A DNA stretch of 64,000 bases from the NCBI GenBank assembly GCA_036924855.1, contig JBAGRP010000001.1, forward strand, positions 2,046,001-2,110,000, read 5' to 3'. Position 1 is the first letter of the stretch. Each line of letters starts with the position of its first letter. Source of the stretch: Nitrobacteraceae bacterium AZCC 2146. Lineage in GTDB: Bacteria; Pseudomonadota; Alphaproteobacteria; Rhizobiales; Xanthobacteraceae. This document shows positions 1 through 64,000 of the stretch, piece by piece. The position numbers and the translations under genes are program-made. The notes beneath the pieces were generated by a model. It worked only from the letters and a program-made list of their open reading frames with translations. It did no database searches and had not been told where the DNA came from.

Positions 1-534
1 GCCTACAGCGTGCCATTCGTCGGCACCGTCCCGGCGATCAAGCCGGCCTGCGCGGCGTCAAAAACCAAGCGCGTTTCGGTGCTCGGCACCAAGGCCACCG
101 TGAAGCGCGAATACACCCAGGCGCTGATCCGGGATCACGCGCAGAGCTGCACGGTGACGCTGGTCGGCTCGCCCAACCTCGCCTCGCTGGCGGAAGCGGC
201 CCTGGGCGGCGAGATCATCGGCGACGACGATATCCTCGACGAGATCGCGCCCTGCTTCGTTCCCGCCCTCGACGGAGGCCCGCTGCGCACCGATGCCGTG
301 GTGCTGGCCTGCACGCACTATCCGCTGCTGCTGGACAGGTTGGTGAAACTCGCGCCCTGGCCCGTGACATGGATCGATCCGGCGCCGGCCATCGCACGGC
401 GGGTCGTCGATCTGCTCGGCACGGCCCGCCTTCTGGCTGAGGACGGCGGCGCCGAAATGCTGTTCACCTCCGGGCGGCGCCACGCACTGGCCGAGGCACT
501 GATGCCGTTCTTCGGCGGCCGCGTCCCGGCGTAA
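1..534 (+). CDS. murI: Glutamate racemase, C-terminal part (5' end outside window)
   Basis: The last 177 codons of MurI, which interconverts L- and D-glutamate in the cytoplasm to supply D-Glu for peptidoglycan. The frame is open from base 1, so the gene starts left of the window. The diagnostic segment is ACTHYPLL near residue 100 of the fragment, carrying the second catalytic cysteine and its His; the first half (first cysteine, SDSGxGG motif) is missing because of the window edge. The TAA stop is at 532-534. A cupin gene follows after 62 bp on the same strand. Identification is from the conserved C-terminal motif and overall similarity. Confidence 0.9.
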   Translation, partial: AYSVPFVGTVPAIKPACAASKTKRVSVLGTKATVKREYTQALIRDHAQSCTVTLVGSPNLASLAEAALGGEIIGDDDILDEIAPCFVPALDGGPLRTDAVVLACTHYPLLLDRLVKLAPWPVTWIDPAPAIARRVVDLLGTARLLAEDGGAEMLFTSGRRHALAEALMPFFGGRVPA

Positions 535-596
535 TCCAGGGGTGCCTCGACATTACCGATCGCGCTGCTAGTCTCCCCGCCTTAGGGAGAAAAATC

Positions 597-986
597 ATGA
601 TCAGAAAACTGATACTTGGCTTGGCTATCGTTGCGATCACCGGCGCCGGCGTGGCCGTCGCCCAACAACCCGGCATCAAGCGCACGCCGCTGCAGAAAGT
701 GGAATTCCCGGACGGTTACGACACCGTCACCGCCATCGCCGAAATCCCCACCGGCGGCGCATCGGGCCGCCACACCCATCCCGGCGCCGAGACCGGCTAT
801 GTGCTCGAGGGCGAGCTTGAGCTGGTGATCGACGGCAAGCCGCCGCTCAAGGTGAAGGCCGGCGAATCCTATCAAATTCCGCCGGGCGCCGTGCATGACG
901 CCAAGACCGCCGGCGACAAGCCGCTGAAGGTGCTCGGCGTCTACGTCGTGACCAAAGGCAAGCCGCTCGCCGAGCCCGCCAAATAG
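597..986 (+). CDS. Exported small cupin-domain protein
   Basis: A 129-residue protein with a signal peptide (residues 1-22, hydrophobic core ILGLAIVAITGAGVAVA, likely cut after AVAQ) followed by one beta-barrel cupin domain. The cupin metal motif is visible as GRHTHPGAETGYVLEGE (two His and a Glu), and the second motif as PPGAVHD. It is probably a periplasmic metal-binding cupin; the substrate is unknown. GGGAGA lies 8 bases before the ATG. It sits 15 bp before the aldolase gene on the same strand, so the two may be co-transcribed. Confidence 0.8.
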   Translation: MIRKLILGLAIVAITGAGVAVAQQPGIKRTPLQKVEFPDGYDTVTAIAEIPTGGASGRHTHPGAETGYVLEGELELVIDGKPPLKVKAGESYQIPPGAVHDAKTAGDKPLKVLGVYVVTKGKPLAEPAK

Positions 987-1001
987 GACGCATAGCAACG
1001 C

Positions 1002-1772
1002 ATGACGCCTCCCGCGCCACTTAACCGTCTCAAGCAGCAGTGGCGCGAGGGGCGCCCCACCTTCGGGGCCATCGCCACGATCCCATCGATCCAGACGGTG
1101 CGGATCATGGCGCAGTCGCTGGACTGGATCATCGTCGATCTCGAACATGGCCCGATCGATCTCGGCATGGCCCATGGCATGATCATGGCCACATCGGGGA
1201 CGCCCTGCGTGCCGCTGGTACGGATCGCGGCCAACGAACCCTGGCTCGCCAAGGCACCGATGGATATCGGCGCGCTGGGGATCAACTTTCCGATGATCTG
1301 CAGCCGGCAGGATGCCGAAAAGGCGGTGCGCAGCGTGCGCTATCCGCCATCAGGCGAGCGGCTGTGGGGACCATTCCACGCTCCGTTCCGCTGGGGCGTT
1401 TCGATGGCCGACTATATGGCCACCGCCGATGACGACATGATCTGCATGATCACCATCGAACACGTCGACGCGGTCGAACGCATCGATGAGATCATGGCGA
1501 CCGACGGCATCGACATCGCCGTGATCGGGGTCGGCGACCTCGCCACGTCCATCGGCAAACGCGGACTTCTCGACGATCCCGAGGTGCTGGCGCTGGTCGC
1601 CCGCGCCGAAGCCGGCATCCTGAAAAGCGGCGTACCGATCGGCGGCGCCGCCCGGACCGCGGAACAGGCCAACCAGATGATCGAACGCGGCTACGTGCTG
1701 CTGGCGCTGGGATTCGACTGGTCGCTGTTCCAGCGCGGAATCGCCGCGGGTTTTGCCGGAATCAAACGCTAG
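1002..1772 (+). CDS. HpcH/HpaI-family class II aldolase
   Basis: A 256-residue TIM-barrel aldolase of the HpcH/HpaI (citrate lyase-like) family, which cleaves 4-hydroxy-2-oxo acids to pyruvate or a related keto acid plus an aldehyde. Visible family marks are DLEHGPID near residue 48 (catalytic His), [15 protein letters not shown] near residue 150 (metal-binding Glu) and [12 protein letters not shown] near residue 175 (metal-binding Asp). Length is typical. The exact substrate (2-keto-3-deoxy sugar acid or 4-hydroxy-2-oxoheptanedioate type) cannot be told from sequence, and no pathway genes lie nearby. It starts 15 bp after the exported cupin. Confidence 0.85.
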
Positions 1773-1869
1773 ACGGTCCCCGGGAAGCCCCGATTTCCGT
1801 CTAAACCGGCCAAATCGGCCGGAATACCGCTCGAAAATACTGCATCGGAGCGAAAAACCGGGCTTTCAA

Positions 1870-1898
1870 TTGACATCCCCGGCCGTTCTTCCTAGAAA
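1870..1898 (+). promoter_or_regulatory. Predicted sigma-70 promoter of rpsD
   Basis: TTGACA at 1870-1875 is a perfect -35 hexamer. TAGAAA at 1893-1898, after a 17-base spacer, is a 4/6 match to -10. It lies about 150 bases before the rpsD start and leaves a structured leader. Confidence 0.6.
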
Positions 1899-1907
1899 CC
1901 GCCTGCT

Positions 1908-1999
1908 CGCGGGCCGTTTTCGGCCCGCGTTGCGTTTCGCGACCCGTGGTCTTCCCCTCTGCTTAGAGGATGGACCTGTCGGCTCCGGGAAATTCCCGG
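1908..1999 (+). promoter_or_regulatory. Structured 5' leader of rpsD
   Basis: Three consecutive short hairpins lie between the predicted promoter and rpsD: CGCGGGCCG-TTTT-CGGCCCGCG (1908-1929), CCTCT-GCTT-AGAGG (1956-1969) and CCGGG-AAATT-CCCGG (1985-1999). S4 is a known translational autoregulator in other bacteria, so a leader element is plausible. That this one binds S4 is inference. Confidence 0.4.
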
Positions 2000-2049
2000 C
2001 GCACAGGAGGGCGCGTTTCCTCAACTTCAAACCTTTAACCGAGGACGCG

Positions 2050-2667
2050 ATGACTAAGCGCAGTGAAGCCAAGTTTAAAATCGACCGCCGTATGGGCCAG
2101 AACATTTGGGGTCGTCCCAAGTCTCCGGTCAACAAGCGTGAATACGGCCCCGGCCAGCATGGCCAGCGCCGCAAGGGCAAGCTCTCCGACTTCGGCGTGC
2201 AGCTGCGCGCCAAGCAGAAGCTGAAGGGCTACTACGCCAACATTTCCGAGCGCCAGTTCCACTCCATCTACGTGGAAGCCGGCCGCATGAAGGGCGACAC
2301 CGGTGAAAACCTGATCGGCCTGCTCGAGCGCCGCCTCGACACCGTGGTGTATCGCGCCAAGTTCGTCGCCACCATGTTCGCCGCGCGCCAGTTCATCAAC
2401 CACGGCCACATCAAGGTGAACGGCAAGCGCGTCAACATCGCCAGCTACAAGGTGAAGGTCGGCGACGTCATCGAGATCAAGGAAGCCTCCAAGCAGCTCG
2501 CTTTCGTGCTCGAAGCCTCGACCCTCGGCGAGCGCGACACCCCGGACTACGTCGAGACCGACCACAGCAAGATGACCGCGAAGTTCGTGCGTATCCCCCT
2601 GCTGTCGGACGTTCCGTTCGCCGTGCAGATGGAACCGCATCTGATCGTCGAATTCTATTCGCGCTGA
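2050..2667 (+). CDS. rpsD: 30S ribosomal protein S4
   Basis: A 205-residue S4, the primary 16S rRNA-binding protein that nucleates assembly of the small-subunit body. It begins [18 protein letters not shown]; conserved features are [10 protein letters not shown] (residues 30-40), LERRLD, and the S4 RNA-binding domain around [19 protein letters not shown] (residues about 115-135). The same frame is open far upstream (to 1753), but homology and a typical start place the ATG at 2050, following GAGGA. It stands alone rather than in an alpha operon with rpsK and rpoA, which is normal for alphaproteobacteria. It is flanked by a promoter and leader on one side and a strong terminator on the other. 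Confidence 0.97.
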
Positions 2668-2691
2668 TCTTTCCTTCAGCGCTACGACATC

Positions 2692-2720
2692 AAGGCCCCG
2701 GATTTTCCGGGGCCTTTTTC
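2692..2720 (+). terminator. Rho-independent terminator of rpsD
   Basis: AAGGCCCCGGA (2692-2702), a TTT loop, and the exact complement TCCGGGGCCTT (2706-2716) form an 11-bp stem followed by a short T run, 24 bases after the rpsD stop. Confidence 0.9.
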
Positions 2721-2736
2721 GTGGCGACGACTTCAT

Positions 2737-2885
2737 GTCATTCCGGGGCGAGAGCAGCGTCGGCTGCGAGCGAACCCGGAATCCAGAGATGCTCAACCAA
2801 TTCGAGATTCCGGGTCTGCACTTCCGCCGGCTGCGCCGTCTGAAGTGCATCCTCAGATACGCCAATTGGCGTGTCGGGGAATGAC
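2737..2885. repeat. Interspersed palindromic repeat, family A (GTCATTCCGGGG...)
   Basis: An imperfect long inverted element starting GTCATTCCGGGGCG and ending GGGGAATGAC, with inner copies of ACCCGGAATC / GATTCCGGGT. Related copies occur at 20395, 25868, 37422 and 41328, always between genes. It separates rpsD from the convergent serine hydrolase gene. Confidence 0.8.
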
Positions 2886-2895
2886 AGCGTTTGTC

Positions 2896-4176
2896 TTACT
2901 CGAACGCGCCGTACACCAGTCTGCGCACGTCGATCTCCATCCGTACCCGCTGCGACGGCGATTGCGTCATCACGATCACGAACATGTCGTCCTTCGGATC
3001 GATCCAGAAAAACGTTCCGGCGACGCCGTCCCAGCGATATTCGCCGATCGGACCGGGCTCGCTCGCCAGCTCCCTGGTGCGCACCGCAAAACCGAGGCCG
3101 AAGCCACTGCCGTCGCCCGGGAAGTAATAGTAGTCGCGCTTCACGCCGCTGTCCGGCCCGACATGGTCCGAGGTCATCAGCGCCACGGTTGTCGCGCTGA
3201 GGTAGCGCCGGCCCTCAAAGGTGCCGCCATTCAACAGCATTTGCGCGAAGCGCGCGTAGTCGGTGATGGTGCCGACCAGGCCGGAGCCGCCGGCTTCCCA
3301 GCGCCGCACATGCAGGGGATCGTGCATGCCGATGACAGGACCGAGCATGCGATCGCCCGGCAGCGGTTCGGCGATGCGCGACCGCTTGGCTTCATCGGTG
3401 ACATAGAACGATGTGTCGATCATCCCCAGTGGATCGAACAGCCTGCTCTTCTCGAACTGATACAGGGTCTGTCCCGATATCACTTCGATGACGCGACCGA
3501 GAACGTCGGTGGAATGGCCGTAATCCCACAGCGTGCCGGGCTGCTCGGCGAGCGGGACGTGCGCGATACGATTGGCCAGTTCGGCGTTGTCGAAATCGTG
3601 GTCGAACAGATCGAGCTGCGCGTAGCGTCTTCGCGCGGGATCGTCGCCGTAGAATCCGTAGGTGATGCCCGAGGTGTGCCGCAGCAGGTCCGCGATGGTG
3701 ATCGGGCGACGCAGCGGCACGAACGCCGACGTCGCATGTTCGTCGCCTGCCTTCACATAGACACCGACCTTGGCGTCAGCAAAGGCCGGGATGTATTTGG
3801 CGACGGGATCGTCGAGTTTCAGTTTGCCGTCCTCGACCAGCATCATCGCGGCCACCGATGTGATCGGCTTCGACATCGAATACAGACGGAAGATCGTGTC
3901 CTTTGTCATCGGGTTAGCGACGTCGCGTTTGCCGATGGTTTCGAAATACACCGGCCTGCCGTGCTGCTGCACCAGTGCGACGGCACCGGGGATTTTTCCG
4001 GTCGCAACTTCGTTTTTGAAGAAATCGCCGATGCCGGCCAGTTTTTGCGGCGACAGCGTGCGCGCGACCAGCGGCGGCGCTTCCGCACGGGCGACCGACA
4101 ATTGCACGAAGGCGACGCTGCCGAGCAGCAGCGCGACAAGCGTCACGGCGAAGCGCTCAGTTCTCCAGCGCTTCAT
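2896..4176 (-). CDS. Exported serine hydrolase, class C beta-lactamase-like (copy 2)
   Basis: A 426-residue protein with a signal peptide (residues 1-31, ending ARAEA) and a beta-lactamase/transpeptidase-like domain (class C beta-lactamase, EstB or D-aminopeptidase type). The nucleophile motif SxxK is YSMSKPITS near residue 100. The second catalytic motif is the family's YGHST near residue 195, and a GFGLGFAVR segment near residue 355 replaces KTG. Such proteins are usually esterases or peptidases, not antibiotic-resistance enzymes. Its start overlaps the end of the next upstream paralogue by 20 bp, so the two are co-transcribed tandem duplicates. Substrate unknown. Confidence 0.85.
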   Translation of the reverse strand: MKRWRTERFAVTLVALLLGSVAFVQLSVARAEAPPLVARTLSPQKLAGIGDFFKNEVATGKIPGAVALVQQHGRPVYFETIGKRDVANPMTKDTIFRLYSMSKPITSVAAMMLVEDGKLKLDDPVAKYIPAFADAKVGVYVKAGDEHATSAFVPLRRPITIADLLRHTSGITYGFYGDDPARRRYAQLDLFDHDFDNAELANRIAHVPLAEQPGTLWDYGHSTDVLGRVIEVISGQTLYQFEKSRLFDPLGMIDTSFYVTDEAKRSRIAEPLPGDRMLGPVIGMHDPLHVRRWEAGGSGLVGTITDYARFAQMLLNGGTFEGRRYLSATTVALMTSDHVGPDSGVKRDYYYFPGDGSGFGLGFAVRTRELASEPGPIGEYRWDGVAGTFFWIDPKDDMFVIVMTQSPSQRVRMEIDVRRLVYGAFE

Positions 4177-5464
4177 AGACCAGCAACTTCACCGACCTCT
4201 GGATGCGCTGCCGCTCCGATGGAGTCTGCTCCAGCAAGATGAAAAAGAAATCCTGCTTGGGATCGATGATGAAATAGCAGCCGCTGGCGCCGTCCCATTT
4301 CAATTCGCCGAGCGAGCCTGGCGGCGGCGGCTTGGCATTGCCGGGATCGGTGCGCACGGCGAAGCCATAACCGAAGCCGAAGCCATCACCCGGAAAATAC
4401 AGGTAGTCGCGCCCGACGCCGGACTCCTTGCCGATATGGTCGGTGGTCATGTCCTTGAACGTGGCCGGACTGAGATAGCGCTTGCCATCGAACTCGCCGC
4501 CGTTCAGCAGCATCTGTGCGAATTTCGTGTAGTCGGTCAGCGTCGAGACCATGCCGCCGCTGCCGGATTCCCATTTCTGGTAGGTGTCGGGGCGGCCCTG
4601 CCGTCCGGTGCGGAAGTCACGATCCCAGGCCATCGGCTTGGCCAGCATGGATTGTTTCGCCTGCTCCTTCACGAAGAAACCGGTGTCCTTCATGCCGAGT
4701 GGCCGGAGGAATTTTTCTTCCTCGAACCCCAGCAGCGATTTGCCGGAGACAACTTCAATCACGCGACCCAGAACGTCCGTCGAGTGGCCGTAGTCCCACG
4801 TGGTGCCGGGCTGATGTTCGAGCGGCAGCTGTGCGATACGATCCGCGAATTCGGCGTTGTCGAAATCGCCATCATAGATATTGGCGTTGCCGTAAACCCG
4901 TCGGACCAGGCTGTCGCCATAGAATCCGTAGGTGATTCCTGACGTATGCAGCAGCAGATCGCGAATCGTGACCGGACGATCGGGAGGAACGATCTCCAGT
5001 GCCTTCTGACCATTCTCAAGCTTCTTCTCGACCCCGACTTTGGCCTTGGCAAAAGATGGAATGTATTTCGACACGGGGTCGTCGAGCTTCAGCCTGCCCT
5101 CGTCGATCAGCATCATCGCCGCGAACGACGTGATCGGCTTGGTCATCGAATGCAGCCGGAAAATCGTGTCGTCGGTCATCGGCTGCTTGGTGTCGGAATC
5201 GCGGACGCCGAAGAATTCCTTGTAGACCGGCTTGCCGTGCTGCTGGATCAGCACGATCGCACCCGGGATTTTGCCGTTGGCGATCTCGTTGCGGAAGAAC
5301 TCGCCGATCCTCGCCAGTTTCGCCTGGGAGAAATGCGCGCCGGCGGGAATATCGAAGGTGCCCTCGGAGGCAAACGGCTGTGCCGCGGTGGGCGAGGTCA
5401 CAACCGTGGGGGCGACAAGCAGCGCGCCACATAAGAGAGCGCGCATCGCATGTCGTCGATTCAT
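4157..5464 (-). CDS. Exported serine hydrolase, class C beta-lactamase-like (copy 1)
   Basis: A 435-residue paralogue of the downstream gene, aligning along its whole length: SxxK as HSMTKPITSF near residue 105, YGHST near residue 210, GFGYGFAVR near residue 365, and the same LLVYEALE C-terminus. An N-terminal signal peptide is visible (residues 1-28, ending TAAQP). It is the first gene of a two-gene minus-strand unit; GGAACGG lies before the ATG. It is probably periplasmic and acts on an ester or amide whose identity is unknown. Divergence between the copies suggests an old duplication. Confidence 0.85.
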   Translation of the reverse strand: MNRRHAMRALLCGALLVAPTVVTSPTAAQPFASEGTFDIPAGAHFSQAKLARIGEFFRNEIANGKIPGAIVLIQQHGKPVYKEFFGVRDSDTKQPMTDDTIFRLHSMTKPITSFAAMMLIDEGRLKLDDPVSKYIPSFAKAKVGVEKKLENGQKALEIVPPDRPVTIRDLLLHTSGITYGFYGDSLVRRVYGNANIYDGDFDNAEFADRIAQLPLEHQPGTTWDYGHSTDVLGRVIEVVSGKSLLGFEEEKFLRPLGMKDTGFFVKEQAKQSMLAKPMAWDRDFRTGRQGRPDTYQKWESGSGGMVSTLTDYTKFAQMLLNGGEFDGKRYLSPATFKDMTTDHIGKESGVGRDYLYFPGDGFGFGYGFAVRTDPGNAKPPPPGSLGELKWDGASGCYFIIDPKQDFFFILLEQTPSERQRIQRSVKLLVYEALEN

Positions 5465-5511
5465 CGCCGTTCCTTCCGTTGGATCTGGCGAAGTCTAGCG
5501 GCGGGATAGCC

Positions 5512-6012
5512 TCATACAAGGGGCGTTGCATCAGCCAGTGCCTGCTCGTGCAGGCGCGCGCTCGGCTCGGAGAAGCAGCAGAAGGTAACGGAGGTAACGA
5601 CGGGTGCCGCGGCGAGAGAGGCGATCACAGCCTTGACCGCAATCCTTGCGGCGCGCTCGGCCGGAAACCGATAGACGCCGGTGGAAATGGCCGGAAAGGC
5701 GATCGAGGCGAGGTCATGGGTCTGACACAAGGCCATCGCCCGGGAATAACAGGAGGCCAGCGCCTCGTCCTCGCCGGCCCGGCCGCCGTACCAGACCGGC
5801 CCGACGGCATGGATCACATATTTGGCCGGTAACCGGTAACCTTGGGTGATCTTGGCGTCGCCGGTGGCACAACCATTCAGGGTGCGGCACTCGGCGAGCA
5901 ATTCCCGCCCGGCAGCGCGATGGATCGCGCCGTCCACGCCGCCGCCGCCGAGCAGCGACGAATTGGCGGCGTTGACGATGGCGTCAACGCGAAGCGTGGT
6001 GATGTCGGCCAC
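5512..6012 (-). CDS. Macro-domain ADP-ribose (O-acetyl-ADP-ribose) hydrolase-like protein
   Basis: A stand-alone macro domain of the YmdB/MacroD type, expected to remove ADP-ribose from proteins or deacetylate O-acetyl-ADP-ribose. Binding motifs are clear: VDAIVNAANSSLLGGGGVDG at the N-terminus, then GPVWYGG and the loop PAISTGVYRFP. The given start is GTG at 6012, the only canonical start after grxD stops. However, the frame stays open upstream as IGTATLDVVVADITTL, which looks like the first beta-strand of the fold, so translation may begin at a rare codon (ATT at 6057 or a CTG). It lies 45 bp downstream of grxD on the same strand, so coupling is likely. Confidence 0.85.
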   Translation of the reverse strand: MADITTLRVDAIVNAANSSLLGGGGVDGAIHRAAGRELLAECRTLNGCATGDAKITQGYRLPAKYVIHAVGPVWYGGRAGEDEALASCYSRAMALCQTHDLASIAFPAISTGVYRFPAERAARIAVKAVIASLAAAPVVTSVTFCCFSEPSARLHEQALADATPLV

Positions 6013-6056
6013 GACGACGTCCAGCGTCGCCGTGCCGATCTGACGGCTAGCCGAAA

Positions 6057-6392
6057 TCAGGCGGTCGCCGGCGCCGCAATGACGCCCTTGTCGGCCAGCA
6101 GCGCCTGCAGCTCACCGGCCTGGAACATCTCGCGGATGATGTCGCAGCCGCCGACGAATTCGCCCTTGACGTAGAGCTGGGGAATGGTCGGCCAGTTCGA
6201 ATAGGTCTTGATGCCGTCGCGCAGCTCGGGCGATTCGAGCACGTTCAGGCCCTTGTAGCCGACGCCGACGTGATCGAGGATCTGCACCACCTGGCCGGAA
6301 AAGCCACACTGCGGAAACTGCGGCGTGCCCTTCATGAACAGCACCACGTCGTTGGTCTTCACTTCGTTTTCGATGAATTGCTCAATGCTCAT
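6057..6392 (-). CDS. grxD: Monothiol glutaredoxin Grx4
   Basis: A 111-residue monothiol glutaredoxin with the CGFS active site (PQCGFSGQ near residue 30), the [17 protein letters not shown] glutathione-binding region, and the standard length. Grx4 proteins bind a [2Fe-2S] cluster with glutathione and work with BolA in iron-sulfur delivery and iron sensing; bolA is at 10127 on the same strand. The ATG at 6392 ([10 protein letters not shown]) is chosen over an in-frame upstream start because homologues begin here. A macro-domain gene follows closely. Confidence 0.95.
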
Positions 6393-6666
6393 GATCGCGT
6401 CCTTGTTGCGGCCCGGTCTCGGGCGCTCCACCCGTCTGACTTGTCATATATGTAGCCGAAACCATTATGCACCCCAAGTCAAAAGCCGGGGAACGGGCAT
6501 TTGGGCCACCACCACAGGCCATTTTCTTGGGGTTTTGCCGCCCCGGACGCCCGGCTGAATCATATGATGATGAGCCTTTTATAACGGTTCGGACGACCTA
6601 TTTAGGACAGGCTGCCTGCGGAACCGATCTGGGGGAGCAACGTTCTCTCCAAAATCGGAGACTTTT

Positions 6667-7923
6667 GTGACGAAACCAGCTTCCGCCGCAGCCCCAATGG
6701 CCGCCCCAGCCGCGTCCTTGTTTTCCGATTCCGGCTCGCTCGCCCAGAAGCTGGGCGACGCCTTTTTGGTTGTCCGCAACGAGACCGAACGCCGTGCCGC
6801 CTCGCTGTCCCCGGAGGATCAGCTGGTGCAGTCGATGCCGGACGCCAGCCCGGCAAAATGGCACCGCGCCCACGTCACCTGGTTCTGGGAGCAATTCCTG
6901 CTCGGCGAGCATGCGCCGGGCTACAAGCCCTACCATCCGGACTATGCCTATCTGTTCAATTCCTATTACGTCTCCGCCGGCCCGCGCCACGCCCGCGCCC
7001 AGCGCGGCCACCTCACCCGCCCCGGCGCCGACGAGGTCACCGCCTATCGCAAGCACGTCGATGCCGCGGTCATCAAGTTCTTCAACGAGACCGACGACGA
7101 CAAGCTGACCTCGCTGATCCCGCTGCTGGAAGTCGGCTTCAACCACGAGCAGCAGCATCAGGAATTGATGCTGACCGACATCCTGCACGCCTTTGCGCAG
7201 AACCCGATCCCGCCCGCTTACGATCCCGCCTGGCGCTTCCCGGAATCAAATCGATTGGGCGAGGAATGGCTGACGCTGACCGAGGGGATTCACACCATCG
7301 GGCACCAGAGTGACAGTTTTCACTTCGACAACGAGAAGCCCGCGCATCGCGCACTGGTCGGGCCGGTCAAGCTGGCCCGCAATCTCGTCACCAACGGCGA
7401 ATGGCTGCAATTCATGGAAGCCGGCGGCTACGCCACGCCGACGCTGTGGCTGATGGACGGCTTTGCCGCCGCGACCAACGAGGAATGGCAGGCGCCCGGG
7501 CACTGGCGCAAGATCGACGGCGAATGGCAGATCATGACGCTGGGCGGCTTGAAGCCGATCGATCCGGCGGCGCCGGTCTGTCACGTCAGCTACTACGAAG
7601 CTGATGCTTATGCGCGCTGGAGCGGCAAGCATCTGCCCACCGAAATGGAATGGGAAGTCGCCGCCCGCGCTGGAGGGCTCAACGACGCCTTCGGCATCGT
7701 CTGGCAGTGGACCCGCAGTTCCTACGCCGCCTATCCCGGCTACCGCGCCATCGAAGGCGCGCTCGGTGAATACAACGGCAAGTTCATGGTCAACCAGCTG
7801 GTGCTGCGCGGCTCATCGCTTGCAACTCCCGAAGGCCACAGCCGTATCTCATACCGCAATTTCTTTTATCCCCATCACCGCTGGCAATTCACCGGACTCC
7901 GGCTTGCCGATTATGGCGGCTGA
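6667..7923 (+). CDS. egtB: Ergothioneine biosynthesis sulfoxide synthase EgtB
   Basis: A 418-residue EgtB, the non-heme iron enzyme that joins oxygen and a thiol donor to trimethylhistidine. The N-terminal DinB-like domain has KWHRAH (His66 and His69) and NHEQQH (His160 and His164), which supply the iron-binding histidines. The C-terminal FGE-sulfatase (C-type lectin) domain runs from about residue 205 to the end, with MEWEVAARAGG and SRISYRNFF. The start is GTG with GGAG six bases upstream. egtD follows 44 bp later. No egtA, egtC or egtE is in the window, so whether the thiol donor is gamma-Glu-Cys or cysteine cannot be judged here. Confidence 0.93.
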   Translation: MTKPASAAAPMAAPAASLFSDSGSLAQKLGDAFLVVRNETERRAASLSPEDQLVQSMPDASPAKWHRAHVTWFWEQFLLGEHAPGYKPYHPDYAYLFNSYYVSAGPRHARAQRGHLTRPGADEVTAYRKHVDAAVIKFFNETDDDKLTSLIPLLEVGFNHEQQHQELMLTDILHAFAQNPIPPAYDPAWRFPESNRLGEEWLTLTEGIHTIGHQSDSFHFDNEKPAHRALVGPVKLARNLVTNGEWLQFMEAGGYATPTLWLMDGFAAATNEEWQAPGHWRKIDGEWQIMTLGGLKPIDPAAPVCHVSYYEADAYARWSGKHLPTEMEWEVAARAGGLNDAFGIVWQWTRSSYAAYPGYRAIEGALGEYNGKFMVNQLVLRGSSLATPEGHSRISYRNFFYPHHRWQFTGLRLADYGG

Positions 7924-7967
7924 CTTCTTCCAATTCACGGCGCTGCGAAGGCGTTGAGGAGACTGAT

Positions 7968-8933
7968 ATGAATGTACATGCCCCGTTGGCACAGGCGCCG
8001 CTTGATGAACAGACGTCGGCCTTCGCCGATGATGTGACCGAAGCGCTGTCGCAGCATCCGAAAAAGCTGTCGCCAAAATATTTCTATGATGCGGCGGGCT
8101 CGGAGCTGTTCGAGCAGATCACGCTGCTGCCGGAATATTACCCGACCCGCACCGAACTCGATATTCTTCGCGCGCGCGGAGCGGACATCAAGGCGATCAT
8201 TCCGAAGAACGCGGCCCTGGTCGAATTCGGCGCCGGCGCCACCACCAAGGTGCGGCTATTGCTCAACGAATGCGACTTCGGCGCTTACGTGCCGGTCGAT
8301 ATTTCCGGCGATTTCCTGAACGCGCAGGCAGCTGAACTCCGCACGGATTTCCCTGATCTGAACGTGTTTCCGGTCACCGCCGATTTCACCGCGCCGTTCG
8401 AATTGCCGGATGCCGGCAAGGCGATGCCGAAGGTCGGCTTCTTCCCGGGCTCGACGCTCGGCAATTTCGAGCCGCACGAGGCCTGCGGTTTTCTGCGCAG
8501 CGCCCGCGCCATTCTCGGCCAGGGCGCCTTGATGCTGATCGGCATCGATCTGGAGAAGGACGAGCGGCTGTTGCATGCCGCCTACAACGATGCCGCGGGG
8601 GTCACCGGGCGCTTCAACATGAATGTGCTGGTGCGGATCAACCGCGAACTCGGCGGCAATTTCGACCTGTCGGCGTTCGCGCATCGCGCGATCTACAATC
8701 GGGAGCGCCACCGCATCGAGATGCACCTGATCAGCAAGAAGCCGCAGACCGTGCGCGTGCTCGGCCGCAGCTTCACCTTCCGTGCCGGCGAAAGCATCCA
8801 CACCGAGAGCAGCTACAAATACAGCCTCGAGCGTTTTGCGGCTCTGGCAAAAGGCTCCGGCTGGACGCCGAAGGCGTCCTGGACCGACGCCGACAAGCAA
8901 TTCTCGGTTCACGCGCTGGTGGCATCGGAGTGA
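7968..8933 (+). CDS. egtD: L-histidine N-alpha-methyltransferase EgtD
   Basis: A 321-residue SAM-dependent methyltransferase that trimethylates histidine to hercynine, the first committed step of ergothioneine synthesis. Typical features are the N-terminal SPKYFYDAAGSELFEQIT, the SAM-binding LVEFGAGATTKVRLLL near residue 85, YVPVDIS, and the PGSTLGNF motif near residue 160. It is co-directional with egtB (44 bp gap, GAGGAGA before the ATG), giving a two-gene ergothioneine operon. Its last 25 bases overlap the end of the convergent LtrA gene. Confidence 0.95.
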   Translation: MNVHAPLAQAPLDEQTSAFADDVTEALSQHPKKLSPKYFYDAAGSELFEQITLLPEYYPTRTELDILRARGADIKAIIPKNAALVEFGAGATTKVRLLLNECDFGAYVPVDISGDFLNAQAAELRTDFPDLNVFPVTADFTAPFELPDAGKAMPKVGFFPGSTLGNFEPHEACGFLRSARAILGQGALMLIGIDLEKDERLLHAAYNDAAGVTGRFNMNVLVRINRELGGNFDLSAFAHRAIYNRERHRIEMHLISKKPQTVRVLGRSFTFRAGESIHTESSYKYSLERFAALAKGSGWTPKASWTDADKQFSVHALVASE

Positions 8934-10114
8934 GCGGCGTTCGAGCCCAGTGACCACGCTTCCCAGACCGCGACCACGAGCATGATCAGCGTTGTCGCCG
9001 CGGATAACATCAGCGGCGACAGCGCGTGAGCAAACGGGATCAGGACCGCCAGCGCCGCGATCCCGACCAGATGCGACAATTGCCAGCGGCCGCGCACGCT
9101 CAGCTTGAACAGCAGCATCCCGACCAGAAACAGCAGTGGTCCGCCGATCATGGTGATCGCCGCCTTGATGTCGGTGTGACCATCGGGATGCGCCAGCAGC
9201 ACCTCGTCGCCAACAGCGGATATGACGATGCCCGCGACGATCGGCAGATGCAGGTAGGTGTAAGCGAGCCGCGCCAGCCGGCCGGGATCTTCGGAATGCG
9301 AAATGCGTTCGGAGCCGAACTCCGCGCCGATATGGAAATACACCCACCACATCGCGATACTGCCGATGGTCGCCACCGCAAACGCCACCATCGTGGTGGC
9401 GGTCCAGGCGATATCGGCAAAGGTCGCGCCGGTAACGACGATGGATTCACCGAGCGCGATGATGATGAAGCCGGCACAGCGCTCGGCCATATGGCCGCCC
9501 TCGACGTCCCAGTCGGCTGTCGCAGAAGCGCCGAGGACCGGCACCCAGAACAGCGACACCGGCCCGGCATATTCGATCAAAAGCGCCGCGATCCACAGCG
9601 CGAGCCGCGCCTGATCTTCCGCGAACCCGCCGGCAATCCAGAACACGCCACTGACTGACAGCCAGATCAGGATGCGCAGGAAATTCCGCCGCAGGTTTTC
9701 ATGGGCCGCCGGAAGCGACCAGGTGAAAAATGCGGTGCGGCCGACCTGCATCGCCGCGAAGGCCACCGCGAAAGCAAGGCCGCGACCCTCGAACGCTTTC
9801 GGAATGGAAGTGGACAGCAGCAGTCCCGCGATCATCAGCACGAACAGCATCAGCCGCACGGCGGTCTGTTCGGGGTCGAGCCAGTTGGTGATCCAGGAGG
9901 TGTAGACCCACACCCACCACACCGCGAGCATCAGGATCGTGCTCTGCAGCGCGCCGAGCGGGGTAAAATGCGCCAGCAGGAAGTGCGAGATCTGGGTGAT
10001 GGCAAACACGAACACCAGATCGAAAAACAGCTCGGCGTTGGTGACGCGGTTGTGCGCATGGGGCTTGCGCTCGCGCAGCAACTTTCCGGTGTGCCCGATC
10101 TGCGCCAAAGCCAC
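8909..10114 (-). CDS. LtrA-family integral membrane protein
   Basis: A 401-residue polytopic membrane protein of the low-temperature-requirement A family. It opens with the signature RVTNAELFFDLVFVFAITQ and has about ten to twelve hydrophobic helices; ALGESIVVTGATF near residue 235 is a second family landmark. Function is unknown in most bacteria. It is convergent with egtD (25-bp overlap of coding ends) and starts 12 bp after the bolA stop on the same strand, so it may be read from the bolA transcript. Confidence 0.85.
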   Translation of the reverse strand: MALAQIGHTGKLLRERKPHAHNRVTNAELFFDLVFVFAITQISHFLLAHFTPLGALQSTILMLAVWWVWVYTSWITNWLDPEQTAVRLMLFVLMIAGLLLSTSIPKAFEGRGLAFAVAFAAMQVGRTAFFTWSLPAAHENLRRNFLRILIWLSVSGVFWIAGGFAEDQARLALWIAALLIEYAGPVSLFWVPVLGASATADWDVEGGHMAERCAGFIIIALGESIVVTGATFADIAWTATTMVAFAVATIGSIAMWWVYFHIGAEFGSERISHSEDPGRLARLAYTYLHLPIVAGIVISAVGDEVLLAHPDGHTDIKAAITMIGGPLLFLVGMLLFKLSVRGRWQLSHLVGIAALAVLIPFAHALSPLMLSAATTLIMLVVAVWEAWSLGSNAAHSDATSA

Positions 10115-10126
10115 CCCTTGGCCGGA

Positions 10127-10363
10127 TCAGGCTTCCGGCACGCCGGTTTGCAGCGCCAGCGCGTGCAGCACGCCGCCCATCTGACCCTTCAGCGACTGAT
10201 AAACGATCTGGTGCTGCGCAACGCGGGATTTGCCGCGGAACGATTCCGAGATGACGGTGGCCGCGTAATGGTCGCCGTCGCCGGCCAGATCGCGGATCGT
10301 CACCTCCGCATCGGGAATCGCGGCCTTGATCATGGTCTCGATATCGTGGGCGTCCATCGGCAT
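10127..10363 (-). CDS. bolA: BolA-family protein
   Basis: A 78-residue BolA-like protein, partner of monothiol glutaredoxin in [2Fe-2S] cluster handling. Hallmarks are AAIPDAEVTIRDLAGDGDHY, the conserved FRGKSRVAQHQIVYQSL segment, and the C-terminal cluster-ligand His in GGVLHALAL. In related genomes bolA and grxD are normally near neighbours downstream of purL. Here grxD lies about 3.7 kb further on, with egtBD, ltrA and others between. LtrA is 12 bp downstream. Confidence 0.93.
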   Translation of the reverse strand: MPMDAHDIETMIKAAIPDAEVTIRDLAGDGDHYAATVISESFRGKSRVAQHQIVYQSLKGQMGGVLHALALQTGVPEA

Positions 10364-10547
10364 TCAAAAGTCTCCAGAATATCGCTCGAATCGCGGTCCG
10401 CGGCGCCGCGCCGGATGCCTGAGCCTAACGCGGACGCCGCATGGCGTCACGGTTTTCCAATGATATATCCCTCGCCCGCCCCTTTTAAAGGCCGCTGACA
10501 TCGCACATCTGATGGGCAGCATCCGACCGCGCAACGAGGGTTTGACC

Positions 10548-10910
10548 ATGAAGCTCCCCGGCCCCGACCATCCCATCACCATCACGCCCAGCCCGAAGCA
10601 CGTTCGCGTCCTGGCCGGCGATATCGTGATCGCCGACACCACCCAGGCCCTGACGCTGAAAGAGGCCAGCTATCCCGCCGTGCTGTACATTCCCCGTGCC
10701 GACGCCAACCTGAAGCTGGTGGCGCGCACCGACCGGGTGACGCATTGCCCCTACAAGGGCGACGCCAACTATTACAGCATCAATGCCGGCGGCAAGGTGC
10801 TGGAAAATGCGATCTGGACCTATGAGACGCCGTTTCCGGCGATGACCGAAATCAAGGACTATCTGGCGTTCTATCCGGACAAGGTCAGGATCGAGGAAGT
10901 GCCGGGCTGA
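10548..10910 (+). CDS. DUF427 domain protein
   Basis: A 120-residue single-domain DUF427 protein, a small beta-rich fold of unknown activity. The family pattern is visible as VLYIPRADANLKLV (residues 44-57), THCPYKGDANYYSI (residues 64-77) and a C-terminal AFYPDKVRIEE. The ATG at 10548 follows GAGGG by seven bases; the open frame extends a little upstream (10512) but without a better start. It is divergent from bolA; nothing nearby suggests a pathway. Confidence 0.85.
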   Translation: MKLPGPDHPITITPSPKHVRVLAGDIVIADTTQALTLKEASYPAVLYIPRADANLKLVARTDRVTHCPYKGDANYYSINAGGKVLENAIWTYETPFPAMTEIKDYLAFYPDKVRIEEVPG

Positions 10911-11021
10911 TTGCCGACGGCCGGATCACCCCCTATTATTTCCATATGTGCGATCTCTTGGGCATGGGTGCTCGAGGGTATCGGGTGCATCGCGCCGTAG
11001 CCGTAAGGTTTGTCGATCCAA

Positions 11022-12194
11022 ATGTCAGACCGCAACGCCGCGCTGGACCGGGCCCGGACCTTCATCACCCTGCTGGTGCTGGCGAACCATGCGGTGGTCG
11101 CCTACACCGCCTTCGGCCGCTTCTACCCGAACCATTATTTGTGGTCGTCGGCGCCCATCGTCGACAGCCAGCGCTGGATCGGCTTCAACGTCCTGACGCT
11201 GTTCAACGACGCCTTCTTCATGTGCCTGATGTTCCTGCTGTCCGGGCTGTTCGTCTGGCCCAGCTTGCAGCGCAAGGGCGTCGGTAACTTTTTGCGCGAC
11301 CGCGCCTTCCGGCTCGGCCTGCCTTTCCTGGCGCTGATCTTCATCCTGATGCCGATCGCCTATTACGCCTCGTTCAAGCTCTCCAGCACCAAGCTCGGCT
11401 TCATCGACTTCTGGCTGGGCAATTTCAGGCAGGGCATCTGGTTCGACGGACCCGGCTGGTTCATCTGGTTTCTGCTGTTTCTCGATCTGCTGGCGATCCC
11501 TGTCTTCTACTTCGCGCCCGGCCTGATCGACGCCATCAACAGGCTGTCGCTGAAATCCTTCCAGCGCCCGGCGCTGTTCGCCGGCGCCCTCGCGATCGTC
11601 TCTGTCATCGCTTACGTGCCACTGCTGTTTCAGGTCGGCGCGGTCCGCTGGTTCAACTGGGGGCCGCTGCAGGTGCAGCTCAGCCGCGTCGTGCTGTATG
11701 GGGTGTTCTTCTTTGCCGGCATGGGCATCGGCGCCGCCCATCTCGATCAGGGCCTGCTGGCAAAGACCGGCGCGCTGGCGCGGCGCTGGTTTGTCTGGGT
11801 CATCGCCGCCGCGGTGTCGTTCGGCGCGCTGGCTTTTCTGGTGAATTTCCGGCGGATGCGGCTGAGCAATCTGCCGGGCGCGCCGCCGTTCTGGTGGCAG
11901 AGCAGCTACGGCGTGATCTACGCGCTGGCCTGCGTCGCGATCTGCCTGGCGGTGCTGGCGCTGTTCCTGCGCTTCGGCCAGGGCAACAAGAGCATCTTCG
12001 ATCCCGTGCGCGACGACGCCTATGGCATCTATGTCGTGCACTACATTTTCGTGCTGTGGCTGCAATACGCCCTGCTCGACGCGCCGATGTCGGCGATCCC
12101 GAAGGCGCTGATTGTGTTCGTGGGAACGCTTGCGCTGAGCTGGGGCGTGACGAAGGGATTGCGCGCGATCCCGGGCGCGAAGCGGGTGCTGTAG
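11022..12194 (+). CDS. Acyltransferase 3-family membrane protein
   Basis: A roughly 390-residue membrane protein with about ten hydrophobic helices, of the acyltransferase-3 (OafA/OpgC-like) family that transfers acyl groups to extracytoplasmic glycans or lipids. The N-terminal ARTFITLLVLANHAVVAY holds the conserved catalytic His in helix 1, and LRFG and YVVHYIFVLWLQY near the C-terminus resemble the family's last helices. The ATG at 11022 is preferred over TTG at 11010 because AAGG at 11005 spaces better. The acceptor is unknown and no glycan genes are adjacent. A long palindromic repeat follows. Confidence 0.75.
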   Translation: MSDRNAALDRARTFITLLVLANHAVVAYTAFGRFYPNHYLWSSAPIVDSQRWIGFNVLTLFNDAFFMCLMFLLSGLFVWPSLQRKGVGNFLRDRAFRLGLPFLALIFILMPIAYYASFKLSSTKLGFIDFWLGNFRQGIWFDGPGWFIWFLLFLDLLAIPVFYFAPGLIDAINRLSLKSFQRPALFAGALAIVSVIAYVPLLFQVGAVRWFNWGPLQVQLSRVVLYGVFFFAGMGIGAAHLDQGLLAKTGALARRWFVWVIAAAVSFGALAFLVNFRRMRLSNLPGAPPFWWQSSYGVIYALACVAICLAVLALFLRFGQGNKSIFDPVRDDAYGIYVVHYIFVLWLQYALLDAPMSAIPKALIVFVGTLALSWGVTKGLRAIPGAKRVL

Positions 12195-12219
12195 GAAATG
12201 TAGTTGCGCGGACGCGATG

Positions 12220-12377
12220 GCTTCCCTCCCCCTTGCGGGGAGGGTCGGCCGAACGAAGCAATGCGCAGCATTGCTGAAGTGGAGGCCGGGGTGGGGGTAC
12301 CGCGGGCTCGGAGTGCGTGGCACCCCCACCCGACCGCGCTCCGCGCGGCCACCCTCCCCGCAAGGGGGAGGGAAAGC
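12220..12377. repeat. Interspersed palindromic repeat, family C
   Basis: A left arm at 12220-12245 (CTTCCCTCCCCCTTGCGGGG...) is matched by a near-perfect complement at 12351-12377. Inner arms GGGGTGGGGGT and CACCCCCACCC form a second stem. Copies or half-copies occur at 17048, 32751 and 57237. It fills the gap between the convergent acyltransferase and purL genes and may also act as a bidirectional terminator. Confidence 0.8.
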
Positions 12378-12391
12378 AGGCGCGCCGCGCG

Positions 12392-14599
12392 TTACGACGC
12401 TTTGCCGGCCATGTAGTTCGGCAGCCAGCTTTCATGCGCGTGGTGCAGCGCCTTGACGTGCACGGCGCGCTCATTGGCGATGGCGACCTCAACGCCGCCG
12501 GTGACGCCGATCTGCACGCAGGGCACTTCGACGGCCTTCAGCTTGGTCAGCACGCTCAGCAGCGCGCTTTCCGGCACGGTGACGACGTAGCGCGCCTGAT
12601 CCTCGCCGTACCACCAGGCATGCGGCACGACCGCTTCCGGCGCGGCATCGAGCTTGGCGCCGATGCCTGAGGCGATCGCCATCTCGGTGAGCGCGATCAG
12701 CAAGCCGCCGTCGGAGACGTCGTGCACGGCGGTGGCGGTGCCCGCGTGGATCATGCCGCGCACCACATCGCCGTTGCGTTTCTCGGTGGCGAGATCGACC
12801 GGGGGCGGCGCGCCCTCTTCGCGGCCGCAGATGTCGCGTAAGTAAACCGACTGGCCGAGCCAGCCTTCGGTCGCGCCAATCAAGAGGATCGCTTCGCCCT
12901 CGGCCTTGAAGGCCAGGGTCGCGGATTTGGTGAAATCATCGAGCACCCCGACGCCGCCGATCGACGGGGTCGGCAGGATGCCGCGGCCGTTGGTCTCGTT
13001 GTAGAGCGAGACGTTGCCGGACACGACCGGGAAGTCCAGCGCGGTGCAGGCTTCCGCAATGCCCTTCAGGCAGCCGACGAACTGGCCCATGATCTCGGGC
13101 CGTTCGGGATTGCCGAAATTCAGATTGTCGGTGATCGCCAGCGGCTTGCCGCCGACGGCAGTGATGTTGCGCCAGGCTTCGGCGACGGCCTGCTTGCCGC
13201 CCTGATACGGATCGGCCTCACAATAGCGCGGCGTCACATCGACCGTCATCGCGAGGCCCTTGGGGCCATCCTCGATGCGCACCACGGCGGCATCGCCGCC
13301 GGGGCGCTGCACGGTGTTGCCGAGAATGACGTGGTCGTATTGCTCCCAGACCCAGCGCTTCGAGCACAGCTCCGGCGTCGCGATCAGCTTTTCCAGCGCG
13401 TCGGCAATCGACAGCGGCGCCGCGATGTCGCGGGCGTGGATCACCGGCAGAACAGGCGACGGCACATGCGGGCGATCGTACAGCGGCGCTTCGTCGCCCA
13501 ATTCCTTGATCGGCAGGTCGACCATCACTTCGCCGCCATGCTTGACGACGAAACGCATGGTCGGCGTGGTGTAGCCGACGATGGCGAAATCGAGTCCCCA
13601 CTTCTTGAAGATTTCCTCGGCCTGCTTTTCCTTCTCCGGCTTCAGCACCATGAGCATGCGCTCCTGGCTCTCCGACAGCATCATCTCATAGGCGCTCATG
13701 CCGGGCTCGCGGGTCGGCACGGTGTCGAGATTGAGCTCGACGCCGAGGTCGCCCTTGGCGCCCATCTCCACCGCGGAACAGGTCAGGCCGGCTGCGCCCA
13801 TGTCCTGGATCGCGATCACGCAATCGGCGGCCATGATCTCCAGGCAGGCTTCCAGCAGCAGTTTTTCGGCGAAGGGATCGCCGACCTGCACGGTCGGGCG
13901 CTTCTCGGCGGAATCCTCGTCGAATTCGGCCGACGCCATCGAGGCGCCATGGATGCCGTCGCGGCCGGTCTTGGAGCCCAGATAGACGATCGGCATGTTG
14001 ACGCCGGAGGCCGCCGCCAGAAAGATCTTGTCGGCATCGGCCAGGCCGACCGCCATGGCGTTGACCAGGTTGTTGCCGTCATAGCGGGTGTGGAAACGCA
14101 TCTGCCCGCCCACCGTGGGCACGCCGAACGAATTGCCGTAGCCGCCGACGCCGGCGACGACGCCGGAGACGAGATGCCGGGTCTTGGGATGCTCCGGCGC
14201 ACCGAAGGACAGCGCATTGAGGCAGGCGATCGGCCGCGCGCCCATGGTGAACACGTCGCGCAAAATACCGCCGACACCGGTGGTCGCGCCCTGATAGGGC
14301 TCGATGTAGCTCGGATGGTTGTGGCTCTCCATCTTGAACACGATGGCCTGGTTGTCGCCGATGTCGATAACGCCCGCGTTCTCGCCCGGTCCCTGCAGCA
14401 CCCATGGCGCCTTGGTCGGCAAGCCCCTCAGATGCAACCGCGAGGATTTGTACGAGCAATGCTCGTTCCACATCGCCGAGAAGATGCCCAACTCGGTGAA
14501 GCTCGGCACCCGGCCGATCAGCTTGAGGATGCGCTCGTACTCGTCGGGCTTGAGGCCGTGGCTGGCGACGAGTTCGGGGGTGATCTGGGGCTGATTCAT
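12392..14599 (-). CDS. purL: Phosphoribosylformylglycinamidine synthase subunit PurL
   Basis: A 735-residue small-type PurL, the ATP-dependent synthetase subunit that with PurQ and PurS converts FGAR to FGAM in purine synthesis. Features are the N-terminal [15 protein letters not shown] with its catalytic His, the ATP-site segment [25 protein letters not shown], and two AIRS-like halves ([12 protein letters not shown] and a later [10 protein letters not shown]). The ATG at 14599 ([11 protein letters not shown]) is the family start; the frame extends upstream to 14716. purQ, purS and purC lie upstream on the same strand but are separated by two binding-protein genes and a plus-strand thioesterase gene. 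Confidence 0.97.
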
Positions 14600-14777
14600 G
14601 ATGCTCTTGCGCTGATGAAGCTTCTTCATAGGGAGATCGGAACAGCGGGAAAAGGCCTTTTTCAGCCCGATTTCGCCCTGTCCCACGATTGCGACGGTCC
14701 CGGCCGGAAGCCGCATTTGCGCCCGGCGGATGGATCGGATTTAACACTTTTCGGAGCCAATCCAAGGAGTTCAGACC

Positions 14778-15251
14778 GTGAATATCGCGACGCCCCCGAT
14801 CCTGCCGTTTCGCTCGGAGATGCTGACCGCCACCGAGGGCGAATTCGCGGGATGGACCACCTGGAGCCGCGATTCCTTCGAATCCAACAACGGCCCGTTC
14901 TGGCACAAGGTCGAGGCCGACGGCCGGGTGCGCTGCGCGTTCCGGGTCGAGAAGAAGCACCTCAACGGCATGAAGAACGTCCATGGCGGCTGCTACATGA
15001 CCTTCGCGGATTACTGCCTGTTCGCGCTGGCCTCGCGCGAATTGCAGGGCCCGGGCATCACCGTGTCGTTCGGGTGCGAATTCCTCGATGCCGCCCGCGA
15101 GGGCGAACGGATCGACTGCGACGGCGAAATGACCCGGATCGGCGGCTCGCTGATCTTCTTGCGCGGCATCCTGAGGTCCGGCGAGCGCCCGCTGTTCACC
15201 TTCTCCGGGACCATCAAGCGGGTGAAGAAGCGCGACAGACCGGCGGCGTGA
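14778..15251 (+). CDS. PaaI-like hotdog-fold thioesterase
   Basis: A 157-residue hotdog-fold protein of the PaaI acyl-CoA thioesterase type. The active-site stretch NVHGGCYMTFADYCLF near residue 67 has the HGG loop, and a typical strand pattern follows (TVSFGCEFLDAAREGE). It starts with GTG, eight bases after AAGGAG. It is divergent from purL, with 178 bp between them, and downstream lies a repeat. The acyl-CoA substrate is unknown. Confidence 0.8.
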   Translation: MNIATPPILPFRSEMLTATEGEFAGWTTWSRDSFESNNGPFWHKVEADGRVRCAFRVEKKHLNGMKNVHGGCYMTFADYCLFALASRELQGPGITVSFGCEFLDAAREGERIDCDGEMTRIGGSLIFLRGILRSGERPLFTFSGTIKRVKKRDRPAA

Positions 15252-15256
15252 ACATG

Positions 15257-15373
15257 TAGGGTGGGCAAAGGCGCACTTGCGCCGTGTCCACCAACTGCTT
15301 CGCAATCTTACACAGCCGCTTTGGTGGGCACGGCACCAATCGCGCTTCGCGCGATCGGGGGCTTTGCCCACCC
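15257..15373. repeat. Palindromic repeat, family D (AGGGTGGGCAAAG)
   Basis: AGGGTGGGCAAAG at 15257-15269 is complemented by CTTTGCCCACCCT at 15361-15373; between them CTTTGGTGGGCAC and GCGCTTCGCGC give inner stems. It lies between the convergent thioesterase and binding-protein genes. Confidence 0.75.
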
Positions 15374-15380
15374 TGCGAAG

Positions 15381-16979
15381 CTACTGCATGCTCACCAGCG
15401 TCAGATCGACGAACCACGATTGCGGCGACACAAACCCCTTCACCTTGCTGCTCATCGCCCGCGGGTTGAGATCGTGGACGATGTAGAGCCAGGGCGGGTT
15501 GTCGACGAGGCGCTCATGGGCCTTGCGATAGGCCGTCGAGATCACCTTGGGATCGGTGGCCTCTGCCAGCGTCTTCAGGGCATCCTCGAAATCGTCGTCT
15601 TTCCACTGCTCGAAATTGAAGCCCTTCGGCGAGAAGTTGGCGGCGGCAAAATAGCGCGCCATGATGCCAACGTCGGACGATGGCGACGAGATGTTGAGCG
15701 CCAGCGCGCCCTGCAGGGCCGGCGCATCCGGCGTGGCGCGCGCGGCGTTGAGCAGCACCTGCCATTCGATGACGTCGAACTCTACCTTGACGCCGCAGGC
15801 TTCCTTCAAATTCTGCTGCAGAAACTCGTTCATCACCAGCGGCAGCATCTGGCCGGAGCCGGAGGAGGACATCTGCACCTTGAACGACAGCGGTTTCGCC
15901 GCGGTGAAGCCGGCTTCCGCCAGCATCGCCTTGCCCTTGGCCGGATCGTACTTGTAGTGGTTCACGGGACTGCCGAAGTTGGGATCGCTGGTTTTCAGCC
16001 AGCCCGCTGACGGCTCTGCGGTGCCTGACAGCAGCGAAACCAGCCCTTCGCGGTCGATGCAGTAGTTCAGCGCCTGCCGCACCTTGACGTCCTTGAACGG
16101 GCTGTTGGTGGCGCCGATGTTGTAGAACCACGGCCAGACATGCGGATAGGAGCCGGTGGTGATGGTGAAGCCAGCCGACTTCAGCGAGGCGATGCCGTCG
16201 GGTGGCGGCACCTCGATCCAGTCGACCTGGCCGGAGCGCAACGCGGCGAGCCGCGAATTGACTTCCGGGATGGGCAGCAGCACGACGCTGTCGACCTTGG
16301 CTTTCTTCGAGGCATCCCAGTAGCCGTCGTTGCGCGCCAGTTCGACGCGCTCGCGGGGCACGACCTTGATGATGCGGAACGGGCCGGTGCCGGCCGCCGG
16401 CAGGGTCGCGACCTTGGTCCAGTCGCCGGCCTTGGCGAATGACGTCGGCGACGTAAAAAGCAGATACACCGCCATATAGGGGAAATACGATGCCGCCGAC
16501 GTGGTGGTCATCGAGATGGTGCTGTCGTCGACCTTCTTGTAGCTGCCCATCAAGGGCACGCGGGAGCGCGAGATCGCCGAGGCCGCGACTTCGAATTGCG
16601 GGCTGTCGTTCTTGAAGAAGCGGTCCAGATTCCAGATCACCGCGTCGGCGTTGAAATCGGTGCCGTCATGGAATTTCACGCCCTGGCGCAGGTGGAAGAT
16701 CCAGGTCTTGTTGTCGTCGGCCGCCTGCTCCCATTTTTCCGCAAGCCCGGGACGCAAGGTCGCGAGCTGATCGGTCCGGGTCAGGTCCCACAGCACCAGG
16801 CCCTCGAAGATCGGGTAGCCCATGAAGCGCATGCCCTCGAAGCCGTTGTTCGGCATGCCGGTCGCGGTCGGGATGTCGGACGCGGTCATCGCGATGCGCA
16901 GCGTGGTCTCGGCCACCGCCGGTTGCGCCAGCATCAGCGCCGCGAGCGCCAAAGCTTTGGTAGCGTGACGAATGGGCAT
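15381..16979 (-). CDS. ABC transporter substrate-binding protein, family 5 (peptide/opine type)
   Basis: A 532-residue periplasmic binding protein with a signal peptide (residues 1-23, LALAALMLAQPAVAE). It has the SBP family 5 architecture: LRPGLAEKWE near residue 75, the HLRQGVKFHDGTDFNADAVI signature near residue 95, and VRQALNYCIDREGLV near residue 285. It would deliver oligopeptides or similar compounds to an ABC permease, but no permease or ATPase gene is adjacent, so it is an orphan. The ATG at 16979 (after GGAGAG) is used because a signal peptide begins there. It lies inside the purine gene block. Confidence 0.88.
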   Translation of the reverse strand: MPIRHATKALALAALMLAQPAVAETTLRIAMTASDIPTATGMPNNGFEGMRFMGYPIFEGLVLWDLTRTDQLATLRPGLAEKWEQAADDNKTWIFHLRQGVKFHDGTDFNADAVIWNLDRFFKNDSPQFEVAASAISRSRVPLMGSYKKVDDSTISMTTTSAASYFPYMAVYLLFTSPTSFAKAGDWTKVATLPAAGTGPFRIIKVVPRERVELARNDGYWDASKKAKVDSVVLLPIPEVNSRLAALRSGQVDWIEVPPPDGIASLKSAGFTITTGSYPHVWPWFYNIGATNSPFKDVKVRQALNYCIDREGLVSLLSGTAEPSAGWLKTSDPNFGSPVNHYKYDPAKGKAMLAEAGFTAAKPLSFKVQMSSSGSGQMLPLVMNEFLQQNLKEACGVKVEFDVIEWQVLLNAARATPDAPALQGALALNISSPSSDVGIMARYFAAANFSPKGFNFEQWKDDDFEDALKTLAEATDPKVISTAYRKAHERLVDNPPWLYIVHDLNPRAMSSKVKGFVSPQSWFVDLTLVSMQ

Positions 16980-17047
16980 GATCTCTCCAGCGTTCGGGGA
17001 ACGGCAGGGAGATACGAGCAAGTTTCAGGCCAGCGGGAGCGGCGCTC

Positions 17048-17082
17048 TGAACCTCTCCCCGCCCTTCGCGGGGAGAGGTTCA
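17048..17082. terminator. 15-bp hairpin between two binding-protein genes (possible terminator)
   Basis: TGAACCTCTCCCCGC (17048-17062), the loop CCTTC, then GCGGGGAGAGGTTCA (17068-17082) make a perfect stem. There is no T run. It resembles half of repeat family C and may stop transcription leaving purQ and the binding-protein gene. Confidence 0.5.
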
Positions 17083-17101
17083 AAGCGGCCTCGCCTGAAC
17101 T

Positions 17102-18070
17102 TTATTTCGTCGCCAGCAGATCGCGATATTTGGCGACGTCGCGCGTCACCAGTTGCTGCAGCACGTCCGGCGTGTGCTCGTTGGGATCTGGCGCGACGGT
17201 GGAGAGATCGGCGAACCGCTTCTTCACGATCTCGCTTTCCACCGATGTGCGCGCCGTCGCGTTGAGTTTTGCGATAATTTCCGGCGGTGTGCCCTTCGGC
17301 GCGAACAATCCGTTCCAGCCCTGTGCCTCGAATTCCGGCAGACCGGCTTGCGCCGAGGTCGGCAGGTCCGGCAAGGACGCCAGCCGCACCGTGGAGCCGA
17401 CCACGAGGCCGCGCACCAGCTTGTCGTCGATCGCCTGCGACACCGAGGCCGCGGCGTCGCAGATGCCGTCGATCTGGCCGCCGATGGCGTCGGTCAGGGC
17501 CGGCGCGGCGCCACGATAGCCGACCAGCGTGACGTCAATGCCCGCGGCCTGCACGAAGCTCTTGCAGATCAGGTAGTTCGACGAACCGATGCCGGCATGG
17601 CCGAGGTTGATCTTGCCGGGATTGGCTTTCGCGTAGGCAATGAAGTCCTTCAGCGTCGCCGCCGGAAAATCCTTGCGCAGCGCGACGATGCCGAAGGTCT
17701 TTGCCACCATCGCGATCGGCGCAAAGGAATCCGGCGTGAACGGCAGTTTTGGATAGATGGTGTAGGTCGCCGCACTGGTGCCGGCATTGCCGATGGCGAT
17801 GGTATAGCCGTCGGGATCAGCGCGCGACGCCCGCGCCAGCGCGGTCGAGCCGCCGGCGCCGGCGACGTTCTCGATGATGACCGCCTGTCCCAGCGCCACG
17901 GCCATCTGCTCGGCAACGGCGCGGGCGATCACGTCCGAGGTGCCGCCGGCCGCGAACGGCACGATCATGGTGATGGGATGTTTGGGGAAATCCTGCGCGC
18001 GCGCAGACGTGGCGAAGACAGCAACCAACCCAAATGCCGCAGCGAGTTTCAGCAACCGCACCACACTCAT
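17102..18070 (-). CDS. Tripartite tricarboxylate transporter (Bug-type) substrate-binding protein
   Basis: A 322-residue Bug-family periplasmic receptor with a signal peptide (residues 1-25, ending ARAQD). The family patterns are [18 protein letters not shown] near residue 33, the [10 protein letters not shown] loop near residue 65, and [18 protein letters not shown] near residue 145. No TctA or TctB membrane genes are nearby, which is common because Bug receptors are greatly expanded in these bacteria. The ATG overlaps the purQ stop as ATGA, so it is probably translated from the purQ message, an unexpected partner for purine synthesis. Confidence 0.9.
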
Positions 18071-18768
18071 GCCGCGTGCGCCAGATGCTCGACGAGGCCG
18101 GCGAACAGGCCGCGGCCGTCGGTGCAGCCCATGATGTCTTCGACGTGGTTTTCCGGATGCGGCATCATGCCGAGCACGTTGCCGCGCTCGCTGACGATGC
18201 CGGCGATCGACTGCGCGGCGCCGTTGATGTTGTGGAGGTCGCCGACTTCGCCGCTGGCGGAGCAATAGCGGTACAGCACGCGGCCGTCGCCTTCGAGCCG
18301 CTTCAGCGTTTCGGTATCCGCCGTGTAGTTGCCCTCGCCGTGCGCGATCGGCACGCGGATCACCTGCCCGGCATTGTAGCCGCGGGTGAAGGCGGTGTCG
18401 GAACGCTCGACGCGCAGATGCACGTCGTGGCAGATGAATTTCAGTTTGGCGTTGCGCATCAGGATGCCCGGCAGCAGGCCGGACTCGCAGAGGATCTGAA
18501 AGCCGTTGCAGACCCCGAGCACGAGACCGCCGTCGGCCGCAAAGGCGCGCACCGCATCCATCACCGGCGAGCGCGCCGCGATGGCGCCGCAGCGCAGATA
18601 GTCGCCATAGGAAAACCCGCCGGGCACCACCACGAGATCGGTGCCCTTCGGCAGCGCGGTGTCGGCATGCCAGACCATGGTCGAGTCATGGCCCGATGCG
18701 AGCTTCAGCGCCCGCGCCATGTCGCGCTCGCGGTTGATGCCGGGGAAAACGAGAACGGCGGATTTCAT
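18067..18768 (-). CDS. purQ: Phosphoribosylformylglycinamidine synthase glutaminase subunit PurQ
   Basis: A 233-residue class I glutamine amidotransferase that supplies ammonia to PurL. The nucleophile elbow GVCNGFQIL is near residue 85, the oxyanion region [10 protein letters not shown] is near residue 50, and the catalytic His and Glu are in MMPHPENH near the C-terminus. The start is ATG 18768 ([16 protein letters not shown]), the family N-terminus, rather than an upstream in-frame start. Its stop overlaps the next gene as ATGA. purS lies about 1.4 kb upstream beyond a divergent FAH-family gene. Confidence 0.97.
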
Positions 18769-18906
18769 GCGGGTTTCCATTCGCAGGCGCGCAGGCACGT
18801 CATGCCTGCTGCCCCTGACTTACCCATTTGAGCACCGGTTTTCCAGTGCTAGCCTCGCAGTTCAGCACCGCGAATGTGGGCTGGATGACAAAAAGGGATG
18901 GAAAAC

Positions 18907-19938
18907 ATGGACAATAACCGCCGCAAATTCCTCACAGCGTCAGCCGCGGGCGTCGTCGCCGGTGGCCTGCTCGCCACCAGCGCCCGCGACGCCTTTGCCC
19001 AGGCCACGGCCACACCGGCGCCGGCTGCCGGCCAGCCGAAGCTGCAGAGCACCAGGAACATGACGCTGGCGATGCTGCAGACGCCGAATGGGCTGTCGCT
19101 CGGCGTTCGCACCGACAAGGGCATCATCGACGTCGGCGCGGCCGCAGCGGCGTTCAAGATCGACGCCCCCGGCTCCACCGACGAGGTGATCAGCGGCGAC
19201 TATGATGCCGCCGCGCTGAAATCGGCCATCGAAAAGGCCAAGGCCGCCGGCGGCAAATACCTCATCGCCGAAAAGGCCGCGAAATTCGGCCCCTGCGTCA
19301 CCGAGCCCAGCAAGATCCTGTGCGTCGGTCTGAACTATCGCGCGCACGCCGCCGAAGCCAACGAAAAGCTGCCGAAAGAGCCGATCCTGTTCAACAAGTA
19401 CAACTCGGCGCTGAACAGCCACGGCGGCACCATCGCGGTCTCCAAGGAGCCCGGCAAGAATTTCGATTATGAAACCGAGCTGGTGGCGGTAATCGGCAAG
19501 ACCGCCCGCAATGTCAGCGAAGCCGACGCGCTCGGCTGCGTGTTCGGCTATTGCACCGGGCAGGATTTCTCCGAGCGCGACCAGCAGATGCGCTCCGGCC
19601 AATGGATGCTCGGCAAGACCGGTGACGGCTGGGGCCCGATCGGCCCGTGGCTGGTGACGGCGGATCAGGTCGATCCGGAAAACCTCAATCTGAAGACCAC
19701 GGTGAATGGCGAACAACGGCAGTCCGCCAATACCAAGGACATGATCTTCGGCGTCAAGCAGATCGTCTCCTTCGCCTCGCGCTACATGACGCTGGAGCCC
19801 GGCGACCTGATCTTCACCGGCACGCCCGAAGGCGTCATCCTCGGCTATCCGCCGGAGAAGCGCGTCTGGCTGAAGGCCGGCGACAAGATCGTCTCCAGCA
19901 TCGACAAGCTCGGCGATCTGGAATTCACGCTGACCTGA
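18907..19938 (+). CDS. Tat-exported fumarylacetoacetate hydrolase-family protein
   Basis: A 343-residue protein with a twin-arginine leader (NRRKFLTASAAG, cut near DAFAQA) followed by a FAH-family catalytic domain. Metal ligands are visible in DYETELVAVIGK (two Glu) and GQDFSERDQQMR (Asp), and the family C-terminus GDLIFTGTPEGV is present. FAH enzymes hydrolyse or decarboxylate beta-diketo acids; most are cytosolic, so a Tat leader is unusual. The ATG at 18907 is preferred over 18898 because AAGGG at 18893 is then correctly spaced. It is inserted between purQ and purS, divergent from purQ. Confidence 0.85.
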   Translation: MDNNRRKFLTASAAGVVAGGLLATSARDAFAQATATPAPAAGQPKLQSTRNMTLAMLQTPNGLSLGVRTDKGIIDVGAAAAAFKIDAPGSTDEVISGDYDAAALKSAIEKAKAAGGKYLIAEKAAKFGPCVTEPSKILCVGLNYRAHAAEANEKLPKEPILFNKYNSALNSHGGTIAVSKEPGKNFDYETELVAVIGKTARNVSEADALGCVFGYCTGQDFSERDQQMRSGQWMLGKTGDGWGPIGPWLVTADQVDPENLNLKTTVNGEQRQSANTKDMIFGVKQIVSFASRYMTLEPGDLIFTGTPEGVILGYPPEKRVWLKAGDKIVSSIDKLGDLEFTLT

Positions 19939-19953
19939 GAACGAGCCGTCGTT

Positions 19954-20073
19954 CGTCATTGCGAGGAGCGCTTGCGACGAAGCAATCCAGCCTGCGCCTT
20001 GCAGTTTCCGGATTGCTTCGCGGAGCCTGTCATCGGACGGCGCTTTGCGCCGACCCGTTGGCTCGCAATGACG
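19954..20073. repeat. Interspersed palindromic repeat, family B (CGTCATTGCGAGGAGC)
   Basis: It starts CGTCATTGCGAGGAGCG and ends GGCTCGCAATGACG, with inner GAAGCAATCC / GGATTGCTTC. Relatives are at 21918 and 42301 and a decayed one near 31105. It lies between the convergent FAH-family and purS genes. Confidence 0.85.
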
Positions 20074-20092
20074 TTGTGGCAATGCCTCAAAC

Positions 20093-20122
20093 AAAACCAC
20101 CGGCCAGTTGGCCGGTGGTTTT
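20093..20122. terminator. Bidirectional rho-independent terminator
   Basis: AAAACCACCGGCCA (20093-20106), two bases, then TGGCCGGTGGTTTT (20109-20122): a perfect 14-bp stem with A run and T run on the two sides. It serves the convergent FAH-family (+) and purS (-) genes. Confidence 0.9.
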
Positions 20123-20145
20123 CATGCGTGAACTGTGGTCGGATA

Positions 20146-20385
20146 TCAGACGATCTCGACCCGGTAATTCTCGATCACCGTATTCGCCAAGAGCTTGTCG
20201 GCGGCGTCCTTCAACGCCGCTTCGGCCTTGGCCTTGTCGGCGCCGGGGATCTCGATATCGAACACCTTGCCCTGCCGCACGCTGGCGATGCCATCGACGC
20301 CGAGCGACTTCAGCGCGCCCTCGATGGCCTTGCCCTGCGGATCCAGGATGCCGGTTTTCAGTGTAACGGTGACGCGCGCTTTCAT
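20146..20385 (-). CDS. purS: Phosphoribosylformylglycinamidine synthase subunit PurS
   Basis: A 79-residue PurS, the small structural subunit that bridges PurL and PurQ in the FGAM synthase complex. Standard features are VTLKTGILDPQGKAIEGALK at the N-terminus, VRQGKVFDIEI mid-protein, and LLANTVIENYRVEI at the end. Length is typical. It is downstream of purC with a palindromic repeat in the 128-bp gap, and ends before a bidirectional terminator, so the purCS message stops here and purQ must have its own promoter. Confidence 0.96.
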   Translation of the reverse strand: MKARVTVTLKTGILDPQGKAIEGALKSLGVDGIASVRQGKVFDIEIPGADKAKAEAALKDAADKLLANTVIENYRVEIV

Positions 20386-20394
20386 TTTGACTCC

Positions 20395-20501
20395 GTCATT
20401 CCGGGCGGGCGCGCCCTTGCGCGACCGAACCCGGAATCTCGTTGTGTTTAGCTACTTCCAGATTCCGGGTTCGTGCGCCAAGGCGCACGCCCCGGAATGA
20501 C
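20395..20501. repeat. Palindromic repeat, family A, between purC and purS
   Basis: GTCATTCCGGGCGGGCGCG... to ...GCCCCGGAATGAC, with inner CCCGGAATCT / AGATTCCGGG. It occupies nearly the entire purC-purS intergenic gap within a presumed operon. Confidence 0.85.
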
Positions 20502-20513
20502 CGCCGAAGGCGG

Positions 20514-21281
20514 TCAGCTCTTGACCAGTACGGGACCGGTGCCCATCGGGCGCTCGTTTTCCGCCAGAATGCCGAGCCGCTTGGCGACTTCGGTATAGGC
20601 TTCCAGCACGCCACCGAGATCCCGGCGGAAACGGTCCTTGTCGAGCTTCTCGTTCGACTTGATGTCCCACAGCCGGCATGAATCCGGCGAGATCTCGTCG
20701 GCGACGATGATCCGCATCATGTCGTTCTCGAACAGCCGGCCGCATTCCATCTTGAAATCGACGAGGCGGATGCCGATGCCGAGAAACAGCCCGGTGAGGA
20801 AGTCGTTGACGCGGATCGCCAGCGCCATGATGTCGTCGATTTCCTGCGGCGTCGCCCAGCCGAACGCGGTGATGTGCTCTTCCGAAACCATGGGGTCGTT
20901 GAGCTGGTCGTTCTTGTAATAGAACTCGATGATCGAACGCGGCAGCTGGGTACCTTCCTCGATGCCGAGGCGCTGCGACAGCGATCCCGCCGCCACGTTC
21001 CGCACCACCACTTCCAGCGGCACGATCTCGACTTCGCGAATCAGTTGTTCGCGCATGTTGAGCCGGCGGATGAAATGGGTCGGCACGCCGATGTCGTTCA
21101 GATGCTGGAACAGGTATTCCGAGATCCGGTTGTTGAGGACGCCCTTGCCCTCGATCACCTGATGCTTCTTGGCATTGAACGCGGTCGCATCGTCCTTGAA
21201 GTGCTGGATCAGCGTTCCAGGCTCCGGCCCTTCATACAGGACCTTGCCCTTGCCTTCATAAATGCGACGTCGACGGCTCAT
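20514..21281 (-). CDS. purC: Phosphoribosylaminoimidazole-succinocarboxamide synthase
   Basis: A 255-residue SAICAR synthetase (CAIR + Asp + ATP). Typical motifs are [20 protein letters not shown] at the N-terminus (nucleotide-binding loop), [13 protein letters not shown] near residue 95, and the metal/ATP segment [10 protein letters not shown] near residue 175, then [13 protein letters not shown]. The ATG at 21281 is the family start; the frame stays open upstream without homology. It is the first gene of the minus-strand purine block. Confidence 0.97.
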
Positions 21282-21583
21282 AGGGATGTACCGTGTGTTG
21301 TTGAAATCCATGGAATTGGTGTGCTCCGAGTGACAGGATCGACCCACGACGGAGCTGCCGTGACGGCCAGGAACGGGAAACAGAACAAGAACCGAACCTG
21401 CTGGCAACCTAGCCGATCGGTCCCGCCAGTACAATCGATTGAGGCAGTTCCCACCGGGTTTTACCCTCGCCCTGCGACCTTGCGTCCGTTGTTTCGGCCT
21501 TCTCCGCTCTCTATCTAAGGTCCAGAACGGCATCCGCAATGCCGGAATCCATCACCTTCCAGACGTCAGGCCGGGATTTAACC

Positions 21584-21901
21584 ATGTCAACATTCGACAA
21601 GCGCGAAGAAGGCTTTGAGAAGAAATACGCGCTCGACGAGGAGCTGAAGTTCAAGGCCGAGGCCCGCCGCAACAAGCTGCTGGGCCTGTGGACCGCCGAA
21701 CAGCTCGGTCTCACCGGCGACGCCGCCGCGTCCTATGCCAAGGAAGTGGTCGCTGCCGACTTCGAGGAAGCCGGCAATGTGGTGCGCAAGGTCACGACCG
21801 ACCTCGCCGCCAGGGGCGTGGCGATCGCCGAGCCGGCGATTCGCGCCAAGATGGACGAGTTGATGGCGGAGGCGGTCCTGCAGGTGAAGGCGGGGACGTA
21901 A
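21584..21901 (+). CDS. DUF1476 protein, F1-ATPase inhibitor zeta-subunit homologue
   Basis: A 105-residue alpha-helical DUF1476 protein. In Paracoccus denitrificans this family is the zeta subunit that blocks ATP hydrolysis by F1FO-ATPase. Family hallmarks are MSTFDKREEGFEKKYALDEE, KAEARRNKLLGLWTAEQLG (residues 24-42) and VVAADFEEAGNVVRKV. The ATG at 21584 fits the family start. It is divergent from purC. A degraded copy of its 3' end exists at 31030. The inhibitory role here is inferred from the family. Confidence 0.88.
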   Translation: MSTFDKREEGFEKKYALDEELKFKAEARRNKLLGLWTAEQLGLTGDAAASYAKEVVAADFEEAGNVVRKVTTDLAARGVAIAEPAIRAKMDELMAEAVLQVKAGT

Positions 21902-21917
21902 GGCGCAGGCCCCTCCC

Positions 21918-22037
21918 CGTCGTTGCGAGCCAACGGGTCGGCGCGAAGCGCCGCCCGATGACGGGCTTCGCGAAGCAAACCAGATGGCTGCAAGCGAAGA
22001 CTGGATTGCTTCGTCGCAAGGGCTCCTCGCAATGACG
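21918..22037. repeat. Interspersed palindromic repeat, family B
   Basis: It starts CGTCGTTGCGAGCC and ends GGCTCCTCGCAATGACGG, with inner GGATTGCTTCGTCGC. It follows the DUF1476 stop by 16 bp; the same gene-end plus repeat arrangement is seen decayed at 31030-31170. Confidence 0.8.
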
Positions 22038-22372
22038 GTTGCGAGTACGCGCCGGCGTCTTCCCTGCAATCTGATATTCCGCTGGCGGATTGGCGTTAGC
22101 AAAGCAAGGCAACAAAGCGCGCTCGCTCCTTCTTCACGTCGATCACGGTTAACGAGCGGATTTAGAATAACTCTCATCATTCGATTTGCTGAAGTTGCCG
22201 CTCTTGAATGCATGCGGTGGCGCAGTCGCTAGCAAACTGCGCCGACGAAAGCATTCTTAGAGCTATTCAATTCCAGAACTGCACTTTTCAACTGCGACTG
22301 CGTTCTTTTCATCGATCACGACTGTTAGACGCGCCCACGTGAGATCGATCTCCAACGTGGAAGTGAAACGAC
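22038..22372. other. Intergenic region upstream of the siderophore receptor
   Basis: About 335 bp without a credible gene, less GC-rich than its surroundings. It must hold the promoter of the TonB-dependent receptor. I looked for Fur-, Irr- and RirA-type boxes; only half-sites are visible (TTTAGAA at about 22160 and TTCCAGAA at about 22272), too weak to call. Confidence 0.5.
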
Positions 22373-24712
22373 GTGACGACCAATGCAGATGCCCAGCTCG
22401 CCGGCCTTCGCCATCCGTTCAACAGCCGCCGGGCGCATTTGCTGATAGGCACGGCAATCTTGTTACTTGGTGATCTGTCCGTCGGCACGACGATCGCGCG
22501 CGCGCAATCGGGTGTCCCGTTGCCGGCCGTGACGGTCGACGCGCCGACGCAACGCGCCAAGCCTGCCCGCGCTGCCGGCACACCGGCACGACGGACGCAA
22601 GCCGCCGCAGCCCGCCGGCAGAACCGCAATCCCGCGCCCGCAGCACCGACGCCAACCGAGCGCGCCATTGCTGCTGCGGCTGCAAAATACGAACAGATCC
22701 TCGGCTATCGCGCGATGCCGAATTCGACCACGCTGCGCGGCGCCACCTCGGCGCTCGATACATCGCAGACGGTCAACGTCGTACCCGAGCAGGTGATCAA
22801 GGATCAGCTGCCGCGCAATCTCGACGACGCCCTCGTCAATATCAGCGGCATCACCCAGACCAATACGCTGGCCGGCACCCAGGACGCCGTCATGCGCCGC
22901 GGCTTCGGCGACAACCGCGACGGCTCGATCATGCGCAACGGCATGCCACTGGTGCAGGGCCGTGCGCTCAATGCCGCCGTCGAGAGCGTCGAAGTGCTGA
23001 AGGGACCGGCATCGCTGCTGTACGGCATCATCGATCCCGGCGGCATCGTCAACACCATCAGCAAGCGGCCGGAGCTGTATCAGCACGGCTCCGTCACGGT
23101 GCTCGGCTCGACCTATGGCTCGCGCGCCGGCGGCGATGCGACCTTCGATATCACCGGCCCGATCGGCAAGGACGGCCTCGCCTATCGCTTCATCGCCTAT
23201 GGCGTCAACGAAGACTACTGGCGCAATTTCGGCACGCATCACGAGACGCTGTTTGCGCCGTCGCTGGCCTGGTACGGCGACAACACCACGGTTCAGCTCA
23301 ACTATGAGCATCGCGATTTTTACTCGCCGTTCGATCGCGGCACCGCGCTCGATACCCGCACAAATACGCCGCTCGCGATTCCAGCGACGCGCCGCATCGA
23401 CGAACCCTATAACAGCATGTGGGGCACGTCCGACCTCATCCAGGGTTCGGTCGAGCAAAAGATCAACGAGGACTGGAAGATCTATGCGGGCTACAGCTAC
23501 AACGCTGAAACCTACAATGCGGCCCAGTTGCGCAACACGGCGGTCAACCCGGTCACGGGCGTCACGACGCGCAGCAATGACGGCACCTACGGCGCGCTGA
23601 CGCAAGAGAGCTATGGCACCGCATATCTGCAGGGCAGCGTCTGGCTCGGCGACCTGAAAAACGACATCCTGTTCGGTGGTGACGCCCAGTATCGCGTGAT
23701 CTACCGCAAGGATCTCGAACGGCAGACGGTCGGGACTTTCAACGTCTACAACCCGCTCTATGGACGGTCCCTGCCAGGCACAACGATCTCGGCCAGCGAC
23801 AGCGAGCAGACCGACAAGCTCGGCACCCAGGGACTGTTCTTCCAGGACACGCTGCATCTCACCAACAAGCTCGCGCTCGTTGGCGGCGTGCGCTTCATCG
23901 ACTACGCTCAACTCGCGGGCAAGGGCCGACCGTTCGATACCAACACGAACCTCAGCGGCAACAAGGTGCTGCCCCTCGGCGGCGTGATCTACAAGATCAC
24001 CGACGAACTCTCGACCTATGTCAGCTACACCCAGTCACTGAAGCCGACCTCGACGATCGCCAACTTCTCGTCCACCAATCCGGACTACGTGATCACCTCC
24101 GGCGTCCAGCCTGAGGAGGGCACGCAATGGGAGACCGGCCTCAAATACGACAACAAGCGGATTTCCGGCACGCTCGCTTTCTACGACATCGAAAAGAAGA
24201 ACGTTCTCGTTGCTCAGCTGAACAACTCCACGGGAATCACGGAAGCCACCGCCGCCGGCAAGGTCCGCTCACGCGGCATAGAACTCGACGTAACCGGCAG
24301 GCTCAGCGACAGCTGGAGCATGATCGGCAGCTATGGCTACACCGATGCGCGCGTGACCGAAGACCCCGTGTATCTGGGCAAGCAGCTTCAGAATGTCGCC
24401 CTGAACACCGCGTCACTGTACCTGGTGTATGACTTCGGCACGCTGCTGCCCGGTCGTTTGCGGGTCGGTGCCGGCGGCCACTATGTCGGCGATCGTCCGG
24501 GCGATGCCCTGAATACGTTCGTGCTGCCGTCCTACGCCGTCGCCGATACGTTCGCGACCTACGAGACGAAGTACCAGAACTTGCCGGTGATCTATCAGTT
24601 CAACGTCAAGAACCTGTTCAACAAGGTGTACTATCCTTCGGCGGTCAACAACCTGAACGTTGCCATCGGCGATGCGCGGCGGTTCTCGCTCGCCGCAACG
24701 GTGAAGTTCTGA
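22373..24712 (+). CDS. TonB-dependent siderophore receptor
   Basis: A 779-residue outer-membrane receptor. A signal region (about residues 20-45, ending ARAQS) is followed by a proline/alanine-rich linker, the plug domain (SQTVNVVPEQVIKDQ near residue 125, then VEVLKGPASLLYGIIDPGGI near residue 205), and a long beta-barrel ending in F (SLAATVKF). The plug pattern is that of ferric-siderophore receptors such as FhuA/FhuE. There is no N-terminal STN signalling domain, so it is not a transducer for a FecI-type sigma. The start is GTG at 22373. An iron-type periplasmic binding protein follows 8 bp later. The ligand is unknown. Confidence 0.9.
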   Translation: MTTNADAQLAGLRHPFNSRRAHLLIGTAILLLGDLSVGTTIARAQSGVPLPAVTVDAPTQRAKPARAAGTPARRTQAAAARRQNRNPAPAAPTPTERAIAAAAAKYEQILGYRAMPNSTTLRGATSALDTSQTVNVVPEQVIKDQLPRNLDDALVNISGITQTNTLAGTQDAVMRRGFGDNRDGSIMRNGMPLVQGRALNAAVESVEVLKGPASLLYGIIDPGGIVNTISKRPELYQHGSVTVLGSTYGSRAGGDATFDITGPIGKDGLAYRFIAYGVNEDYWRNFGTHHETLFAPSLAWYGDNTTVQLNYEHRDFYSPFDRGTALDTRTNTPLAIPATRRIDEPYNSMWGTSDLIQGSVEQKINEDWKIYAGYSYNAETYNAAQLRNTAVNPVTGVTTRSNDGTYGALTQESYGTAYLQGSVWLGDLKNDILFGGDAQYRVIYRKDLERQTVGTFNVYNPLYGRSLPGTTISASDSEQTDKLGTQGLFFQDTLHLTNKLALVGGVRFIDYAQLAGKGRPFDTNTNLSGNKVLPLGGVIYKITDELSTYVSYTQSLKPTSTIANFSSTNPDYVITSGVQPEEGTQWETGLKYDNKRISGTLAFYDIEKKNVLVAQLNNSTGITEATAAGKVRSRGIELDVTGRLSDSWSMIGSYGYTDARVTEDPVYLGKQLQNVALNTASLYLVYDFGTLLPGRLRVGAGGHYVGDRPGDALNTFVLPSYAVADTFATYETKYQNLPVIYQFNVKNLFNKVYYPSAVNNLNVAIGDARRFSLAATVKF

Positions 24713-24720
24713 GGTTGGCC

Positions 24721-25752
24721 ATGCAAACATGGCGACGACGCAGCGGCTGGATCTTCGGACTGGCGATGGCGTCGTTACCTCTCCTCTTCGGCGTCGCCGT
24801 GGGCCATGCCGAGGAGATCAACCTCTACTCGACACGCGAGCCACCGCTGGTCGAGCCGGTCATCGCGGCGTTCACGGCGGCGACCGGAATCAAGGTCAAG
24901 CTCGTCCATATCGAGGATAATCTCGTCAAGCGCCTCGCGGCGGAGGGAGACGCCTCCCCCGCCGACGTCTTGATGACGATCGGTCTCGACAAGACTTCGC
25001 AATTCGCAGCGAATGGGCTCACGCAAGTGATCGCATCGCCCGTGCTCGACAAGGCCATCCCGCCTCCACTGCGTGGCGCGGAATGGATTAGCCTGTCGAT
25101 CCGGCCAAGAGTGGCGGTGACGCGCGCCGACGCGACGCTGGGCGCGATCCGCTACGAGGACCTCGCCGATCCCCAATGGCGCGGCAAGCTCTGCATGCGC
25201 TCGCCACTGCACCAGAACAATGTCGCGCTGATTGCGGCCTATCTGCTGCATCATGGCGCAGACGCCACTGAGACATGGCTGAAGGGCGTGAAAGCCAATC
25301 TTGCGCATCCGCCCGAGGGCAAGGACAATGACGTGATCCGGGAGATCGCGCAGGGCAGCTGCGAGATCGGCATCGCCAACACCGTGGCGCTGGCGCAGTT
25401 GCGCGATGGCCGCGAGGGCCCGGAACGGGTGGGATGGGCACGCAAGGTGAAGACCGTGCCGACGGCGTTCGAGACCGGCGGCGCCCATGTGAATCTCACC
25501 GGTGCTGCTCTGGCAAAGAACGCGCCGCATCGCGACGCAGCGCTCAAATTTCTCGAATTTCTGGTGACGCCGGCGGCGCAGAAACTCTATGCCGCCGCAG
25601 AGCTTGAATATCCCGTCACCGCAGAGGCCGAGAGCCACCCGCTCGTCGCAGCGATGGGATCATTCCCGATCGATCCATTGCCGATCGACCAGATCGCAGC
25701 GAACCAGAAGGCGGCCACCGCCCTGATCAGGAAAGTCGGCTTCGAGAAGTAG
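24721..25752 (+). CDS. Extracellular solute-binding protein, ferric-iron (FbpA/FutA) type
   Basis: A 343-residue periplasmic binding protein of the family 1 iron subgroup, with a signal peptide (residues 1-30, ending GHAEE). The start of the mature protein, INLYSTREPPLVEPVIAAF, is the typical FbpA-like strand-helix opening. LADPQWRGKLCMRSP (near residue 155) and LEFLVTPAAQKLYA (near residue 285) are also family segments. The ATG at 24721 is 8 bp after the receptor stop, so the two are one operon. No permease or ATPase is adjacent, so transport across the inner membrane must use a remote ABC system. Confidence 0.87.
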   Translation: MQTWRRRSGWIFGLAMASLPLLFGVAVGHAEEINLYSTREPPLVEPVIAAFTAATGIKVKLVHIEDNLVKRLAAEGDASPADVLMTIGLDKTSQFAANGLTQVIASPVLDKAIPPPLRGAEWISLSIRPRVAVTRADATLGAIRYEDLADPQWRGKLCMRSPLHQNNVALIAAYLLHHGADATETWLKGVKANLAHPPEGKDNDVIREIAQGSCEIGIANTVALAQLRDGREGPERVGWARKVKTVPTAFETGGAHVNLTGAALAKNAPHRDAALKFLEFLVTPAAQKLYAAAELEYPVTAEAESHPLVAAMGSFPIDPLPIDQIAANQKAATALIRKVGFEK

Positions 25753-25867
25753 CGGCTGGCGAACAGCTCATCGCGAGCATTGCACGCCGCCGGAGGATCA
25801 CCCGGCGCTGCGGCCGAGGGGATCGCGGGGGCGCTAGGCGCGCCAGTGCCCGCGCCTCACACACCTC

Positions 25868-26013
25868 GTCATTCCCCGGCACACCAATTGGTGTGCCTGA
25901 GGGCGGGACGCGGCGCCGCAGGCGAACGCGGCACGAACCCGGAATTCCGAAGTGACTAAACACGTCGGGATTCCGGGTTCACACGCGCAAGAACGCGCGC
26001 GCCCCGGAATGAC
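25868..26013. repeat. Palindromic repeat, family A
   Basis: GTCATTCCCCGGCACACC... to ...GCGCCCCGGAATGAC, with inner ACCCGGAATTCC / GGGATTCCGGGTTC. It separates the convergent iron-binding-protein and luciferase-like genes. Confidence 0.8.
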
Positions 26014-26026
26014 AGTGTGTGTGGTG

Positions 26027-27049
26027 CTACCGCCACCCCAATCCCGGCGCGACGTGTTTCAGGATCGCCTCGATCACATGGGCGTTGTAATCGACGCCGA
26101 GTTGATTGGGCACGGTCAGCAACAGCGTATCCGCCTCGGCAATGGCTTCGTCGTCCTTCAGCTGCGCGATCAGAACGTCCGGCTCCGCCGCAAAGCTGCG
26201 GCCGAAGATGGCGCGCTCGCTGCCGCCGAGAAAGCCGACCTGGTCATTGCTCTCGCCGTCGCGGCCGAAATACATCCGGTCGCGGTCGTCCATCAGCGCG
26301 ATGATGCTGCGGCTGACCGACACGCGCGGCGTGCGCGTGTGCCCGGCCGCCGTCCACGCCGCCTTGTAGAGCCGGATCTGCTCGGCCTGCTGGACGTGAA
26401 ACGGCTTGCCGCTCTCGTCGATCTTGAGCGTCGAGCTCTGCAGGTTCATTCCCAGTTTGGCCGCCCATTCCGCCGTCGCATTGGTGCTGGCGCCCCACCA
26501 GATGCGCTCGCGCAGGCCCGCCGAATGCGGCTCGAGGCGCAGCAGGCCGGACGGGTTCGGAAACATCGGGTTCGGATTCGGCTTGGCAAAGCCCTTGCCA
26601 TCAAGCACGTCGAGAAAGACCTCGGTGTGGCGCCGCGCCATGTCGGCGTCGGTCATGCCCTCGGTTGGCACGTAACCGAAATAGCGAAAGCCGTCGATCA
26701 CCTGCTCGGGCGAGCCTCTGGAGATGCCGAGCTGCAGACGGCCGCCGGCAATGAGGTCGGCGGAGCCGGCGTCCTCCGCCATGTAGAGCGGGTTCTCGTA
26801 GCGCATGTCGATCACCGCGGTGCCGATCTCGATGCGCTTCGTGCGCGCGCCGACCGCCGCCAAAAGCGGAAACGGCGAGGCCAGCTGGCGGGCGAAATGA
26901 TGCACCCGGAAATAGGCCCCGTCGGCGCCGAGTTCTTCGGCCGCGACGGCCAGATCGATCGATTGCAGCAGCGCGTCGGACGCCGTCCGCACCTGCGACT
27001 GCGGCGACGGGGTCCAGTGACCGAAAGAGAGGAAGCCGATGTTTTTCAT
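26027..27049 (-). CDS. LLM-class flavin-dependent oxidoreductase
   Basis: A 340-residue luciferase-like TIM-barrel flavoprotein. Family marks are the N-terminal GFLSFGHW, ADGAYFRVHHFARQLASPFPLL (residues 42-63), RIEIGTAVIDMRYENPLYMAED near residue 75, and RLQLGISRGSPEQVIDGF near residue 105. Such enzymes use FMNH2 or F420; this one looks like the FMN type and its substrate cannot be told. It is a single gene, convergent with the iron-binding protein gene and divergent from the DUF1217 gene. Confidence 0.85.
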   Translation of the reverse strand: MKNIGFLSFGHWTPSPQSQVRTASDALLQSIDLAVAAEELGADGAYFRVHHFARQLASPFPLLAAVGARTKRIEIGTAVIDMRYENPLYMAEDAGSADLIAGGRLQLGISRGSPEQVIDGFRYFGYVPTEGMTDADMARRHTEVFLDVLDGKGFAKPNPNPMFPNPSGLLRLEPHSAGLRERIWWGASTNATAEWAAKLGMNLQSSTLKIDESGKPFHVQQAEQIRLYKAAWTAAGHTRTPRVSVSRSIIALMDDRDRMYFGRDGESNDQVGFLGGSERAIFGRSFAAEPDVLIAQLKDDEAIAEADTLLLTVPNQLGVDYNAHVIEAILKHVAPGLGWR

Positions 27050-27170
27050 GGGGAATGGTGCTCAAGGATGGGTTTGCTGTGCACCTATCTAGGGCTGAAT
27101 TTGAACGGGAACAGGGGCCGCATGGAAACGATGAGTTTCCGGATTGATGTCCAGGCAGCGGTGACACCAT

Positions 27171-27220
27171 CAGCCCGTAGGGGGTTAGGCGCAACGCGCC
27201 GTAACCCGCCCCACGGGCTG
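27171..27220. repeat. Short near-perfect palindrome, family E
   Basis: CAGCCCGT...GGGTTA-GGCGCAACGCGCC-TAACCC...ACGGGCTG forms a 50-base hairpin between the divergent luciferase-like and DUF1217 genes. The CAGCCCGTAGGG start is shared with elements at 29375, 30831 and 40341. Confidence 0.75.
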
Positions 27221-27296
27221 CAACGATCCCGAATCCGTCCAGCTTCACGCAACCCAGAGCGGGCACCATGGGGCAACCGGCCGAGAGAACGTTCCC

Positions 27297-29348
27297 ATGG
27301 TGTCAACCTATCTCAATTACAATTCTGTCGTGAGCAACCTCACCCAGTCCCTGACGCGCGTGGCGCAGCAGGCCGACGTGACGCGCAATGCCGCCTACTA
27401 CAAGGACAACATCGGCAAGGTGAAGACCGCCGACGACCTGCTCGGCGACTACCGTCTCTATCAATACGCCATGAAGGCCTATGGGCTGGAGGACATGGCC
27501 TACGCCAAGGCGTTCATGAAAAAGGTGCTGGAGAGCGACCTCACCGACGCCAGCAGCTTCGCCAACCGGCTGAGCGACAAGCGCTATCGCGACTTCGCCG
27601 CGGCGTTTTCCTTCAACGCTGCCGACACGTCCGTGGCGCAATCGGGCAGCCAGACCGACGAGATGATCGGCCTGTACACCGCGAGCGTGAAGCGCCAGGT
27701 CGAGGCCGTGGACGACGCCTCGCGCATCTACAATCTGGCCATCGGCAGCGTCAAAAGCGTCGACGACCTGCTCAACAACGACCAGCTTCGCGACTATGTG
27801 TTTTCGGCGTTCGGCATCGACGACAGCCAGTGGTCGCGCGACACCATCAAGAACGTCATGAGCAGCGATCCCGCCGACCCCAACAGCTACGTCAACACGG
27901 TCTGGGTATCGCAACTGGACGGCATCAACGACAAGATCGACAAGGCTCGGGCGGCTGTCGCCGACTCCGGCGCGAAGATAGACAGCTACAGGGCGCAACT
28001 ATCGCAACCCGGCGCCAATATGAGCGATCTCAGAGCAAAGATCGCGATGGAAAACCGCCTTGTGGCGTATAACGCCGGCAATATCATCAGCTACAACGAC
28101 GCCATCACCGAGATCGGCAAGTATCTCGATCTCGCCCGGGCCTTCCAGTTCTCGCCCGACGGCACGCTGCCGCCCGGCACGGCCGCGCAGACCGATGCCA
28201 ACCGCACCAGCACCAACGAGCGCTTCGTCAACAGCCAGGGGGCCGCCTATCTCGCGGCGGACGACGACAACGAGGCGCTGCTGGCCAGACTGTTCAGGGC
28301 CAGCATTGCCAGCGTGAAGTCGGTCGACGCCTTCGTATCGACGCCGAATGCGTATAATTACGCGCTGAAATCCGTCGGTCTCGATCCCGACAAGGTCTCC
28401 CCGGCGGTGATCAAGGCCGTGCTGAAGAGCGACCCGAGCGACCCGAAGAGCTACGTCTATACGCTCAAGGACGACCGCTACGTGCAGCTGGCCCGCGCCT
28501 TCAACTTCGATGCCAAGGGCAACCTGATGACGCCGCTGGTGGCCCAGGACCAGACCGAGGTGATCCAGACGGCCAGGGACTACATCGTTGCAAAAACGAA
28601 ATTTGCCAGCGAAACGGACGCCACCGCGCTGCGCGCCGCGGCCGAGAAGGATGCGGTGTACTACCAGAACACGATCGCGCAGATCGGCAGCGTTTCCGAA
28701 CTGCTCGCCGACAAGCGCATGGTCGATATCGTCCTGGTGGCCAAGGGCCTGCAGCCCGACAAGGTCAGCACCGACTATCTCAAGAAGATCTTCAGCTCGG
28801 ATCTGGGCGACCCGAACAGCTTCGCCAACACCGAGAGCGATCACCGCTTTGCCGAGATCGCCGCCTCGTTCAATTTCGACAGCGCGGGCGACGTCGCCCG
28901 TCTGGCGACGTTCGGGCCGCAGAAACGCGACCAGCTTCTGGCAACGCAGAACAACTATCTGCAGCAGACCCTGGAAGCGCAGCAGGGTGATGCCAATCCG
29001 GGCGTGCGTCTGGCGCTGTATTTCCAGCGCATGGCCGGCGGCATTACGTCCGCCTATGACATCCTGGCCGACAAGGCGCTCGCAGAGGTGTTCCGCACCA
29101 CCTATGGCCTGCCCGACACGTTCAGCGCCATGGACGTCGACCAGCAGGCCAAGGTGGTGGAGAAATATCTCGATCTGAACGATCTCACGGACCCGGCGAA
29201 GCTCGGCAAGCTGCTGAGCCGCTTCTCCGTGATGTATGACCTGAAGAACAGCCAGACGTCCTCATCGGCGCTCACCATCCTGCAGGGAACCAGCACCGGC
29301 TTCAGCGAAGACACCTACCTGGCCATTGCGCAGCTCGGCCAGCGTTGA
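27297..29348 (+). CDS. Protein with five DUF1217 repeats
   Basis: A 683-residue, probably all-helical protein of unknown function built from DUF1217 units. Five repeats are visible, beginning near residues 32, 145, 330, 455 and 575. Each contains a motif like YYxxxIGxVxSVDDLL, a GL/GI-DxxxxS turn, then SDPxDPNSYxNT and RAFxFDxxG. There is no signal peptide or membrane segment. DUF1217 proteins occur near flagellar genes in other rhizobia, but there are none here. Single or double units are more usual, so the number of repeats is notable. The ATG at 27297 has only a weak ribosome-binding site (GAGAG). Confidence 0.75.
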   Translation: MVSTYLNYNSVVSNLTQSLTRVAQQADVTRNAAYYKDNIGKVKTADDLLGDYRLYQYAMKAYGLEDMAYAKAFMKKVLESDLTDASSFANRLSDKRYRDFAAAFSFNAADTSVAQSGSQTDEMIGLYTASVKRQVEAVDDASRIYNLAIGSVKSVDDLLNNDQLRDYVFSAFGIDDSQWSRDTIKNVMSSDPADPNSYVNTVWVSQLDGINDKIDKARAAVADSGAKIDSYRAQLSQPGANMSDLRAKIAMENRLVAYNAGNIISYNDAITEIGKYLDLARAFQFSPDGTLPPGTAAQTDANRTSTNERFVNSQGAAYLAADDDNEALLARLFRASIASVKSVDAFVSTPNAYNYALKSVGLDPDKVSPAVIKAVLKSDPSDPKSYVYTLKDDRYVQLARAFNFDAKGNLMTPLVAQDQTEVIQTARDYIVAKTKFASETDATALRAAAEKDAVYYQNTIAQIGSVSELLADKRMVDIVLVAKGLQPDKVSTDYLKKIFSSDLGDPNSFANTESDHRFAEIAASFNFDSAGDVARLATFGPQKRDQLLATQNNYLQQTLEAQQGDANPGVRLALYFQRMAGGITSAYDILADKALAEVFRTTYGLPDTFSAMDVDQQAKVVEKYLDLNDLTDPAKLGKLLSRFSVMYDLKNSQTSSSALTILQGTSTGFSEDTYLAIAQLGQR

Positions 29349-29374
29349 GCCCACCGTGAATCGCAACTGGGGTT

Positions 29375-29419
29375 AGCCCGTTTGGCGGATTAGCGAAGCG
29401 TGATCCGCCATTCTGCGGC
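29375..29419. repeat. Family E element (GGCGGATTAGCGAAGCG...)
   Basis: AGCCCGTTTGGCGGATTAGCGAAGCGTGATCCGCCATTCTGCGG follows the DUF1217 gene. A nearly identical block is at 40341, and an inverted pair is at 30831-30916. Confidence 0.75.
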
Positions 29420-29508
29420 CTCGTCTGCACATAAAACGTGATGATGCGTCCCCGGAGGTAGAACATTTCGTCCCCGACCGCGATTTGCAGGGGGGGCGGC
29501 TCTTCCAT

Positions 29509-29631
29509 CTAGCGCGCCACAAAATAGAAGGCCCCAAAGACTACCGCAACAGCGGCCACGATGCCGACGACTCCTTCGGCGGAAACGCTCAGGCCGAGAA
29601 ACTTAACTTCAAACTTGGTAGGTTCGCGCAT
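29509..29631 (-). CDS. Small 40-residue membrane protein
   Basis: A short ORF that begins MREPTKFEVKFLGLSVSAEG and continues as one strongly hydrophobic helix (residues 20-38: VVGIVAAVAVVFGAFYF, ending VAR). GGAGAG lies seven bases before the ATG, an ideal ribosome-binding site. A charged head, one helix and a short basic tail fit a single-pass inner-membrane microprotein. It lies in a locally more A/T-rich gap of nearly 570 bp without other genes. Function unknown; no homologue was recognised. Confidence 0.6.
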   Translation of the reverse strand: MREPTKFEVKFLGLSVSAEGVVGIVAAVAVVFGAFYFVAR

Positions 29632-29849
29632 GACATAGCTCTCCATTTAAAATCTTGAAGAGCTGTTCTTTCGGGGCGATTGAGTTATTAGGCTGAATCC
29701 CGCGGGGGTTGGCAAGAGGGCAAACTGAGTCCGGTACAGATTTAGGCCCAGCTCAGACCAAAATCTTTACAATTGCGGTCCCACATCTGATTTTTGCAAT
29801 TTTCCATTGCGAATACGCAATTCCAACAGCCACTTCGATGAACCTAAAT

Positions 29850-29865
29850 GTACATCGAAATGTAC
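29850..29865. promoter_or_regulatory. Candidate operator GTACAT-N4-ATGTAC
   Basis: A perfect 6-4-6 inverted repeat (GTACATCGAAATGTAC) about 50 bp before the DUF4238 start, followed by the related CGTCCGTATACG. The position suits a repressor site or promoter-proximal operator. No cognate regulator is identified. Confidence 0.35.
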
Positions 29866-29917
29866 GTCCGTATACGTTTCGACGACATCGATCCGGTACT
29901 AATGAAGTGATTCGCAG

Positions 29918-30850
29918 GTGAACGACCCTCGGAAGCATCACTACATTCCCGTATTCTATCTCCGCCAATGGGCGACGAACGGCTTTCTTTGCGAAATGCG
30001 CAAAGTCCACGGCGGGAAAGTTGTCGTTCACTCGAAAGCACCGGACGGCACCGGCTATCTCAAGGATCTCTATAAGATTGACGGCGTACCTCAGGAGGTC
30101 TCCCAGCACATGGAGCTGAAATTCATGAGCATGGTGGACGGACATGCGGCCGACGCGCTGAGACTCTTGAAAGCTGGCTTTACGGACGCCTGGCCGATCA
30201 GGGAAAGAGACGGCTGGATACGCTTCATCCTATCCCTGCTCTTCAGAAACCCGGAGTCGGTCAACATCATCAAGCTTCATTTCAGGTCTGTCTGGGAAGA
30301 AGGCGTCAAACATCTTCGGGAGGATTATACGAAATCCAGAAAGCCTGACGACCCAGAAACCTACGATGAATTCCTTCAGAAAACTGACCCCTACGCTGCC
30401 GCTATGGCTGCTTCTAACTTCATGCAGATCATCATGAACAGCGAGGTTGTTGGCAACGCAGTCGCAAAGATGAAGTGGACGCGCATCTATTTAAAACATT
30501 CCAGATTTGATCTGCTCACATCCGATCGGCCGATCGACATGCCGCTCAAGCTTCAGGATAAGGAAGCATACATTCTGATCCCCATCGGTCCCAAAGACCT
30601 GTTCATTGCTTCGAATGACGACGCATACCTTCAGGACATCAAGCGGGCAAACCACTCCGATATTGTCCGCAAGATAAACGAACGGGTCGTGGCGCAAGCC
30701 CGTCAGTTTGTATGGGGTAGGAACGAAGCAGCTCTGTCTTTTGTCAAAAAGCACATGGCCACCCTACCCGACCGCGAGATAATCACAGAGAGGGCTCGGC
30801 AGAGGTCATTGGAAGAGGCAAAAGGCAGTCCAGCCCGTAAGGCGGATTAG
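29918..30850 (+). CDS. DUF4238 domain protein
   Basis: A 310-residue soluble protein of the DUF4238 family, recognised by the N-terminal RKHHYIPVFYLRQWA and the later TSDRPIDMPL and IPIGPKDLFIAS segments. Biochemical function is unknown; members are sporadic accessory genes. It starts with GTG at 29918 and codon use is less GC-rich than in neighbouring core genes, suggesting transfer. The last seven codons and the TAG stop lie inside a family E repeat, so the original C-terminus was probably replaced or trimmed by the element. A related but different protein is encoded at 39569. Confidence 0.75.
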   Translation: MNDPRKHHYIPVFYLRQWATNGFLCEMRKVHGGKVVVHSKAPDGTGYLKDLYKIDGVPQEVSQHMELKFMSMVDGHAADALRLLKAGFTDAWPIRERDGWIRFILSLLFRNPESVNIIKLHFRSVWEEGVKHLREDYTKSRKPDDPETYDEFLQKTDPYAAAMAASNFMQIIMNSEVVGNAVAKMKWTRIYLKHSRFDLLTSDRPIDMPLKLQDKEAYILIPIGPKDLFIASNDDAYLQDIKRANHSDIVRKINERVVAQARQFVWGRNEAALSFVKKHMATLPDREIITERARQRSLEEAKGSPARKAD

Positions 30851-30916
30851 CCGAAGGCGTACCCTTCGCCACGTTGTCTCGGGATTGGCCGATTACGTTT
30901 CGCTAATTCGCCCTGC
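30831..30916. repeat. Family E inverted pair overlapping the DUF4238 stop
   Basis: CAGCCCGTAAGGCGGATTAG (30831-30850) is followed by an inverted relative, CGATTACGTTTCGCTAATTCGCCC (about 30889-30912), with GCCGAAGGCGTACCCTTCG between. The left arm provides the end of the DUF4238 reading frame. Confidence 0.65.
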
Positions 30917-30922
30917 GTGCTG

Positions 30923-31012
30923 CCGGTCCATGGTCATGTCGCAGTCGATGGCCGGCATAGTGCCATCGCCGAATTTCTCCTCGGTCAGGAGTTTTATCGC
31001 CGGCAGCGCGAC
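30923..31012 (-). pseudogene. Relic of a second cyanase gene
   Basis: Read on the minus strand, this 30-codon stretch gives LTEEKFGDGTMPAIDCDMT, which aligns without gaps to LIEEEFGDGIMSAIDFDMA of the intact cynS about 400 bp away. About three quarters of the bases match by eye. The catalytic serine is replaced by proline. Nothing of the N-terminal HTH domain or the C-terminus is left. It is a decayed duplicate or a remnant of an earlier copy. Confidence 0.7.
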
Positions 31013-31029
31013 CGGGAGGACAGGCCTCA

Positions 31030-31097
31030 GCGATCGGCAAATCCGCAGGGATGAACGAGCCGATGGCGCAGGGCGGGCGGAGAAAGCGGGGACGTAA
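31030..31097 (+). pseudogene. Relic of the 3' end of a DUF1476 gene
   Basis: The segment ends GCGGGGACGTAAGGCG, identical to the end of the intact DUF1476 gene at 21886-21904. GATGAACGAGCCGATGGCGCAGG matches the preceding part with small deletions. The similarity continues past the stop into a decayed family B repeat (to about 31170), as at the intact locus. This marks it as a duplicated gene-end plus repeat, not a gene. Confidence 0.65.
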
Positions 31098-31245
31098 GGC
31101 GAAGGCCTCTCAGCCGTCATCCCGGCCACCGGATCGGCGCAAAGCGCCGTCCGATGACAGGCTCCCGCCGGAACCCATACGCCGTGCAGATTCGTGGCGG
31201 CACGGCGGAGAGGCCTTCGCTCCATCGAGACGACAGCGGCTATGG

Positions 31246-31288
31246 GTCCCGGCTCGGCGCGCGCACTTCGTGCGCGCCGAGCCGGGAC
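31246..31288. terminator. Strong GC hairpin after cynS
   Basis: GTCCCGGCTCGGCGC (31246-31260) pairs exactly with GCGCCGAGCCGGGAC (31274-31288), with an inner GCA-CTTCG-TGC. It lies 16 bp beyond the cynS stop on the minus strand. It has no T run, so a terminator or 3'-stabilising role is likely but unproven. Confidence 0.5.
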
Positions 31289-31304
31289 GACAAGCGGATC
31301 GGCC

Positions 31305-31793
31305 TCACTCTTCCTTGAAGCCGTATTCCTGGTTGTTGCCGGTGGCGCCGTAATATTTGTACGGCAGGAACTTGCCGGACATGGTGATCTGGACGCGGTC
31401 GCCCTTCGGATTGGCGACGCGGACCATCGCCATGTCGAAGTCGATCGCCGACATGATGCCGTCGCCGAACTCTTCCTCGATCAGTGCCTTCCACGCCGGG
31501 CCGTTGACCAGCACCATCTCGTAGAAGCGATAGATCAAGGGATCGGTCGGCGGCATCGGCGTGTCCACGCCGCGCATCGGGATCTCGTTGAGCATCGCGA
31601 TCTCGCTCTTGCTCAGGCCGAACAATTCGCCGGCCGCGGCGGCCTGCGGTTTTGTCAGCTTCATGTTGCCGAGAATCGCGCCGACGATCAGCACTTCCGA
31701 ATGGCCGCCGATCTTTTCGCAGATGTACTTCCAGCTCCATTCGTTGTCGCGCTTGATGTCGAGCAGCTTTTCGGTGAGGTCGGATCTAATCAT
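31305..31793 (-). CDS. cynS: Cyanate hydratase (cyanase)
   Basis: A 162-residue cyanase, which converts cyanate and bicarbonate to CO2 and carbamate (then ammonium), giving both detoxification and nitrogen. The N-terminal helix-turn-helix-like domain spans about residues 1-80. The catalytic triad is Arg89, Glu92 (YRFYEMV) and Ser115 (DGIMSAIDF), with the same spacing as Arg96, Glu99 and Ser122 of E. coli. It is the last gene of the minus-strand module, 32 bp after the ATPase gene, so it should share the sigma-54 promoter at 35355. Confidence 0.96.
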   Translation of the reverse strand: MIRSDLTEKLLDIKRDNEWSWKYICEKIGGHSEVLIVGAILGNMKLTKPQAAAAGELFGLSKSEIAMLNEIPMRGVDTPMPPTDPLIYRFYEMVLVNGPAWKALIEEEFGDGIMSAIDFDMAMVRVANPKGDRVQITMSGKFLPYKYYGATGNNQEYGFKEE

Positions 31794-31825
31794 TTTTTTT
31801 GCTCCTGTGTGAATCGATGAAATGT

Positions 31826-32722
31826 CTAGCGCGCGGCACTTTGCGCAGGCTGCGTCGCCACCAGCACCGGCTCGGCGAGCAGCGGGCGCACCAGCGGCAC
31901 GTTGCGCGGGTCAAAGTTCGGCGTGGTGCTGGTGAACGTCTTGCTGCGCGTCACCAGGAAATCGATGATGTGGTTGCGCAGCGCGTAATATTGCGGATGG
32001 CGGTGCAGATCGACGCGGGTGCGATCCTTCGGCAGCGGATTTTCCACCACCTCGGCGAGCACCGCGCCGGGTCCGTTGGTCATCAGGAAGATCTTGTCGG
32101 CGAGATACATCGCCTCGTCGACGTCGTGGGTGATCATGAAGGTGGTCTGGCCGGTGTCGAGACAGACGCGGCGCACCTCGTCCTGCAGGGTGCCGCGGGT
32201 GAGTGCGTCCAGCGCCGAAAACGGCTCGTCCATCAGCATGATCTTCGGCGTGATCGACAGCGCGCGCGCAATGCCGACGCGCTGCTTCATGCCGCCGGAC
32301 AGCTCCGACGGCCGCTTGTGCTCGGAGCCGGTGAGGCCGACCAGATCGATGAAGGTCTGCGCGTGGGCCTTCACTTTGGCCTTGTCCCATGTGCGCCATT
32401 TCGAGCTCACGGCATAAGCGACGTTGCCCATCACCGTGCGCCACGGCAGCAGCGCGTGGCTCTGGAAGATCACCGCGCGGTCGAGGCTGGTGCCCTGGAT
32501 CTCCTGGCCGTCGACGATCACGGTGCCGGCGCTCGGCGCGTCGAGCCCGGCGAGGATGTTGAGCACGGTCGTCTTGCCGCATCCGGAATGGCCGATGACG
32601 CAGCCGAACTCGCCCCGCGGCAGCGACAGCCACAGATTCTCGAACACCGCGATCTCGCCGCCACCCGCCCCGGGATAGCGCTTGGCGATGCCCTCGATGG
32701 AAATGAACTTGTTCGAACTCAT
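31826..32722 (-). CDS. ABC transporter ATP-binding protein, nitrate/cyanate/taurine type
   Basis: A 298-residue ABC ATPase with Walker A GHSGCGKTT (near residue 39), Q-loop FQSHALLPW, signature LSGGMKQR, Walker B IMLMDEPFSALDA, and H-loop ITHDVDE. The family is NrtD/CynD/TauB, with a C-terminal extension (after about residue 255) that has no recognised domain. Together with the permease and binding protein upstream and cyanase 32 bp downstream it should power cyanate uptake; specificity is inferred from context. The start is ATG 32722 (MSSNKFISIEGI); the open frame runs on into a repeat. Confidence 0.92.
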   Translation of the reverse strand: MSSNKFISIEGIAKRYPGAGGGEIAVFENLWLSLPRGEFGCVIGHSGCGKTTVLNILAGLDAPSAGTVIVDGQEIQGTSLDRAVIFQSHALLPWRTVMGNVAYAVSSKWRTWDKAKVKAHAQTFIDLVGLTGSEHKRPSELSGGMKQRVGIARALSITPKIMLMDEPFSALDALTRGTLQDEVRRVCLDTGQTTFMITHDVDEAMYLADKIFLMTNGPGAVLAEVVENPLPKDRTRVDLHRHPQYYALRNHIIDFLVTRSKTFTSTTPNFDPRNVPLVRPLLAEPVLVATQPAQSAAR

Positions 32723-32750
32723 GCTCAACACTTCCACGACGGCAGCGCAC

Positions 32751-32883
32751 CCCCTCGCCCCGCTTGCGGGGAGAGGGTTGGGGTGAGGGGGCGGTTCGAT
32801 AGGCTCGGGACGTTGCAACGCCCCCTCACCCGGACCGCACGCTGACGCGCGCAGTCCGACCTCTCCCCGCAAGCGGGGAGAGG
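32751..32883. repeat. Palindromic repeat, family C, between ABC genes
   Basis: CCCCTCGCCCCGCTTGCGGG... to ...CCCCGCAAGCGGGGAGAGG, with inner GGGTGAGGGGGCG / CGCCCCCTCACCC. It lies between the permease and ATPase genes of the cyanate operon. Confidence 0.85.
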
Positions 32884-32921
32884 TGAAGGTGTGGTGACGC
32901 CTGTGAAATTTTTCATGCGCA

Positions 32922-33761
32922 TCACTCCGGGAACGTAACCATGCGGGTGAAGCGGGCGAGCACCTGATCGAGCAACATGCCGACCACCCCGATCAGCAAA
33001 ATCGCAATGATCACATTGGTGATCGATAAATTATTCCATTCGTTCCAGACGAAGTAACCGATCCCCGTCCCGCCAACGAGCATCTCGGCGGCGACGATGA
33101 CGAGCCACGCGATGCCGATCGAGATCCGCATGCCGGTGAGGATGGTGGGCGCAGCGGCCGGCAGGATCACGGTGAAAGCGCGGCGGAGCGTGCCGACTTC
33201 CAGCGTGCGGGCGACGTTGATCCATTCCTTGCGCACGGCGGCGACGCCGAAGGCGGTGTTGAGCAGCATCGGCCAGATCGAGCAGATGAAGATCACGAAG
33301 ATCGCCGACAGGCCGGAATCCTTGATGGTGTAGAGCGCCAGCGGCATCCAGGCCAGCGGCGAGATCGGCTTCAGCACCTGGATGAAGGGATCGAGCGCCT
33401 TGTTCATCAGCGGCGACATGCCGATCAGGAAGCCCAACGGAATCGCGATCGCCACCGCCAGGAGATAGCCGAGGCCGACGCGGCCGATCGAATAGGCGAG
33501 CTGGATGCCGAGGCCCTTGTCGTTGGGGCCGTTGTCGTAGAACGGCCGCTTCAGGTGCTCCCACAATTTCGCGCCGACATCGAGCGGGCCCGGCATCGCG
33601 GATTTGCCGGCGGTCGCGGTCAGCCCCATCAGCTTGGCGTATTCCGGCGTCATCGCAGCGACGCTGCCGGTGCCGCGCGTGGCGAGGTGCCAGGTGCCGA
33701 TGAAAGCGCAAAGGATCGCGATCGAGACGACCGCGGCGCGGAAGCGGAGGGATTTGGTCAT
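32922..33761 (-). CDS. ABC transporter permease, nitrate/cyanate/taurine type
   Basis: A 279-residue inner-membrane permease with six or so helices and the binding-protein-dependent EAA loop (RTLEVGTLRRAFTVILPAA, near residue 195). It resembles NrtB/CynB/SsuC. An N-terminal helix (residues 8-28) is followed by a periplasmic stretch, then LGYLLAVAIAIPLGFLIGMS. The ATG at 33761 follows GGAGG closely. It lies between the binding-protein and ATPase genes, each gap containing a palindromic repeat. Cyanate is the likely substrate by association with cyanase. Confidence 0.92.
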   Translation of the reverse strand: MTKSLRFRAAVVSIAILCAFIGTWHLATRGTGSVAAMTPEYAKLMGLTATAGKSAMPGPLDVGAKLWEHLKRPFYDNGPNDKGLGIQLAYSIGRVGLGYLLAVAIAIPLGFLIGMSPLMNKALDPFIQVLKPISPLAWMPLALYTIKDSGLSAIFVIFICSIWPMLLNTAFGVAAVRKEWINVARTLEVGTLRRAFTVILPAAAPTILTGMRISIGIAWLVIVAAEMLVGGTGIGYFVWNEWNNLSITNVIIAILLIGVVGMLLDQVLARFTRMVTFPE

Positions 33762-33775
33762 GGCGTTGCGGTCCG

Positions 33776-33922
33776 TGTCCCGGGCGCGGTGCAGTACGTC
33801 GCGCAGCGACGTGGTGCGCCGCAGACCCGGGACCCACGCGTTGCGCGATGCAGGAATGGGTCCCGGATCTGCGAAGCAGCACATCGCACGTCGTGCGCTG
33901 TGCCGCATCGCGTCCGGGACAC
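33776..33922. repeat. Palindromic repeat, family F (GTGTCCCGG...CCGGGACAC)
   Basis: GTGTCCCGGGCGCGG (33776 on) is complemented by CGCGTCCGGGACAC (to 33922). Inner arms are GACCCGGGACCCACGCG and CAGGAATGGGTCCCGGATC. It lies between the binding-protein and permease genes of the operon. Confidence 0.75.
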
Positions 33923-33933
33923 GAGGCTGTTCA

Positions 33934-35322
33934 TTACGTCGCCTTCTTGATCTTGAAGCTGGCGAGATATTCCGCGGGCTTGGCGGGATCGAAGGTTTTG
34001 CCCATCACCTGGAAGGATTTGTACGACGAGGCCGGCGGCGTCAGGCCCATCTCCTTCATCACCTTGGCGGTGTCGGCGGCGAGATAGATCTGCTCGGCCA
34101 CGCCCTTGTAGTCGACGTCGCCCTTGATCTGGCCCCAGCGCTGCATCTGCGTCATCATCCACACCGCGAAGGACTGCCACGGGAACGGATCGAAATCGAC
34201 GCGCTTGGCATCGGTCTTGATGTTGCCGAGGCCGTCCGCATAGGTACCGGTCAGCGCCTGCTCCAGCACTACCGGCGGCGCGTTGAGATAGTTCGCGGGC
34301 GCAATGGCCTCGGCGATCGACTTGCGGTTCTCCGCCTTCGACGCATACGCAGTGGCATCGACGATGGCGCGGGTCAGCGCGGCGAACGAGTTCGGCGAGG
34401 TGGTGATGAATTCCTTGCTGGCGGCGAAGCTGCAGCACGGATGGCCGTCCCAGATTTCCTTCGACAGGATGTGCATGAAGCCGACGCCGTCATAGATCGC
34501 GCGCTGGCAGATGTTGTCCGGCGCGAGAAAGCCGTCGATGTTGTCGGCGCGCAGATTGGCGACCATTTCCGGCGGCGGCACCGAGCGCAGCTGCACGTCG
34601 GTGTCGGGATCGATGCCGTGCTCGGCGAGATAATAGCGCAGCAGGTAGTTGTGCATCGAATAGTCGAAGGGAATCGCGAGCTTGAAGCCCTTCCAGTCCT
34701 TCGGGTCGCGCTTGTCCTTGTGCTTCATGGCCAGCGTGATGCCCTGGCCGTTGATGTTCTCGATCGCCGGCACCGTGAACGGAATCGGCGTCGATCCCAG
34801 CCCCAGCGAGATCGCGATCGGCATCGGCGCCAGCATGTGCGCGGCGTCATATTCCTTGTTGATCGCCTTGTCGCGAATGACGGCCCAGCCGGCGGTCTTC
34901 ACCACGTCCACGTTGAGGCCCTGCTTGGTGTAGAAGCCAAGCGGATGCGCCATGATGATCGGCGTCGCGCAGGTGATCGGAATGAAACCGACCTTGAGAT
35001 CGGTCTTTTCGAGTTTGCCGACGCCCTGCGCGAACACCTCGGTGGCCGTCTTGATCGGGAAGAACTGCGACAGCACGGCGAGCGCCGAGGACGCACCGAC
35101 CGATTTCAGGAACGCGCGCCGCGCGACTTCCTTGGGAAACACCGCGCGCATCACCGCGGAGGCCACCACACCCTCATAGCGCTGCGCCTCGCTCTCGGGG
35201 GCAACGCATTGCATCGCCGGCTGCAGGCTGGCGTCATGCTCGCTGGCGCTGGCATGCTGGCCGCAAGAGCAGCCGGAGCGCAGACGACGGGCGGGATCGA
35301 ATGGATTGTCGAACGTGGACAT
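33934..35322 (-). CDS. NrtA/CynA-like substrate-binding protein with Cys-rich N-terminus
   Basis: A 462-residue periplasmic receptor of the NrtA/CmpA/CynA group (KVGFIPITCATPIIMAHPLG near residue 110 starts the mature domain). A Tat-type leader, ARRAFLKSVGAS (residues 66-77), is preceded by about 65 extra residues containing CSCGQH (residues 18-23) and one more Cys. This could bind metal or be a regulatory head, but such an extension is unusual. AGGAGGT precedes the ATG at 35322. It is the first gene of the cyanate operon and lies about 20 bases after the predicted sigma-54 start site. Cyanate specificity is inferred from cynS. Confidence 0.9.
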   Translation of the reverse strand: MSTFDNPFDPARRLRSGCSCGQHASASEHDASLQPAMQCVAPESEAQRYEGVVASAVMRAVFPKEVARRAFLKSVGASSALAVLSQFFPIKTATEVFAQGVGKLEKTDLKVGFIPITCATPIIMAHPLGFYTKQGLNVDVVKTAGWAVIRDKAINKEYDAAHMLAPMPIAISLGLGSTPIPFTVPAIENINGQGITLAMKHKDKRDPKDWKGFKLAIPFDYSMHNYLLRYYLAEHGIDPDTDVQLRSVPPPEMVANLRADNIDGFLAPDNICQRAIYDGVGFMHILSKEIWDGHPCCSFAASKEFITTSPNSFAALTRAIVDATAYASKAENRKSIAEAIAPANYLNAPPVVLEQALTGTYADGLGNIKTDAKRVDFDPFPWQSFAVWMMTQMQRWGQIKGDVDYKGVAEQIYLAADTAKVMKEMGLTPPASSYKSFQVMGKTFDPAKPAEYLASFKIKKAT

Positions 35323-35354
35323 GTGACCTCCTGCGTGGCGTTGCCAATGGTTAC

Positions 35355-35369
35355 GCAAGGAGTGTGCCA
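35355..35369 (-). promoter_or_regulatory. Sigma-54 (-24/-12) promoter of the cyanate operon
   Basis: On the minus strand the sequence reads TGGCACACTCCTTGC, a full match to the TGGCAY-R-N4-TTGC consensus with the required 10-base distance from GG to GC. It lies 33 bp before the binding-protein ATG, and the divergent gene encodes a sigma-54 activator. Confidence 0.85.
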
Positions 35370-35428
35370 GCCGCGAAGCAGCGGAAATGCCCAATCGCCG
35401 CAGGCGTTTCGGCCATTAGTTGGAAACT

Positions 35429-35473
35429 ACGAAAAATCGTGATACACGAAAATTCGTAATTGAATTACGAATT
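35429..35473. promoter_or_regulatory. Dyad array, probable activator-binding sites
   Basis: Three related dyads: ACGA-AAAA-TCGT (35429-35440), ACGA-AAAT-TCGT (35446-35457), and the 23-base perfect palindrome AATTCGTAATT-G-AATTACGAATT (35451-35473). They lie about 60-120 bp upstream of the sigma-54 promoter, the usual place for enhancer sites, and immediately before the activator start, so they may also control the activator itself. Confidence 0.65.
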
Positions 35474-35489
35474 CTCGGAGTTCTGCGTG

Positions 35490-37409
35490 ATGGATTTCTC
35501 GTCGCATACGCTTGCCGCCACGATCCTCGATGCCGACCTGCGCACCGTCACCTTCGACTACGCGGTCGAGCCGACGCTGCTGCTCGATCCCCACGCCGAC
35601 CAGATCGTCGATGCCAATCCGGCCGCCTGCGCCCTGCTCGGCTATGACCGCGCGCTGCTGCGGCTGACCAAGATCAGCGCGCTGCATGAAGGGCAATTGC
35701 CGGCGCTGATCGTGTTCACGCAAGCCGTGCTCGCCAAGGGCGCGTACTGGACCAATACGCTGACGCCGCGCCATGCGACGGGGCAAGCGCTGCGGCTGGA
35801 ATATGCGGGCTCGCTGGTGCCGCAGGGCGAGCGCTCCTTGCTGCTGCTGACCATGAGCGATCTCGAGCAGCGCCGCCGCCGCCATGTCGATGCCGCCGCC
35901 GAAGACCACATGCGCGGCGGCATCGCCGCCTGGCAACGCGTCGAGCGGGTGTTCCAGGACATCGAGCGCGAGAACCAGCTGATCCTGCGCGCCGCCGGCG
36001 AAGGCATCTATGGCGTCAATGCCGAGGGCAAGACCACCTTCGTCAATCCCGCCGCCGAACGCATGCTGGGCTGGGCCGCGGACGAACTCGTCGGCAAGGA
36101 GATTCATCCGATCGTGCATCACAGCCATCACGACGGCAGCCATTATCCCGATCACGACTGCCCGATCTATGCGGCGTTTCGTGACGGCGCCGTGCACAAC
36201 GTCGACAACGAGGTGTTCTGGCGCAAGGACGGTTCGCCGGTGTGGGTCGAGTACACCTCGACGCCGATCCGCGACCGCAGCATGGTGGTCGGCGCGGTGA
36301 TCGTGTTTCGCGATGTCAGCCAGCGCCGCGAGGCCGATGAAAAGCTGCACGCCGCGCTCGCTGAAGTCGATCGCCTGCGCGAGCGGCTTGAGCTGGAAAA
36401 CGCCTATCTGCAGGAAGAGATAAGGATCGAGACCAATCCACGCGGCATCATCGGGCAGTCGGAGGCGATCCAGAAGACGCTGCGTCAGGTCAAGCTGGTG
36501 GCGCCGACCACCGCGGCGGTGATGATTTCAGGCGAGTCCGGCACCGGCAAGGAACTGATCGCCCGCGCCATCCACGAGGCCTCCGGCCGCCGCGACCGGC
36601 CGCTGATCCGCGTCAACTGCGCGGCGATCCCGCGTGAACTGTTCGAGAGCGAATTCTTCGGCCATGTCCGCGGCGCCTTTACCGGCGCGGTGCGCGACCG
36701 CATCGGCCGGTTTGAGCTGGCCTCCGGCGGCACGCTGTTTCTCGACGAGGTCGGCGAAATTCCGCTGGAGCTGCAGGGCAAGCTGCTGCGCGTCTTGCAG
36801 GAGGGAAATTTCGAACGCGTCGGCGAGGAGCGCACGCGCAGCGTCGATGTCCGCGTCATCGCTGCCACCAACCGCAATCTCAAGCAGGAGGTGCAGCGCG
36901 GAAGGTTTCGCGAAGATCTGTATTTCCGGCTCAACGTATTTCCGGTCGAATCCGTGCCGCTGCGCGACCGCCGCGAGGACATCCCGCTGCTGGCGCAGCA
37001 TTTTCTGATGAGCGAAAAACTGAAGTCCGATCTGCGATTGTCGGAAGGCGATGCGCGGCGGCTGTCGCGCTACGACTGGCCCGGCAATGTCCGCGAACTG
37101 CAGAACGTGATCGAGCGCGCCGCGATCCTGGCGCAGAACGGGCGGCTGCGGATCGACCTGCCAGACGCACCCGGCCCGCATCATGCGTCAACATCAGGCC
37201 GCGCGAAGACCGACGCCAAGCCGGCGGTGATGACCTCGGCGGAAATGCGCGATCACGAGCGAAGCAACATTCTGGCGGCGCTCGCGGCGTGCAACGGCAA
37301 GGTGTTCGGCCCCGGCGGCGCGGCCGAGCTGCTGGATCTCAGGCCGACGACGCTGTCGTCGCGAATGAAGGCGCTGGGGATTGCGGGGGCGCGGACAAGA
37401 GTGGGCTGA
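35490..37409 (+). CDS. Sigma-54-dependent transcriptional activator (PAS-PAS-AAA+-Fis)
   Basis: A 639-residue enhancer-binding protein. A PAS-like domain (about residues 10-120) is followed by a second PAS (about 165-285) with the His-rich segment [16 protein letters not shown]. Next comes a coiled linker, then the AAA+ domain: Walker A GESGTGKE (348), the sigma-54-contacting GAFTGA (395), and Walker [13 protein letters not shown] Fis-type helix-turn-helix is at about 590-630 ([18 protein letters not shown]). There is no receiver domain, so it senses a signal directly through PAS. CGGAG spaces well to the ATG at 35490; a GTG at 35487 is an alternative. It is divergent from the cyanate operon, its likely target. 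Confidence 0.93.
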
Positions 37410-37421
37410 GGCGCCAGGGTT

Positions 37422-37569
37422 GTCATTCCGGGATGCGACAGACGGCGAAGCCGGATGACGCAGGCCCGGAATCCGGAGCTGTTCACCGTCCCATCTCGAG
37501 GTTCCCCGCCACTCCGATCGGAGTGGCTGAGGTTCGCTCGCCGCTGACGCGCTCGCGCCCCGGAATGAC
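37422..37569. repeat. Palindromic repeat, family A
   Basis: GTCATTCCGGGATGCGAC... to ...GCGCCCCGGAATGAC, with inner CCCGGAATCCGG. It fills most of the gap after the activator gene. Confidence 0.85.
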
Positions 37570-37617
37570 AGCCGTGCTTCGCTTGCAATTTCCCCGAATA
37601 GGCATATAATCCACACT

Positions 37618-38304
37618 ATGCCCTATCCCCTCTTTCCCTCCAACATTCGCGTCATCAACTCCTCCGTGGAGCGGCTGGGGCAGACTGCGGTCTATGACGG
37701 ACCGCCGCCGGTTCCGGGCGGCCGCCCCAAGGGCTCGAAGCGGCTGCATACCAATGCCACGGTCGCCGCGGTGCGCCGCCTGATCGAGCAGACCACGCTG
37801 AGCCACGCGCAAATCGCGGCGAAGACCGGCGTCAGCAAGGGCATCGTCACGCGCTGGGCCCGCGACGGCGGCTGGCAGCGTCACCCGTTTGCGCCTGTTG
37901 CCAGCGATACCGTGCCGACCGCCCGCGCCGGCCGCAGGCTCAAGCTGCGGATGCTCGGGGCGAAGCTGCATGCGCTCGCCGAGCGCTGCGTGCAGGAGCT
38001 GTGGAATAGCCCCTCAGTCGATCTCGACCGGTTGATCGAGGCCATGCAGGTACTGAAGATGGCGCGGCTGGAAGCCATGGGCCGCCGCCGCCCGCGCCGC
38101 GTCATCGATGCGCCGCCGCGCACCGGGCAGGACTGGATCGACCGCGACGACGCGATCCGCAAGGCACTGAAAGAGATGCGCCGCGGCGGCGTCAATATCG
38201 ACCGCATCCCCGACGCAGCAATGGCGCTGCTGGAAGACGCCCATACGCCGCCGGAGCGTGATCATCCGGCGCTGCGGCCGAGGGGGCCAAGGCGGAGGCG
38301 GTAG
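37618..38304 (+). CDS. Helix-turn-helix protein of unknown function
   Basis: A 228-residue basic protein. After a proline-rich start, RPKGSKRLHTNATVAAVRRL (from about residue 36) leads into a clear helix-turn-helix, LSHAQIAAKTGVSKGIVTRW (residues about 61-80). The remainder is helical and Arg-rich (MGRRRPRRV, PRGPRRRR at the end). It resembles small-terminase-like or resolvase-like DNA-binding heads but has no catalytic domain I can recognise. It is a single gene between a repeat and the A/T-richer HNH region. A regulator or a mobile-element remnant are both possible. Confidence 0.6.
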   Translation: MPYPLFPSNIRVINSSVERLGQTAVYDGPPPVPGGRPKGSKRLHTNATVAAVRRLIEQTTLSHAQIAAKTGVSKGIVTRWARDGGWQRHPFAPVASDTVPTARAGRRLKLRMLGAKLHALAERCVQELWNSPSVDLDRLIEAMQVLKMARLEAMGRRRPRRVIDAPPRTGQDWIDRDDAIRKALKEMRRGGVNIDRIPDAAMALLEDAHTPPERDHPALRPRGPRRRR

Positions 38305-38373
38305 GCGCGCGCAGTGGCAGATATCCGAGCGATGAAGGGCATCAAGCAGGACGACATGGACGACTGAGAGATT

Positions 38374-39333
38374 CTATGATGGCTTGTTCATTCCTGCCTC
38401 GGCGAGAAACTGGCTTTCAAGATGGTCGATGACAAAGCGTAGACCACCGAAAGTCTGACTCTTCGCATGGTCAACGATTGACGGAGGTAGAATGGCTCGA
38501 AGCAATTGATCGCAGCCACTGTCCTCTCGCCAGTCAACCAGCTTCCGGTCTTTAAATGAGTTTGTTATAAGTAATGCGGTGCGACCGTAGACAGCTTGTA
38601 GAACATAAAACACCGACCAAACACGATGATTGACGAAAGGACGCTCTTTAGATGCCGCTTCTAACGATCCCGCCGCGTTCATTTTTTGAAGCGCCCTGGT
38701 CATATCGGCGTATTCCCTAACCGAATCCATAATCTGATTGTGCTCTCGGTATTGAAAGTATGCGTTCTGCTCAGATGCCAGGAGCACGTTATCGACGAAA
38801 ATCACCATTGAAAATTCACTGCTCAAATTGCGCACTGACTGCCAAAGCACTTCTACAGCTTGGATTTGTCGTTGATGTGTTAGGTGATTGGCGGATGGGG
38901 CACTCTGCAGGGTTATATTAGTTGCATTGACGGTCTGAGCTGAAATTCCACCGCTTTGTCCTTGAGTTGAGACAAGCACAAAGTCTCGTGCTACGCGGGA
39001 CGCTTCCTCCTCAGAAACGGGTTCGGAACGCTGTTCGTTGATGCTTTTCAACTTCAACAAATATTCTACGCTGTAAGCGTCCTCGTCATCGTCTATAACG
39101 GTGTGGTGAGTGGGACACATCAGAATGAGATTTTTGTAATCGTGTCGTTCGGTGTCCGACTGGCTTGGGTCGTGACGAGCACTACCGGGACGGACCCCTT
39201 TTATGTGGCAAACTTCGCCCGTCAGGGTCTCGTTGAACGCCATTGGTGCGGTGCACTTAGGAAACGCGCACCTGTTGCCCGACTTGGCAAATAGGAATTT
39301 TATGTCGGTGATGCCCGGTCCGCTTGCAGCCAT
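38374..39333 (-). CDS. HNH endonuclease-domain protein
   Basis: A 319-residue protein with an N-terminal zinc-containing HNH nuclease domain: CAFPKC (residues about 22-27), GEVCHIKG (His of the first motif), and YKNLILMCPTHHTVID (Asn, Cys and His of the HNH core). The C-terminal two thirds (after about residue 130) is helical without a recognised fold and may be an effector-specific domain. Base composition is clearly less GC-rich than that of core genes, suggesting transfer. It is divergent from the DUF4238-like gene at 39569. A defence or mobile-element role is possible but not shown. The ATG at 39333 is chosen because homology starts just after it. Confidence 0.75.
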   Translation of the reverse strand: MAASGPGITDIKFLFAKSGNRCAFPKCTAPMAFNETLTGEVCHIKGVRPGSARHDPSQSDTERHDYKNLILMCPTHHTVIDDDEDAYSVEYLLKLKSINEQRSEPVSEEEASRVARDFVLVSTQGQSGGISAQTVNATNITLQSAPSANHLTHQRQIQAVEVLWQSVRNLSSEFSMVIFVDNVLLASEQNAYFQYREHNQIMDSVREYADMTRALQKMNAAGSLEAASKERPFVNHRVWSVFYVLQAVYGRTALLITNSFKDRKLVDWREDSGCDQLLRAILPPSIVDHAKSQTFGGLRFVIDHLESQFLAEAGMNKPS

Positions 39334-39568
39334 TACAGGTCTCTTATCCGCGAGTCGTGGGACAATATCATGGAGTAGCCCGCATGAGCACAGCGATATG
39401 CGGAGGCGCATCATCAAAAAGACCGATGTCGCTTCACTCATCCGGGCTACGCTTGCTAGAAAGGACTCGCAAGCGTTGTCTCGATGAAAGCCAAGCCGGC
39501 CTTCAATAAAAACTCACCGCTTTCATGAGATATGTTTTTGGTCAACACAGTTTCGAGCGAATGAATCA

Positions 39569-40333
39569 ATGACGCGGGCGATCTACGACAAGCCTCAGAA
39601 GGGAAATCCACATAGGCTCGTCATCCGGCAACATGTTTTCCCGTCTGCAAGCATCAAACGCTTCGCGAACGAGGCAGGATCTGTCTATCTCGCCGATTTG
39701 AACCGAAACATTGGGCGCGAAGCGAAACCAGAAGATGATATTTTTTGTGCGAAACGAGCTTGGCACGAGAGTGTCGAGACCGGCATGTTTAAACGAATCG
39801 AAGACCGTTTTCAGACACTAGCCGATTTTATACTGGAGCGCGGTATCAGTGCCGTCACTCAAGAGCAAGCAGTCACTATCTCAGATTTTTACGCCCTGTG
39901 GTACATGCGCGCTCGGCGCAGATCTTTATCATCGCGGACAATTAAACTGATAGGCATTCATGGCGGCGGTGGTCTTTCACTGGATCAGGAGGAAATGCTC
40001 GAGAAGAATGGGTATGTCTTTGCGCGTAACGACGGTGAGATGCCTGCACGCCATATCAATGGCGTACGGCTTCAGATGCATATTCAGCGCTACGCTCGCC
40101 AGATTATCGATAATTCACAGTGGGGCGTGGTCCAATCTATAGAAGGCGAATTCATTGTGCCGGACCGTCCCGAGCAAACTGTAATTCCTTTGGCACCAGA
40201 TATCGCCATGGTATCACCCGCGCCTTGCTGCTTAATCCGCCGCGATGATCTGGTAAAAATCAATCAATTCTCTGCAACAAATGCTGTTGATTACTTGTTC
40301 GCTCGAAGCCTTTCGAAGTGCCCCCTCTTCTAA
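39569..40333 (+). CDS. DUF4238-like protein
   Basis: A 254-residue protein of unknown function. The opening NPHRLVIRQHVFPSASIKRF resembles the H-x-(I/V)P...LRxF opening of DUF4238 proteins. A late EFIVPDRPEQTVIPLAPDIA resembles the DRP...IPL-P segment seen in the gene at 29918. It is shorter than that protein and not obviously orthologous. A/T-richer composition is shared with the divergent HNH gene 235 bp away, so the two probably arrived together. The stop falls just before a family E repeat, much as in the first DUF4238 gene. Confidence 0.6.
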   Translation: MTRAIYDKPQKGNPHRLVIRQHVFPSASIKRFANEAGSVYLADLNRNIGREAKPEDDIFCAKRAWHESVETGMFKRIEDRFQTLADFILERGISAVTQEQAVTISDFYALWYMRARRRSLSSRTIKLIGIHGGGGLSLDQEEMLEKNGYVFARNDGEMPARHINGVRLQMHIQRYARQIIDNSQWGVVQSIEGEFIVPDRPEQTVIPLAPDIAMVSPAPCCLIRRDDLVKINQFSATNAVDYLFARSLSKCPLF

Positions 40334-40340
40334 TCCCCGT

Positions 40341-40386
40341 CAGCCCGTAGGGCGGATTAGCGAAGCGTAATCCGCCATTCTGCGGC
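40341..40386. repeat. Family E element
   Basis: CAGCCCGTAGGGCGGATTAG followed by CGAAGCGTAATCCGCCATTCTGCGG, almost identical to 29375-29419. A further small stem (GCGCAATA...TATTGCG) follows at about 40400-40423. Confidence 0.75.
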
Positions 40387-40433
40387 TTGATCGGGAACGG
40401 CGCAATACGCTCCGCTATTGCGTCCTATGCGCC

Positions 40434-40784
40434 TTACGCCGCCACCACGCTGATCCGCGCCGCCGCGCGCGAGCGTGGTTTCTTGCGGATGACGATCTCG
40501 ACATCCTGATCAAGCGTGGTGAGCAGGGTCATCAGACGCTCGACTGAAAAGCCTTCCAGCTTATAGTTGCGCAGCGCCGAGACCTTGGGCTGGTTGAGGC
40601 CAAGCCGCGCCGCGGCGGCGGGCTGGCTCAGCCTCGCCCGGTCGATCACCGCATTCAGCGCGTAAGCCAACCCGAGCTTGGTCTGCAACTCCTCGGCGTC
40701 GGGCAAGCCCAGATCCGCGAACACGTTGCCGCTGCCGCGGGTGATCTCGGCTGCATTGCTTTTGCTAACGCTCGCTCTTGCCAT
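40434..40784 (-). CDS. XRE-family antitoxin
   Basis: A 116-residue protein with an XRE helix-turn-helix (LSQPAAAARLGLNQPKVSAL, about residues 53-72) of the type paired with RelE/HigB toxins; the DLGLPDAEELQTKLGLAY lead-in is typical. It is the second gene after the toxin, whose reading frame overlaps its start by 20 bp. The antitoxin frame is intact though the toxin is frameshifted, so it now probably only autoregulates or protects against a related toxin elsewhere. Confidence 0.85.
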   Translation of the reverse strand: MARASVSKSNAAEITRGSGNVFADLGLPDAEELQTKLGLAYALNAVIDRARLSQPAAAARLGLNQPKVSALRNYKLEGFSVERLMTLLTTLDQDVEIVIRKKPRSRAAARISVVAA

Positions 40785-41147
40785 GACGGGCCTCGTCGTC
40801 CTGTCGCGCAACCTTCAGCCGCCGCGCAATGAGTTCGATATCGCTGCGCGCAGTCCTGATACCGCGCGGCGACTTCTTCTGAAACGCATGCAACACGTAA
40901 ACCACGTGCCGAAAGCGCACGGTGTAGACCGCCCGGTAGGTGTCGCCGTCAAAGTCGTCGACCACCTCGAATACACCAGGACCTCGCCCTTACATGGCTT
41001 GGCGCGCGGATGCTTGCCGCCGAACTGAGCCAGCCCGAGCGCGTTGCCGATGTCGCGCTGCACCGGCAACGGGAAGGCGCAAAAGTCGTCCTTCGATGAC
41101 CCAACCCAGTCGAGCGGCTTTTCGCCCGTGGCAAGACGCGTGCGCAT
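40765..41147 (-). pseudogene. Frameshifted RelE/HigB-type toxin gene
   Basis: The N-terminal part in one frame (GEKPLDWVGSSKDDFCAFPL to HPRAKPCKG, 41147 to about 40980) and the C-terminal part in another (VVDDFDGDTYRAVYTVRF to the stop at 40765) together make one phage-derived Gp49/HigB-like toxin. The break is around 40968-40980, where a few bases of the usual Gly-rich loop seem deleted. Both halves keep family similarity, so the event is recent or is a sequencing error. The frame is also open upstream of 41147, but no better start was recognised. Confidence 0.75.
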
Positions 41148-41327
41148 GGCAATATCCCAGTTCTGGGATGTGAGCAACGGGATGGGAATTGTTCCTGATT
41201 TGTTCTTATCACTGATGGCATCGACTGCCAAGTATTTGAGGAGCGTGCTATCCAACGAGAGAATGATCGGGCTTTTGCCAATGCGGAGACGGCCTTCGCG
41301 AGGTGACGCGCCCGGCGCGCTATCACT

Positions 41328-41449
41328 GTCATTCCGGGATGCAGCAGACGGCGAAGCCGGATGGTGCAGGCCCGGAAACCCGAAGTGTTTTGAACATCTC
41401 CGGATTCCGGGTTCGCTCGCGGCTGGCGCCGCTCCCGCCCCGGAATGAC
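41328..41449. repeat. Palindromic repeat, family A
   Basis: GTCATTCCGGGATGCAGC... to ...CCGCCCCGGAATGAC, with inner GGATTCCGGG. It lies between the toxin relic and the PEP-mutase-family gene. Confidence 0.85.
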
Positions 41450-41453
41450 AGTT

Positions 41454-42275
41454 CTATTTCTTCGCAAACAACCCGTTCAGCTCCGCGCCCTTCGCCGCCT
41501 GCGCAAAGGCCGTGAACGTCCCCTGTCCGGCGATCTCCTGCGCGGCCTGCATGAACCCCGCCCAGGCCACCCGCGCCAGTGCGCCGCCGACGCTGATGCG
41601 GCGGACGCCGAGGCTTGCGAGATGCTGCACGGTCATGGTCGTCTTGATGGTGAGGACATTGAGTGGCTTTCCGCCGATCGCCTTCACCAGCGTGGTGATC
41701 TCCTCGTCCGTGGCGACGCCCGGCGCATAGAGGCAATCGGCGCCGGCGTCGGCGAAGGCGACGAGGCGGGCGATGGTCCTGTTCAGATCACGCTCGCCGA
41801 CGAGAAAACCTTCGCAGCGTGCCACCAGCATCACCGCGGGATCGACCTTGTCGATCGCGGCGCGGGCAGCCTTGATGCGAGCGACGGCGAGCGCGTCCTC
41901 GTAGAGCGGTTGCTCCGCGTTGCCGGTGGAGTTTTCGATCGACAGACCAGCGATGCCGGTCGCCACAGCGCGGCTGACATTGGCGGCGACGCCTTCGGGA
42001 TCGTCGGCGAAGCCGGCCTCGAAATCGGCGTTGACCGGCAGGTCGACCGACGCGCACAGCGTGGTCAGGTGGTCGATCACGTCGTCACAGCTGACATGGT
42101 TGTCGGCTCGCCCCGTCGACCAGGCATAGCCCGAGCTGGTCGAGGCCAGCGCCTTGAAGCCGAGGTTCTGCAAGAACCGCGCGCTGCCGACATCCCAGGG
42201 ATTGGGGAGCACGAAGCAGCCGGTCTCGTGGAGTTTGCGGAAGTTCGCGCGCTTTTCGGCTGTCGAGATCGTCAT
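41454..42275 (-). CDS. Isocitrate lyase/PEP mutase-family protein
   Basis: A 273-residue TIM-barrel protein of the PEP mutase/isocitrate lyase superfamily (2-methylisocitrate lyase-like). Landmarks are the N-terminal VLPNPWDVGSARFLQNLGF, ALASTSSGYAWSTG, the metal-binding PVNADFEAGF near residue 83, and VMLVARCEGF near residue 150. The strict KKCGH motif of isocitrate lyase is absent. Substrate unknown (probably a C-C or P-C bond of a small oxo acid). It is a single gene between repeats of families A and B. Confidence 0.85.
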   Translation of the reverse strand: MTISTAEKRANFRKLHETGCFVLPNPWDVGSARFLQNLGFKALASTSSGYAWSTGRADNHVSCDDVIDHLTTLCASVDLPVNADFEAGFADDPEGVAANVSRAVATGIAGLSIENSTGNAEQPLYEDALAVARIKAARAAIDKVDPAVMLVARCEGFLVGERDLNRTIARLVAFADAGADCLYAPGVATDEEITTLVKAIGGKPLNVLTIKTTMTVQHLASLGVRRISVGGALARVAWAGFMQAAQEIAGQGTFTAFAQAAKGAELNGLFAKK

Positions 42276-42300
42276 GGTCGGCCTCCCTGTTGTTTTTAGC

Positions 42301-42393
42301 CGTCATTGCGAGGAGCGCAGCGACGAAGCAATCCAGAAGGCCACAAGTTAAGAACTGGATTGCTTCGTCGCCAAGAGGCTCCTCGCAATGACG
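42301..42393. repeat. Palindromic repeat, family B (short form)
   Basis: CGTCATTGCGAGGAGCGCAG... to ...GGCTCCTCGCAATGACG, with inner GAAGCAATCCAG / CTGGATTGCTTC. It lies between the PEP-mutase-family gene and trmJ. Confidence 0.9.
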
Positions 42394-42406
42394 GCTGCAT
42401 TTCTAA

Positions 42407-43621
42407 CTAGTCCTGACCGGGCATGTGGCCGGCCAGCGCCGTCTCCAGCCGCAGCAAGACCGCGGCGATATCGCTGGTCACCTCGTCGGTCCGCATCGCC
42501 ACCACGCGGTAGCCGCGCTCCTCGAGCCAAGTCTGCCTGACGGCACGGTCGCTCACAATCACATCGGTCTCGTCGGGATTGATCAGCTCGATGGCAGTGC
42601 GCTGTGCGAACGAGACGAAATCCGGAATATGACGGCCGACCGGGGTCTGCCGCTTGAACTGGCCGGCGAAGCGGCGGTCGGAGCGCAGCTGCTCCCAGAG
42701 CAGGCGCTCGGCGTCGGTGGGATTGCGCCGCAGCAGCCGCGCCAGCCCGCGGACCGTGCCGCTTTCATGGGGCGCCGCGCCCTGGCCGTGCTCGGCCAGC
42801 AGCGCGCGCAACCGCGTCGCCTGTTCGCCATCGAGCACGCCGCCCTTGGCCGGCCCCTTGCGGCCTTCGGCGATCGCCATCACCACGCCGTGCAGCGTGT
42901 GCATGTCCTGCTTGGTCGGCTCCATCCGGCTGAAGATGTTGCGCAGGTTGACCAGCATGGTCTCGCGCTTCTCCGCCGGACGGAGAAACTCGACCTTGTC
43001 GAGTTCGCGGACCAGGTTGTCGAAGAACGCCTGCATCTGGTGCTGCGAGGCGCGCTCGGAGCGCTCCGGCATCGCGAAGGGCAATCCGTTCTGGGTCGCC
43101 AGCTTGAACCACTCGTAGCCGATCAGCAGCACGGCCTGGGCGAGGTTCAGTGAGGCGAAGCCGGGATTGACCGGGAAGGTGATGATGCGATCGGCCAGCG
43201 CGACCTCTTCGTTGAGCAGGCCGTAGCGCTCGCGGCCAAACAGGATGGCGACGGTGCCGCCGGTGGCGACCTGCCTGGAAATTTCCTGGGCAGCGGCTTC
43301 GGGGGCCACCACCGGCTTGGCCTGGTCGTGGGCGCGCGCGGTGGTGGCGAACAGCAGCGTGCAGTCGGCCACCGCCGCTTCCACCGTGTCGAACAGCTCG
43401 ACCTTGTCGAGGATGTGATCGGCGCCGGAGGCGGCGCGGCGGGCGTGGACGTTCGGCCAGCCATCGCGCGGATTGACGATGCGCAGCCGCGTCAGCCCGA
43501 AATTGCCCATGGCGCGCGCGGCCATGCCGATATTCTCGCCGAGCTGCGGCTCGACCAGAACGACGACGGGGCCGTCGAGCTCGCTGGGGGCCTTGGTGTG
43601 GTCGGTGCCTGAACCGGACAT
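42407..43621 (-). CDS. trmJ: tRNA/rRNA 2'-O-methyltransferase TrmJ fused to a DUF559 domain
   Basis: A 404-residue protein. Residues about 15-175 form a SPOUT methyltransferase of the TrmJ family (VVLVEPQLGENIGMAARAM, AILFGRERYGL, FASLNLAQAVLL), which methylates the ribose of tRNA nucleotide 32. Residues about 175-260 are the usual TrmJ C-terminal helices. An extra domain at about 290-395 matches DUF559 (Vsr-like nuclease fold): LLRRNPTDAERLLWEQLRSD and IPDFVSFAQRTAIELI. The usual catalytic VEVDGGQH is replaced by IELINPDE, so nuclease activity is probably lost. The fusion is unusual; standard TrmJ is about 250 residues. Confidence 0.88.
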   Translation of the reverse strand: MSGSGTDHTKAPSELDGPVVVLVEPQLGENIGMAARAMGNFGLTRLRIVNPRDGWPNVHARRAASGADHILDKVELFDTVEAAVADCTLLFATTARAHDQAKPVVAPEAAAQEISRQVATGGTVAILFGRERYGLLNEEVALADRIITFPVNPGFASLNLAQAVLLIGYEWFKLATQNGLPFAMPERSERASQHQMQAFFDNLVRELDKVEFLRPAEKRETMLVNLRNIFSRMEPTKQDMHTLHGVVMAIAEGRKGPAKGGVLDGEQATRLRALLAEHGQGAAPHESGTVRGLARLLRRNPTDAERLLWEQLRSDRRFAGQFKRQTPVGRHIPDFVSFAQRTAIELINPDETDVIVSDRAVRQTWLEERGYRVVAMRTDEVTSDIAAVLLRLETALAGHMPGQD

Positions 43622-43896
43622 CTCACTTCACTTTCTGATTCAACGTCTCAAGATCTTGAATCATCCTTTGAAGGTTTTGATTCAACGCCTCATCCCCGCC
43701 GCTGCCTGTTCCTCCATCCCGGCCATTTTATCAAGCAAAATGATGGGCTTGGTTCAGCTCTCCGAGATTTCCCCGGAAATGGTTTTGCAGCGTCGGACGG
43801 GTTGTTGCTTTCGCTTGGCTTTCGATTATCAGTCCAAACCACAATGAAAACGAACCCGAAGCCGGCGCGACCGGCACGGGATGGGGAGGCACTTCA

Positions 43897-45627
43897 ATGC
43901 GCGCACGCTGGACATTGGCAATCGCAGGCGCCGTTCTGATGCTGGCCGGCGGATTGCTGGCGCATCTGACGCAAACCGCGGGCGGCATCAAGATTCAGGA
44001 TATCAGGTTCAAAGGCGCCAAGGGCAACACCATGAGTGCCCTGCTCTACATCCCACCCAACGCCACCGCGCAGACCCCCGCCCCCGGCATCCTCGCCGTG
44101 CACGGCTACATCAATTCCCGCGAGACCCAGGACGGCTTCGCCATCGAATTCGCCCGCCGCGGCTATGTGGTGCTGGCGATGGATCAGACCGGCCACGGCT
44201 ACAGCGACCCGCCGGCGTTTGCGAATGGTTTTGGCGGACCGGACGGCCTCGCGCATCTGCGCAGCCTCGACATGGTCGACAAGAACAACGTCGGCCTCGA
44301 GGGCCATTCGATGGGCGGCTGGACCATCCTGTCGGCCGCCACCGCGATGCCCAACGACTACAAGGCCATGGTGCTGGAAGGCTCGTCCACCGGCAAACCG
44401 TTTGCCGCCGATGGCACGCCGAGCTGGCCGCGCAACCTCGCGCTGGTGTTCGCGCAATACGAGGAATTTTCCACGCTGATGTGGGGCGTGCCAAAGGCGA
44501 AGGATGTCACGTCCAGTCCTAAGCTGTGGGCGCTGTTCGGCACATCGGCCGCCGTCGAGCCCGGCAAGGTCTATGGCGACATCGCGCAGGGCAATGCGCG
44601 GGTGCTCTACACCCCGGCGATGACCCATCCCGCCGAGCACATCTCTCACGAGGCGATCGGCTATGCGCTGGACTGGTTCGGCAAGACCCTGCAGGGCGGC
44701 ACGCCGCTGCCGGCCAATGACCAGATCTGGTTTCGCAAGGAGATCGGCACCGGCATCGCCTTGCTCGGCTTCGTCGCGTTCCTGATCGGCATGTTCGACG
44801 GCCTCTTGGAAGCGAAGCTGTTTTCCCGGCTGATCCTGCCCGAACCGGCGGATGGCACGCTGCCGGCCGAAACACCCGTTAACCGCGGCCGCTGGCTCGG
44901 CGCCCTCATCCTCTCGGCACTGATCCCGGCGCTCACCTATTATCCGGCATTCTCGCTGGCTGGGAATTATCTCAAGCCACAGGCGTGGCTGCCGCAGGGC
45001 ATCACCAACCAGATCGTGGTCTGGGCCCTCATCAACGCGGTGATCGCGCTGGCGCTGATGCCGTTCGCGCCGAAGCGGGCGCGCCGCCGCGGCATCGTCG
45101 GCCTGTCGATCGCCATCGCGGTGGCGACCGTTGCCGCCGGCTATCTCGCGCTGTGGCTGGCGGATGTCATCTTCAGGATCGACTTTCGGTTCTGGATCGT
45201 GGCGCTGAAGCTCCTGAGCGGCAAGCAGGCGCTGATGGCGCTGATCTATCTCGCCCCGCTCACCGCGTTCTTCGTCATCGCGCTGCACGTGATGCACCGG
45301 AATTTCAGCACTCTGGCGGCCAGCCGCGGCGCGGTCTACCTGACCAATATCTGTGCGCTGACGCTGGGCTTCGTCGTGCTGCTCGGCCTGCAATACGGCG
45401 CGCTCTCGATCAACGGCCAGTTGATCGATCCGGCGCCGGCGGTGATCACCTCGATTCCGCTGAACACCATCGTGGCGATCCAGTTCGTGCCGCTGCTGGC
45501 GATCGTGGCGGTCATCGCCACCTTCACCTGGCGCAGGACCGGATCGAGCCTGCCCGGTGCGCTGATCTGCGCCCTGCTGGTGACCTGGTACGTGGTGGCG
45601 GGGACGGCAACGCAGGCTGCGTTTTGA
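43897..45627 (+). CDS. Alpha/beta-hydrolase with C-terminal membrane domain
   Basis: A 576-residue two-part protein. An N-terminal helix (residues 5-25) anchors an alpha/beta-hydrolase domain (about 35-270) with GILAVHGYINSRE (oxyanion region), AMDQTGHGYSD, the nucleophile elbow GHSMGG (Ser138), and a late THPAEHIS likely carrying the catalytic His. About seven or eight hydrophobic helices follow (about 285-570). The hydrolase probably faces the periplasm. The substrate is unknown. GGGGAGG precedes the ATG well. The 275-bp gap before it holds no gene; it has three copies of GATTCAA or its complement (43638-43685), possibly the trmJ promoter region. Confidence 0.8.
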   Translation: MRARWTLAIAGAVLMLAGGLLAHLTQTAGGIKIQDIRFKGAKGNTMSALLYIPPNATAQTPAPGILAVHGYINSRETQDGFAIEFARRGYVVLAMDQTGHGYSDPPAFANGFGGPDGLAHLRSLDMVDKNNVGLEGHSMGGWTILSAATAMPNDYKAMVLEGSSTGKPFAADGTPSWPRNLALVFAQYEEFSTLMWGVPKAKDVTSSPKLWALFGTSAAVEPGKVYGDIAQGNARVLYTPAMTHPAEHISHEAIGYALDWFGKTLQGGTPLPANDQIWFRKEIGTGIALLGFVAFLIGMFDGLLEAKLFSRLILPEPADGTLPAETPVNRGRWLGALILSALIPALTYYPAFSLAGNYLKPQAWLPQGITNQIVVWALINAVIALALMPFAPKRARRRGIVGLSIAIAVATVAAGYLALWLADVIFRIDFRFWIVALKLLSGKQALMALIYLAPLTAFFVIALHVMHRNFSTLAASRGAVYLTNICALTLGFVVLLGLQYGALSINGQLIDPAPAVITSIPLNTIVAIQFVPLLAIVAVIATFTWRRTGSSLPGALICALLVTWYVVAGTATQAAF

Positions 45628-45737
45628 GCTAAAAAATGGGCTGAAACTGCATAACGCCTTGGCTTTCGCCGAGGCATTCGCGGTGCTATAGCCCCCCTAC
45701 GACCACCCATACCCTCCCCACAAAGGCCCGATCCCCC

Positions 45738-46949
45738 ATGGCAAAAATCAAGGTGACCAACCCCGTCGTCGATCTCGATGGCGACGAGATGACCCGGATC
45801 ATCTGGCAGTACATCAAGGACAAGCTGATCAACCCCTTCCTTGACGTCAACCTGATGTATTTCGACCTCGGGATGGAATACCGCGACAAGACCGACGATC
45901 AGGTCACCATCGATGCCGCCAATGCCATCAAGAAGTACGGCGTCGGCGTGAAGTGCGCCACCATCACCCCCGATGAAGGCCGCGTGAAGGAATTCGGCCT
46001 GAAGCAGATGTGGAAGTCGCCGAACGGCACCATCCGCAACATCCTCGGCGGCGTCGTGTTCCGCGAACCGATCATCTGCAAGAACGTGCCCCGTCTGGTG
46101 CCCGGCTGGACCAAGCCGATCATCATCGGCCGCCACGCCTTCGGCGACCAGTACCGCGCCACCGATTTCAAATTCCCGACCGCCGGCACCATCACCCTCA
46201 AGTTCGTCGGCGACGACGGCAAGGTGATCGAGCGCGAAGTCTTCAAGGCACCCGGCAGCGGCGTGACCATGGCGATGTTCAACCTCGACCAGTCGATCAG
46301 CGACTTCGCCCGCGCCTCGTTCAACCAGGGCCTGGCCAAGGGCTATTCGGTGTATCTCTCCACCAAGAACACCATCCTGAAGCAGTATGACGGCCGCTTC
46401 ATGGAGATCTTCCAGGACATCTTCGACAAGGAATTCAAGTCCCAGTTCGAAGCCAAGAAGATCACCTACGAGCATCGCCTGATCGACGACATGGTGGCCG
46501 CCGCCATGAAGTGGTCCGGCGGCTACGTCTGGGCCTGCAAGAACTACGACGGCGACGTGCAGTCCGACACCATCGCGCAGGGCTACGGTTCGCTCGGCCT
46601 GATGACCTCGGTGCTGATGACCCCCGACGGCCAGACGGTGGAAGCCGAAGCCGCCCACGGCACCGTGACGCGCCACTACCGCGAGCACCAGAAGGGCAAG
46701 GAGACCTCCACCAACTCCATCGCCTCGATCTTCGCCTGGACCCGCGGCCTGTCGCATCGCGCCAAGCTCGACAACAACGAAGCGCTCGGCAAGTTTGCGC
46801 TGACCCTGGAAAAGGTTTGCGTCGACACCGTCGAAGCCGGCTTCATGACCAAGGATCTCGCGCTCCTGGTCGGCGCCGATCAGCGCTGGCTCTCGACCAC
46901 GGGCTTCCTCGACAAGGTCGCGGAAAACCTGACCAAGGCGATGGCCTGA
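45738..46949 (+). CDS. icd: NADP-dependent isocitrate dehydrogenase
   Basis: A 403-residue NADP-IDH of the eukaryote-like homodimeric type usual in alphaproteobacteria; it makes 2-oxoglutarate, CO2 and NADPH in the TCA cycle. Motifs are [14 protein letters not shown] (N-terminus), KCATITPDE, the substrate loop [13 protein letters not shown] near residue 95, [15 protein letters not shown] near residue 130, and [16 protein letters not shown] (NADP contact) near residue 310. A hairpin (CCTTGGC-TTTC-GCCGAGG, 45657-45674) precedes it and a strong terminator follows. Confidence 0.97.
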
Positions 46950-47009
46950 GACAACCGCTGACGCCGTCGCAACGCGGCGTTGGCGCAAGGTGTTAAAAAC
47001 GTTATCTGG

Positions 47010-47046
47010 AAGTCCGGGCTGCCACTGGCACCCGGACTTTCTTTTT
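47010..47046 (+). terminator. Rho-independent terminator of icd
   Basis: AAGTCCGGG (47010-47018) pairs with CCCGGACTT (47031-47039), with an inner TGCCA-C-TGGCA, followed by TCTTTTT. It lies 60 bp after the icd stop. Confidence 0.9.
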
Positions 47047-47059
47047 GAGGAAATCGATA

Positions 47060-49126
47060 ATGGCGCAGACCAACCCGGCCGATGGCAGCAACGATCCCCT
47101 GCTCTGGCTTGAGGAAATCGAGGGCGAACGCGCCGTCGCATGGGTCGAGGCACAGAACAAGCGCACTGATGGCTTTCTCTGCGATCAGGCCTACCGCGCT
47201 GACTACGACGCGGTGCTGGAAATCCTCAATGCCGACGACCGGATTCCCTTTGTCGGCAAGTCCGGCGATCACCTCTACAATTTCTGGAAGGACGCCGCGC
47301 ATCCGCGCGGGCTGTGGCGGCGGACCACGCTTGCGAGCTACAAGACCGATACGCCGGAATGGGACGTGCTGCTCGACATCGACGCGCTCAACAAGGCCGA
47401 GGGCATCTCCTGGGCATTTGCCGGCGCCACGCGCTCGCCGGACAAGAGCCGCGCGCTGATCAGCCTGTCCTTCAACGGGACCGACGCCATCGAGGTCCGC
47501 GAATTCGACATCGCCAGCAAGAGTTTTGTCGCCGATGGCTTCTTTCTGCCAAAGGCGAAGACCCGCGTAGGCTGGCTGGACCAGGACACGCTGCTGTTCG
47601 GCAGCGCGCTCGATCCTGAGGACACCACCGAAGCCGGCTATGCCCGCCTGATCCGCAGATGGCAGCGCGGGACGCCGCTCGCGTCGGCGGAAACCTTGTT
47701 CGAAGCCGAGAAGAAGGATGTCGCGGCGTGGTTCGGCATCAACCGCCGGCCGACGCATCAGCGCGTGATGTATTGGCGTGCGCTGGATTTCACGCGCTCG
47801 CATATTTTCGCCGAACAGAAGAACGGCCCGCATGCCGGACAGCGCGTACGGCTCGACCTGCCGGACGAAGTCTCGATCTCGGCGGATGCCGACGATCTGC
47901 TGGTCAGCCCGAAACAGGACTGGACCGTCGGTGGCATCGTGATCCCGACCGGCGCGCTGGCGACGATCAATCTCGATCGCTTCATCGCGGGCGACCGCGA
48001 TTTCGAGATCATCTTCACGCCGACGCCAACACGGGCGCTGCAATCCTGGCTGGAAACACGCCACGGCACCGTGCTGGAAATTCTCGACAACGTCCGCGGC
48101 CGCATCATGCTGGCGCGGAGCGACGGCGAAGGCTGGGCGGAGACCGCGCTTCCGGACCTGCCGGACAATGCCTCGATCAGCGCATCCGCCTTCGGCGGCG
48201 AGGACGATGCCGATCTCGGCGAGGATGTGCTGCTGACCGTCACCGGCTTCGACCGGCCGACGACGACGGCGCTGTGGCACGGCGACGGCGCACTGGAGGC
48301 GCTGAAGCACGCGCCGAGTTCGTTCGAGGCCGATGGCATCGAAGTGAAGCAGTGCCACGCCGTCGCGGAAGACGGCACCAAAATTCCGTACTTCCTGATC
48401 GGCAAGAATCTCGCCGCGGGCGGTGCGCCACGGCCGACGATCCTCTATGGCTATGGCGGCTTCGAGGTGTCGCTGACGCCGTCCTATATGGGCGCCACCG
48501 GCCGGCTGTGGCTCGAACAGGGCAACCTCTACGCGCTTTCGAATATCCGCGGTGGCGGCGAGTTCGGCCCGGCGTGGCATCTCGCCTCGCGCAAGATCAC
48601 CAAGCATGTGGCGCATGACGATTTTGCCAGCGTCGCGCGCGATCTCGCGGCGAGCGGCGTGACCACGGCGCAGAAGCTGGCCTGCCACGGCGGCAGCAAT
48701 GGCGGCCTGCTGGTCGGCAACATGCTGACGCGCTATCCGGAATTGTTCGGCGCGGTGTGGTGCAGCGTGCCACTGCTCGACATGGCGCGCTACACCAAAC
48801 TGCTCGCAGGGCAAAGCTGGATCGCGGAATATGGCGATCCGGAAATCCCCGACGAGTGGGCGTTCATCCAGAAGTTCTCGCCATATCATTTGGCGGCGGC
48901 CGGCCAAAAATATCCGCCGATCTTCATCACCACCAACCGCACCGACGACCGCGTCCATCCCGGCCACGCCCGCAAGATGGCGGCGCGGCTGGAAGAACTC
49001 GGCTATCCCGTGTGGTTCAACGAGACCGTCGCCGGCGGCCATTCCGGCGCGGTGGACAACACGAAACAGGCGCAGAGCCAGGCGCTGGGCTTTGCGTTTT
49101 TAAGGCGTACGATCGGGGCGGAGTGA
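47060..49126 (+). CDS. Prolyl oligopeptidase-family (S9A) peptidase
   Basis: A 688-residue S9 serine peptidase. The N-terminal beta-propeller (to about residue 420) opens with DPLLWLEEIEGERAVAWVE. The alpha/beta-hydrolase domain then carries LYGYGGFEVSLTPSYMG, the nucleophile in CHGGSNGG (Ser546), VHPGHARKM (Asp region) and GGHSG (catalytic His) near the C-terminus. There is no signal peptide, so it is a cytoplasmic enzyme that cuts short peptides after Pro or basic residues. The ATG at 47060, with GAGGAAA upstream, is preferred over TTG at 47045. It follows the icd terminator directly. Confidence 0.92.
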   Translation: MAQTNPADGSNDPLLWLEEIEGERAVAWVEAQNKRTDGFLCDQAYRADYDAVLEILNADDRIPFVGKSGDHLYNFWKDAAHPRGLWRRTTLASYKTDTPEWDVLLDIDALNKAEGISWAFAGATRSPDKSRALISLSFNGTDAIEVREFDIASKSFVADGFFLPKAKTRVGWLDQDTLLFGSALDPEDTTEAGYARLIRRWQRGTPLASAETLFEAEKKDVAAWFGINRRPTHQRVMYWRALDFTRSHIFAEQKNGPHAGQRVRLDLPDEVSISADADDLLVSPKQDWTVGGIVIPTGALATINLDRFIAGDRDFEIIFTPTPTRALQSWLETRHGTVLEILDNVRGRIMLARSDGEGWAETALPDLPDNASISASAFGGEDDADLGEDVLLTVTGFDRPTTTALWHGDGALEALKHAPSSFEADGIEVKQCHAVAEDGTKIPYFLIGKNLAAGGAPRPTILYGYGGFEVSLTPSYMGATGRLWLEQGNLYALSNIRGGGEFGPAWHLASRKITKHVAHDDFASVARDLAASGVTTAQKLACHGGSNGGLLVGNMLTRYPELFGAVWCSVPLLDMARYTKLLAGQSWIAEYGDPEIPDEWAFIQKFSPYHLAAAGQKYPPIFITTNRTDDRVHPGHARKMAARLEELGYPVWFNETVAGGHSGAVDNTKQAQSQALGFAFLRRTIGAE

Positions 49127-49169
49127 GATAAGCAGCAGACCATCTGGAACAAACGCGCGAGGGTTCAGC

Positions 49170-49688
49170 ATGACCAGCATTTTTACACGCCAGATCGTAA
49201 ACACGATGATGGCGCTGTCGCTCAGCGGATTCGCTGCCGTGTCCTCCGCGTCAGCGCAAGTTCCGGATGCGATTGCAGCTCCGGGTGAGACGCAGATTGC
49301 CAAGCTGCATGCCGAAGGCGCGCAGATCTATGAGTGCAAGGCCGATGCGGCGGGCAAGCTCGCCTGGGCATTCCGGGAGCCGATCGCCACGCTGATGGCC
49401 GATGGAAAGACCGTCGGCCGCCACTACGCCGGACCGAACTGGGAATACAGCGACGGCAGCGCAGTCGTCGGCAAGGTCACAGGCAATGTACCGGGCACCA
49501 CAGCCAAGGATATTCCTTGGCTTCGACTCGAGGCGGCGTCGCATCGCGGCAGCGGCTTGCTGAGCGGCGTGACCACCGTGCAGCGGGTCAATACCGTCGG
49601 CGGCGTGTTCAGCGGCGCCTGCTCTAGCGCAGGCGCGTTGCAGAGCGAGCCCTATTCGGCGGACTACGTGTTTCTGCGCAAGGGCTGA
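49170..49688 (+). CDS. Exported DUF3455 protein
   Basis: A 172-residue secreted protein with a signal peptide (residues 1-29, ending SASAQV) and a DUF3455 domain. Typical family pieces are AEGAQIYECKADAAGKLAW, VGRHYAGPNWEYSDGSAVVG, and DIPWLRLEA followed by TVQRVNTVGGV. Two cysteines (one near position 56, one in GACSS) may form a disulfide. Function is unknown. It is 43 bp downstream of the S9 peptidase and ends 8 bp from the convergent alaS stop. Confidence 0.85.
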   Translation: MTSIFTRQIVNTMMALSLSGFAAVSSASAQVPDAIAAPGETQIAKLHAEGAQIYECKADAAGKLAWAFREPIATLMADGKTVGRHYAGPNWEYSDGSAVVGKVTGNVPGTTAKDIPWLRLEAASHRGSGLLSGVTTVQRVNTVGGVFSGACSSAGALQSEPYSADYVFLRKG

Positions 49689-49696
49689 GGAGCGGC

Positions 49697-52375
49697 TTAG
49701 ACCCCGCCCATCGCCTTCTCAATCGCAGCCAGCGCGGCATCGGCCTTGGTGCCATCGGGGCCACCGGCCTGCGCCATGTCCGGCCGGCCGCCGCCGCCTT
49801 TGCCGCCGAGGGTTTCGGAGGCCATCTTCACCAGGTCCACCGCGTTGAAGCGCGCGACCAGATCCGCTGTGACGCCGACGACGACCCCCGCCTTGCCGTC
49901 GGCGGCAATGCCGACGATCGCGACGACGCCGGAGCCGAGCTGCTTCTTGCCGTCATCGGCAAGGCTCTTGAGATCCTTCATCTCGATGCCTTCGACCGCG
50001 CGGGCCATCAGCTTGACGCCGCTGACCTCGCGCACGCCGCTGGCGCCGGCATCAGCCGCGCCCGCCGCAGCGCCACTGCCCATGGCCAGACGCTTGCGCG
50101 CCTCCGAGAGATCGCGCTCCAGCCGCTTGCGCTCTTCCATCAAGGCCGCGATGCGCGCCGGCATCTCATCGAGCGTGGTGCGCAACTCGCCGGCCGCGGT
50201 CTTGGCGAGCTGGATGGTATCGTTGGCGTGATGCCGGGCATGGTTGCCGGTCAAGGCCTCGATGCGGCGCACGCCGGAGGACACTGCGCTCTCCCCGGTG
50301 ACCGAGATCATGCCGATGTCGCCGGTGCGGCGCACATGGGTGCCGCCGCACAGTTCGACCGACCAGCCGAGCGCATTGCTGCCGCTCTCACGTGCGGTCT
50401 TGCCCATCGACACCACGCGGACTTCATCGCCGTATTTCTCGCCGAACAGCGCGCGGGCACCGGCCTCGCGGGCATCGTCCACCGCCATCAGGCGCGTGGT
50501 GACTTCGTCGTTTTCGAGCACGATGTTGTTGGCGATGTCCTCGACGCGGCGGATTTCGTCAGGGGTGATCGGCTTCTGATGCACGAAATCGAAGCGCAGC
50601 CGGTCCGGCGCCACCAACGAGCCCCTTTGCGCGATGTGATCGCCGAGCACCTGGCGCAACGCTTCATGCAGCAGATGCGTCGCGGAGTGATTGGCGCGGA
50701 TCGATGAGCGGCGGCCATGATCGACATTCAGCGCCAGCGCGGCGCCCGTCTTCAAGATGCCCTGCTCGACAGTGCCGAGATGCACGAACAGATCGCCGGC
50801 GCGCTTTTGCGTATCGGTGACGCGGAACACCACTCCGTCGGCCGTGATCACGCCGAGATCGCCGACCTGGCCGCCAGACTCCGCATAGAACGGGGTCTGG
50901 TTCAGCACGATGGCACCGTTCTCGCCGGCCTTCAGACTGTCGACTTCCGCGCCGTCCTTGACGAGTGCGCCGACCACGCCTTCGGCGGTTTCGGTTTCGT
51001 AGCCGAGGAATTCAGTCGCGCCGAGCTTTTCACGAAGCCCGAACCAGATGTTCTCGGTCGCGGTATCGCCCGATCCCGACCACGCCGCACGCGCCTTGGC
51101 GCGCTGCCGGTCCATGGCGTCGGTGAAGGAGGCGATATCGACGGAGATGCCGCGGTTGCGCAGCGCGTCCTGGGTGAGATCGAGCGGAAAGCCATAGGTG
51201 TCGTACAGCGTGAACGCGGTCTCGCCGTCGAACATGTCGCCCTTCTTCAGGGTGCCGCTCTTCTCGTCGAGAATAGAAAGGCCGCGATCCAGCGTCTTGC
51301 GGAAGCGGGTTTCTTCCAGCCGCAAGGTTTCCTCGATCAGGCTCTCGGCGCGCACCAGTTCGGGATAGGCCTGGCCCATCTCGCGCACCAGCGCCCACAC
51401 CAGCCGCCACATCAGCGGCTCCTTGGCGCCGAGCAGCTGGCCGTGGCGCATGGCGCGGCGCATGATCCGGCGCAGCACATAGCCGCGGCCTTCGTTCGAC
51501 GGCAGCACGCCATCGGCAATCAGGAACGATGAGGCGCGCAGATGGTCGGCGATGACGCGCAGCGACGCCTTCATCGGTCCCTGCGGGTCGGCACCGGTGA
51601 GTTCGGCGATGGTGCGGATCAGCGCGACGAACAGGTCGATGTCGTAATTGTCGTGCTTGCCCTGCAGCACCGCAGCGATGCGCTCCAGCCCCATGCCGGT
51701 GTCGATCGACGGCTTCGGCAGCGAGATCCGGTTGCCCGGCGCAAGCTGGTCGAACTGCATGAACACCAGATTCCAGATCTCGATGAAGCGGTCGCCGTCT
51801 TCATCGGGCGAGCCGGGAGGGCCGCCGGGAATCTTGTCGCCATGATCGAAGAAGATTTCCGAACACGGGCCGCACGGACCGGTGTCGCCCATCTGCCAGA
51901 AATTGTCCGAGGTCGGGATCCGGATGATCTTCGAATCCGGCAAGCCGATCTTCTTCCATAGATTGAACGCTTCGTCGTCCTCGGAATAGACCGTCACCAG
52001 CAACCGGTCCTTGGCCAGACCATATTCCTTGGTGATCAGGTTCCAGGCCAGCTCGATGGCGCGTTCCTTGAAGTAATCGCCGAACGAGAAGTTGCCGAGC
52101 ATCTCGAAGAAGGTGTGATGCCGTGCGGTGTAGCCGACATTGTCGAGGTCGTTGTGCTTGCCGCCGGCGCGGACGCATTTCTGCGAGGTGGTGGCGCGCT
52201 GATAGGGGCGCTTCTCCAGCCCGGTGAAGACGTTCTTGAACTGCACCATGCCGGCATTGGTGAACATCAGCGTCGGGTCGTTGCGCGGCACCAGCGGCGA
52301 CGACGGCACAATCTCGTGACCGTTCGTCGCAAAGTAATTCAGAAATGCCGACCTGATCTCGTTAACGCCGCTCAT
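49697..52375 (-). CDS. alaS: Alanine--tRNA ligase
   Basis: An 892-residue AlaRS: class II catalytic core ([18 protein letters not shown] start; [31 protein letters not shown] zinc-like loop), tRNA-recognition helices, and the editing domain with [12 protein letters not shown] (HxxxH) and the C...H pair in [16 protein letters not shown]-terminal oligomerisation region (C-Ala) includes [12 protein letters not shown]. The ATG at 52375 (MSGVNEIRS) is the family start. It is divergent from the glycine cleavage operon, with about 240 bp between for both promoters. Its end nearly touches the DUF3455 gene. Confidence 0.97.
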
Positions 52376-52561
52376 ATCAGTCCCAATCGCACCCAAATCG
52401 CCCGCAACCGCGCCCAAAGCGCTGCCCGAGACGGAATTTTCCAGCCGAACGCTTTTAGACGGGGGGGCTGGCGCTGTCCAGAAACCGTGCAGGGAGATCA
52501 GTCAAGCGGATCAGGGGCTTGCCGCAGCAGCACAGAGGCGTTGATAGGTCCCGCAGCCGCG

Positions 52562-52590
52562 TTGACAGATTCGGGGCGGCCGTGGTTTCC
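52562..52590 (+). promoter_or_regulatory. Candidate promoter for the glycine riboswitch/gcv transcript
   Basis: TTGACA at 52562-52567 is a perfect -35, but the sequence at the -10 position (GTTTCC, 52585-52590) is poor. The location, about 24 bp before the riboswitch, is right. Confidence 0.35.
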
Positions 52591-52613
52591 TCTGCGCCGT
52601 TGAGTGATGTCAC

Positions 52614-52784
52614 GTCGGGAGAGATCGGCCTTGTGCCGGCGCCGAAGGAGCAACCGCCCCGGAAACTCTCAGGCAAACGGACCGCGTGACTGGTTAGCAT
52701 CTGGAAAGAGACGCCGCCGAGCCCGAACGGGCCGATGGTGTCCGCCGACGGGATAATACTCTCAGGCACAGCGACAGATGGGGC
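52614..52784 (+). ncRNA. Tandem glycine riboswitch
   Basis: Two consecutive glycine aptamers upstream of gcvT. Aptamer 1 (about 52614-52690) has GTCGGGAGAGATCGG, then GCGCCGAAGGAGCAA, and GGAAACTCTCAGGCAAACGG. Aptamer 2 (about 52697-52784) has TCTGGAAAGAGACGCC, GCCGACGGGATAATACTCTCAGGCAC and GACAGATGGGG. The paired ACTCTCAGGCA and CGCCGA-type cores are diagnostic. Downstream, GGTCC (52804-52808) can pair with GGACC (52822-52826), covering the ribosome-binding site AGGA. Ligand binding probably frees this site and turns the glycine cleavage operon on when glycine is plentiful. Confidence 0.95.
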
Positions 52785-52833
52785 TCTGCAGGTTTTTCGG
52801 GATGGTCCCGGGGAACCGCGAGGACCCGTCATT

Positions 52834-53979
52834 ATGCTTGCACCCGACACCGCTTCAAAATTGAAACAAACCCCGCTGTATCGGCTGCATCTCGCCCGCG
52901 GCGGCAAGATGGTGCCCTTCGCCGGCTATGACATGCCGGTGCAATACCCAACCGGTGTGCTCAAGGAACATCTGCAGACCCGCGCCCATGCCGGCCTGTT
53001 CGACGTCTCGCATATGGGCCAGATCGCGCTGCGGGCGAGATCCGGCAAGGTCGAAGACGCCGCGCTGGCGCTGGAACAATTGGTGCCGCAGGACATCCTG
53101 GCGCTGCCGCCGGGCCGGCAGCGCTACGCGCAATTCACCAATAAGACGGGCGGTATTCTCGACGACCTGATGGTGGCGAATTTCGGCGATCACCTGTTCC
53201 TCGTGGTCAACGCCGCCTGCAAGGCCGAAGACGAGGCGCATCTGCGCGCGCATCTCTCCGACAGCTGCATCATCGAGCCATTGCCCGAGCGCGCGCTGAT
53301 CGCGCTGCAGGGGCCTGACGCCGCCGAGGTGCTGGCCAAGTTCTGTCCTGAGGCGCCGACGATGCGCTTCATGGATGCCGGCCCGCACGAGGTGAACGGC
53401 ATCGCCTGCTTCGTGTCGCGCTCCGGCTATACCGGCGAGGACGGTTATGAAATCTCGGTGCCTGCCGATCAGGCCGAGGCGCTGGCCACCGCGCTGATCG
53501 ACAGCGGCGCGCTGCCGATCGGGCTTGGCGCCCGCGACAGCCTGCGGCTCGAGGCCGGGCTTTGCCTCTATGGCCACGATATCGACACCACGACGACGCC
53601 AGTCGAAGCCGGCCTGACCTGGTCGATCCAGAAGAGCCGCCGCACGGGCGGCGCCCGCGCCGGCGGATTCTTCGGTGCCGACCAGATTCTCGCGCAGCTC
53701 GATGACAGCGCGCCGCGCTGCCGCGTCGGCCTGCAGCCGGAAGGCCGCGCGCCGGTGCGCGAAGGCGCGAGGCTGTTCGCCGATGCCACGTCCACGGATT
53801 CCATCGGCAGCGTCACCTCCGGCGGCTTTGGCCCCAGCATCAGTGCGCCGGTTGCGATGGGCTATCTGCCCACCGCGCAGGCCGCCGATGGCACCATCGT
53901 CTTCGCCGAACTGCGCGGCCAGCGTATGCCGATGCGCGTTTCACCGATGCCCTTCGTCCCCCACAGCTACAAGCGTTGA
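52834..53979 (+). CDS. gcvT: Glycine cleavage system aminomethyltransferase (T-protein)
   Basis: A 381-residue T-protein that transfers the aminomethyl carbon from the lipoyl H-protein to tetrahydrofolate, releasing ammonia. Hallmarks are [20 protein letters not shown], the THF-site [14 protein letters not shown] (near residue 60), [16 protein letters not shown] and [20 protein letters not shown]. The start is ATG 52834 (MLAPDTASK), nine bases after GAGGA. An earlier in-frame start lies inside the riboswitch and is rejected. First gene of gcvTHP, 10 bp before gcvH. Confidence 0.96.
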
Positions 53980-53989
53980 GGATTTCAAC

Positions 53990-54355
53990 ATGACCATCCT
54001 GTTCACCGCCGACCACGAATGGCTCCGCATCGACGGCGACGTCGCCACCATCGGCGTCACCGATTACGCGCAGTCGCAGCTCGGCGACGTCGTCTTCGTC
54101 GAACTGCCGAAGATCGGCCGCCAGCTGAAGAAGGCCGAGGCCGCCGCCGTGGTCGAATCCGTCAAGGCAGCGTCCGACGTCTACGCGCCGATCACCGGCG
54201 AAGTCTTGGAGGTCAACGAAGCATTGGCAGCCGAGCCGGCGCTGGTGAATTCCGACGCCGGCAACAAGGCCTGGTTCTTCAAGATCAAGATCTCCGACAA
54301 GACCGAACTCGACGGCTTGATGGACGAAGCCGCCTACCAGACGCACACCGCCTGA
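53990..54355 (+). CDS. gcvH: Glycine cleavage system H protein
   Basis: A 121-residue H-protein, the lipoyl-carrying shuttle of the glycine cleavage system. Typical features are [20 protein letters not shown] at the start, [11 protein letters not shown], and the lipoylated lysine in VESVKAASD (Lys59). The ATG at 53990 follows GAGGA, which overlaps the gcvT stop; gcvP begins 12 bp downstream. The three genes are thus one tightly packed operon under the riboswitch. Confidence 0.96.
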
Positions 54356-54367
54356 GGAGGATTTGTC

Positions 54368-57229
54368 ATGACCGCGAAGACTTCTGCCGATATCGCGACC
54401 GATTTCGTCCGCCGCCACATCGGCCCCTCACCGGCTGATATCGGCGCCATGCTCGACACGGTCGGCGCGAAATCTCTCTCCGCGCTGATGGGCCAGACTC
54501 TACCGGCCTCGATCCGGCAGAAGCATCCGCTCGATCTCGGCAAGCCGCTCAGCGAGACCGAGGCGCTGGCGCATATGACGGAGCTGGCTGCGCAGAACCA
54601 GGTGTTCACCTCGCTGATCGGCCAGGGCTATTCCGGCACCATCCTGCCGGCGGTGATCCAGCGCAACATCCTGGAGAGTCCGGCGTGGTACACGGCCTAT
54701 ACGCCGTACCAGCCGGAGATCAGCCAGGGCCGGCTGGAAGCGCTGTTCAATTTCCAGACCATGATCTGCGACCTCACCGGGCTCGATGTCGCCAATGCCT
54801 CGCTGCTCGATGAAGCCACTGCCGCCGCGGAAGCGATGGCGCTGGCGGAACGCGTGTCATCCGTGAAGACAAAAGCCTTCTTCGTCGATCACGAGGTTCA
54901 TCCGCAGACGCTGGCCGTGCTACGCACCCGCGCCGAACCGCTCGGCTGGACGCTTCAGGTCGGCGATCCCCTTGTCGACCTCGATAAGGCCGACGTGCTC
55001 GGCGCGTTGCTGCAATATCCCGGCACGTCCGGCGCGGTGCGCGATCTCAAGCCTGCCATCACCTCACTGCGCGCCAAGGGCGCCCTTGCCATCGTCGCCG
55101 CCGACCTGCTGGCGCTGACATTGCTGGCCTCGCCCGGCGAACTCGGCGCCGATATCGCGATCGGTTCGGCGCAACGCTTCGGCGTGCCGATGGGCTATGG
55201 CGGGCCGCATGCCGCTTACATGTCGGTGCGCGATGCGCTGAAGCGCTCGCTGCCCGGCCGCCTTGTCGGCCTCTCCATCGATTCCCGCGGCGAGCCGGCC
55301 TATCGGCTGGCGCTGCAGACCCGCGAACAGCACATCCGCCGCGAAAAGGCGACGTCGAACATCTGCACCGCGCAAGTGCTGCTGGCGGTGATCGCCTCGA
55401 TGTATGCGGTGTATCACGGGCCGGAGGGGCTGACGCACATCGCGCGCACGGTGCATCGCCGCGCGGTGGTGCTGTCAGCTGGCTTGAAGAAGCTCGGCTT
55501 CGCGCCAACCAGCGAAACATTTTTCGATACTGTCACGGTGAGCGTCGGCGCCAAGCAAGGCGAGATTGTCGCCCGCGCGCTGGCGGAAAAAATCAATCTG
55601 CGGATCGGCGATAGCACGCTCGGCATCGCACTGGACGAGACCACGACCGATGCGACCGTTGAGGCGGTATGGCGCGCCTTCGGCGGCACGCTGGCTTACG
55701 CCGATATCGAGCCCGGGCTGCGCGACGCGATGCCAGCTTCACTGAAGCGGACAACGGCGTTCCTCACCAACCCGGTGTTCCATTCCCATCGCTCCGAGAC
55801 CGAACTGTTGCGCTACATGCGCAAGCTGAGCGATCGCGATCTGGCACTCGACCGCGCGATGATTCCGCTGGGCTCCTGCACCATGAAGCTCAACGCCACC
55901 ACCGAGATGGTCCCGCTGACCTGGCCGGCGTTCGGCAGCCTGCATCCTTTCGTGCCGGACAATCAGGCCGCCGGCTATCATCAGCTATTTGCGAAGCTGC
56001 AGAGCTGGCTGTGCGACATCACCGGCTATGACGCGGTGTCGCTGCAGCCGAATTCCGGCGCGCAGGGCGAATATGCCGGGCTGCTGGCGATCCGCGGCTA
56101 CCATGCCGCGCGCGGCGAGCCGCATCGCAAGGTATGCCTGATCCCCTCCTCCGCACACGGCACCAATCCGGCCTCTGCCAGCATGGTGGGCATGGATGTG
56201 GTCGTCGTCGCCTGCGACAAGCGCGGCGACGTCGATGTGGAAGATCTCCGCGCCAAGGCGGACAAGCACGGCGCCAACCTCGCCGCTGTCATGATCACCT
56301 ATCCCTCGACCCACGGCGTGTTCGAGGAGCACATCCGCGAGATCTGCGACATCGTCCATGGCCATGGCGGCCAGATCTATCTCGACGGCGCCAACATGAA
56401 TGCGCAGGTCGGACTGGCGCGCCCCGGCGACTACGGCGCCGATGTCAGCCATCTCAACCTGCACAAAACCTTCTGCATTCCGCATGGCGGCGGCGGACCC
56501 GGCATGGGACCGATCGGCGTCAAGGCGCATCTCGCATCGTTCCTGCCCGGCCATCCCGCCGCCGACGGACATGCGGCAGTGGGGCCGGTGTCGGCGGCGC
56601 CCTATGGCTCGGCATCCATCCTGACGATCTCCTACATCTACATCCTGATGATGGGCGGCGCCGGCCTCACGCGTGCCACCGAAATCGCGGTCCTGAATGC
56701 GAACTACATCGCGACAAAGCTCGATCCGCATTTCCCGGTGCTGTACCGCAACGCCAAGGGCCGCATCGCCCATGAATGCATCATCGATCCCCGCGCGCTG
56801 AAGACCTCGGCGGGCGTCACCGTCGATGACATCGCCAAGCGGCTGATCGACTACGGCTTTCACGCGCCCACCATGAGCTTCCCGGTGGTGGGCACGCTGA
56901 TGATCGAGCCGACCGAATCTGAATCTAAGGGCGAGATCGACCGCTTCTGCGATGCCATGATCGCGATCCGCAGCGAGATCGCCGAGATCGAGAACGGCCG
57001 CTGGAAGGTCGAAGCCTCGCCGCTGCGCCACGCGCCGCACACGGTGCACGACATCGCCGACGACAACTGGCAGCGCGCCTATACCCGCGCGGAAGGCTGC
57101 TTCCCCGCCGGCACATCGCGCACCGACAAGTACTGGTGCCCGGTCGGCCGCGTCGACAATGTCTATGGCGACCGCAACCTGGTGTGCTCATGCCCGCCGC
57201 TGGAAGACTACGCGCAGGCGGCGGAGTGA
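54368..57229 (+). CDS. gcvP: Glycine dehydrogenase (decarboxylating), P-protein
   Basis: A 953-residue single-chain P-protein that decarboxylates glycine with PLP and passes the aminomethyl group to GcvH. The two homologous halves typical of the fused form are present: N-half with [10 protein letters not shown] and [21 protein letters not shown]-half with the PLP lysine in HLNLHKTF (Lys700) followed by the Gly-rich loop [15 protein letters not shown]. Length matches alphaproteobacterial homologues. AGGAGG lies just before the ATG. Last gene of gcvTHP; a GC hairpin follows. Confidence 0.97.
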
Positions 57230-57236
57230 GTAAGCT

Positions 57237-57267
57237 CCCTCTCCCCGTTCTTCACGGGGGGAGAGGG
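57237..57267. terminator. GC hairpin after gcvP (partial family C repeat)
   Basis: CCCTCTCCCCG (57237-57247), loop TTCTTCA, then CGGGGGGAGAGGG (57255-57267). There is no T run; it may stop both gcvP and the convergent ferritin-like gene. Confidence 0.5.
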
Positions 57268-57305
57268 TTGGGCCGGTGCTCGTGGCGGGCTTCGGAGGTC
57301 GAACC

Positions 57306-57800
57306 TTACGCCGCAGCGGCGAGATTGATCGAGGACTCTGCCAATACGGTCAGCGACTCGTCAGTCTTCTTTTCCTGCTTCAGCGTTTCATCGAGCAAAT
57401 TCGCGGCTTCCTTCATGCCAAGCTGGATGGCCCACTGCTTCAGGGTGCCGTAGCGCGAAATCTCGTAGTGCTCGACAGCCTGGGCGGCGGCGAGCAGGCC
57501 GGCGTCCCGCGCTTCGGTGCCCTTGTACTCGTCCATGATCTCCCTGCCCTCGTCGAGGATGCCCATAATCGCGTCGCAGGTCTTGCTGCGAGCCGGCTTG
57601 CCGAGCAGTTCGAAAATCCGCTCCAGGCGTTCGATCTGGCCCTCGGTTTCATCGTGGTGCTTGTCGAAGGCGGCTCGCAGCTTGTCGGAAGCGGCGGCCT
57701 TCGCCATCTTCGGCAGCGCCTTCAAAATCTGCTTTTCGGCGAAGTAGATGTCCCTGAGCGTATCGAGAAAGAGATCGTTGAGATCTTTGTCCTTGGTCAT
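57306..57800 (-). CDS. YciE/DUF892 ferritin-like stress protein
   Basis: A 164-residue four-helix ferritin-like protein of the DUF892 (YciE) family, usually linked to general stress responses. Carboxylate/His ligand helices are visible: RDIYFAEKQILKALPKM (residues 16-32), HHDETEGQIERLERIF near residue 50, and AQAVEHYEISRYGTLKQW near residue 110. The ATG at 57800 has GGAG upstream; an open frame before it is only a shadow. A strong EcfG-type promoter sits 43 bp upstream. It is convergent with gcvP. Confidence 0.9.
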   Translation of the reverse strand: MTKDKDLNDLFLDTLRDIYFAEKQILKALPKMAKAAASDKLRAAFDKHHDETEGQIERLERIFELLGKPARSKTCDAIMGILDEGREIMDEYKGTEARDAGLLAAAQAVEHYEISRYGTLKQWAIQLGMKEAANLLDETLKQEKKTDESLTVLAESSINLAAAA

Positions 57801-57842
57801 GGCGCGCACTCCATTGGCGGCAGGGGATGTTTCCCGCCCGTC

Positions 57843-57867
57843 AACGTGAAGTGAAGTGTCTTGTTCC
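57843..57867 (-). promoter_or_regulatory. Predicted EcfG (general stress response) promoter
   Basis: On the minus strand the sequence reads GGAAC, 16 bases, CGTT, an exact fit to the alphaproteobacterial sigma-EcfG consensus. It lies 43 bp before the start of the ferritin-like gene, a family commonly in this regulon. Confidence 0.75.
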
Positions 57868-57912
57868 TGATGTTGCGGCGCGCCCGCAAAAAAATCGCGG
57901 GCGCTGCTGCGG

Positions 57913-59079
57913 CTACGCCGCCAGCGCGGTCTCGACGAGCCGGACCCAGTACGACGTTCCGAACACGATGGCGTCGTCATTAAAATTGTAGGCGGGGTGA
58001 TGCAGCCCGGCGCTCGGGCCATTGCCGACGAAGATGAAGGCGCCCGGGCGGGCTTCCAGCATGTAGGCAAAGTCCTCGGCGCCCATGATCGGGGTCATGT
58101 CGGTATTGACGTTGGCCGCACCGGCGACCTCGCTGGCGATCTGCACCGCCATGTCGGTTTCCGAGGGGTGGTTGACCACGACGGGATAGCCGCGATCGTA
58201 ATCGAGCCTGATTTTGGCGCCGGTCTGCAGCGCGACGCCGTCGACCACCTCGTTCATGCGCTTCTCCATCAGATCGCGCACCTGCGGCTTGAGCGAGCGC
58301 ACGGTGCCCTTCAGCGTGGCTGAGCCCGGGATGACATTGTGGGCGTTGCCGGCGTGGAATTCGCAGATCGACAGCACCGCAGATTCCAGCGGATTGACGC
58401 TGCGCGAAACGATCGACTGCAACGCGGTGACGAGTTGCGCACCGACGACAACCGCATCGACGGTATTGTGCGGATAGGCGGCGTGGCCGCCGACGCCCTC
58501 GATCTCGATCGTGATCAGGTCCATGGCGGCCATGATGGCGCCCGGCCGCAGCGCGAACGAGCCGACCGGAATCCCCGGGCCGTTGTGCATGCCATAGACC
58601 TGCTCGATGCCGAAGCGGTCCATCAGACCGTCCTTGATCATCGCGGCGGCGCCGGCGCCGCCCTCCTCGGCCGGCTGGAAGATCACCACGGCGTCGCCGG
58701 CGAAATTCCGGGTCTCGGCGAGGTATTGCGCGGCGCCGAGCAGCATCGCGGTGTGGCCGTCATGGCCGCAGGCGTGCATCTTGCCGGGCGTCTTCGAGGC
58801 ATAGGGCAGATTGGTCTCTTCCTCGATCGGCAGCGCGTCCATGTCGGCGCGCAGGCCGATCACCCCGCTTTTGCCCGACTTGCGGCCCTTGATGACGCCG
58901 ACGACACCGGTTTGCCCCAAGCCGGTCGCCACCTCGTCGCAACCGAACGCGCGCAGCCGCTCCGCCACGAAAGCCGCGGTGCGGTGCACGTCGTACATCA
59001 CCTCGGGATGGGCATGGAGGTCCCGGCGCCAGGCCATGATGTCCGGCTGCAGATCGGCGACGCGATTGATGATGGGCAT
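57913..59079 (-). CDS. M20-family amidohydrolase (hippurate hydrolase/aminoacylase type)
   Basis: A 388-residue M20D metallopeptidase that hydrolyses N-acyl amino acids. Landmarks are WRRDLHAHPEVMYD at the N-terminus, LRADMDALPIEEET near residue 76, the metal site HACGHDGHTAM near residue 102 (Cys and His), PAEEGGAGA (Glu), GVGGHAAYPHNTVD (dimerisation loop) and MGAEDFAYM near the C-terminus. There is no signal peptide. Single gene, divergent from the GMC oxidoreductase. The specific substrate is unknown. Confidence 0.92.
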   Translation of the reverse strand: MPIINRVADLQPDIMAWRRDLHAHPEVMYDVHRTAAFVAERLRAFGCDEVATGLGQTGVVGVIKGRKSGKSGVIGLRADMDALPIEEETNLPYASKTPGKMHACGHDGHTAMLLGAAQYLAETRNFAGDAVVIFQPAEEGGAGAAAMIKDGLMDRFGIEQVYGMHNGPGIPVGSFALRPGAIMAAMDLITIEIEGVGGHAAYPHNTVDAVVVGAQLVTALQSIVSRSVNPLESAVLSICEFHAGNAHNVIPGSATLKGTVRSLKPQVRDLMEKRMNEVVDGVALQTGAKIRLDYDRGYPVVVNHPSETDMAVQIASEVAGAANVNTDMTPIMGAEDFAYMLEARPGAFIFVGNGPSAGLHHPAYNFNDDAIVFGTSYWVRLVETALAA

Positions 59080-59242
59080 GGGATCAGGTCTCGAATGGGT
59101 CAGATGGCTGGAAGCTTCTGTCTAGCATGCCGCGTGCCAGCCGCCCAATCCTGCCCCGGGCCCCGGGGTGCTGTACAGACCGCCGCGGCGCCGCTAAGGC
59201 GTTCCGGCGCGGCGCTGAGACCGTGGATGAGGCGATGGAACG

Positions 59243-60862
59243 ATGGCGACACGGCTCGAGGGTGATTTCGACTATATCGTCGTTGGCGCGGGCACCGCCG
59301 GCTGCATCGTCGCCAACCGGCTGTCAGCCGATCCCCGAAAGCGCGTCCTGCTGCTCGAAGCCGGCGGCAACGACAACTGGATCTGGTTTCACATCCCGGT
59401 CGGCTACCTCTTTGCGATCGGCAATCCGCGTTCCGACTGGATGTTCCGCACCGAGCCGGAACCAGGCCTCAACGGTCGTTCACTGGCCTACCCGCGCGGC
59501 AAGGTGATCGGCGGCTCCTCGGCGATCAACGCCATGATCTCGATGCGCGGCCAGGCCGCCGATTACGACCACTGGCGCCAGCTCGGTCTGGCCGGCTGGG
59601 GCTATGACGACGTGCTGCCGGCCTTCAAGAAGCTCGAGGATCACTTTCTGGGCGCGAGCGAGCATCATGGTGCAGGCGGCGGCTGGCGGATCGAGGCACC
59701 GCGGCTGTCCTGGCCGGTGCTCGACGCGGTCGGCAATGCCGCAGCGGAAATGGGCATCCGCCGCACCGACGATTTCAACACCGGCGACAATGAAGGCATT
59801 GGCTATTTTCACGTCAACCAGAAGCGCGGCCGGCGCTGGTCGTCCGCGCGCGGCTTCCTGAAGCCCGTATTGAACCGTCCCAATTTGCGCCTCGAAACCA
59901 AGGTGATGGTGGATCGCCTGATCATCGAACACGGCCGCGCCGTCGGCGTGCGCTTCCTGCAGAACGGCGAGACCGTCGAGACACGCGCCAGGGGCGAGGT
60001 CATCCTCTGCGCCGGCGCCATCGGTTCGCCACATCTCCTGCAGCGCTCCGGCATCGGCCCTGCGGACTGGCTGGCGCAGGCCGGCATCGACGTGGCGCTG
60101 GATCGGCAAGGCGTCGGCCGCAATCTGCAGGACCATCTGCAGCAGCGCGCGATCTACAAGGTTTCCGGCGTGCGCACGCTGAACGAGACCTACTATTCGC
60201 TGATGCGGCGTGGGCTGATGGGCCTCGACTATGCCTTCCGGCGGCGCGGACCGCTGACCATGGCGCCGTCGCAATTGGGCATCTTCACCCGCTCCGATCC
60301 GCATCGCGAGCGCGCCAATATCCAGTTTCACGTCCAGCCGCTGTCGCTCGACAAGTTCGGCGATCCCCTGCACCGCTTTCCTGCCATCACCGTCAGCGCC
60401 TGCAACCTGCAGCCGACCTCGCGCGGCACCGTGCAACTTCGCACGGCCAGGCCGGATGAGGCGCCGGCGATCGCGCCGCATTATCTCTCCACCGACGAAG
60501 ACCGCCAGGTCGCTGCCGACGCCATCCGCACCACGCGACGGCTGATGAAGCAGAAGGCGCTGGCGGCCTATCGTCCGGAAGAATATCTGCCGGGGCCTTC
60601 GGTTGGCGACGACGCAGCATCGCTGGCGAAGGCGGCCGGCGACATCGGCACCACGATCTTTCATCCCGTCGGCACCGCCAAGATGGGCGCGGCTTCAGAC
60701 CCGATGGCAGTGGTCGACGAGCGGCTGCGATTTTACGGGATCGCCGGCTTGCGCGTCGTCGATGCCTCGGTGATGCCGACGATCACGTCGGGCAATACCA
60801 ACACGCCGACCGCGATGATCGCGGAAAAGGGCGCGGCGATGATCATCACGGATTCGCGATAA
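59243..60862 (+). CDS. GMC-family oxidoreductase (choline/alcohol dehydrogenase-like)
   Basis: A 539-residue FAD enzyme of the glucose-methanol-choline family. The ADP-binding fold is DYIVVGAGTAGCIVANRLSA with LLLEAGG following. GMC signature 1 is RGKVIGGSSAINAMISMRG (near residue 87) and signature 2 is GAIGSPHLLQRSGIGP (near residue 255). The catalytic His lies in FHPVGTAKMG (near residue 473), and a second histidine is replaced by Asn in SGNTNTPT. It is cytoplasmic by prediction. Substrate is unknown; these dehydrogenases oxidise alcohols, polyethylene glycols or choline. No aldehyde dehydrogenase is nearby. Confidence 0.92.
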   Translation: MATRLEGDFDYIVVGAGTAGCIVANRLSADPRKRVLLLEAGGNDNWIWFHIPVGYLFAIGNPRSDWMFRTEPEPGLNGRSLAYPRGKVIGGSSAINAMISMRGQAADYDHWRQLGLAGWGYDDVLPAFKKLEDHFLGASEHHGAGGGWRIEAPRLSWPVLDAVGNAAAEMGIRRTDDFNTGDNEGIGYFHVNQKRGRRWSSARGFLKPVLNRPNLRLETKVMVDRLIIEHGRAVGVRFLQNGETVETRARGEVILCAGAIGSPHLLQRSGIGPADWLAQAGIDVALDRQGVGRNLQDHLQQRAIYKVSGVRTLNETYYSLMRRGLMGLDYAFRRRGPLTMAPSQLGIFTRSDPHRERANIQFHVQPLSLDKFGDPLHRFPAITVSACNLQPTSRGTVQLRTARPDEAPAIAPHYLSTDEDRQVAADAIRTTRRLMKQKALAAYRPEEYLPGPSVGDDAASLAKAAGDIGTTIFHPVGTAKMGAASDPMAVVDERLRFYGIAGLRVVDASVMPTITSGNTNTPTAMIAEKGAAMIITDSR

Positions 60863-60940
60863 GGTCGATTTCCGGGAATAAACCCCGGCCTCGCCCGATC
60901 CAGTCCCCGTAGCCCAATGCAGGGCTCATGGAGATTGGCG

Positions 60941-61891
60941 ATGAGCGCATTCGATCACGACCATACCAACGACGATCCCCGCATCAGCCGCCGCAAGGTG
61001 CTGGAATGCATGACCTGGGCCGGCACCGGCGTGCTCTGGACCATTTCCGGCGGCGTGCCGCGCTCGCTGGGCCTTGTGGGATCCGCGCAGGCGGCGGAGC
61101 CGGCTGGCCTCACCTTCCTGCAGATCAGCGACAGTCATATCGGCTTCGACAAGCCGGCCAATCCCAATGCGCTCGGCACGCTGGAGGAAGCCATCGGCCG
61201 GATCAAGGCGATACCCGTAAAACCGTCCTTCATGATCCACACCGGCGATATCAGCCATCTGTCGAAGGCGTCCGAATTCGACGACGCTGACCGCATCATC
61301 TCGCAGGCGCAGCTCGACGTGCATTACGTGCCCGGCGAACACGACTTCATCGATGAAGAAGTGAAACTGTATCGCGAGCGCTACGGGCGCGGCACCAAGG
61401 GCGCCGGCTGGTATTCCTTCGATGCCAGCGGCGTGCACTTCATCGGCCTCGTCAACGTGGTCGACCTCAAGGCCGGCGGGCTCGGCAATCTCGGCGCCGA
61501 ACAACTCGAATGGCTGGAGAACGACCTCAAGGGCCGCTCGAAATCGACGCCGATCGTGGTGTTTGCGCATATCCCGCTGTGGTCGGTCTATCCGACCTGG
61601 GGCTGGGGCACCGAGGACGGCGCCCGCGCGCTGGATTACCTGAAAGGCTTCGGTTCGGTCACTGTGCTGAACGGCCACATCCATCAGGTGATGCAGAAGG
61701 TCGAAGGCAACGTCACCTTCCACACCGCGCGTTCGACAGCCTTCCCGCAGCCGGCGCCGGGTACCGCGCCCTCGCCCGGGCCGATGAAGGTCGCCGACGA
61801 CAAGCTGCGCAGCCTGCTCGGCACAGCGAGCATCATCTTCAAGCCGGGCAACGAAAGCCTCGCGATCATCGACACGCCGTTGCAGGGTTAA
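60941..61891 (+). CDS. Tat-exported metallophosphoesterase
   Basis: A 316-residue calcineurin-like phosphoesterase with a twin-arginine leader (SRRKVLECMTWAG, cleavage after AQAAE). Metal motifs are QISDSHIG (Asp and His), HTGDISH, VPGEHDF where Glu takes the place of the usual Asn of GNHD, FAHIPLW, and NGHIHQ. It should hydrolyse a phosphate ester in the periplasm. It is the first gene of a four-gene unit with a cupredoxin, an ECF sigma factor and its anti-sigma. GGGAATAAA at 60874 resembles an ECF -35 element, suggesting autoregulation by this sigma factor. The ATG at 60941 follows GGAGA. Confidence 0.88.
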   Translation: MSAFDHDHTNDDPRISRRKVLECMTWAGTGVLWTISGGVPRSLGLVGSAQAAEPAGLTFLQISDSHIGFDKPANPNALGTLEEAIGRIKAIPVKPSFMIHTGDISHLSKASEFDDADRIISQAQLDVHYVPGEHDFIDEEVKLYRERYGRGTKGAGWYSFDASGVHFIGLVNVVDLKAGGLGNLGAEQLEWLENDLKGRSKSTPIVVFAHIPLWSVYPTWGWGTEDGARALDYLKGFGSVTVLNGHIHQVMQKVEGNVTFHTARSTAFPQPAPGTAPSPGPMKVADDKLRSLLGTASIIFKPGNESLAIIDTPLQG

Positions 61892-61904
61892 GGACCATCG
61901 CATC

Positions 61905-62234
61905 ATGACATTCGCATCCCTGCGCAACCTTGGTATCCGCTGCGCCATCGCCGCGGTCATGGCGTCCCAGATGACCGCCGCCCGCTGCGAAGATTCGACG
62001 ATAACGATCGACAACTTCACTTTCGCGCCAGCCCAACTCACCGTGAAAGTCGGCACCACCGTGACCTGGAAAAACCAGGACGACATCCCGCACACGGTGG
62101 TCTCGGCCGGCAAGTTCAAGTCGAAAGCCCTGGATACCGACGACAGCTACTCGTTCACCTTCACCACCGCCGGCGACTACAAGTATTTTTGTTCGCTGCA
62201 TCCGCACATGACGGGGATGATCAAGGTTGAGTAG
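61905..62234 (+). CDS. Amicyanin-like cupredoxin
   Basis: A 109-residue periplasmic blue-copper protein. After a signal peptide (about residues 1-28) the cupredoxin fold shows all four type 1 copper ligands: His in IPHTVVS, and Cys, His and Met in FCSLHPHM, with the C-x2-H-x2-M spacing of amicyanin and pseudoazurin. It should carry single electrons in the periplasm. It lies 13 bp after the metallophosphoesterase gene and before the sigma-anti-sigma pair, so it is probably part of the ECF-controlled response; its redox partner is unknown. Confidence 0.92.
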   Translation: MTFASLRNLGIRCAIAAVMASQMTAARCEDSTITIDNFTFAPAQLTVKVGTTVTWKNQDDIPHTVVSAGKFKSKALDTDDSYSFTFTTAGDYKYFCSLHPHMTGMIKVE

Positions 62235-62257
62235 CAACCAAAAGCAAGGCATCACAA

Positions 62258-62295
62258 CGATGTCCGGCAGCTGGAATGCCAGCAGCCGGACATCG
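62258..62295. promoter_or_regulatory. Long hairpin between cupredoxin and sigma genes
   Basis: CGATGTCCGGC, A, GCTGG, loop AATG, CCAGC, A, GCCGGACATCG: an 11-bp and a 5-bp stem separated by one A-A mismatch. It lies 23 bp after the cupredoxin stop and 18 bp before the sigma start. An attenuator, mRNA processing site or stabiliser could lower sigma expression relative to the upstream genes. It argues against starts inside it. Confidence 0.6.
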
Positions 62296-62313
62296 GCCAT
62301 AACAGGCAAAACG

Positions 62314-62877
62314 ATGCCAGTGAATACGGCGGAAAACAATCCGGACAGGACGCGGCGCTTTCGCGACGCCGCGCTGCCCTATCTCGACGATGTCTATACG
62401 CTAGCACGCTATCTGCTGCGCGACGCGGCCGACGCCGACGACGCCGTGCAAGAATGCTATCTACGCGCGCTCAGGCATTTCGATAGCTATCGCGGCCCGG
62501 CGATGAAGCCGTGGCTGTTTTCGATTCTGCGCAACGTCTGCCATGCCGAGTTTGCGCGACGCGCAAGCGCGCCGGCCGCTGCGGTCGAAGACGCACCGGA
62601 CGATTCCAACGATGCCGCGCCACTCTGGCATGAGGCGCAGGAGTCCCCGGAAACGCAACTGCTACGGCGCCGGGATGCGACGACGGTCCGGCGCCTGATT
62701 GAAGCACTGGCGGAACCGTTCCGCGAAACCATCGTGCTGCGTGAAATTCAGAACATGTCCTATCGCGAGATCGCCGAAATCGTCGGCGCGCCAGTGGGAA
62801 CCGTGATGTCGCGCCTGGCGCGGGCGCGCGCCATGCTGCGCGACGCGTGGATGGCGGAAGAGGAGCAACCGAAATGA
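62314..62877 (+). CDS. ECF-type RNA polymerase sigma factor
   Basis: A 187-residue ECF sigma. Region 2 includes LARYLLRDAADADDAVQECY and KPWLFSILRNVCHAEF; region 4 has LAEPFRETIVLREIQNMSYREI followed by the helix-turn-helix IAEIVGAPVGTVMSRLARAR. The ATG at 62314 is chosen because it lies just before region 2 and beyond a strong hairpin; the frame is open back to TTG 62227. The last bases overlap the anti-sigma start (ATGA), indicating coupled translation. It probably transcribes its own operon in response to a periplasmic or redox signal. Confidence 0.9.
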   Translation: MPVNTAENNPDRTRRFRDAALPYLDDVYTLARYLLRDAADADDAVQECYLRALRHFDSYRGPAMKPWLFSILRNVCHAEFARRASAPAAAVEDAPDDSNDAAPLWHEAQESPETQLLRRRDATTVRRLIEALAEPFRETIVLREIQNMSYREIAEIVGAPVGTVMSRLARARAMLRDAWMAEEEQPK

Positions 62878-63626
62878 CCTGCGACGAGGCCGAAATCCTC
62901 CTGCACGCGCTGCTCGACGGCGAACTCGACGCCGGCCATGCCCGCGAGGTCGAGGCGCATGTCGCGGGTTGCCCGCGTTGCGCCGCGCTGCTCAACGCCC
63001 ATCGCGACATGAGCAAGGCGATGTCGGACGGCGAATTGCGCTTCAAGGCGCCGCTTCATCTGCGCCAGCGCATTGAAGCGGCACTGCCGCAAACGCGTGC
63101 GCCCAACCGGCGCGCGGTGCTGAAAGGCTTTGCGATGGGGTCGGTCGTGTCGGCGCTGGCCGCCACCGGCCTCGTCGTCATCGTGCTGCGCCGCGAGGAC
63201 GAACAGCGCATCCTGTCCGATGTCGTCTCGGCGCATCTGCGTTCGCTGCAGGCCGGCCACCTGACGGACGTGCTGTCCACCGATCAACATACGGTAAAAC
63301 CCTGGTTCAACGGCCGGCTCGACGTAGCGCCGCCAGTGATCGATCTGACGACACAGGGATTTATGCTGATCGGCGGCCGACTCGACACCATCGACGGGCG
63401 CGCGGTCGGCGCCATCGTCTACCGGCGCCGCACCCATGTGATCAATCTGTTCGTCGCCCAGGCGGCCAATGCCGAGCAACGCACGGCCAAAATCGAGACG
63501 GTGCAGGGATTCAACATCCGGCGCTGGAGCGAACGTGGCCTGAATTATTGGGCGGTCAGCGATCTTGGCGCCGATGAGCTGGCGGACTTCGGCAGCAAAT
63601 TCGAGAGCGCGATGCGGGTCGGCTAA
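62874..63626 (+). CDS. Membrane-anchored zinc anti-sigma factor
   Basis: A 250-residue anti-sigma factor. The N-terminal cytoplasmic zinc-binding (ZAS/zf-HC2) domain has HVAGCPRC (His-x3-Cys-x2-Cys, near residue 33). One membrane helix at about residues 88-107 (VVSALAATGLVVIVL) is followed by a periplasmic domain of about 140 residues (VLSTDQHTVKPWFNGRLDVAPP), shared with ChrR/RsiW-like anti-sigma proteins. The Cys pair can make binding to sigma redox- or zinc-sensitive. The start overlaps the sigma stop by four bases (ATGA). Confidence 0.9.
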   Translation: MTCDEAEILLHALLDGELDAGHAREVEAHVAGCPRCAALLNAHRDMSKAMSDGELRFKAPLHLRQRIEAALPQTRAPNRRAVLKGFAMGSVVSALAATGLVVIVLRREDEQRILSDVVSAHLRSLQAGHLTDVLSTDQHTVKPWFNGRLDVAPPVIDLTTQGFMLIGGRLDTIDGRAVGAIVYRRRTHVINLFVAQAANAEQRTAKIETVQGFNIRRWSERGLNYWAVSDLGADELADFGSKFESAMRVG

Positions 63627-63629
63627 AGC

Positions 63630-64000
63630 CTAAGCCGACTTCCGCACGGCGTTATCGACCAGCGTCTTGCCGAGCGACCAGATCGCACCGGGGACGCGGT
63701 GGCTGTCGGCAATCACGGTCTCAAACGAATTCTCGATCCACTTGCAGTCGGCTTCGGTGATGGTCAGCGGCGGCAGCAGCTTGATGGTGTGGCTGCCGTG
63801 GCCGGAGACCTGGGTCAGGATCTTCTGCTCCTTGAACAGCGGTACCGTGATGAGCTGGCAGAACAAGCCCTTGTTGGCGGATTCCAGGATATTCCAGGAG
63901 GCTTTCAGCCGCAGCGATTTCGGCGGGCCGAATTCGATGCCGATCATCAGACCTTTGCCGCGTACTTCCTTCAGCAATTCGAATCCGGGAATCATGTTTT
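63630..64000 (-). CDS. Class III aminotransferase, C-terminal part (5' end outside window)
   Basis: The C-terminal 121 or more codons of a PLP-dependent class III aminotransferase. VRGKGLMIGIEFG is the typical small-domain segment of this fold. KGLFCQLITVPLFKEQKIL and HTIKLLPPLTITEAD resemble the acetylornithine/HpnO-like subgroup; HpnO makes aminobacteriohopanetriol in hopanoid producers, but the catalytic lysine lies outside the window, so the assignment is tentative. The frame runs off the right edge. It is convergent with the anti-sigma gene, 3 bp apart. Confidence 0.85.
   Translation of the reverse strand, partial: NMIPGFELLKEVRGKGLMIGIEFGPPKSLRLKASWNILESANKGLFCQLITVPLFKEQKILTQVSGHGSHTIKLLPPLTITEADCKWIENSFETVIADSHRVPGAIWSLGKTLVDNAVRKSA

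Follow-up and report, generated by a model that had tools for sequence, protein, structure and literature searches.

A probable CynF-type cyanate assimilation module with a sigma-54 promoter and three conserved dyads upstream of cynF

The window analysed herein, a stretch of 64,000 nucleotides at positions 2046001–2110000 of a 7.64-Mb single-contig genome, very likely contains a CynF-type cyanate assimilation module, in which CynF, probably placed at three dyads, would drive the sigma-54 promoter of cynABDS. The genes, the promoter, the dyads, the linkage, and the family membership were established in this analysis. According to the mechanism that we propose, dimers of CynF (PAS-PAS-AAA+) would bind the three tandem candidate dyads. 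When the sensor region meets a cyanate-related signal, CynF would assemble, use DNA looping to reach the sigma-54 polymerase at the -24/-12 element, and open the cynABDS promoter. The ABC transporter would import cyanate, which cyanase would convert together with bicarbonate into ammonium and CO2.

Gene layout and relationship to the Pseudomonas CynF system

Four genes run on the minus strand from 35322 to 31305, in the order cynA, cynB, cynD, and cynS. The gene cynA (33934..35322) encodes a substrate-binding protein of 462 aa with a twin-arginine-like signal recognized by eye, cynB (32922..33761) an ABC transporter permease of 279 aa, cynD (31826..32722) an ABC transporter ATPase of the nitrate/cyanate type, and cynS (31305..31793) a cyanase of 162 aa. 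Gene-family assignments confirmed the binding protein, permease, ATPase, and cynS that a preliminary description had read from this strand. The sigma-54 promoter of the operon, TGGCACACTCCTTGC (35355..35369, minus strand), matches the -24/-12 consensus exactly and lies 32 nt upstream of cynA. The activator gene (35490..37409) is located divergently on the plus strand, with 167 bp between its ATG (35490) and that of cynA (35322). Its product is a cynF-type activator of 639 aa with a Fis-like C-terminus, in which Pfam identified two PAS domains and a sigma-54 interaction domain; the AAA+ domain carries the GAFTGA loop. A structure model of residues 1–300 contained two PAS folds. No receiver domain was detected in the activator by Pfam, placing it outside the NtrC-class response regulators, and the Pfam results agree with the architecture given in the preliminary description (GAFTGA, two PAS domains, no receiver). 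Among the loci compared here, the closest activators are those of Tardiphaga, with identities of 97% (L070) and 92–93% (T. robiniae).

A comparable system has been described in P. pseudoalcaligenes (oleovorans) CECT5344 (PMC6627978, available in part). In this cynFABDS cluster, the sigma-54-dependent CynF is encoded divergently from cynABDS, the cynF-cynA gap is 268 bp, a putative sigma-54 site precedes cynA, gltD adjoins cynF, and hemE follows cynS. CynF is essential, as a CynF mutant was without cyanase; the enzyme is induced by cyanate and repressed by ammonium even when cyanate is present (Table 1 of the same source). Among our loci, L245 and L247 have a cynF-cynA gap of exactly 268 bp, gltD lies beside cynF in L245, L247, and L249, and hemE follows cynS in L248 and L249. 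Where the arrangement matches the published one, CynF shares 58% identity with the activator of the window over residues 29–631, and L245 CynF shows the same PAS-PAS-sigma54 architecture in Pfam. Taken together, the gap, the flanking genes, the identity, and the domains indicate that the regulator of the window is CynF. The statement of the preliminary description that no PAS-type sigma-54 regulator was known for cyanate does not hold, since CynF is published (PMC6627978, in the part available) and the loci of its arrangement encode PAS-PAS-AAA+ proteins. The main text of that paper mentions neither the term "PAS domain" nor the dyads.

Judged by sequence comparison, the module of the window is a lineage copy of the Pseudomonas CynF system in the Tardiphaga/Bradyrhizobium group. 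It resembles CynF-cynABDS of P. pseudoalcaligenes in gene content, gene order, the divergent sigma-54 activator, and the putative sigma-54 site, and shares with loci of that arrangement the PAS-PAS-AAA+ architecture and usually the dyads, but the gap to the ATG is 167 bp here versus 268 bp there. CynR-cynTSX of E. coli also combines a cyanase operon with an adjoining activator; unlike here, however, the activator is of the LysR type, and the system includes a carbonic anhydrase and an MFS transporter (PMC6627978, in the part available). Control by a LysR-type (CynR-type) protein was rejected for the window, because the regulator adjoining the cynS operon is a sigma-54 activator. The idea that the module has local sigma-54 control through an activator of the direct-sensor kind, in contrast to CynR, is supported by this adjoining activator and by its linkage to cynS.

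Linkage to cynS and the tandem dyads

Among the 149 genomes sampled from the taxonomic family, 106 carried cyanase, and the PAS part of the activator gave 49 matches in 48 of the 149. Conserved linkage, proposed earlier as a check on the assignment, was observed: cynS lay within 10 kb of 46 of the 49 matches, and of the three unlinked ones, two came from genomes that gave no cynS match, and the third was a weak second match. In a class sample of 289 genomes, cynS was found in 33 and PAS-part matches in 27; 14 of the 31 matches were linked to cynS, exactly those spanning both PAS domains (14/14), and the remaining 17 covered PAS2 only. Both samples include the window's own genome. Linked regulators were missing from 60 of the 106 cynS-bearing genomes of the taxonomic family, indicating that CynF is one of several controls of cynS. 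We further compared 80 named loci, the best 80 of at least 580 candidates, which include many close Bradyrhizobium relatives, so that the counts are not independent. Sixty-eight of them contain cynS; the other 12 comprise eight on short contigs or contig ends, L139 with cynS on another contig, and three of Pseudomonas. The window and 74 of the 80 loci formed the 75-locus set, from which L076, L080, L082, L142, L145, and L148 were excluded owing to odd gene order, a contig end, or the absence of a cyn gene adjoining the regulator.

Three tandem dyads, together a candidate CynF enhancer, are located upstream of cynF: TACGAAAAATCGTG (35428..35441), CACGAAAATTCGTA (35445..35458), and TACGAATTCTCGGA (35466..35479). 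Dyads 2 and 3 together form the perfect palindrome AATTCGTAATTGAATTACGAATT, and, counted upstream from the predicted start of cynA, the three centres lie at about 91.5, 108.5, and 129.5 bp. With the pattern TACGA-N4-TCGTA at up to two mismatches, and the expectation taken from dinucleotide shuffles, at least one dyad was found in 75/75 loci versus 7.1 expected, and at least two in 72/75 versus 0.35 expected. Start spacings of 17 and then 21 bp were seen in 45 loci; in 13 others the second spacing was 22 bp after a first of 17 bp. Two or more dyads also occurred at 10/10 further full-length members of the protein family and at none of six loci of PAS2-only proteins. Across the 7.64-Mb genome of the window, there is a single exact pair spaced by 17 bp. 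Further CynF targets in this genome were rejected, since dyad pairs at two to three mismatches were at background level (25 per strand versus 23 in the control).

In L216, of the same genus, TGGCACACTCCTTGC is retained at 33 nt to cynA, no regulator match was found in the whole genome or in the 14 kb around the locus, and no dyad occurs within 600 bp; this one case ties the dyads to the regulator. The activator probably grips the three dyads, which are candidate sites defined by their sequence and conservation. CynF probably also controls its own gene, as the dyads lie directly upstream of cynF; a simple sigma-70 promoter scan of cynF found none, although such a scan proves little. NorR of norVW is a direct-sensor activator with a three-site enhancer, to which the candidate array may be likened, but NorR has a GAF sensor and a site sequence other than the CynF dyads. 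No mention of a three-dyad array or a CynF site was found in the open-licence PubMed Central literature, and the conserved row of three dyads at CynF and its relative NitA (see below) looks like a new feature.

Signal and control of the operon

Alignment of 37 N-terminal regions revealed that PAS2 holds most of the invariant residues, including H206, H210, H211, and C224 (each in 37/37), and PAS1 has a single invariant position, N43. The same four PAS2 residues occur in 11/11 more distant PAS2 proteins (L178–L188), with no cynS in the six neighbourhoods checked. They are therefore the mark of a PAS subclass, not of cyanate sensing, and a cyanate-specific His/Cys motif in PAS2 was rejected. The top Foldseek matches of the PAS model include heme and LOV PAS proteins, and no single ligand was singled out. 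We infer that the PAS region would act as the cyanate sensor. Alternatively, CynF may sense redox, oxygen, or metal through PAS2, with cyanate acting indirectly, for which both the invariant residues, shared with the distant proteins, and the heme and LOV matches speak. However, a common fold reveals no ligand, and the close linkage of the activator to cyanate and nitrilase genes, as well as the induction by cyanate in Pseudomonas, favours a cyano-compound signal. Sensing of redox, oxygen, or metal is thus a possibility of some weight, though short of probable.

Because the first regulator set, used for the identity comparison, had been picked by a GAFTGA-like motif and was biased, we recounted the protein family without that criterion. 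The loop is retained in 106 of the 118 members, as GAFTGA in 101, GAFSGA in 3, and GSFTGA in 2. The 12 without an intact loop are relatives with a single PAS domain that adjoin cyn genes (L147, L149, and L205–L214); in these, PAS1 is absent and the loop reads GAFEGA, AAFPGA, GAFPGA, or GAFAGA, or is deleted (L205–L210). They may share one origin, for which the tree support is only 72. The match of L260, a NitA, is also without PAS1, yet the loop of this protein is intact. All 12 loci of the loop-less branch have a -24/-12 element at 0–1 mismatch and at least two dyads, and each of the 10 genomes examined for rpoN contains it. GAFTGA-less NtrC proteins of Caulobacter and Rhodobacter, for which action at sigma-70 promoters has been reported (PMC10274813, available in part), are likewise AAA+ regulators minus the sigma-54-contact loop. 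They are response regulators, however, whereas the one-PAS relatives found in this analysis have retained a -24/-12 element opposite them.

These genomes bear on a second alternative, in which general nitrogen control governs most of the operon's expression, with NtrC acting at the sigma-54 promoter and CynF only modulating expression or following another signal. The 10 genomes with a GAFTGA-less relative that retain -24/-12 and rpoN would fit it, as would the promoter kept without a regulator in L216 and the ammonium repression of P. pseudoalcaligenes cyanase despite cyanate. Considering, on the other hand, that CynF is essential for this cyanase and that the local dyads are conserved together with the regulator, we hold mainly general nitrogen control to be unlikely and retain CynF at the dyads as the probable driver of cynABDS.

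A third reading, that the transporter serves mainly for nitrate or nitrite and that cynS is incidental, draws on CynB, which lies above the nitrate-type cut-off, and CynD, which lies near it. But cynS is the constant partner and the transporter the variable one: in several Methylobacterium loci cynS alone directly adjoins the activator, and in 4/4 tested gammaproteobacterial-type loci (L189, L190, L194, and L195) the place of the ABC transporter is taken by an FNT channel. In addition, loss of CynABD delays cyanate uptake in Pseudomonas. A transporter mainly for nitrate or nitrite is accordingly very unlikely, although, given the nitrate-type scores, it may carry these ions too.

The preliminary description had placed a full-consensus -24/-12 element before the first gene of the operon, and this is supported by its conservation: on the strand of the divergent operon, 33 of the 75 loci carry it with no mismatch and 38 with one, versus 0.05 and 0.5 of 75 expected from shuffled sequences. 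It was absent at 0–1 mismatch from L077, L111, L135, and L143. Although an exact match is not rare per window, 15 of 100 shuffled windows containing one, a chance origin is hardly credible and was rejected, as the element recurs before the same gene, cynA, in 71/75 loci. The genome of the window contains rpoN. In Bradyrhizobium sp. DOA9, cynS expression is lower in rpoN mutants, and an RpoN box TGGCATGCTCCTTGC at -36 is listed for a nitrate-type binding-protein gene (PMC13207237, available in part). Since TGGCATGCTCCTTGC is the cynA promoter string in 16/75 loci, this gene is likely cynA, the match being one of promoter string, not of gene sequence.

NitA and the wider regulator family

In the G606 family, 17 of 26 matches were fetched as loci. 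Nine of these have cynS, and the other eight have a nitrilase that shares 77–95% identity with the NitC-like protein of L145. In L145, the gene for this protein adjoins radical-SAM, GNAT, and AIRS genes, which makes up a nit1C cluster. NitA of nit1C clusters is a Fis-family sigma-54 regulator (PMC11049912, available in part). Like CynF, it belongs to the same protein family (55–59% identity), has the same dyads, and is divergent from its targets; unlike CynF, its target is a cyanide/nitrile pathway. At least two dyads are kept in 15/17 of these loci. A -24/-12 element at 0–1 mismatch was found in 8/17, L255 being the only cynS-linked one.

Within 700 bp, 8/9 cynS-linked Pseudomonas-family loci had no -24/-12 element at 0–1 mismatch, which contrasts with the putative sigma-54 site reported in PMC6627978 (in the part available). 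Two of the nine, L244 and L252, had no dyads at up to two mismatches.

In a quick tree of 106 rows, thinned by hand, a branch with support 100 within the CynF family set the 12 NitA rows apart. As NitA is preceded by the same dyads, CynF and NitA form one family. Going further, the two might constitute a single family of cyano-compound sensors, in which PAS2, through its invariant His206, His210, His211, and Cys224, would carry a metal or heme as the binding site for cyanate or cyanide, and a shared enhancer of three dyads would couple this binding to sigma-54. As the loop-less branch lost the loop and kept -24/-12, its regulator would be a repressor or the partner of another activator. We regard this extended proposal as doubtful.

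The findings join the regulation of cyanate and cyanide in one regulator family and point to PAS2 as a candidate conserved sensor. The family offers a natural series for testing such activators: kept, lost with its sites, and without the sigma-54 loop. The three-site array of CynF and NitA is testable and exact enough for predicting regulons.

Repeats and a cynS fragment in and beside the cyn operon

Long inverted repeats occupy three gaps of the window's operon, after cynS (31246-31288), between cynD and cynB (32753-32883), and between cynB and cynA (33774-33923), and these are perhaps mobile repeat elements or terminators. A degraded second piece of cynS was found at 30917-31003 on the minus strand (29.4 bits), ~0.3 kb downstream of cynS. 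The congener G124 carries a comparable piece ~0.9 kb downstream of its own cynS.

Regulators and promoter elements at related loci

At the related loci L147, L149, and L205-L214, cyn genes adjoin one-PAS CynF relatives in which the GAFTGA loop, the sigma-54 contact, has been lost, yet the -24/-12 element is retained. At L216, also from a congener, cynF and all of the dyads (tandem TACGA-N4-TCGTA sites, candidate CynF sites) are gone, while cynABDS and the exact -24/-12 element are still present. The nitrilase clusters at L145, L193, L251, L253, L254, and L256-L260 have NitA-type regulators, which share CynF family membership and the dyads.

Transporter genes at cyanase loci

At four loci (L189, L190, L194, and L195), cynS and a CynF-like regulator are accompanied by a formate/nitrite transporter (FNT) gene, whose product is a candidate cyanate channel.
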